Translations under genes and position numbers: made by a program
Source: a virus
Reading direction: 5' to 3' (one strand)
DNA length: 24,126 nucleotides
IMG/VR virus record: IMGVR_UViG_3300044991_000500
Span: 1-24,126 of that record
In this document: positions 1-24,126 of the stretch, one piece after another
How the letters are laid out: the number at the start of each line of letters is the position of its first letter
How positions within the stretch are numbered: position 1 is the first letter of the stretch
The notes under the pieces: model-generated
What the model saw: only the letters and a program-made list of their open reading frames with translations
What the model was told of the DNA's origin: nothing
Databases searched by the model: none

Positions 1-35
1 TGCGGAGTGCTGTCTGAGATGGGCGTATCGCTCAC
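1..35 (-). CDS. Partial gene, N-terminus only, product unknown
   Basis: A GTG at 33-35 overlaps the TGA of the upstream gene (32-34) in the four-base GTGA arrangement used elsewhere in this phage. It opens a frame reading MSDTPISDSTP before the window ends. Starts of the type MSDTP-x-x-D are common in small phage proteins that precede coiled-coil proteins, but eleven residues cannot establish a family. The overlap with the neighbouring gene is the main reason for calling it. Confidence 0.45.
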   Translation of the reverse strand, partial: MSDTPISDSTP

Positions 36-379
36 AGCTTGGCCTCCTTGGCTTTAATCCAGTTTGATTGCTCCGTAAATTTTCGAGCAGCGTCTGCTGG
101 TGAATCCCAGCGGGTTAGATTGGAGTTTTCGCATAGCACATCACCCGCCTCCTCCAGCCGCTTGATGCGGTCTTGAAGCTCACGCACAACAACCACTCCC
201 TGCTCGATGTCATCGGTTCCAAGTAGCTCGCGAAACTCTTCGCGAAGGCTGACTCTTTGATCGGCTTGCAACCGTGCGGTGTTACGCTCTGCAACGAGCA
301 ATCGAATGCGGTCGTGGGCATCGGCTAGTTCGTGTTCTAGCTCCACCAGATAGCTCGGCATGGTTTGTTTCTTGTTCAC
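32..379 (-). CDS. Small coiled-coil protein, function unknown
   Basis: This 115-aa protein is rich in charged residues and leucine. It has heptad-like stretches at about residues 8-45 (SYLVELEHELADAHDRIRLL) and 60-80 (VVVVRELQDRIKRLEEA), so a coiled coil is likely. The C-terminal part holds a short W-rich segment. An alternative start is Met7. The start ATG overlaps the stop of the endolysin gene by four bases (376-379), so the two are probably translated together. Small coiled-coil proteins of this form are common in the accessory regions of phages, usually without known function. Confidence 0.7.
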   Translation of the reverse strand: MNKKQTMPSYLVELEHELADAHDRIRLLVAERNTARLQADQRVSLREEFRELLGTDDIEQGVVVVRELQDRIKRLEEAGDVLCENSNLTRWDSPADAARKFTEQSNWIKAKEAKL

Positions 380-708
380 TTCTTAATCTCCTTTTTAACT
401 TTAATCCAGTAAGGGATTGTGGCTGATTTTTTGTGACCGGTAGGTCCACCGTTCCAAATCCGCGCGGCCTCTTCGTCTGTGCGCCCTTTCGCGTAGTGGT
501 TCAGATAAACCCGCGCAACCTGAACCGCAATCGCCCTATTGGTCATTTCCTGATGAGTAAAATGCGTTCGTGAGATCCTGTTGACGTCTAAAACAACAGA
601 TCGGTGAATCTGAAGTGGGCCAATCGCCGCACCCGCATCGCCAATTGCTAAGTCGCGTCCCCCGCTTTCGACTGCAATAAGAGCCGAAATCAAAGTTGAT
701 AGATTCAT
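376..708 (-). CDS. Endolysin, lytic-transglycosylase (SLT/lysozyme-like) fold
   Basis: The 110-aa protein has the compact signature of a soluble-lytic-transglycosylase-like muramidase. LISALIAVESGG carries the probable catalytic glutamate, Glu14. It is followed by the glycine-rich GDAGAAIGPLQIH (residues 23-35) and by AARIWNGGPTG (81-91), which matches the substrate-cleft motif of the family. There is no signal peptide or membrane segment, so the enzyme probably accumulates in the cytoplasm and needs a holin to reach peptidoglycan. The membrane proteins that could do this are about 15 kb away at 15523-15869. The protein is short for the family, but all three motif blocks are present. Confidence 0.8.
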   Translation of the reverse strand: MNLSTLISALIAVESGGRDLAIGDAGAAIGPLQIHRSVVLDVNRISRTHFTHQEMTNRAIAVQVARVYLNHYAKGRTDEEAARIWNGGPTGHKKSATIPYWIKVKKEIKK

Positions 709-719
709 TGGTCATCAAC

Positions 720-926
720 TTAAAGGTTGTTCCAGATCCAACCGTTGGTAAGCCCTACGGCATGCCCACCGGCTTCAACTTCGCGTTGCTCTATCTGGGG
801 TAGCTGGCGAGAAAACGCGTCCCAATGTTCTTCGGCATCGCGGCGACTAAGGCCTGATGCAAAGGCGAAGCCTTCAATAAACTGCTGTTTAGCCCATTCG
901 GTTTCTGATTCGTATGATGTTTTCAT
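720..926 (-). CDS. Hypothetical 68-aa protein
   Basis: An acidic protein beginning MKTSYESETEWAKQQF, with a central SGLSRRDAEEHWDAFSRQ segment that looks helical. I recognise no family. The ATG at 924-926 follows an A-rich leader lacking a Shine-Dalgarno sequence. The gene lies 11 bases before the endolysin gene, so the two are probably co-transcribed. One copy of the hairpin repeat (951-976) sits 25 bases upstream of the start, inside the putative 5' leader. The codon pattern and tight packing support a real gene. Confidence 0.65.
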   Translation of the reverse strand: MKTSYESETEWAKQQFIEGFAFASGLSRRDAEEHWDAFSRQLPQIEQREVEAGGHAVGLTNGWIWNNL

Positions 927-950
927 TTTATGGTATTTTATGGTTTAAAG

Positions 951-976
951 TTTGCGCGTTGATCAGGCGCGCCCCT
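951..976 (-). repeat. Intergenic hairpin repeat, copy A
   Basis: A 26-base element with 5-bp arms GCGCG (954-958) and CGCGC (968-972) around a 9-base loop, flanked by TTT and CCCT on the plus strand. The same architecture with identical spacing recurs at 1288-1313 and 2322-2347. It lies in the gap between the 60-aa and 68-aa genes and would be in the transcript leader of the latter. Confidence 0.7.
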
Positions 977-1009
977 GAAGGTGGTATTGGCCCCACCCAA
1001 GGCTAAAAT

Positions 1010-1192
1010 TCAAAATTCCTCTTCGGAAAAATGGAAGGCAATGTCCCGCTCGTAAATTAGCACTTGGATTTCGTTGCGCAGAAACATTACGTCAGCGCGG
1101 TTGCTTGCGGTATCAAGCTCAGTGCGAAGTTCAGCAATGGCTCGATTTAATCTTCCAATTTCGCTTTCTTGGTTTTTGGTCGTGTTTTTCAT
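1010..1192 (-). CDS. Small coiled-coil protein, function unknown
   Basis: A 60-aa protein, hydrophilic and almost wholly helical in appearance, with heptad-like spacing from about residue 9 to 45 (EIGRLNRAIAELRTELD). It ends in an acidic tail, FSEEEF. No family is recognised. It could be a small DNA-mimic, an adaptor or an oligomerisation peptide; none of these is testable from sequence alone. It lies between copies A and B of the hairpin repeat. The ATG at 1190-1192 is the only plausible start in frame. Confidence 0.55.
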   Translation of the reverse strand: MKNTTKNQESEIGRLNRAIAELRTELDTASNRADVMFLRNEIQVLIYERDIAFHFSEEEF

Positions 1193-1287
1193 TCGTTTGG
1201 TCTTTTGTTTTTCGTTGGCTCGTTGCCTTCGATGCGGTTACCATAAACCCATCCTTGGGTTGGTGGAAAGAAAAAAGTAAAAGAGTT

Positions 1288-1313
1288 TTTGTGCGTTGAA
1301 CAGTCGCACCCCT
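1288..1313 (-). repeat. Intergenic hairpin repeat, copy B (compensated base pair)
   Basis: Arms GTGCG (1291-1295) and CGCAC (1305-1309) surround a 9-base loop. Relative to copies A and C, the second base of the left arm is T instead of C, and the matching base of the right arm is A instead of G. The stem is therefore preserved by a paired change. The copy starts nine bases past the DUF932 stop on the transcribed strand. Confidence 0.75.
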
Positions 1314-1322
1314 GCTCGGTCT

Positions 1323-2291
1323 TTAGTTTAGAGTGGAAGCAAATTCCCCAGCCATTTCAAGGGCTCGGGATTTCATTCTGGCTCCTGATCCGTTAGCCAT
1401 GTAATCGAGCGTTTCAGTGGTTCGGCGGTGGTCAACATATTCGGTCACTGCGTTGTAAGCTCCCCAAAGCGTTCCCCTAACACCGCGAATCTCGGAACCA
1501 GTCCCACCGTCATGCAAGTTGGTAATTTCTTCGATCACGTTTTTGCATCGGGTTGAAAGATCATCCCAAGACCCGTAGAGATTGCCGGTTACAACTCCTC
1601 GGAGGTAATTGCTGACATCCCCCGAGGAAAGCTGCGTAGAAGCCATCACCTTAAACTTTGATTTAGCATCATCGAAGAACACCCCGGCTTTGCCCAAAAG
1701 CTCACCAGCGAGCTTCAGGCGGCTTTCAGCGTTGATCGTATGGTAAACCCGAATCGTCTCGTCTTCTTTCGAAGACCGAAAGGCTGCCCCGAGCGTATTG
1801 GCGCAAACCACCCGAATCGGAGTAAAGAATCCGGTCACAGGCGAGGAGCCGTCGTGTGAATTGGTCAGTAGCAGGTATTGGCAAACGCTGTCATTGGGCA
1901 GAACGTCAAAGGATTCAGGCAACCGTGCGAGCATCCAGACCCGCTCCCCATCACCAAGCACCCCTGCGGATTCGTACCGAGCTTTGTCGTCTCCAAATAC
2001 CCCATCGAAGAAGGAGAATGCGGAGCGATTCTGCAAGGGCTGGTAGCGGCTACCTACAACTCCAAGAATCCGTTCGGTATCTTTGCGAATGATCGCCCGC
2101 TTGTTGGGAACCTCGACTCCGTTGGAGAGGTACATTCGTTCCATTTCAACCTCCCAGTTCATATTAGCTTCACGGAGGGCGGTTTCAGCGGTGAAGCAGT
2201 CAGGCAAAACCTGACCTAGCCGGTGCCATGCGCTCTGTTGAGCAAGTGCGATTGAGGCCCGACCGTTGTTGATGTTAATGTTGTGGCTCAT
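1323..2291 (-). CDS. DUF932 (phage/plasmid-like) protein
   Basis: This 322-aa protein matches the DUF932 / phage-plasmid-like family (TIGR03299 type). It shows AWHRLG at residues 21-26, ILGVVGSRYQPLQN at 75-88 and the family hallmark LLLTNSHDGSSPV at 140-152, followed by PIRVVCANTL. Its length is normal for the family. Members are widespread on phages and plasmids, but the biochemical role is not established. Here it sits as a single gene between two copies of the hairpin repeat, set apart from the recombination operon by its own leader, which suggests separate control. The start ATG (2289-2291) has an A/T-rich leader without an SD. Confidence 0.85.
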   Translation of the reverse strand: MSHNININNGRASIALAQQSAWHRLGQVLPDCFTAETALREANMNWEVEMERMYLSNGVEVPNKRAIIRKDTERILGVVGSRYQPLQNRSAFSFFDGVFGDDKARYESAGVLGDGERVWMLARLPESFDVLPNDSVCQYLLLTNSHDGSSPVTGFFTPIRVVCANTLGAAFRSSKEDETIRVYHTINAESRLKLAGELLGKAGVFFDDAKSKFKVMASTQLSSGDVSNYLRGVVTGNLYGSWDDLSTRCKNVIEEITNLHDGGTGSEIRGVRGTLWGAYNAVTEYVDHRRTTETLDYMANGSGARMKSRALEMAGEFASTLN

Positions 2292-2321
2292 AGTTTTGAT
2301 TTAATTTTTGATTGAAAAGTT

Positions 2322-2347
2322 TTTGCGCGTTGGAGAGTCGCGCCCCT
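2322..2347 (-). repeat. Intergenic hairpin repeat, copy C
   Basis: Arms GCGCG (2325-2329) and CGCGC (2339-2343) enclose the 9-base loop TTGGAGAGT, with the same TTT and CCCT flanks as copies A and B. It lies between the stop of the 131-aa gene and the start of the DUF932 gene, about 30 bases upstream of that start, so it should be in the DUF932 leader. Confidence 0.75.
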
Positions 2348-2358
2348 CTTGAAAATTT

Positions 2359-2754
2359 TTAGGCTGCGAGCAAACCGCTCTTGGCAATTATTTTTCGCAT
2401 CTCGTTTGTTTTGGGGAGAACCGCCATTTCAACAAGTTCCTTTGCGTTTTCTAGTTTAGCGATTTTACCGTCAGCCTGAGGCATCATAATGTGGAACGGC
2501 CCATTGTGGATGCAGGAGAAAAACGGCTGGAACTTGTGGAGAAGGTTTAGGTTTTCACGGGTGCTGTTGATGATGTACCAGATCTGGTTGGCATCGTCTG
2601 AAAAAATAGCGGTCAGTTTAAGGCTTCGGTCGCTTTCCATCCGCCTGATAGTCTGGCAAGCGTCAGCTTCGTTGTAGCTGAGATCCATTCCGGTTGCTGC
2701 AACCGCTGCGGTTAGGGTGGAGAAGTGGGCTGCAATTTTGATCGTGTTGTTCAT
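2359..2754 (-). CDS. Hypothetical 131-aa protein
   Basis: A soluble alpha/beta-looking protein that I do not recognise. The N-terminal half contains the hydrophobic HFSTLTAAVAATGMDLSY and a QTIRRMESDRSLKL segment. The middle has an aromatic-rich IWYIINSTRENLNLLHKF. The C-terminus is helical (AKELVEMAVLPKTNEMRKII). It is the first gene after the structured intergenic region at 2755-2954 and lies about 48 bases downstream of the candidate promoter -10 element. It is therefore probably the promoter-proximal gene of the accessory unit with DUF932. Confidence 0.65.
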   Translation of the reverse strand: MNNTIKIAAHFSTLTAAVAATGMDLSYNEADACQTIRRMESDRSLKLTAIFSDDANQIWYIINSTRENLNLLHKFQPFFSCIHNGPFHIMMPQADGKIAKLENAKELVEMAVLPKTNEMRKIIAKSGLLAA

Positions 2755-2801
2755 TTTGATTCGTTCAGTTTTTTCGAAGCTTGATCGCTTTCGATGTGAA
2801 C

Positions 2802-2830
2802 ATTTAAAACCAAACGCTAGGTTCTGTAAA
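2802..2830 (-). promoter_or_regulatory. Candidate sigma-70-type promoter
   Basis: On the minus strand TTTACA (2830-2825; one mismatch to TTGACA) is followed after exactly 17 bases by TTAAAT (2807-2802; four of six to TATAAT). It sits between a hairpin with a T-run and the 131-aa gene, where a promoter for the accessory unit would be expected. The -10 match is weak and the host's consensus is unknown. Confidence 0.4.
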
Positions 2831-2841
2831 TACTTTTCGAC

Positions 2842-2863
2842 AAAAAGTTTTTAGCTTAAAAAC
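2842..2863 (-). terminator. AT-rich hairpin followed by a T-run, possible weak terminator
   Basis: On the minus strand GTTTTTA (863-857 of the 2800s) pairs with TAAAAAC (853-847) around the loop AGC and is followed by TTTTT. This is terminator-like in shape, but the stem is nearly all A-T, so it would be weak alone. It may act with the larger inverted repeat just upstream (2879-2947). Confidence 0.35.
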
Positions 2864-2878
2864 CCCAGCAAAAACGAT

Positions 2879-2947
2879 GAAAACCGAGTGTTTCGTGCGG
2901 TAACAACACCTGCCGCAGGATCTCCCTGCGTACCATTCTCGGTTTTC
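2879..2947 (-). other. 69-base multi-stem inverted repeat, structured RNA or terminator
   Basis: A perfect 10-bp stem (GAAAACCGAG at 2947-2938 with CTCGGTTTTC at 2888-2879) encloses two nested stems. These are GGTA/TACC (2934-2931 with 2902-2899) and CGCAGG/CCTGCG (2930-2925 with 2919-2914, loop GAGAT). A five-T run follows four bases beyond the stem. It begins eight bases after the rusA stop. Terminators rarely carry such an elaborate loop, so a regulatory or stand-alone RNA is also possible. Confidence 0.5.
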
Positions 2948-2954
2948 TAGATCG

Positions 2955-3386
2955 TTAAAGTGAATCAATCCGGACGTTGCACCCGGGGTTGACTCCAACT
3001 TGATGGTAAGACTTTGAGACGGTCAATAGGCAGACCTGACAATCGTCTGACCAGATTGACCCAAGGTTTGAAAGCGCGTCCATTACGGCTTTTGCAAGGT
3101 TGTCTACATCAGGTTTTTTAATGTGGTAAGCAATGAACTTTGGTCTGATGGACCCGTCTGGCTTGAAATGCGACTTAGGTCGAGGCATCACAAATGTGAG
3201 CCCCAAGCTAATTGGGCCTTCAATTTTTGAAGCAAGGCAACTTTGCTTTGCTGCCTGAATCACCTGTAGTTTCCAGTAATCGGCTGTACCGGGATCGTAA
3301 ATACCGGCATGGCTTCCTCTACGAAACGCTTTGACTCGCGGCTGGGCCTTTGGAATTCCATCAACTCGAAACTGAATCGCTGGCAT
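2955..3386 (-). CDS. rusA: RusA-family Holliday junction resolvase
   Basis: The 143-aa protein has the RusA core. A beta-rich N-terminus contains the basic stretch PKAQPRVKAFRRG. It is followed by KKPDVDNLAKAVMDAL (residues 90-105) and IWSDDCQV (111-118). Asp93, Asp95 and Asp103, with Asp114 or Asp115, match the metal-binding acidic residues, and Lys99 matches the conserved lysine. RusA dimers resolve four-way junctions formed during phage recombination or replication before packaging. The start ATG overlaps the end of the SSB-like gene by 26 bases. It is the last gene of the recombination operon. Length is normal for the family. Confidence 0.9.
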   Translation of the reverse strand: MPAIQFRVDGIPKAQPRVKAFRRGSHAGIYDPGTADYWKLQVIQAAKQSCLASKIEGPISLGLTFVMPRPKSHFKPDGSIRPKFIAYHIKKPDVDNLAKAVMDALSNLGSIWSDDCQVCLLTVSKSYHQVGVNPGCNVRIDSL

Positions 3387-3699
3387 AATTCATGACCTCC
3401 AAGATTCGTCCTGTGACCCGAGGGTTTGCGTACCACCAGCCAGTTGCAGACTTTTCGGCAATAGCGTCGGTATCTCCATCAAAAAGCATGTAAACGCCTT
3501 TTCGTAGCTCATCAACCCGAGAAATGTCTTGTTCGTCAAACGAACGAAATGTCACGCGCTGGGCATATTGTTTTCCGTTGTAAAGAGTTCGATTTTCAAA
3601 CTCTACGGTGGCAATCAGGAATATTTTGCCGCTGTCCTCTTCAATAACTTCAGCGTCGCAGTGCAGTTTTCCAAATCCTCTAGACGATAATTGTCTCAT
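3361..3699 (-). CDS. ssb: SSB-like (OB-fold) single-stranded-DNA-binding protein
   Basis: The 112-aa protein starts with GFGKLHCDAEV, then reads VEFENRTLYNGKQYAQRVTF, LRKGVYMLFDGDTDAI and ANPRVTGRILEV. This strand order, with a G-K-x-x-x-D-A-E-like opening and a final V-T-G-R strand, resembles phage and bacterial SSB OB-fold domains. There is no long acidic C-terminal tail, so it may lack the protein-interaction tip of bacterial SSB. Its context between a nuclease/recombinase set and RusA supports a ssDNA-binding role. It overlaps the MazG-like gene by four bases at 3696-3699. Confidence 0.7.
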   Translation of the reverse strand: MRQLSSRGFGKLHCDAEVIEEDSGKIFLIATVEFENRTLYNGKQYAQRVTFRSFDEQDISRVDELRKGVYMLFDGDTDAIAEKSATGWWYANPRVTGRILEVMNYASDSVSS

Positions 3700-4130
3700 C
3701 GAGGAATGATCTCCAATCGAGCGGGAGAGTAGCTCGGTGATTTGACAATTTTGCCGTCGTTCCTTCGCACAATATGGCGATTGTCTCCAACTCGGGTTGA
3801 TCGCGAGTCAGCAGGAATAGAACAGATTTCGTCGTCGGTCCAAACTTTAGACATATTGCTGCGGTGGATCTCAACAAATGCTGCGTCGACTTGATGCGGG
3901 TTGAATCCAGCAGCCAATGCCGCCCCATAAACAACGTATAGAAGGTCTCCAATAGCGTCTAGATACTCTCTAGCGTTGGTGGCTTCCGATAGCTCCTGAG
4001 CTTCTTCGTCGATCAGTCGATACCTTAAGTTTTGCGTAACCGGATCGGGCAGGATAACAATCTTCGGAATAAGTTGCTGGTAGGTTTTCATGAACTCGCG
4101 CACGAGTTCCATGGGATGAGTTTGATTCAT
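3696..4130 (-). CDS. MazG-like NTP pyrophosphohydrolase
   Basis: This 144-aa all-alpha protein carries the MazG/PRA-PH metal-site pattern. DEEAQELSEA (residues 41-50) gives the ExxE-type motif, and REYLDAIGDLLYVVYGAA (54-71) supplies the second acidic pair, Asp58 and Asp62. It is followed by the phage-typical VEIHRSNMSKVW (86-97). Enzymes of this family hydrolyse nucleoside triphosphates to monophosphates; in phages they may clean the nucleotide pool or lower alarmone levels. Here the gene overlaps its neighbours on both sides by four bases (4127-4130 and 3696-3699) within the recombination operon. The C-terminal 45 residues are basic and lie outside the core. Confidence 0.85.
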   Translation of the reverse strand: MNQTHPMELVREFMKTYQQLIPKIVILPDPVTQNLRYRLIDEEAQELSEATNAREYLDAIGDLLYVVYGAALAAGFNPHQVDAAFVEIHRSNMSKVWTDDEICSIPADSRSTRVGDNRHIVRRNDGKIVKSPSYSPARLEIIPR

Positions 4131-5230
4131 TTGATTTTTACGAGCATTGGTTGAGACATTTTAGACTCGGTACAGCCGTCGAGGAGCGCGGTTAGCTTGG
4201 CTTCCAACTCGCGGCCTTTGGTTCCAGTTGCAAGTTTAACCGCATCTTTGAGCTTTGTTTTGTTTAGCGTGATCGCGGGACTTAACTGCTCGTAGGTTCC
4301 AAGTTCAAGAAACCGAGACGCAACTATTTCAGAATTTGAAATAGACTCGCGGACGGAGCCGTCTTTTAAGGTCCACCCCTCAACGGCTTCCCCTTCAGTC
4401 AACCTTCGTCGAGCTTCTGACTTGCAAGCTTCGATAACGGCTTCAGCTTGGGCCGTTCTGTTAAGAAATTCAGCTAGATGGCTGGATGTCAGGGTCGCAG
4501 CAATTGCGTCCGGCGTGATGCCTTCTGGAGCGTTGGCAAGTGGTCCGGTGACGGCAAGTTCCCGTGCTTCTGGGCAGTACGGTTTGCCTTTGCAGTAGCG
4601 GCAAGAACTGTCAGATGGAACCCTGCGTTGCCCTTGCGTTTTAATTCTTGCCATTAAATCCAACGTTTCAGCAGTTGCAGATTCAATGTCGTCGAACTCG
4701 TATTTGCAAACGCTTGGGCTGCCAGCAAGGGGCTGGACGATTGCAACCGTGATGGTGTTTAATCCGTAAGCAAATTTTTCGTGAACCAATTCAACCAAAC
4801 ATCGCAGTTGAAGGTTTTTCGATGCGTCTTCGACTGAGCCTCGTCCGGTCTTATAGTCGACAATTAAGGCATTGTTTCCATGCACGTAAACAACGTCGGG
4901 CTTTCCGCTCCAGAGTTCTTTGCCGGTGATGCGGTCAGTAGCCCAGAGACGCTCCTCAATAAAAACCTCTATGGTAACATGATCATTTTCAAACGTAGCA
5001 ACAACCAGATCGTTAGCTTGGTCTTTGCATCGTTCGATAATGTACTTCTCCTCTTGCGTTATGTCCGCAACGTACTCACCCGCAAGGGCGGCATGGATGC
5101 GGTTTCCCATGGTTGCATCACTTGACGCAGGTCCGTCGGGAAACTGATTTTCTAACATCCAACTGCCGGGACACGCAAAATAGCGACTAGCAGCGGACGC
5201 GCTTGGAAGGCCTTTTCTTTCGTCAATCAT
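4127..5230 (-). CDS. RecB/Cas4-type PD-(D/E)XK exonuclease with likely Fe-S cluster
   Basis: The 367-aa protein has GNRIHA (42-47, conserved His46), SGKPDVVYV (108-116, Asp112) and LIVDYKTG (122-129, Asp125 and Lys127). These are the H, D and D-x-K parts of the RecB-like nuclease site. One N-terminal cysteine (Cys20 in FACPGSW) and three near the end of the nuclease domain (Cys210, Cys213, Cys219 in CRYCKGKPYC) match the AddB/Cas4 iron-sulfur arrangement. A C-terminal helical domain follows. With RecT it should form an exonuclease/annealase pair, cutting back DNA ends so RecT can anneal strands. It starts 8 bases inside the preceding gene. Confidence 0.88.
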   Translation of the reverse strand: MIDERKGLPSASAASRYFACPGSWMLENQFPDGPASSDATMGNRIHAALAGEYVADITQEEKYIIERCKDQANDLVVATFENDHVTIEVFIEERLWATDRITGKELWSGKPDVVYVHGNNALIVDYKTGRGSVEDASKNLQLRCLVELVHEKFAYGLNTITVAIVQPLAGSPSVCKYEFDDIESATAETLDLMARIKTQGQRRVPSDSSCRYCKGKPYCPEARELAVTGPLANAPEGITPDAIAATLTSSHLAEFLNRTAQAEAVIEACKSEARRRLTEGEAVEGWTLKDGSVRESISNSEIVASRFLELGTYEQLSPAITLNKTKLKDAVKLATGTKGRELEAKLTALLDGCTESKMSQPMLVKIK

Positions 5231-5510
5231 TGGAGGCCTCTAGAGGAAGGTTTGCTTGGTCGAGGTTGGGTATTTCGGTCACAGATTCGTACTTGTGACG
5301 CGTAGAAAACCCAAGCCGATGAATGACCGAATTTCGGTCCAAGTTTAGTTGGATTTGAAATGACAGTGTAAACTTTGCCTCAAGCTCGTTTTCCTGAGCG
5401 TCTAGAACAGCTATCTCAATCCCGCGTTGAATGTCATCGGATGCCTCAGAAAACAAAATTTGAAGACGACTAGCGGCTTCTTCGGCGATCATGGTTAGCT
5501 TAAGGCTCAC
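5223..5510 (-). CDS. Hypothetical 95-aa protein in the recombination operon
   Basis: The N-terminal half is helical (MSLKLTMIAEEAASRL). The second half alternates polar and hydrophobic residues, as in a beta meander (KFTLSFQIQLNLDRNSVIHR). I do not recognise a family. The gene overlaps recT by four bases (ATGA at 5507-5510) and the exonuclease gene by eight (5223-5230). It therefore sits exactly between annealase and nuclease and is probably made in step with them. A partner, inhibitor or loader of the nuclease is a reasonable guess but is inference from position only. Confidence 0.65.
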   Translation of the reverse strand: MSLKLTMIAEEAASRLQILFSEASDDIQRGIEIAVLDAQENELEAKFTLSFQIQLNLDRNSVIHRLGFSTRHKYESVTEIPNLDQANLPLEASND

Positions 5511-6154
5511 GCTTCACCTCCAACTTTGTCTTCGGCTTTAACTTCAACCTCAACCTGAGGTTTGGATTCTGCCGGTGGTTCAATAGCGGGTTGCGGCTTG
5601 CTAAAAATTGGTCGTGAGGGAGTGACGCTGATTGTCGCAATTGTGGCTTCCTCTTCGTCGGAAATACCGCTGAATCCAAAGGCAACTCTAGCGCACTGAA
5701 TTAAGGCCTTATGCCGCAACATTCTGCGGGGATTGACTTTCCAAGGTTCCGTTGGTCGGTAGCACTCGGAAAAGTACTCTGTAATCTCAACCGGACGGCT
5801 TCGATCCTTGAGGTAAATGGTCGCAGTGACTGCAAACGGCTTTTCGTCTTTGTCGCTGGTTGAAAACGAAATACCGTCAAACTGTGCGTGACGGTTCATT
5901 AGCTTGATCCAACCGTCTACAGAAACGACTGGATTGATTCCTCCAGAACGACCGGGAAATGCGTAAATTTCCTTGGTAAACGGATTTAGGTCGTACTGAT
6001 TTGCGGTGACAACAAACGCTAGAAGCTCCTCATTCGACGCTTTGGGCATCAACGTCGCCTTGAGTGTTTCGAGCAGTTTTTGCGGTTCTACGCTGAATTT
6101 GCTTGCCATTACGGCTAGCGCGGACTGTTTGGTTGGCAATAGTTCCTTGTTCAT
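5507..6154 (-). CDS. recT: RecT-family single-strand annealing protein
   Basis: The core reads NEELLAFVVTANQYDLNPFT, KEIYAFPG, NPVVSVDGWIKLMN, then a kinase-free beta sheet (AVTATIYLKDRSRPVEITEY), ECYRPTEPWK and RRMLRHKALIQCARVAFG. This is the RecT/Bet family signature. The protein coats ssDNA and anneals it to complementary strands during phage recombination. After the core comes a P/E/K-rich low-complexity tail (PAIEPPAESKPQVEVEVKAE), likely flexible and possibly an SSB-contact region. I prefer the ATG at 6152-6154 (MNKELLPTKQSALAVMA), which has an A-rich leader. An in-frame ATG at 6185-6187 would add 11 residues. Confidence 0.9.
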   Translation of the reverse strand: MNKELLPTKQSALAVMASKFSVEPQKLLETLKATLMPKASNEELLAFVVTANQYDLNPFTKEIYAFPGRSGGINPVVSVDGWIKLMNRHAQFDGISFSTSDKDEKPFAVTATIYLKDRSRPVEITEYFSECYRPTEPWKVNPRRMLRHKALIQCARVAFGFSGISDEEEATIATISVTPSRPIFSKPQPAIEPPAESKPQVEVEVKAEDKVGGEA

Positions 6155-6293
6155 TGTGCTTTTTTGGTCTGCCGCCGAGCTTTCCATTTTCCCGAGCGGC
6201 CTTTGATTTTGCCTCAGATTTTGCCCTACCTAGCTCCCCTGCCATTTGGCGGAGACTCGCATCAAAAATGTGCTGACAGGCTGGGCATTTCAT
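6030..6293 (-). CDS. Small Zn-knuckle/AT-hook-like protein overlapping recT
   Basis: From the ATG at 6291-6293 the protein reads MKCPACQHIFDASLRQMAGE, a helical AKSEAKSKAARENGK, then LGGRPKK. One CxxC and a GGRPKK AT-hook-like end are typical of a family of very short phage proteins that normally stop right after the GRPKK motif. Here no stop occurs, and the frame runs on for about 40 more residues into recT in another reading frame (to 6030). That tail looks like out-of-frame sequence. A TTG start at 6333-6335 would add 14 residues. The N-terminal part is likely real; the C-terminal end is doubtful. Confidence 0.5.
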   Translation of the reverse strand: MKCPACQHIFDASLRQMAGELGRAKSEAKSKAARENGKLGGRPKKHNEQGTIANQTVRASRNGKQIQRRTAKTARNTQGDVDAQSVE

Positions 6294-6343
6294 CGGTCGA
6301 CACAAACCATAAACCCAACGGCAGGTTTGCGTCAAGCGGAAAT

Positions 6344-9031
6344 TTACGCGACATCAAGGTCAACGAGTCGAATCGTCCGGTAGAGATCACCGTTAGTTAC
6401 GTCGATGTAGCTGGCTCCAATGACCGTCTCGCCAAATCCGTAGGAGCGCATAGGTCTCCAAACTGTTGCTGGTGTAATTATTCCGCCAGATGCACCAATC
6501 ACTTGATTGCTGCAGTCAAAGTTAAAAGAGGTAAATCCTTTGGATCTACAATAAGTCGCAAGCTCGGTTTGACTTACAACCCAATAGTATTGAGATATAA
6601 CGGTGTCATACAGTTTTTTAGCTTGAACACCATTTGCTAGAAACGAGTTGTATTGATTTTCATCAATAAAGAAACACGGTCCTTCTGATAGATCCAAACA
6701 AGTTGTGGTTGTGTCCTTTGGCATCAAGATTCCTAATCTAGATCCTTGTAAAAGTCCTGAAGCACCAAAACTATAGATAGGACACCATTCCTCACCGTGA
6801 CCCATCGGAACCGCTCGATTCCATCCACCAACGTGCGCTTCTAACAAGTTCCAAAGGAAAGCGGACTTTGGGATTTTGTGATAGAAATTGCCTATGTTGT
6901 TATAAACGTTAGCCCCTGAGTTATAAGGAAGATCAAAATAAGTGGTTGCACCCCACCTAATGTCTGCAATATATGCTTGCTCGGTTGATGTAACAGAAAC
7001 TTGAGTGTACCAAGGAGCCAAACAAGCCATTGCAGGGTTGTTCCTGTCTTTGAATACATCATCAGCAACACCATTGCTTTGCACCGTCTGATTTGGCTTG
7101 CCAAGTATTCTGACAGAAGCATCAACACCGCCTTTGCCTCCCCACTTATTGATCCAGAAATCAGATCCAAATACATTGGTTATGGCCGGAACCAGCGGAT
7201 CGGTTGTGAATACTCGCTCAAGATTAGAATCGTAGACGCTGCTTGAGAAACCCCAAGGTCCACCAGAAGGAACGTAAGCGCAATTGACTGCTGGATAAGA
7301 GCTTGCACTTCCAATTGCGGTTCCAATCTGCGGGAAAACGTAACCATACATACCGCTGTAATTACTTGGTTGAGCGATTATGTAGGTCTTCTTTGCTGAT
7401 ATGTATGGAGTACCAGTCCATGCACCAACGCCAAATCCTTTTGGCCTTAAATCTGTCCGCAACTCTATTACGTTTGCGGTTCTCTCGTAGTTTGGCAAAT
7501 CACTAAAAGCGTTGGCATCATAATTTTCAATCCCTCTAGCCGTTGACGCTACTACTTGTAATCCAATTGGAGTTAACCTGACAATCCCAACTTTCTCCTC
7601 TGGTATATCAACTACATCGTCATAATTGACGAGAAATCCTTCTTCTACTGCAATGCGTCTGCGGAGGTCTCGCATTGTCTCCATCCACGTTGGAATGTTG
7701 CCAGCTTGCCATTGAGTTGCTGCGTTCGGTGCTGCTACATCTTGAGTGTAATAGTATTCTGGGTAACCGATTAAAATGTTAGTAGTTGTTGGATTGATCT
7801 GCCAATACGGATCAGATGCGCCAAAGAACACATTACAATCAATAGGATATATCCTAATGATAGAAATTTGATCTTTAGTGCTCATCACTAAAACATCTCC
7901 GCTTACTTCTACGTTAATTCCTACACGATTAAGTTGCTCGGTAAATAGCGTAACACCGCTGAAAACTCTTATGTAATCTTCTGTTACATAATTGGTAAGA
8001 CTGTTGTAGACCTGAACCCTAGCGCGTCCCCAAGTGAAGATCGCATCACCAATTGTTGTATTTGCATCAGATGGGTCCGCATATTCCGGATACATTGTGC
8101 GGATATCGTGCATATATCGCGCATCTACCCAAGCTCCCATTGCTCGCATCCACTGAAGAGCAATAAATGGATTGGCAATGTTGTTAGCTTTAGCGGATCG
8201 CTCCATGCAAACGGACAGCGATTCTGGTTGTCCGTACATTGGCGGACCACCGGCAAAATAAGGAACGTCTCCCGCGACGTAAGGGAAGAAGTAAACGCAG
8301 GGAGTAGCATCACGCCAAGTCGATAACCAAGTACCGTCAGCGCGTCTCCTGAACGATCTACAGCCCATTGCTGGGACCGTCTTGCGTTCTCCAGAACCGT
8401 CTGGCAATTGGAGAAAAACTGTAATGTCTCTGCTGCTACAGTTATGGACTCGCCAGCAATCAAACCTCTTGTATGAATTAAGAATCCTGAACGTGGAAAT
8501 ACCTTCAAGCTTAATCTCAGCAACAGCGGTCTTGTGGTTGTGGATTCTGCCGGGAGGTAATGAAGGAACCGATCCAACTGAAGAAAAGTAAGATCTAACG
8601 TATGACAGATAACCGGAATTCCAATCGTCCCAACCTAAATGGACATCGTATTCAATGCCATCAACAGTCCTTTTGTGTAACTCAAAAGATTTTTGAATTG
8701 CCGCAATGTTGCAATCATTGGAATTGAATGTGGTAACGTATTTATCAAGATAAACCTGACCACCTTCTTTATCTTGATATTTGACTTCTAAGTTGGAAAG
8801 CTCACTTGCAATCTGTGTTTGAGTCAGAGTGCTTCCAGTTACATAGAAGCTTGTGTCGGGATCTCTTGAATAATCGTAACTAACACCGAGAGGTATTTTT
8901 GACGTAAGACCCAGAACATATGGAGTTTTTCCGTCTAATGTTCTAACACACTTATTGTCAAATCTAGAGTACAGATCATTGAGATTGCCAGCACTCCACA
9001 TTCGATCACTGCGATCAACTGCGAATGGCAT
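6344..9031 (-). CDS. Large putative tail-tip / receptor-binding protein
   Basis: An 895-aa protein, the largest in the window and last of the tail genes. It is rich in Tyr, Trp, Asn, Gly and Ser, with scattered cysteines. Segments include LGWDDWNSGYLSYVRSYFSS near residue 130 and HKIPKSAFLWNLLEAHVGGW near residue 730. No known family motif is visible to me. Position (after tape measure and distal proteins), size and aromatic beta-rich composition suggest a tail-tip hub or host-recognition protein. The gene is visibly AT-richer than the head genes: 33% G+C over 7741-7800 by hand count. It begins one base past the preceding small gene. Confidence 0.6.
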   Translation of the reverse strand: MPFAVDRSDRMWSAGNLNDLYSRFDNKCVRTLDGKTPYVLGLTSKIPLGVSYDYSRDPDTSFYVTGSTLTQTQIASELSNLEVKYQDKEGGQVYLDKYVTTFNSNDCNIAAIQKSFELHKRTVDGIEYDVHLGWDDWNSGYLSYVRSYFSSVGSVPSLPPGRIHNHKTAVAEIKLEGISTFRILNSYKRFDCWRVHNCSSRDITVFLQLPDGSGERKTVPAMGCRSFRRRADGTWLSTWRDATPCVYFFPYVAGDVPYFAGGPPMYGQPESLSVCMERSAKANNIANPFIALQWMRAMGAWVDARYMHDIRTMYPEYADPSDANTTIGDAIFTWGRARVQVYNSLTNYVTEDYIRVFSGVTLFTEQLNRVGINVEVSGDVLVMSTKDQISIIRIYPIDCNVFFGASDPYWQINPTTTNILIGYPEYYYTQDVAAPNAATQWQAGNIPTWMETMRDLRRRIAVEEGFLVNYDDVVDIPEEKVGIVRLTPIGLQVVASTARGIENYDANAFSDLPNYERTANVIELRTDLRPKGFGVGAWTGTPYISAKKTYIIAQPSNYSGMYGYVFPQIGTAIGSASSYPAVNCAYVPSGGPWGFSSSVYDSNLERVFTTDPLVPAITNVFGSDFWINKWGGKGGVDASVRILGKPNQTVQSNGVADDVFKDRNNPAMACLAPWYTQVSVTSTEQAYIADIRWGATTYFDLPYNSGANVYNNIGNFYHKIPKSAFLWNLLEAHVGGWNRAVPMGHGEEWCPIYSFGASGLLQGSRLGILMPKDTTTTCLDLSEGPCFFIDENQYNSFLANGVQAKKLYDTVISQYYWVVSQTELATYCRSKGFTSFNFDCSNQVIGASGGIITPATVWRPMRSYGFGETVIGASYIDVTNGDLYRTIRLVDLDVA

Positions 9032-9032
9032 A

Positions 9033-9245
9033 TCAATAGAACCACGATTCCTCTGAAGTTAAAGTTGCACCATTACCAAAAGATTTTACTTTTAGAGTGG
9101 TTCCATTTGCGCTTTGTTCAATACGCTGCCCGGGTCCAGCAACCAATTGGGCGCGCCGAACAGCTTCAATCAATTTGTTAATGGCCCGAGCATGGTCTGA
9201 CTTCAAACCGCTTTCAGAAACTTTTCCCGGCAGTTCGATTGGCAT
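9033..9245 (-). CDS. Small tail-region protein, 70 aa
   Basis: Reads MPIELPGKVSESGLKSDHAR, then a helix AINKLIEAVRRAQLVAGPGQ, then a short beta segment ending SEESWFY. Proteins with this N-terminal helix plus a GPG-x-R-x-x-x-S-x-N-G-T-T motif are frequent beside tail-fibre genes in environmental phages, but I cannot name a function. It lies 1 base from the 895-aa gene and 3 bases from the preceding paralogue, so it belongs to the tail operon. Confidence 0.65.
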   Translation of the reverse strand: MPIELPGKVSESGLKSDHARAINKLIEAVRRAQLVAGPGQRIEQSANGTTLKVKSFGNGATLTSEESWFY

Positions 9246-9248
9246 AGG

Positions 9249-9605
9249 TTAAATCTCACAAAATTGTGCAAATATTTTGACGGAACTGTTTGAGGCTTTG
9301 ACGTACATGGTGGCATCAACCCAAGGGATAAGAATAAACTGCCCAGCGGGAATTTGAAACGAGTACGGCGAAGAAGGCCCAATTGAGACTGAATTAACCA
9401 AGTCTAAGTTTACCACCAAAAGGCGATAGGGCGTACCAAGATCGGCGGTCAAGTCTAATGCTTCGTCACTTGTACCAACCACTTGCGTTTGTTGCCCCAT
9501 GTCGGTGCCTGTCATGTTGGCTATCGCACTGTAAGACATTGAGTTGATTGAAGCTCCACCTTTGGATGCGTAGAGCCGCGCCGACATCTCGACTTCATTA
9601 GCCAT
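9249..9605 (-). CDS. Tail-associated beta-rich protein, paralogue 2 of a tandem pair
   Basis: A 118-aa protein. It shares with its neighbour at 9618-9992 the opening MA-E-x-x-M-ARLYASK, the central TGTDMGQQTQ, a PYRLLVVNLD strand, IPAGQFILIPW and the identical ending FCEI. The likely fold is a single beta-sandwich. Position between tape-measure-linked genes and the tip gene suggests a structural accessory of the tail, but function is unknown. Its start has the leader CCAACAACACT before ATG and no SD. Duplication and divergence from the adjacent gene is clear. Confidence 0.75.
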   Translation of the reverse strand: MANEVEMSARLYASKGGASINSMSYSAIANMTGTDMGQQTQVVGTSDEALDLTADLGTPYRLLVVNLDLVNSVSIGPSSPYSFQIPAGQFILIPWVDATMYVKASNSSVKIFAQFCEI

Positions 9606-9617
9606 AGTGTTGTTGGG

Positions 9618-9992
9618 TTAAATCTCGCAGAAAGTGGCCTGAATGGTCACCGCAGAGGTGTTGGCAATCAGGTACAAATTAGTGTTAAGGTAAGGAATCA
9701 ACATCGTTTCACCAGCGGGAAGGCGCATCGTACCTGCACCAGCAATAAATCCGCTTGTAAACGAAAGCTCAACGTAATTGGTGTTGTCTAGATTTGAGAT
9801 TAGTACTTTGTATGGGCTAGAGACATCGACAGGAACGTCAAGAGTTTCGGAAGACGCGGTTCCAATAGATTGCGTTTGAGAACCCATATCGGTTCCAACC
9901 ATGGTTGCGGATTTGGTATAGGTTACGGAAGGCAAGTAGGCTCCATTTTTTGAAGCGTAGAGCCGAGCCGTCATTTGGATTTCGTCTGCCAT
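9618..9992 (-). CDS. Tail-associated beta-rich protein, paralogue 1 of a tandem pair
   Basis: A 124-aa protein opening MADEIQMTARLYASKNGAYL, with VGTDMGSQTQSIGT, SSPYKVLISNLDNTNYVEL and LPAGETMLIPYLN, ending ATFCEI. It aligns over its full length with the next gene and is six residues longer; most of the difference is a SGFIAGAGT insertion before the LPAG strand. I infer a virion protein from position. Two copies side by side may form hetero-oligomers or allow variation of a surface. The leader shares TAACAAACA and CTTAC elements with that of the tail-tube gene at 13037. Confidence 0.75.
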   Translation of the reverse strand: MADEIQMTARLYASKNGAYLPSVTYTKSATMVGTDMGSQTQSIGTASSETLDVPVDVSSPYKVLISNLDNTNYVELSFTSGFIAGAGTMRLPAGETMLIPYLNTNLYLIANTSAVTIQATFCEI

Positions 9993-10007
9993 ATTTGTAA
10001 GTGTTTG

Positions 10008-10835
10008 TTAGCTGAAGTACGGGTAAATGTCTAGGTCCCAAGCCGCAAAAGTCCAAGTCTGCGTTTGCTCAACTTGGTTGGTTTTTGCAATCAACGATGT
10101 AGATTGGTTCATTTGCAACCATCCCCATTGGGTGCCGGGAATTGGCTGTAGGAGCGGGTTGATTGGCGGTCGCGGCATTAACTGCTGCACCGCCGTAGGA
10201 AACTGGTAATCGAACGCTAGGCGCGCGCCGGAATAGATTGGCGGCATTGCGTCGGGAATTTGCGGCAAGCCATTGTTTCCGCTAAACGATCCAACCTTAG
10301 AAAGTGAAACTCGACTGATAGGGAAAGATTCCTGACCTCTTGCAAGCTTTGCCCAAATTTTTTGAGCCAATGGAAAATTCTGGTCTCCAAGTACTTTCTG
10401 TCCGTTTTTGACAGCGTTTTCAATGTCGTAGCGGTATTGAGAAATACTTACATACTTCATTGCTTCAGCCATTACGGCTGGAAGCGAAAACAAACTCATT
10501 TCAATGTAATCGGTTTTAAATTCATACCGAAACGAACCTTGTTCTGATCCAACGCCTACGATATAGGCGTTTTCAATTGGATTAAGAGGGTTAGACGTTG
10601 GTCCGTTAAAAATGACCGTTGCCGAAGCATAAGGCCCAGACTCATCAATTGAAACTTTGCAGCCAGCATTTAGCCAATGAAAAGACTGAATGCGCAACGC
10701 ATCTTTGCTGCCGCGATAGACATAGGTCCAAACGGCTCCGGTTCCAGATCCAGAATTTTCAAATTTTCTTGAAACCGGAATGTAGTCAAAGGTGTCTGGA
10801 TTTGGCCCGTTTGGGGTAAAAATGATGTTTGCCAT
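10008..10835 (-). CDS. Putative distal tail protein
   Basis: A 275-aa protein following the tape measure gene directly; the two share one base (TAATG at 10835). Beta-rich N-terminal half (WTYVYRGSKDALRIQSFHWL), a helical middle (YRYDIENAVKNGQKVLGDQN) and a proline-rich C-terminal third (LMPRPPINPLLQPIPGTQWG). I recognise no family motif. The gene right after the tape measure usually encodes the distal tail protein that joins tube to tip; that is the basis of the call. It could equally be a baseplate-like or fibre-attachment protein. Confidence 0.5.
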   Translation of the reverse strand: MANIIFTPNGPNPDTFDYIPVSRKFENSGSGTGAVWTYVYRGSKDALRIQSFHWLNAGCKVSIDESGPYASATVIFNGPTSNPLNPIENAYIVGVGSEQGSFRYEFKTDYIEMSLFSLPAVMAEAMKYVSISQYRYDIENAVKNGQKVLGDQNFPLAQKIWAKLARGQESFPISRVSLSKVGSFSGNNGLPQIPDAMPPIYSGARLAFDYQFPTAVQQLMPRPPINPLLQPIPGTQWGWLQMNQSTSLIAKTNQVEQTQTWTFAAWDLDIYPYFS

Positions 10836-11989
10836 TATTCGCCTCGTATTGCGTTGGCTGTTCTATCCGTATTTGTCGCTATTCGTTCAAGTTTGTCAAC
10901 TTGGGTTCGAAGCGTATCAATAACTTTTTGTTGGGAGGATTGATAGCCGCTAAAACCGCCAATTCTAGCCAACGAATCTCCTCCAGCACCCATAAACGTA
11001 GTGTTTACAGCTTTGCTCAGATCGGCTAAACGATTTTGTTCGGCTATGTTGGTTTTACCGCTAAAACCTTCCATTGAAAACTTTGACTTTGCTTCCTCAG
11101 ATTTTTTACGAGAGGCTTGTTTGGCAGCCAACGCTACATCTTGCTCGTTAAGTGAAGCCATGTACGCTTGTCCTGTTTGGCTAAAAAGATGTTTGATGTT
11201 GCCAGTAAATGTGGTTCCGCCAATAAGTTGCCTACCCCGCGCAACCATTATAATAAAGGTTTGAATAGAAGCTCCCATTGCCTCAAACCATCTCGCCAAA
11301 GGTTGAACTATATTTGCGGTAATGCTTCCCATGCCTGCAACCATTGTTTGATTCATCAACTCAACGCGATCATTTGCTTCGGTAAGAGCGGTAACAACTT
11401 CGTTAGACATTACCAATCCAAGCTGATGAGCTTGTTCTGTAGCACTTGCTAGCCCGTTAGCCATTGCCGGAATAAGCCCTCCAGCACCTTTGCCAGCAAG
11501 CTCTGTAAATGCCGCAACCAATTGTTGAGGATTAGCGTTTCCTTCAAACGACTGGCCCATTTTTATAAAAATATCTTCAAGTTTAGCGGATCGGATTTCT
11601 TTCGCAGAAACTCCCAGTTGTTCAAAACTTGCAACAATCCCATCATCCCCAGACAAAGCTTTTGATCTTGCAATGGTGATTTTTTGCAAAGCTGAACTTA
11701 CATCGTCTAGAGATCCGCCGCTTGATTCTGCGGCAAACTTCATTTCCTGAAGAAATTTAGACGAAACACCAAGTTGGTCTGAAAGGTTGTTTAGCTTGCT
11801 GGCTAAGTCTAAAGCTTGTTTTCCAAAATCAGCTAGTTTATCGACAGCAAACACGCTTCCGAATGCGGCAGCAGCGTCGCCCTTAAAGCTCCTAGCCATC
11901 TGCTTTCCAAGGCTTTCAGCCTTTTTGACACCAATGTTAAGATCCGTTAGGTCAACGCCAATCTTTGCTAGGATTGAAAAAATTCCCAT
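10835..11989 (-). CDS. Tape measure protein (short)
   Basis: A 384-aa, mostly helical protein with the N-terminal pattern of tape measures: FSILAKIGVDLTDLNIGVKK, then LGKQMARSFKGDAAAAFGSV. Long Ala/Ser/Lys/Gln-rich amphipathic stretches follow (LGVSSKFLQEMKFAAESSGG, FTELAGKGAGGLIPAMANGL), with one hydrophobic segment near residue 240 (QTFIIMVARG). It ends in a coiled coil (KVIDTLRTQVDKLERIATNT). Tape measures fix tail length at roughly 0.15 nm per residue, so about 58 nm is predicted here, short for a siphovirus. It follows the chaperone-like gene by eight bases. Confidence 0.75.
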   Translation of the reverse strand: MGIFSILAKIGVDLTDLNIGVKKAESLGKQMARSFKGDAAAAFGSVFAVDKLADFGKQALDLASKLNNLSDQLGVSSKFLQEMKFAAESSGGSLDDVSSALQKITIARSKALSGDDGIVASFEQLGVSAKEIRSAKLEDIFIKMGQSFEGNANPQQLVAAFTELAGKGAGGLIPAMANGLASATEQAHQLGLVMSNEVVTALTEANDRVELMNQTMVAGMGSITANIVQPLARWFEAMGASIQTFIIMVARGRQLIGGTTFTGNIKHLFSQTGQAYMASLNEQDVALAAKQASRKKSEEAKSKFSMEGFSGKTNIAEQNRLADLSKAVNTTFMGAGGDSLARIGGFSGYQSSQQKVIDTLRTQVDKLERIATNTDRTANAIRGE

Positions 11990-11997
11990 GGTTTGTT

Positions 11998-12552
11998 TCA
12001 GTTACTGCTTTGAGCGTATTCCCAAAGTGCTTCTTGTTCCTCTGACCAAAGTTCTACCTGCCCGTGCATTTCAGCGTGGGCAAGGACAAGCCGCTCCGCA
12101 TCTATAACTGCCATTCTAAGCGCGGTTTCCTCTCGAAAGCCAAGATCCATCAACGAGATTAAAATCCGCTCAGGCCAAGGCATTGACAACTTTTTAGACT
12201 TTTTTGCTCCGTCATGAATAATTTCTGGCGCGTTGGACTGAGATGAAATCCATTTTTCAAACTTTAATTTTTCAACCAACAGATTCATTCGGCGCAACCT
12301 AAGCGACCAAAGCTTAAACAAAAGCCATCGAAACCTTGAGGTGATCATTCGTTCCGCTTGAGACGGGTCTTCCGCACAAATCGCGACGGCTTCAATCAAG
12401 TCAGGCAAGGTGATAGACCCGCCAAAAATCACAGGAGACTCCAGCCTGTGCAAAGCTAGGGCATGGCCCACGCAAAAAGTTTTAAGGCAAACCCCAAGAA
12501 CTTTTGGTGGACCTTTATGACCTAAACTTAAAATTGAATTTAAAACGCTCAA
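11998..12552 (-). CDS. Putative tail assembly chaperone
   Basis: This 184-aa helical protein lies between the tail tube and tape measure genes, the conserved slot for tail assembly chaperones. Features are LPDLIEAVAICAEDPSQAER near residues 49-68, a basic stretch (FRWLLFKLWSLRLRRMNLLV) and an acidic end (VELWSEEQEALWEYAQSSN). The start is a TTG at 12550-12552 overlapping the tube-gene stop (TTGA). I see no second overlapping frame that would make the usual frameshifted long form. Assignment rests on position and composition, not on motifs. Confidence 0.55.
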   Translation of the reverse strand: MSVLNSILSLGHKGPPKVLGVCLKTFCVGHALALHRLESPVIFGGSITLPDLIEAVAICAEDPSQAERMITSRFRWLLFKLWSLRLRRMNLLVEKLKFEKWISSQSNAPEIIHDGAKKSKKLSMPWPERILISLMDLGFREETALRMAVIDAERLVLAHAEMHGQVELWSEEQEALWEYAQSSN

Positions 12553-13037
12553 GTTCCAAGAGCAGTCGCGGTACCAGTTGCAGTGATTCCAGTGTAGCGT
12601 TTAAGCGTGATTGTGCCAGTCGCCTTCCCGGTGTTGGTTGTCTTAATCGAACCTCCACCAGCGTAAATCCAGCGATTATTTGTATCAGCGTTGAGAGCGT
12701 CTGCGTAGCCACCAGCAACAATAACGGGCGCACCAGTAATTACGCACGTTCCATTAGCATCGGGAAGTTGAGCGGTTAATTTTGCAAGAGCAACGCTTGT
12801 GGCACTTGCTGGAACAAAATTTACGGTAAGCGTTAATCGGTTGTTGTATGCAACGTGACCAACGACTTCGCCCGTGGAATCCTTAATTTCTTCGGTGTCA
12901 CATTCATGAGATAGATCGTACGACTCCATATCGGGAGAAACGTATCCAGTCATAACTGCTGCGCCATTTGTGGATAGATAAAGGGCAAGCGTAGCCGGTG
13001 ATCCGTAAATGTATTTTTTGCCTTGGACGTTAGCCAT
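12549..13037 (-). CDS. Major tail tube protein
   Basis: A 162-aa protein with a beta-rich, Thr/Gly/Ala-rich composition typical of siphoviral tail tubes. Segments include IYGSPATLALYL, the acidic ECDTEEIKDSTGEVVGHVAY (residues 45-64), RLTLTVNFVPASATSVA and a C-terminal GKATGTITLKRYTGI. The E-E-I-K-D-x-x-G-E-V-V-G segment resembles the loop of lambda-V-like tube proteins. It follows the terminator-like gene by 12 bases and precedes the chaperone and tape measure, the standard order. The leader is A/C-rich (TAACAAACAACTTAC) without an SD. Confidence 0.75.
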   Translation of the reverse strand: MANVQGKKYIYGSPATLALYLSTNGAAVMTGYVSPDMESYDLSHECDTEEIKDSTGEVVGHVAYNNRLTLTVNFVPASATSVALAKLTAQLPDANGTCVITGAPVIVAGGYADALNADTNNRWIYAGGGSIKTTNTGKATGTITLKRYTGITATGTATALGT

Positions 13038-13049
13038 GTAAGTTGTTTG

Positions 13050-13532
13050 TTAAGTTGTTGCGGACGCAAAAAGTGTAAATGTTCTTGAAAAAATCCTAGA
13101 GCGATCTTGAATGTCAGTCGACCCAAAATCTGTTGGAAAAGCAAATTGGGCTGTAAATGGACCGTTTTCGTTAGACTGACCTACGCTCAAAATCAACGAA
13201 CCATTTTCAACAAATAAATCTTGCAGGGCTGAGTCAAAAATTTCGACGATTTTGAGAACTGAACTTTCCCCCGTGTCGTCTGCGGAGAGTTGCAAGTCAA
13301 CTCTAACTTCCATTTCGCAGGTCGTATCCGTAGGCATTACCGGCGTAGATCGCGTTACGTTAACGACAATGCGTGGATAAGACGGCATAGAATCCTCTAA
13401 GTCAGGATCTGAATTTGCCCCGTGACCGAAGCTTGTAAGGCATGTCGGTGTTCCGATTGGTGAATCGGACCAATCTAGAGCAGCAAGCCAATCTACAATG
13501 GCGCGTTCAGTTCTTAGGGAAACAGCGTTCAT
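13050..13532 (-). CDS. Putative tail terminator protein
   Basis: A 160-aa protein opening with helix TERAIVDWLAALDWSDSPIG. It then has the strand pattern YPRIVVNVTRSTPVMP, CEMEVRVDLQLSADD, a helix KIVEIFDSALQDLF and a final strand SRIFSRTFTLFA. This helix-strand-strand-helix-strand order matches gpU-like tail terminators that cap the tail tube and join it to the head. Position immediately before the tube gene agrees. The sequence itself is too divergent for certainty. It overlaps the preceding gene by four bases (13529-13532). Confidence 0.6.
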   Translation of the reverse strand: MNAVSLRTERAIVDWLAALDWSDSPIGTPTCLTSFGHGANSDPDLEDSMPSYPRIVVNVTRSTPVMPTDTTCEMEVRVDLQLSADDTGESSVLKIVEIFDSALQDLFVENGSLILSVGQSNENGPFTAQFAFPTDFGSTDIQDRSRIFSRTFTLFASATT

Positions 13533-14266
13533 TCGTTCACTTTAAATCCATTTTGCACCAATTCTTTGTTGGCCGCATCTACCAGCAATCCCATGCAGTG
13601 CTTTTCCATTTCCAAAGTTTCATCAGCAAGTGAACGGGTAAAAGCAGGGTTCAACACCGAGTAAACGCTACCACCTATTACAGGGACGCTTGCCCCAGAA
13701 ATTTCAACGGACGCTACTGGCGAGTAGCTTTCCTGCGCCCGGCTTGAAATAGCTTTCACCTGACTCGCGCGGTAAATCGCAACCGATTCCTGCTTTGCGT
13801 TGTATTCTGCCGAAAGGGCAATTGCTGCTTTGTTTGCGCTGTTGTACTTGCCGGTCTTAAGGCTCTTTGTTCCAAATTGTTTAAACCCTTGAAACCTTCT
13901 AATTCCTCGGACAGTCATTGCCCTAAGGTATCCAACGCCACCAATTGTTCGGCTTAAAACCTTTTTTGCGGCCATCCGCATTTTTTCGCCGTACAATCCC
14001 GGTCTTCGTTTTGAGTTAACAATCGCGTAGATTCTTTCGACTTCTCTGCCTTTTGATCCCTTGACTGATACCTTTTGGTACAATGCCGCGCGGAATTGTT
14101 TTCGTTTTTCAACCGGAGACTGAGGCGACAAAATCAAATACACCCGCACAAGCAGGTAAAACATCCTTGAGTTGCAAGCAGCGGGAAGGCTTCGTGATGT
14201 CGAAGCGAGGTATTTCCTCCAAGCCAACTGAAAACGCGATGTATCAAATGTGATGGTTGGAGTCAT
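13529..14266 (-). CDS. Basic neck/tail-completion-like protein
   Basis: This 245-aa protein is strongly basic in its first half (KVSVKGSKGREVERIYAIVN, then SKRRPGLYGEKMRMAAKKVL) and ends in a helical, acidic segment (SLADETLEMEKHCMGLLVDA). It occupies the slot before the tail terminator where HK97-gp10/lambda-Z-like tail completion proteins lie. I cannot identify a family motif. A neck role is inferred from position and from four-base overlaps with both neighbours (13529-13532, 14263-14266). The charge may favour contact with DNA in the neck channel. Confidence 0.5.
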   Translation of the reverse strand: MTPTITFDTSRFQLAWRKYLASTSRSLPAACNSRMFYLLVRVYLILSPQSPVEKRKQFRAALYQKVSVKGSKGREVERIYAIVNSKRRPGLYGEKMRMAAKKVLSRTIGGVGYLRAMTVRGIRRFQGFKQFGTKSLKTGKYNSANKAAIALSAEYNAKQESVAIYRASQVKAISSRAQESYSPVASVEISGASVPVIGGSVYSVLNPAFTRSLADETLEMEKHCMGLLVDAANKELVQNGFKVNE

Positions 14267-14718
14267 TTGGTTTTTGCGGCTAGGTCTAGAATGTAAAACC
14301 CTCCACTTGCATCTCGTTTTGCGGAAACAATTCGCAACGTGCGACCATCGTAAATCAAAGTACGCCCCACGACAGGCATCATTTTCCCAAATGTTAAAAT
14401 AATTCGGTCGGTGTTTTCCTGCAAAAGCAAACCACTAGATTCTTGCAGTAGTCGATCTGGAGAGGAGCCGGAATCTATCGACCAAACTGTTGCGTCGACT
14501 GTAACCAATGTGGAGTCTGCAAGTCTCCAATCCTCTAGTTTAACAAGCAATCGCGTAGAAACGTTGTCTTGAAATCCGCCAGCAATTACTGCGTTTGCAT
14601 CAGTGATAGTTGTCGAAAGGCACCGAACCAGTTGACCCTGCCAAATAAACGCAGGATTCCCCAAAGCTCCTTGAAGAACCGTCATCCCCAACTGGAGACT
14701 GGTTGCGATTAGATTCAC
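14263..14718 (-). CDS. Putative head-closure (stopper)-like protein with LQE motif
   Basis: A 151-aa beta-rich protein. The C-terminal part, GRTLIYDGRTLRIVSAKRD followed by FYILDLAAKTK, resembles the end of head-tail stopper proteins of HK97/SPP1 type, where a small barrel ends in such strands. Residues 89-110 contain LLQESSGLLLQENTDRIIL, a duplicated L-L-Q-E unit nearly identical in form to one in the 77-aa protein at 17668-17901. Position before the tail-completion gene fits a neck role. It overlaps both neighbours by four bases. Confidence 0.5.
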   Translation of the reverse strand: MNLIATSLQLGMTVLQGALGNPAFIWQGQLVRCLSTTITDANAVIAGGFQDNVSTRLLVKLEDWRLADSTLVTVDATVWSIDSGSSPDRLLQESSGLLLQENTDRIILTFGKMMPVVGRTLIYDGRTLRIVSAKRDASGGFYILDLAAKTK

Positions 14719-15215
14719 GAAGTGAAATAAGTGCCACTGACAATGAGTCGAGAGGTTGCTTTAACATGACCAGCAAGACTAGACGCATCTCCATTTTCAA
14801 AGTGCGAAATCTCGCAATAACTGGTTCCGGTTATTGCTCTAGCTATTATTGAAGTCTTGGCTTGGTTAGTTCCGTTGGTAAGCCATACAGCAAACGCTGC
14901 TTCGTACAATACCGGATCGGGAAGGCTTATGCGTAAATTGCCGGTAGGACTTCCAAGAAGTGAATTAATCGTGAAATCAACTGTAAACGTACTAACAAAT
15001 CCAATCGAAGTATGGCGAGCAGCGTTTGTTGAATAACCATACAAACAACCACCACCAGAATCGGTTAATGTAGCAGCCCACGTTGTTGGAGAAACCAACG
15101 GGAGTGCAGCATACAACTCCGTAAAGTTGTCGTTAGCTTTGATCCAACTCCCGCGCAACGTATCACCGTTGTTGTCGTTTGCGGTTGATCCGACATTGAT
15201 AACTTGTTGTGACAT
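14715..15215 (-). CDS. Structural protein with fibre-type N-terminus
   Basis: The 166-aa protein starts VINVGSTANDNNGDTLRGSW followed by IKANDNFTELYAAL. This is a widespread phage module (N-x-G-D-T-L-R ... K-x-N-D-N-F-T-E-L-Y) at the N-terminus of tail fibres and other appendages, probably an attachment helix. The remainder is a beta-rich domain of about 120 residues (FVSTFTVDFTINSLLG, LYEAAFAVWLTNGTN). It may be a short fibre, a decoration or a neck whisker. It lies between the lysis-like cassette and the neck genes. Confidence 0.6.
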   Translation of the reverse strand: MSQQVINVGSTANDNNGDTLRGSWIKANDNFTELYAALPLVSPTTWAATLTDSGGGCLYGYSTNAARHTSIGFVSTFTVDFTINSLLGSPTGNLRISLPDPVLYEAAFAVWLTNGTNQAKTSIIARAITGTSYCEISHFENGDASSLAGHVKATSRLIVSGTYFTS

Positions 15216-15216
15216 A

Positions 15217-15447
15217 TCAATCTTTAGGCAATGCGTACCAACCTTCGGGAAGCGTTATCCGGTTGCTAGAGCGAACAGAAACACCATCCGCTCCTTTGAC
15301 CCAAACCTTAGCTTTGACGCTCTCAGCGAGCCTCACAGGCTCACCGTGAGGCACCATAACCACGCGAGAACCACAGCCGCAACTAGCGATTAGACTTAGC
15401 AATACGATCCAGCAACTTCTTTTTGAGGTCTGGATCTCGTTTTGCAT
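15217..15447 (-). CDS. Small lipoprotein, candidate o-spanin-like lysis protein
   Basis: From the ATG at 15445-15447 the 76-aa protein has a charged N-terminus, a hydrophobic core SCWIVLLSLIA and the lipobox LIAS-C with the lipidated cysteine at residue 23. The mature part reads VVMVPHGEPVRLAESVKAKV, then VWVKGADGV and LPEGWYALP, a pattern seen in small lipoproteins of phage lysis cassettes. Outer-membrane o-spanins such as Rz1 are also tiny lipoproteins overlapping another gene. This one overlaps the 47-aa gene by 65 bases in a different frame. It lacks the proline richness of lambda Rz1. A Gram-negative host is implied. Confidence 0.65.
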   Translation of the reverse strand: MQNEIQTSKRSCWIVLLSLIASCGCGSRVVMVPHGEPVRLAESVKAKVWVKGADGVSVRSSNRITLPEGWYALPKD

Positions 15448-15526
15448 CTTCAACGGTGGGCGGTGTTTGAACAAAACCAGTCAACCACTTGAGCAAAGCG
15501 GTAACGATCTGTTCGATAAAATTCAC
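15383..15526 (-). CDS. 47-aa protein of the lysis-like cassette
   Basis: A GTG at 15524-15526 overlaps the preceding stop (GTGA). The protein reads MNFIEQIVTALLKWLTGFVQ, then TPPTVEDAKRDPDLKKKLLD and RIAKSNR. The first 20 residues could be an amphipathic or membrane-touching helix; the rest is a charged helix. No family is named with confidence. If the following lipoprotein is an outer-membrane spanin, this could be its inner-membrane partner, but it is far shorter than known i-spanins, so I rate that as weak. The gene overlaps genes on both sides. Confidence 0.6.
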   Translation of the reverse strand: MNFIEQIVTALLKWLTGFVQTPPTVEDAKRDPDLKKKLLDRIAKSNR

Positions 15527-15702
15527 TCGGGCTTTTTGTCAGCGTCTTTGGCAGCGATCAACCCAAAGCCAATTGTCACAGCAGCAATGGTCGCAGCAAG
15601 ATCAATGTTGGTCGTAGGATCACCGTCAAACAATGCTTTGAGCGCACCGCCGACAGCGACAAGGATTGCACCAACACCGGCAAGAGTAGTTTTCCAGTTC
15701 AT
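15523..15702 (-). CDS. Small two-segment membrane protein, holin candidate
   Basis: The 59-aa protein MNWKTTLAGVGAILVAVGGA... has two hydrophobic stretches, at about residues 7-22 and 33-50 (IDLAATIAAVTIGFGLIAA). A short polar loop with FDGDPTTN separates them, and the charged tail is KDADKKPE. Two membrane helices, small size and a charged C-terminus suit a class II holin. The next gene upstream is a second small membrane protein. It starts within the stop of that gene (ATGA at 15699-15702). Phage proteins of this type are very common and usually labelled holin-like without experimental proof. Confidence 0.65.
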   Translation of the reverse strand: MNWKTTLAGVGAILVAVGGALKALFDGDPTTNIDLAATIAAVTIGFGLIAAKDADKKPE

Positions 15703-15869
15703 TTTTTGAAGGTTTTATACAGACCGATTGATGCTGCAATAAAGGCTAAAACAGCGGCTCCAAGTTGAAACCACTGAGTTAGCTGAGGGATGAATGAGAC
15801 CGCACCAGCAGCGGCAGCGGTCGCTAGAGAGATCCCAACTCCGCTGCTGTTGTTAGTGTCGGTTTGCAT
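15699..15869 (-). CDS. Small membrane protein, holin or antiholin candidate
   Basis: A 56-aa protein with a polar N-terminus (MQTDTNNSSG), an alanine-rich hydrophobic stretch near 11-28 (VGISLATAAAAGAVSFIP), a second near 36-52 (LGAAVLAFIAASIGLY) and the basic end KTFKK. It shares one base with the preceding gene (TAATG at 15867-15871) and four with the next. Two adjacent small membrane proteins often form a holin/antiholin pair; which is which cannot be told here. It is too short for the usual 60-residue cut-off, but overlapping junctions and hydropathy make it convincing. Confidence 0.65.
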   Translation of the reverse strand: MQTDTNNSSGVGISLATAAAAGAVSFIPQLTQWFQLGAAVLAFIAASIGLYKTFKK

Positions 15870-16021
15870 TACTCGGATTTAGGTTGAGCAGCGTTGACGA
15901 TTAGATCGACAAGCGGCAAAGCAACTTTGGCGTTTTGAATGCCTCCAGCTTTGACTGAAATATCGATAAGTTGCAGCAAACCGTTGGCTTGTTCTTGGGT
16001 CAATTTGACGTTGATTTCCAT
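15869..16021 (-). CDS. 50-aa helical protein at the head of the lysis-like cassette
   Basis: From the ATG at 16019-16021 it reads MEINVKLTQEQANGLLQLID, then ISVKAGGIQNAKVALPLVDL. A short strand is followed by two helices joined by KAGG. Similar very small proteins occur next to holin genes in other phages, but their role is unknown to me. It begins one base past the DUF7936-like gene's stop and shares a base with the next gene. A longer in-frame reading starting upstream would run into the preceding gene, so I chose this ATG. Confidence 0.6.
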   Translation of the reverse strand: MEINVKLTQEQANGLLQLIDISVKAGGIQNAKVALPLVDLIVNAAQPKSE

Positions 16022-16022
16022 A

Positions 16023-16376
16023 TTAGGCGACGGGAACTTCAGCCACAGCAACGATCTCCGCAACTGGATTCCACGGCAACGGCAGCGTCACCACGGGCGG
16101 ATTGATCTGGTCGTTAATCTGCTGCGTCACGTTCGCCTCGATAGCGGTCTTATCGACACCGTTCTCGTAGCACCAACCAAGCACCTGTTCCTGCGTCAGG
16201 TCAGGATATGGCGTGAACTCACCAGACGGCGGTTGGAACGAGCAGGAGCCGTAGCAAGTGCCGCTGTACGTTTCGTCAGTGCCGTTGCATCGCCAATCGG
16301 CGGTGATTACGACATCGGTAAGGGAGCCTTCGGTGGGCTTAACCAACAGGCGTTCGATGATCCAGAGGATGGTCAT
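16023..16376 (-). CDS. DUF7936-like small protein next to a tail fibre
   Basis: The 117-aa protein opens MTILWIIERLLVKPTEGSLT and has TDVVITADWRCNGT and YSGTCYGSCSF. The helical segment YPDLTQEQVLGWCYENGVDK is followed by EANVTQQINDQINPP and LPLPWNP. This matches a family common in cyanophages and marine or freshwater phages (DUF7936-type), where it also adjoins tail fibre genes. The function is not established; an accessory of fibre assembly is possible. Two extra cysteines give it four. The gene lies 3 bases after the S74 fibre gene. Confidence 0.65.
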   Translation of the reverse strand: MTILWIIERLLVKPTEGSLTDVVITADWRCNGTDETYSGTCYGSCSFQPPSGEFTPYPDLTQEQVLGWCYENGVDKTAIEANVTQQINDQINPPVVTLPLPWNPVAEIVAVAEVPVA

Positions 16377-16379
16377 AAA

Positions 16380-17666
16380 TTAGCGGGCTTCGAGGGTTTG
16401 GACGCGGGCGGTGAGTTCTTGGATGGCTTTCACCAGCACAGGAATAAGGTCTTGGCGAACGGACTTGTACGGAGCTTCGCCTTCGGGAGCAGGGTCTTTC
16501 CACTCGTCTACGAGATTGGGGAACACAGTCTCAAACTCTTGAGCAATGAAACCCCTGTCACCTTTGATGTCCTTACCTTTGCCAGCCTTCCAATCAAACT
16601 TGCGCGGTTTGAGGGCCAGAATCGCATTCAAACCAACGTCGATGTCTTGGACGTTTTCCTTTAGTCGAGCATCGGAGATGGCAGTTATAGTTGCATTAGT
16701 GGCATTAACCGTTCCGGCTGCGCTAACAAAAAACCGATAGGCACTAGCAGTCGTATTGTAAATGTTGAGATTATCAAGATTTGCCGTCGCACCGTTAATT
16801 TGACCGGTTGCTGTAAGTTCGCAACCAAGAGTGGTTGAGCTGATTGCTGTCTTTTTTACCAGCAAATTCCCCGACGCATCGAGGGTCATTGCTTGGGTGA
16901 AGGTGGCTGTATTCCCAGCAGTTCCAGCGGCAGCAGTGTAATAAAATAGATGCTGTCCACCGAACTGGGTGTACATACAGGCCTTCTCGCTGGATGCACT
17001 TCGAAATTTGTACGCTCCATCGTAATAGACGTTGGAAGCGTAGGTTGTATCGTTTCCGGTCGTTGACCAGATGGACGCACTATTAACCTGAAGTGCTTTG
17101 TAGAGCGTCCAAGTGTTCGGCGTAACTCCGATTGCCAACCCCGTAGAGTTGAGGGTCATGGCGGTGGTGCCAGCTACGGACCAAGTGGCAGTACCATCGG
17201 AAGCGATAGTATATTTGTCAGAATACCCAGAACCGGGAGTCTGAATTGCAAAAGTTCCGCTGGTAACTCCAAGATATGCTAATCCAGAACCAGAACCGTC
17301 TTCTAGTCCAATAAATGCACCGTTTGATCCTGTTCGCTTAAAAACAGCGAGGGTTCCTGAGGTTGAAACAACGTCAAACGCATTTACGGGACTCGCGCCA
17401 ACACCCACACCAGTCGCAGTAACAAGTAACTTATTCGTTCGCACCGTCAGATCGCCGGTGATGGTGGCGGAGCCAGCGGTGACGAGTCCGGTGACAGTCA
17501 ATGCTCCACTCGCGGTTGGCGAGGATGAGAGGAGATTGTTGATGCTGATGCGTTTGGTATTCCCCGAGGCTGGTGGAGTATCCGACACGTCCACAATCGG
17601 GATCATGTCATTTATTGCATCGGCTGCCGTTAGGTTTGTTAGTGCTGAGATTTTAGCGTCTGCCAT
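16380..17666 (-). CDS. Tail fibre/appendage with C-terminal peptidase S74 autochaperone
   Basis: A 428-aa protein. The N-terminus, MADAKISALTNLTAADAIND followed by MIPIVDVSDTPP, is a well-spread attachment module of phage appendages. The middle is a Gly/Thr/Ser-rich beta region with repeated MTL-x-x-x-G strands. The C-terminal 98 residues form an S74 intramolecular chaperone: SDARLKENV starts at Ser331, followed by LKPRKFDWK, GFIAQEFETVFP and DLIPVLVKAIQELTARV. Such domains drive trimer folding and then cut themselves off just before the conserved serine. The product is likely a trimeric receptor-binding fibre, placed unusually between capsid and lysis genes. Confidence 0.88.
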   Translation of the reverse strand: MADAKISALTNLTAADAINDMIPIVDVSDTPPASGNTKRISINNLLSSSPTASGALTVTGLVTAGSATITGDLTVRTNKLLVTATGVGVGASPVNAFDVVSTSGTLAVFKRTGSNGAFIGLEDGSGSGLAYLGVTSGTFAIQTPGSGYSDKYTIASDGTATWSVAGTTAMTLNSTGLAIGVTPNTWTLYKALQVNSASIWSTTGNDTTYASNVYYDGAYKFRSASSEKACMYTQFGGQHLFYYTAAAGTAGNTATFTQAMTLDASGNLLVKKTAISSTTLGCELTATGQINGATANLDNLNIYNTTASAYRFFVSAAGTVNATNATITAISDARLKENVQDIDVGLNAILALKPRKFDWKAGKGKDIKGDRGFIAQEFETVFPNLVDEWKDPAPEGEAPYKSVRQDLIPVLVKAIQELTARVQTLEAR

Positions 17667-17667
17667 A

Positions 17668-17901
17668 TCAGTAAACTGTTAAGATTAGTTTTCCCAAGTC
17701 TTCTTGTGTTAAAAATGTGGAGCCATCTTCCAGCACTATGCTGTCGAATGTGCCATACGAAATAACGAGCTTGCTGGTTCCATCTTCTTGCAGCAGGAAT
17801 GTCTCGTCCTCTTGTAGAACATCCCTCCGCATAATCGGAGGCTCAGGCATGATCCCATTATAGGATCTCGTCCTGTTGATTGATGTTCCGATTGAGATCA
17901 T
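17668..17901 (-). CDS. 77-aa repeat protein with LQED motifs
   Basis: After a polar start (MISIGTSINRTRSYNG) it holds two imperfect repeats of about 20 residues. The first is VLQEDETFLLQEDGTSKLVI at residues 29-48. The second is VLEDGSTFLTQEDLGKLILT at 56-75. Each looks like paired beta strands with Q-E-D turns. A closely similar unit occurs in the protein at 14263-14718. I do not know the function; a small fibre-associated or decoration protein is likely from position. Its ATG shares one base with the stop of the preceding gene. Confidence 0.6.
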   Translation of the reverse strand: MISIGTSINRTRSYNGIMPEPPIMRRDVLQEDETFLLQEDGTSKLVISYGTFDSIVLEDGSTFLTQEDLGKLILTVY

Positions 17902-18161
17902 TAGGCTCTGGCGTTAAACGCTACGACAGAACCGCTGGAGATTTGAAATGCGGTGATGTTTCCCACCAGCGGGAATCCAGCAGGGATTGTCTTAGAAGTC
18001 CAAGTGCCAGATATTCCAAATCCAGTGATAGACGTAAACACTGTTGGCTCAACGGGAATCAAGCCAGACCAGTTGCCGGTCTGAGCGGCGGTGCTAGTGA
18101 CCAGCGCGAACCCCTCGCGGCCCATTGAATACTCAGTCGAAATGTCTGCTTGAACGGCCAT
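17901..18161 (-). CDS. Small putative virion protein, 86 aa
   Basis: Reads MAVQADISTEYSMGREGFAL, then VTSTAAQTGNWSGLIPVEPT and a beta-rich second half with ITGFGISGTWTSKTIPAGFP and ITAFQISSGSVVAFNAR. The short strands and the IPAG turn resemble the tandem paralogues at 9249-9992 in style, but not enough to call homology. It is the first gene after the 12-bp stem-loop at 18182-18214. A small decoration or appendage protein is plausible from position between capsid and fibre genes. Confidence 0.6.
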   Translation of the reverse strand: MAVQADISTEYSMGREGFALVTSTAAQTGNWSGLIPVEPTVFTSITGFGISGTWTSKTIPAGFPLVGNITAFQISSGSVVAFNARA

Positions 18162-18181
18162 AAAATTGTGTTTCGGTTAAA

Positions 18182-18214
18182 GGGAGGGTTACCAGCGTAT
18201 CCGGTAACCCTCCC
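18182..18214 (-). terminator. 12-bp perfect stem-loop after the capsid genes
   Basis: GGGAGGGTTACC (18182-18193) and GGTAACCCTCCC (18203-18214) form a perfect 12-bp stem around a 9-base loop. On the transcribed strand it is followed by TTT only, so it may be an attenuator or a transcript-stabilising 3' end rather than a full terminator. It lies between the capsid group and the appendage genes, where a drop in expression would make sense. Confidence 0.75.
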
Positions 18215-18226
18215 AGTTTTGGTTTG

Positions 18227-18403
18227 TTAACCCTTACGAATCTTCGGTGCTAAGGCTCCCTGTACCCACAAGATGAGCTTGCCTCCTTCAGGAACAGAAA
18301 CAGTGTTGAAATTAGTGCGCTGGAGAGTCGCATCAATTTCGGGACCAGCCAGCAATTTAGTTTTGCCGGTCTTGTCCACTGCTATGGTTGTTGCAATGCG
18401 CAT
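18227..18403 (-). CDS. 58-aa protein following the major capsid gene
   Basis: From the ATG at 18401-18403: MRIATTIAVDKTGKTKLLAG, then PEIDATLQRTNFNTVSVPEG and KLILWVQGALAPKIRKG. It is a small beta-rich protein, probably a single barrel or ubiquitin-like unit. It starts 11 bases after the capsid stop and ends 12 bases before the stem-loop, so it belongs to the head transcript. A capsid decoration or head-completion role is possible from position. No family is recognised. Confidence 0.65.
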   Translation of the reverse strand: MRIATTIAVDKTGKTKLLAGPEIDATLQRTNFNTVSVPEGGKLILWVQGALAPKIRKG

Positions 18404-18414
18404 ATCCTTAAGGA

Positions 18415-19545
18415 TTAAGAGGTGATAAGGACTTCAGCTTGCGTAGTGTCCGCAGCGGCAGCACCAAACATGATGTCGTAAGACGCCATGTGCGAGCGTG
18501 TGGCGCGGGAATACCAGACCGAGAGCAAGCAGGACAGACCGTTGTTGGTGGTAACCGTGCGCTGTTCGATGAACTCACCGGCAACCATTCCAACCGGAAG
18601 ACCGGCTGCGATGGCGATAGCGTCAGGACCGCAGACAAAGCCAGCGGTGTTGGTCTCAGCACCAGTCCAGCGGTTGTTCTCGGCGATGACATCGAATCCA
18701 AAACGACCGTTCGCAAGCGAAGACAGACGGCCATCGGGGAAGGTGTTAGAGGCCGACGAGAACAACAAGCGAGCGATGTGTCCACCGTCCAGAACGAGGT
18801 TCTTGGAACGATAGTTCTTGGCAGCAGCGAGAATCGCGGGGAGGTCGCTGGTGTCGAAGTTGGCAGCGGTTCCAATCGTAACGGCGGTACCGTAGTTAGT
18901 GACAGTCATCACGGCGGTAATCTTGTCGCTAATACCATAAGCGAACAGATCAGCAGAACCAGCAGCAAGATCAGCCAGAGCGTAACCCTGATTCAGTTCT
19001 TCTTGAGTGACGGTAAAGTTCTTGCTGATCTGGTCAACGGTCACCGAAGTGGCAGCAAGCGTCGAATCGTTGTTGGCCTCCCAGTTGGTCGGATTGACCT
19101 GAGCGGCGGTGCCGGTCGTGAACTTCTTTACGCGAACGGTGGCTTTCGGACGGAGGTTGTCCAGACCCACGTTGCGGCTGAAAGCGTCAACCATCGCCAA
19201 CTTGGTAGCGGCAACGGTGATGATCGCGTCAGCGAGGTAATCCACGACAAGCGTCGAGGTAAAGGAGTTCGCGTTCTGCGGAGCGAAGATGCTCTGCTGA
19301 CGGAGAAGCTCGCTGTGGTTCTCGACCAAGAAACGACGACGCTCAGCACCAGCGCGGAGGCTCTTATGCTTCTCCAGCAGCGGGTTGCCGAGGTTCTCGA
19401 TCACGGGACGAACCGGATCGGGAGCAGGAGCGGCGGTGGGCGACTTAATAGAAGCTTCCAAAGCGGAAAGCTTTGCCATGATAGTAGCGAGATCAACGGA
19501 AGCGGCAGGAGCAGCCGCAGCCGTCACAGTAGTGGAATCGGACAT
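18415..19545 (-). other. Nested internal start: separate major capsid protein (376 aa)
   Basis: An in-frame ATG at 19543-19545 (codon 333) begins MSDSTTVTAAAAPAAS. The bases before it, CAACCCGACACAAAT, have the same A/C-rich SD-less character as the leader of the gene at 9992 (CACTTACAAAT). Translation from it would give a 376-aa capsid precursor, a normal size, made in excess over the protease fusion. This would parallel the nested scaffold gene inside lambda's protease gene. Confidence 0.5.
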
Positions 19546-20541
19546 ATTTGTGTCGGGTTGTTGTGTTGGTTGCGGCGTGGAGTCCACGCCAGAATCGTTG
19601 ATGGTTTTTTCGCCATCAGTCGAAAGTGTTTTGTCTGTATTGGTATCAGACGGCTCTTCTAGTTGAGCAAAGAGTGCGGAGAACCAATCGCGGCCAGCAG
19701 CACCTCCCCAGAGGTTTGCCGCTACATCCGCAGGAGTATTAGGTTCTGCTTCCAAGAATCGGTCGTTGCGTCCCCACCAAGCGTTAGCTTTGCGGATCTT
19801 GTTTTCGGTAGGAGCCTCTCCTGCAACAAGCGATTTAGCATCGGTGACAGTTGCTGGTTCCAGACCGTCGCCAGCAAGACCTTCATCGTATTGCTCTAAC
19901 CCTCGACGGAGGTTGTTTTTGACGGTCTCAGGAGCGGTCTTAGTCACTGCCCGAGGATGCCATTTAGCGGCCATTGCCAACTGCTTGATGGGTTTGTCTA
20001 CAAGACCAAAAGCGAGAGCCTCAGCGGTGGTAAACCAAGTCTCTGCTCGCATCGCAGCGCGGATAGACTCGGGAGAGCGTCCTGTCTTTTTAGCATACAC
20101 TCCAACCAACACTTGAGCGTGTTGATCCAAAGCCTCAGCCATTTTCCGCATATCCTCGGAAGTGCCAGAAGCCATCCCTGATGGGTCGTGGATCATCATT
20201 AGAGCGGCATCAGCCATCTCTACTCGGTCACCGGCAAGAGCGATAATTGACGCAATGGAAGCGGCAATACCAACGACGCGAGTGGTTACCGGAGCTTTGC
20301 GACCGCGCAACTGGTTGTAAATGCTGAGACCATCCCAGACATTACCGCCGGGAGAGTTGATCTCTACAAGCAGCGGACCGTTGCCAATCTCGTTGAGAAC
20401 ATCGGAAAACTGTTTTGCAGATAGACCGGAACCGCCGTACCAGTCTTCGCCAATCTGATCGAAGATCTGAACAGTAGCAGGATCACCGGCAGCGTTTGCC
20501 GGAGCGAAGTAAAGCCAATCTGACTTCTTGGTAAAACTCAT
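18415..20541 (-). CDS. Fused ClpP-like prohead protease and major capsid protein
   Basis: One 708-aa frame joins three parts. Residues 1-190 are a ClpP/S14-type protease: INSPGG (61-66), GIAASIAS with the nucleophile probably Ser95, MIHDPSG with His118, and FGLVD with Asp182. Residues 240-332 are a linker with KANAWWGRND and ADVAANLWGGAAGRDW. From Met333 an Ala/Pro-rich, helical scaffold-like stretch leads to an HK97-fold capsid (about 385-708) with NPTNWEANNDSTL, QISKNFTVTQEELNQGY and NNGLSCLLSVWYSRATRSHM. The protease presumably cuts the scaffold and itself during maturation. The start ATG overlaps the portal stop by four bases. Confidence 0.9.
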   Translation of the reverse strand: MSFTKKSDWLYFAPANAAGDPATVQIFDQIGEDWYGGSGLSAKQFSDVLNEIGNGPLLVEINSPGGNVWDGLSIYNQLRGRKAPVTTRVVGIAASIASIIALAGDRVEMADAALMMIHDPSGMASGTSEDMRKMAEALDQHAQVLVGVYAKKTGRSPESIRAAMRAETWFTTAEALAFGLVDKPIKQLAMAAKWHPRAVTKTAPETVKNNLRRGLEQYDEGLAGDGLEPATVTDAKSLVAGEAPTENKIRKANAWWGRNDRFLEAEPNTPADVAANLWGGAAGRDWFSALFAQLEEPSDTNTDKTLSTDGEKTINDSGVDSTPQPTQQPDTNMSDSTTVTAAAAPAASVDLATIMAKLSALEASIKSPTAAPAPDPVRPVIENLGNPLLEKHKSLRAGAERRRFLVENHSELLRQQSIFAPQNANSFTSTLVVDYLADAIITVAATKLAMVDAFSRNVGLDNLRPKATVRVKKFTTGTAAQVNPTNWEANNDSTLAATSVTVDQISKNFTVTQEELNQGYALADLAAGSADLFAYGISDKITAVMTVTNYGTAVTIGTAANFDTSDLPAILAAAKNYRSKNLVLDGGHIARLLFSSASNTFPDGRLSSLANGRFGFDVIAENNRWTGAETNTAGFVCGPDAIAIAAGLPVGMVAGEFIEQRTVTTNNGLSCLLSVWYSRATRSHMASYDIMFGAAAADTTQAEVLITS

Positions 20542-22106
20542 TCGGTTTTCTTGGCTTTTGGTTTCCGAGTCTTTTTGACGGTAGCGGTAATCTCTTCCTG
20601 CTCTACAACAACAGGTTGCGACCCACCTTCTGACGGAGCGACTGGGGACGGAGATTCAGAAGAATCATCTTCCATGTCAATAGCCGGTGCAACACTAGTT
20701 GCGGGACGTTCTTTCTGAATCACCGAAATCTCAGATACATCAACGCCGTATTTTGCAGCGAGTTGACGTACAAACAAAGCTTGTTGAGCTTTTGACTCTA
20801 AAGCAGAACGCCAATCAAGACCACGCGCACCATAGACCTCGTCAAAGGTAACAACTCCCGCTTCCAGTTCTGCCAATTGAGCCGCAGAATTACGGCCAAC
20901 GTCAACATTCGGGGAGCGCGGAGCGGTAATTGAGACTTCGTACCAGTCGCTAGGAGCGTCGTTTAGCGTAGGATCGTTCTTGATCGCGTATTCCATCGCA
21001 TATTCGTAAATGCGACGAGCCGCTGATGCCATGACTTGATGGCGAGAGCGGAACCATACAGACGACATATCTAGCGCACCGCGATAGACAGTTCCCTGCA
21101 TCGACTCTGGGTAAACAAGAACGTAAGGGATGCCAACGCCAGCACAGACTTTCTCAGTCAGTTGTCGCCAGTACTCGCGCATATTTACACCGGGACGCTC
21201 GGTCGCGAACTGCTCAAAACTGTCACCGTTTTTCATTACCTTCACGCCAGATCCAAAGACCTGTTCGTAGTAATTCTCGGCGGTGTTTACACTCGCTCCA
21301 GCAGTACCAGCGCGGAGGTTGCTTGCTTGGACTTCGCCGGAGACGGTCTTAACAATCTGAGCGACAGAAGCTCCAAGCTTGCAAGCCTCCATCTCCAGCT
21401 TTTGCAGATCATCTAGATCGTGCAGATCGTTGATGACAGCGGAAACAAACGGCAGACCTCGGAGTTGACCGGGACGATTCGGCTCGTAGATATGGACTAC
21501 GGAGTCAGAAGGAATGGAGCGAACATCAGTCAGGTTACCCTGAGTTTTTTCCGATCCAATAAAGTAGGATATCGCTCGTCCGGTACGAGGATCAAACCGG
21601 ATACCGTCAAAAACGGTCTCATCTGCTGGCATCCCTGTGGGAGTAGCAATTGATTGCGCTTCGATTAACTGCAATCGAGGTCTGCCGGTATCACCTTTGG
21701 TCAACAACAAGAACGACTCGCCATCATAGAACCAACCGCGAGCGGCTTGCCCCATCAAAGTGGAGAACGACTGACGAGAACCAATATCGGGATAACGGCT
21801 CCAGACATCAAACCACTTTTTGGCCTTAAGATTCCAAGCGGAATCACTGGAGGCTGGTTGAACCGAGAAGCTTGAGCCAACAGTGTATGATTCAAACAAG
21901 TCGCCAAGCCTATTCAGTACAGCGTTGTTTTGCTCGAAAAAGCGAGACTTGCGAACGATGGCTTGACGAGTCGAACTAGTAACATCAAACCGCGCGGAGG
22001 TGTAAGACGTATCGAGATACGAACGACGCAACGAGTTTCCCGCTCCTTCGTATTTGTTTACGGGAGCAGGAAACAGCTTGTCCGCTATGTTTTGAAGGAA
22101 TCCCAT
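20538..22106 (-). CDS. Portal protein, lambda gpB family
   Basis: The 522-aa protein matches the lambda-type portal family (Phage_portal_2). It has ARFDVTSSTRQAIVRKSRFF and NNAVLNRLGDLFESYTVGS near the N-terminus. Then come WSRYPDIGSRQSFSTLMGQA, GESFLLL and the hallmark VVHIYEPNRPGQLRGLPFVS (about 213-232), followed by DLDDLQKLEMEACKLGA. The dodecameric portal forms the DNA channel at the capsid vertex and binds the terminase. The C-terminal 60 residues are a low-complexity tail ending in TVKKTRKPKAKKTE. It shares one base with the preceding gene and four with the next. Confidence 0.92.
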   Translation of the reverse strand: MGFLQNIADKLFPAPVNKYEGAGNSLRRSYLDTSYTSARFDVTSSTRQAIVRKSRFFEQNNAVLNRLGDLFESYTVGSSFSVQPASSDSAWNLKAKKWFDVWSRYPDIGSRQSFSTLMGQAARGWFYDGESFLLLTKGDTGRPRLQLIEAQSIATPTGMPADETVFDGIRFDPRTGRAISYFIGSEKTQGNLTDVRSIPSDSVVHIYEPNRPGQLRGLPFVSAVINDLHDLDDLQKLEMEACKLGASVAQIVKTVSGEVQASNLRAGTAGASVNTAENYYEQVFGSGVKVMKNGDSFEQFATERPGVNMREYWRQLTEKVCAGVGIPYVLVYPESMQGTVYRGALDMSSVWFRSRHQVMASAARRIYEYAMEYAIKNDPTLNDAPSDWYEVSITAPRSPNVDVGRNSAAQLAELEAGVVTFDEVYGARGLDWRSALESKAQQALFVRQLAAKYGVDVSEISVIQKERPATSVAPAIDMEDDSSESPSPVAPSEGGSQPVVVEQEEITATVKKTRKPKAKKTE

Positions 22107-22507
22107 TAGCTCATTCGGGTTGTGGCTTCACGACGGAATTGCGTGAAATCCCCATAATACCGAGTGGTTGAAACCAGAACGGCGGTTAACATTTTATTGT
22201 AAATTTGGAGATCGGTGGGACTAGCAATCCCATCACCAGCCAAAAGCGTTACGGCGTAATCGTAATCCGAAAGCAGAGACTCCCACATTTCCAGCATTTC
22301 CACCGAAGACGGCGCACCTTCACCCGGCTTAGAAAACGTGACTGAAACGTCTGCACTTGATGTTTGACTTACAACGTTTCCGGTTTCAATTGAACTTGCG
22401 GCAGCGGTAAGTTTTACGAGCAGCGCGGCAAGCAGGGTCAACGAAGCCTTTCCGGCATACGTAGTGCGTAGATACGACCGCTTAGTTGAGACCGTGTAGG
22501 TGACCAC
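22106..22507 (-). CDS. Hypothetical protein between terminase and portal
   Basis: A 133-aa protein from a GTG at 22505-22507; an in-frame stop lies five codons upstream, so this is the longest form. It starts with basic YTVSTKRSYLRTTYAGKASL, an alanine-rich helix (LLAALLVKLTAAASS), and has a helical C-terminal half (MLEMWESLLSDYDYAVTLLA, LQIYNKMLTAVLVSTTRYYG). In lambda-like phages the gene here encodes the head-tail joining protein gpW of about 68 residues. This protein is twice that size and shows no clear gpW motif. It ends at the portal start (TAATG), so coupling is likely. Confidence 0.65.
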   Translation of the reverse strand: MVTYTVSTKRSYLRTTYAGKASLTLLAALLVKLTAAASSIETGNVVSQTSSADVSVTFSKPGEGAPSSVEMLEMWESLLSDYDYAVTLLAGDGIASPTDLQIYNKMLTAVLVSTTRYYGDFTQFRREATTRMS

Positions 22508-22539
22508 CGCAACGGATGTTCACTGAATTTTTGCAAACG

Positions 22540-24126
22540 TCAAGCAGCACTTTCAACTTCATTTGAATTTGGCTTTAGGTCGTTCCATAACATTGCCATA
22601 GCCAACTGCATCAGTTCGCAGTCGTGCAAATGGTCAGGCCATCGGTGATTTCGTTTGAACCACTGGTAACGAATTCGCCCACTTCTATTGGCTGTGGGCT
22701 TTAAAATGTGAGAGTCCAAGTGTTTCCAGTAAACATCCGAACCAACGGAAAACGCGCCTTCAACCTGCATTTGATTTGGAAGGGAACAAACGCTCCAAGA
22801 AAACTGTTCGTTTGACCTGCGAAGCTTAGACAACATTTCTCGCAAATGTTCAGTATCAAAAACCAACAAAGGTTGAACTACATCCGTTCGCATGGAGGTA
22901 GACGTTGAAATTCCGAATGGATGAATGGACCCAGACTTCGTCGTAAAACGTGCGCCGCTTTCCCGCCCCTTCATGGGCATCCATCCAACAAGCATTGGTT
23001 TTCTAAGTCCACCCTCAGGTGGGTATCGTAATCCGCACGGATAGCTAACTGGGTTTCCGCTTGTTGAAGAGTAACCGCTGCAAGCATCGTAAACTGCCTG
23101 TGTATTAAACCCTGAGTCAATTCCGACATCCATGTCGTGAACTTTAAGTTCAACTTGAACTCTTCGCAGTGCGGCAAAGTCGTCGGCGTGTCCTGCTGCT
23201 ACCAAACGCGAATTCCCTCCATCCCATTCTCGGCATACCCACCAAAAATAAGGAGCGGCGGCTTGAACGTCTGCGGTCAAGTATCTACGAGCTTCCGGCA
23301 TTTCAGCGTCAGAAATAATTTCTACTCGATCCGCTGTGCCTTCTTGGTTTTCCCAAGGCTCCGCTAACATACCATTTACAAAACCTTGAAGTCCCATCAT
23401 CGAGTTTTTAGCTTCAAGGAACGCGACAGCAAGATAACCCCAAGTACATTTTTTGTCAGGGCTGTAAAGACTTGAAAGGTGATAGGAACGAATTGACGGA
23501 AGGCTGTTTGGGTTTTCAGCGATCCATTTTCCGTGACGCAATGCGGCTACTTTGTAGCTGTCAGAAATCCTCCCTTGGCAAAGCTGGCATTCGTAGTAGG
23601 CAGACGACCGAATGGCATGCCAATCGTATTTACCATCTTCGGTTTTTGCGTTGTCCCATTTTACTTGTTTCCATTCTAAGCGGATAAGTTCTTTGCAGTG
23701 AAAACAAGGGATGTAATACCGGCGTTGGTCTCCGCGAATAAAACGTTGCCAGATTCTTCCTTCGGTCATCGTTGGAGTTGATGTAAAAAATGCCTTGGAA
23801 CTTGAAAACGCCTTTAACCGTTGTTCAGCAAGATCCAAAGCGTCGGCTTCCTTGGCCGTTGCTTCCGCAAATTTATCCACCTCGTCAGCCACCAAAATGC
23901 GGACTGGACGAGACGCAAGGTTTGCAGGGGAGTTTGATCCAATAAAGGTAAGTGTGCAGCGATCAAACTGTTGTTCCAGATTTGTCATCTGGTCCATGTT
24001 CACTGGAAACCGTGCCTTTAAAGCAGGTGAATCTTCCAGCAATGGATACCAACGAGTTTTAGAAAAGGATCGGGCTAAGTTTTCTGATGGCATCAACCAC
24101 AAAACCGGAGAAGGTTCGTTATCAAT
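22540..24126 (-). CDS. terL: Terminase large subunit, GpA family (N-terminus missing)
   Basis: The frame is open to the window edge: the first residues seen are IDNEPSPVLWLMPSENLA, so the N-terminus with the Walker A loop lies outside. Within the 528 visible residues are Walker B (ILVADEVD, about 23870-23898) and the coupling motif FFTSTPT. Two CxxC pairs (CFHC and CQLC) form the GpA-type zinc ribbon, and the nuclease segment is VGIDSGFNTQAVYDAC. GpA-type terminases cut concatemeric DNA and pump it through the portal, often making cohesive ends. The small subunit should lie just outside the window. Confidence 0.93.
   Translation of the reverse strand: MDNEPSPVLWLMPSENLARSFSKTRWYPLLEDSPALKARFPVNMDQMTNLEQQFDRCTLTFIGSNSPANLASRPVRILVADEVDKFAEATAKEADALDLAEQRLKAFSSSKAFFTSTPTMTEGRIWQRFIRGDQRRYYIPCFHCKELIRLEWKQVKWDNAKTEDGKYDWHAIRSSAYYECQLCQGRISDSYKVAALRHGKWIAENPNSLPSIRSYHLSSLYSPDKKCTWGYLAVAFLEAKNSMMGLQGFVNGMLAEPWENQEGTADRVEIISDAEMPEARRYLTADVQAAAPYFWWVCREWDGGNSRLVAAGHADDFAALRRVQVELKVHDMDVGIDSGFNTQAVYDACSGYSSTSGNPVSYPCGLRYPPEGGLRKPMLVGWMPMKGRESGARFTTKSGSIHPFGISTSTSMRTDVVQPLLVFDTEHLREMLSKLRRSNEQFSWSVCSLPNQMQVEGAFSVGSDVYWKHLDSHILKPTANRSGRIRYQWFKRNHRWPDHLHDCELMQLAMAMLWNDLKPNSNEVESAA

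Follow-up and report, generated by a model that had tools for sequence, protein, structure and literature searches.

The 24,126-nt window, the whole stretch of viral DNA that was analysed, has the gene content of a tailed phage (terminase, lambda-type portal, Clp-type protease, RecT, exonuclease and RusA), with all main genes on the - strand; megablast of the window against phage records found no relative. Three consecutive gaps around a DUF932 gene, of 83, 130 and 67 nt, each hold one copy of a short element (Table 1), and the other junctions mostly overlap or leave gaps of <20 nt. A preliminary description of this DNA had reported three copies of identical geometry, confined to these gaps. 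Both observations held: the pattern AGGGGYGCGMCTNNNCAACGCRCAAA has exactly three matches in the window, at 951-976, 1288-1313 and 2322-2347, all on the - strand, and there was no fourth match even when up to 3 mismatches were allowed. In 100 dinucleotide shuffles of the window we obtained 0 matches, again even at 3 mismatches.

Table 1 Predicted RNA elements and the gene between them in the window. Parts are listed in the order in which they are transcribed.
Feature	Position	Strand	Parts	Spacing	Basis
Pseudoknot copy 1	954..978	-	S1a TCAG 978-975; GG 974-973; S2a GCGCG 972-968; C 967; S1b CTGA 966-963; TCAA 962-959; S2b CGCGC 958-954	stop at 1010 lies 31 nt before; ATG at 926 lies 27 nt on	pattern match; both helices covary across phages
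Pseudoknot copy 2	1291..1315	-	S1a GCAG 1315-1312; GG 1311-1310; S2a GTGCG 1309-1305; A 1304; S1b CTGT 1303-1300 (one G-U); TCAA 1299-1296; S2b CGCAC 1295-1291	DUF932 gene stop 7 nt before; ATG of a 37-aa ORF at 46 nt or of a 60-aa ORF at 98 nt downstream	pattern match
DUF932 gene between copies 2 and 3	1323..2291	-			Pfam PF06067, E=3.4e-52; PHROG 1221
Pseudoknot copy 3	2325..2349	-	S1a AGAG 2349-2346; GG 2345-2344; S2a GCGCG 2343-2339; A 2338; S1b CTCT 2337-2334; CCAA 2333-2330; S2b CGCGC 2329-2325	9 nt after stop at 2359; DUF932 ATG at 2291 33 nt on	pattern match
Second, different candidate pseudoknot	980..1003	-	GCC/GGC and GGTGG/CCACC; AATA linker	directly 5' of copy 1

The second candidate pseudoknot has counterparts in about 20 related contigs, with compensations of the types GGRTGG/CCAYCC and SGCC/GGCS, and in those contigs the main element is always next behind it. 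Elsewhere in the window, a strong fold at 2870-2950 on the - strand (z -3.1, -32 kcal/mol) is followed by a U run; it lies in the 200 nt that separate the RusA-like gene from the gene at 2359-2754 and may be terminator-like or a small RNA.

Covariation of two interleaved helices

To look for relatives we scanned IMG/VR with a pattern in which the core was fixed and the two bases before AGGGG and four loop bases were free. At least 120 stretches matched, where we estimate that about 5 would be expected by chance. The 115 distinct matches among those listed, which were not selected for pairing in the outer part of the first helix (S1), formed our covariation set. The highest mutual information of all column pairs fell on -1 and +12, both of them free in the pattern, which form C-G 58 times, G-C 36 times, A-T 13 times and T-A 7 times (99% Watson-Crick). 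The pair -2:+13 ranked second (83% Watson-Crick), and the two outer pairs use all four pair types. The covariation of these columns indicates that XYAG before the GG pairs with CTY'X' in the loop, and therefore that the fold is an H-type pseudoknot. The third-ranked pair, +5:+21, is the variable pair of the inner helix (S2), with T-A in 61 matches, C-G in 53 and T-G in one. This is the pair that had been singled out as compensated between the window copies (GCGCG/CGCGC in copies 1 and 3, GTGCG/CGCAC in copy 2); the compensation is real, and the pair is Watson-Crick in 114 of 115 matches elsewhere.

With its support from strong covariation, the element is a predicted 25-nt H-type RNA pseudoknot on the transcribed strand, with the consensus N4-GG-RYGCG-A-N4'-NYAA-CGCRY. 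Its layout is S1a(4) - GG - S2a(RYGCG) - A - S1b(4) - NYAA - S2b(CGCRY) - A, in which S1, of 4-5 bp and free sequence, and S2, RYGCG:CGCRY, are interleaved in the order S1a-S2a-S1b-S2b. An invariant GG linker precedes S2, YAA joins S1 to S2, and an A comes after the element. S1 can form in all three window copies (TCAG/CTGA, GCAG/CTGT with its one G-U, and AGAG/CTCT). The inner helix of the hairpin proposed in the preliminary description is thus part of the fold, but a simple hairpin is not the whole of it: the 9-base loop supplies half of the second helix. The extent also needed adjustment, as the element begins 2 nt earlier on the transcribed strand. AGGGG comprises a part of S1 (AG) and the GG linker.

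Additional scans bore on the two helices separately. When the scan was blind to S1, this helix was fully paired in 89 of 100 distinct matches, including CCGG/CCGG, ATGG/CCAT and GCTG/CAGT; when it was blind to S2, that helix was fully paired in 8 of 71 matches, one of which carries a G-C to A-T change (ATGCG/CGCAT). A flexible descriptor found 88 distinct elements in real sequence and 2 in reversed sequence, and a looser genome-wide descriptor was dropped because its control gave as many matches as the real sequence. Among distinct elements with at least three S1 pairs, all four pairs form in 202 of 228. The covariation score of 56 distinct 25-mers was 0.430, compared with 0.127 for shuffled alignments (0/500) and 0.01-0.07 for slid structures; these 25-mers had been prefiltered for ≥3/4 S1 and 5/5 S2 pairs, which inflates their pairing percentage, and the unfiltered set of 115 matches is the better evidence. 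Single-sequence folding of the three window copies was unremarkable (z-scores -0.6 to -0.8, from a tool that cannot score pseudoknots), and because these values give no energy support, the evidence for the structure of the window copies is covariation, not stability.

The core is strongly conserved while the sequence of S1 varies freely, and compensatory changes occur in both helices across viruses, in line with the earlier proposal of selection on the folded transcribed strand. The non-Watson-Crick pairs in S2 are exclusively G-T or T-G on the coding strand (4, versus 0 A-C), which favours RNA of the coding strand, although the numbers are small. Two findings that the preliminary description had named as counting against it, uncompensated arms and random positions, did not appear: uncompensated arms are almost absent, and the elements are not placed at random. 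The search of other phages that it had suggested yielded many more copies, with further compensatory changes and again in gaps.

Searches of Rfam 15 at gathering and relaxed thresholds gave no match for the window, and 15 related loci gave only tRNAs, consistent with the suggestion of a new RNA element. In the open PMC subset, which is the literature covered here, we found no description of it. As kinds, H-type pseudoknots and intercistronic elements are known. What appears undescribed, within the scope of these searches, is the present family, with its breadth and placement.

Position between genes and comparison with known RNAs

In every case examined, the element sits in an intergenic gap and is codirectional with the flanking genes. 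Its upstream neighbour in these cases is a codirectional gene or a tRNA; we saw no clear case with a divergent upstream neighbour, an arrangement that would be rare anyway. We analysed the context of 259 distinct elements, and the distance to the preceding stop codon was counted for 240. Thirty-five elements lie 5 nt and 33 lie 6 nt from the stop, and only 1 of the 240 is closer than 5 nt. From frameshift signals it is known that an intact pseudoknot just fits the ribosomal mRNA entry 5 nt after the A-site codon. The lower limit of 5 nt suggests a fold that has to stay intact next to a terminating ribosome.

On the downstream side, an ATG lies within 75 nt in 250 of 259 elements, at a distance of at least 7 nt (mode 7-30 nt, with individual modes at 7, 11, 15 and 27; most at 7-40, spread from 7 to >60). 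This proximity is what would be expected of a leader controlling how the next gene is translated, either because it docks on the 30S platform or because it binds a phage or host regulator that blocks or opens the start site; in the L012 group, where the AUG is 7 nt away, the element would have to touch the initiating ribosome. We consider such a leader unlikely. The genes on the upstream side group into 136 clusters and those on the downstream side into 107, and the downstream genes have no common function (SLT lysozyme, ERF, helicase, DUF932, tiny membrane peptides). The spacing to the ATG varies from 7 to >60 nt, and actinophages have a separate Shine-Dalgarno sequence behind the element. 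The downstream partner can also be a tRNA (3-12 nt behind the element at L127, L128, L138 and L142), a terminator (L095) or a convergent gene (L296 and L339); cases with no downstream gene are few, about 10. As a general rule, therefore, the translational leader offered in the preliminary description is not supported. No gene was shared by all loci with the element; the search for one returned only families of the commonest contig groups. The genes behind the element often encode single peptides of 24-50 residues, apparently with one membrane segment (L004, L031, L042, L045, L067 and L088; for example MKKETAQLLAVFLVACYLIGQLQDIYSK).

The element resembles several known systems. Frameshift and readthrough pseudoknots, such as those of beet western yellows virus and murine leukaemia virus, are compact H-type folds of about 25-28 nt. 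They are thus similar in size, and their first helix starts 5-9 nt after the A-site codon. However, the reading frames of the ORFs flanking our element are unrelated (95/74/64), and no fusion protein could arise where a tRNA, a terminator or a convergent gene follows; a frameshift or readthrough signal was rejected on these grounds. An intrinsic terminator was likewise rejected, because an A and mixed or A/C-rich sequence, not a U tract, stands behind the element, and at L095 and L139 the terminator is a separate hairpin behind it. Type III toxin-antitoxin RNAs are tandem pseudoknot repeats beside a toxin gene, and here we found single copies dispersed over different gaps. The pseudoknot in the leader of phage T4 gene 32, an autoregulation operator, also lies in phage mRNA before a start codon, but it serves one gene, whereas our element precedes >100 unrelated gene clusters.

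The preQ1-I and SAM-II riboswitches, too, are H-type pseudoknots of small size and lie close to start codons of phages or bacteria, and preQ1-I measures about 34 nt. A very small riboswitch binding a putative metabolite or ion would fit this size and topology, and the invariant unpaired GG and AA could make a pocket. We regard it as highly improbable. A riboswitch class would be expected to precede one pathway; the 107 downstream clusters, with SLT, ERF, helicase, DUF932 and others, share none. The sequence differs from preQ1-I and SAM-II, there is no Rfam match and no expression platform, and some copies stand before tRNAs and terminators. The RNase III intercistronic sites of phage T7 and plastid intercistronic expression elements (PMC2230500) are likewise short, structured, gene-independent and located between cistrons of a polycistronic transcript. 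Those sites are long hairpins or are protein-bound, whereas the present element is a predicted pseudoknot and any processing at it is putative.

Spread among phages and plasmids

One exact 25-mer occurred 6 times among the IMG/VR matches listed and 46 times in a complete scan, on which basis we estimate that about 900 IMG/VR contigs carry the element. The strict pattern occurs at only ten places in 257 Gb of bacterial and archaeal genomes. Nine of the ten fit the full pseudoknot; several are on phage-like contigs with endolysin and exonuclease neighbours, and one lies behind a chromosomal zinT gene. This last copy (L126, position 2651, in a Rhodobacteraceae genome) forms a full pseudoknot soon after the zinT stop, with no codirectional gene behind it; a conserved host RNA linked to zinT was rejected, as only 1 other match was found in 198 sampled Rhodobacteraceae genomes. 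Contigs of metagenome-assembled genomes (MAGs) that carry the element are labelled Lachnospiraceae, Chloroflexi and Akkermansiaceae, and judging from base composition, leader sequences and MAG labels, many environmental contigs would derive from phages of Bacteroidota or Verrucomicrobia.

Among named phages, the element is found in Bclasvirinae (mycobacteriophage cluster B: LilMcDreamy, Vincenzo, Calamitous and Laurie), in Pclasvirinae (cluster P: Fishburne and others), in DillTech15 and Mendokysei, in Microbacterium phage Pumpernickel, and in Corynebacterium phages BFK20 and PSonyx, with phi674 identified by BLAST match only. Phapecoctavirus has a variant with a weaker S1, and the Corynebacterium plasmids pCGR1 and pCRULAC1 also carry the element. 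DillTech15 is the only Cheoctovirus among the matches listed, and its module is common to cluster P: Fishburne (NC_021302, 43147-44970) and DillTech15 (NC_051647, 46353-48176), from different clusters, have the element in the same gene module, and the spacing is identical.

Two Corynebacterium phages contain altered forms. In PSonyx (L137), the gaps at about 61-164, 1760-1840, 2091-2222 and 2455-2585 hold longer-loop relatives shortly after stop codons, for example GGTG-GG-AAGCG-CA-CACC-ACAAATCA-CGCTT; when tightly defined, this variant was found in only 3 contigs. In BFK20 (L135), a copy at 2393-2434 has decayed by deletion, such that GGGGGCGCG is fused directly to the leader CACCAACCAAGGAGAACATAATG, which also stands behind the intact copy.

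Strict copies number mostly 1-3 per genome, and no particular neighbour is required. Such a pattern could suit a trans-acting or decoy RNA, a pseudoknot released or displayed so as to titrate a ribonuclease, a defence factor or some other host protein; its position would need only to be transcribed and untranslated. Consistent with this idea, the core is strongly conserved despite the free S1, and copies occur in the tRNA clusters of L142 and L138, where RNase P would release the pseudoknot. However, the element forms neither a multicopy array nor a dedicated small-RNA gene, its copies lie in operon gaps, most phages of the clusters that have it lack it, and the titrated partner is putative. 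We consider a decoy quite improbable.

Mosaic junctions and a possible boundary role

Of 242 pairs of related loci (pairs that are not independent), 196 lose sequence similarity at the element; control points at distances of 300 and 600 nt show such a break in about 3-11% of pairs. Pairs of loci that share the downstream gene have different upstream genes in 73% of cases at the element versus 43% at the next junction, the pairs again not being independent; the reverse comparison, with the upstream gene shared, gave no excess over the neighbouring junction. These breaks argue that the element marks the 5' border of exchanged modules. This association with the downstream gene, kept when the gene in front is replaced, is also behaviour that a translational leader would show.

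A DNA site for exchange of gene cassettes, folded as single-stranded DNA in the manner of an integron attC site, would produce such breaks. L265 and L278 fit this picture, in that their upstream 60 nt are identical and they differ in the element (a C-G to T-A switch in S2) and in the gene behind it. Like attC sites and REP elements, ours is a structured intergenic repeat at gene or module borders. Those, however, are recombination or transposition sites at the DNA level, and ours is a covarying pseudoknot in 1-3 copies. Where examined, it always has the same strand as its flanking genes, and a DNA site would not require this. The G-T and T-G pairs of the coding strand, few as they are, also speak against a DNA site, and phage gene borders break anyway, as the 43% at the control junction illustrates. 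Ordinary homologous recombination at a short conserved sequence, or selection that keeps the element whatever gene precedes it, is a sufficient explanation. We consider an attC-like site improbable.

The element probably has a job in viral messenger RNA, given its presence in the gene gaps of viruses that infect very different bacteria. The reading we favour, at a rough probability of 0.4, is a cis-acting intercistronic boundary element that would set or protect transcript ends, an inferred mechanism. The pseudoknot would act in cis on the polycistronic transcript: it would fold once transcription has passed the stop codon and keep its fold next to the terminating ribosome. Its GG/GCG-CGC/AA core would be bound by, or would block, a widely conserved host factor, such as a ribonuclease or the ribosome. 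The RNA on either side would thereby gain a defined or protected end, and neighbouring genes or tRNAs could be expressed independently. A boundary role would explain how the element works between any pair of genes and why it is kept when flanking genes are swapped. Since the function seems to be carried by the fold and the GG / GCG-CGC / YAA core, with indifference to the neighbours and a dispensable downstream gene, a boundary element fits best. The function would also have to work in hosts with and without Shine-Dalgarno-type starts and ahead of tRNAs. Four findings stand against it. Most copies are found 7-40 nt ahead of a start codon, the position expected of a leader. Among related contigs the element accompanies the downstream gene more than the upstream gene, which speaks against a pure 3'-end element. 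With 1-3 strict copies per genome, most gene junctions are without one, and the cases that lack a downstream gene number only about 10.

That the element is spread across phages of Actinobacteria and MAG contigs from several phyla speaks for a conserved host factor or for an RNA that is self-sufficient. A broader proposal, which we hold to be doubtful, is a universal phage RNA device with a new mechanism, acting on a host component common to distant phyla (ribosome, RNase or RNA polymerase) and carried along in gene shuffling. If true, few natural RNA structures that have a conserved function would be smaller. Retention of the pseudoknot in Actinobacteria phages and in contigs assigned to Bacteroidota-, Verrucomicrobia-, Firmicutes- and Chloroflexi-type hosts would point to a common rule of phage mRNA organisation, one that annotation has missed in the 'empty' gaps of much-studied mycobacteriophages. 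The small size of the element eases synthesis, folding and mutation, and its presence in phages of the laboratory hosts M. smegmatis and C. glutamicum makes direct tests of function and partner possible. It could, in addition, be used to mark the borders of modules in phage genomes.

A few metagenomic contigs start at the element or no more than 8 nt from it, with the element at position 1 in L245 and at position 8 in L048 and L186, as if assembly or the genomes break there.
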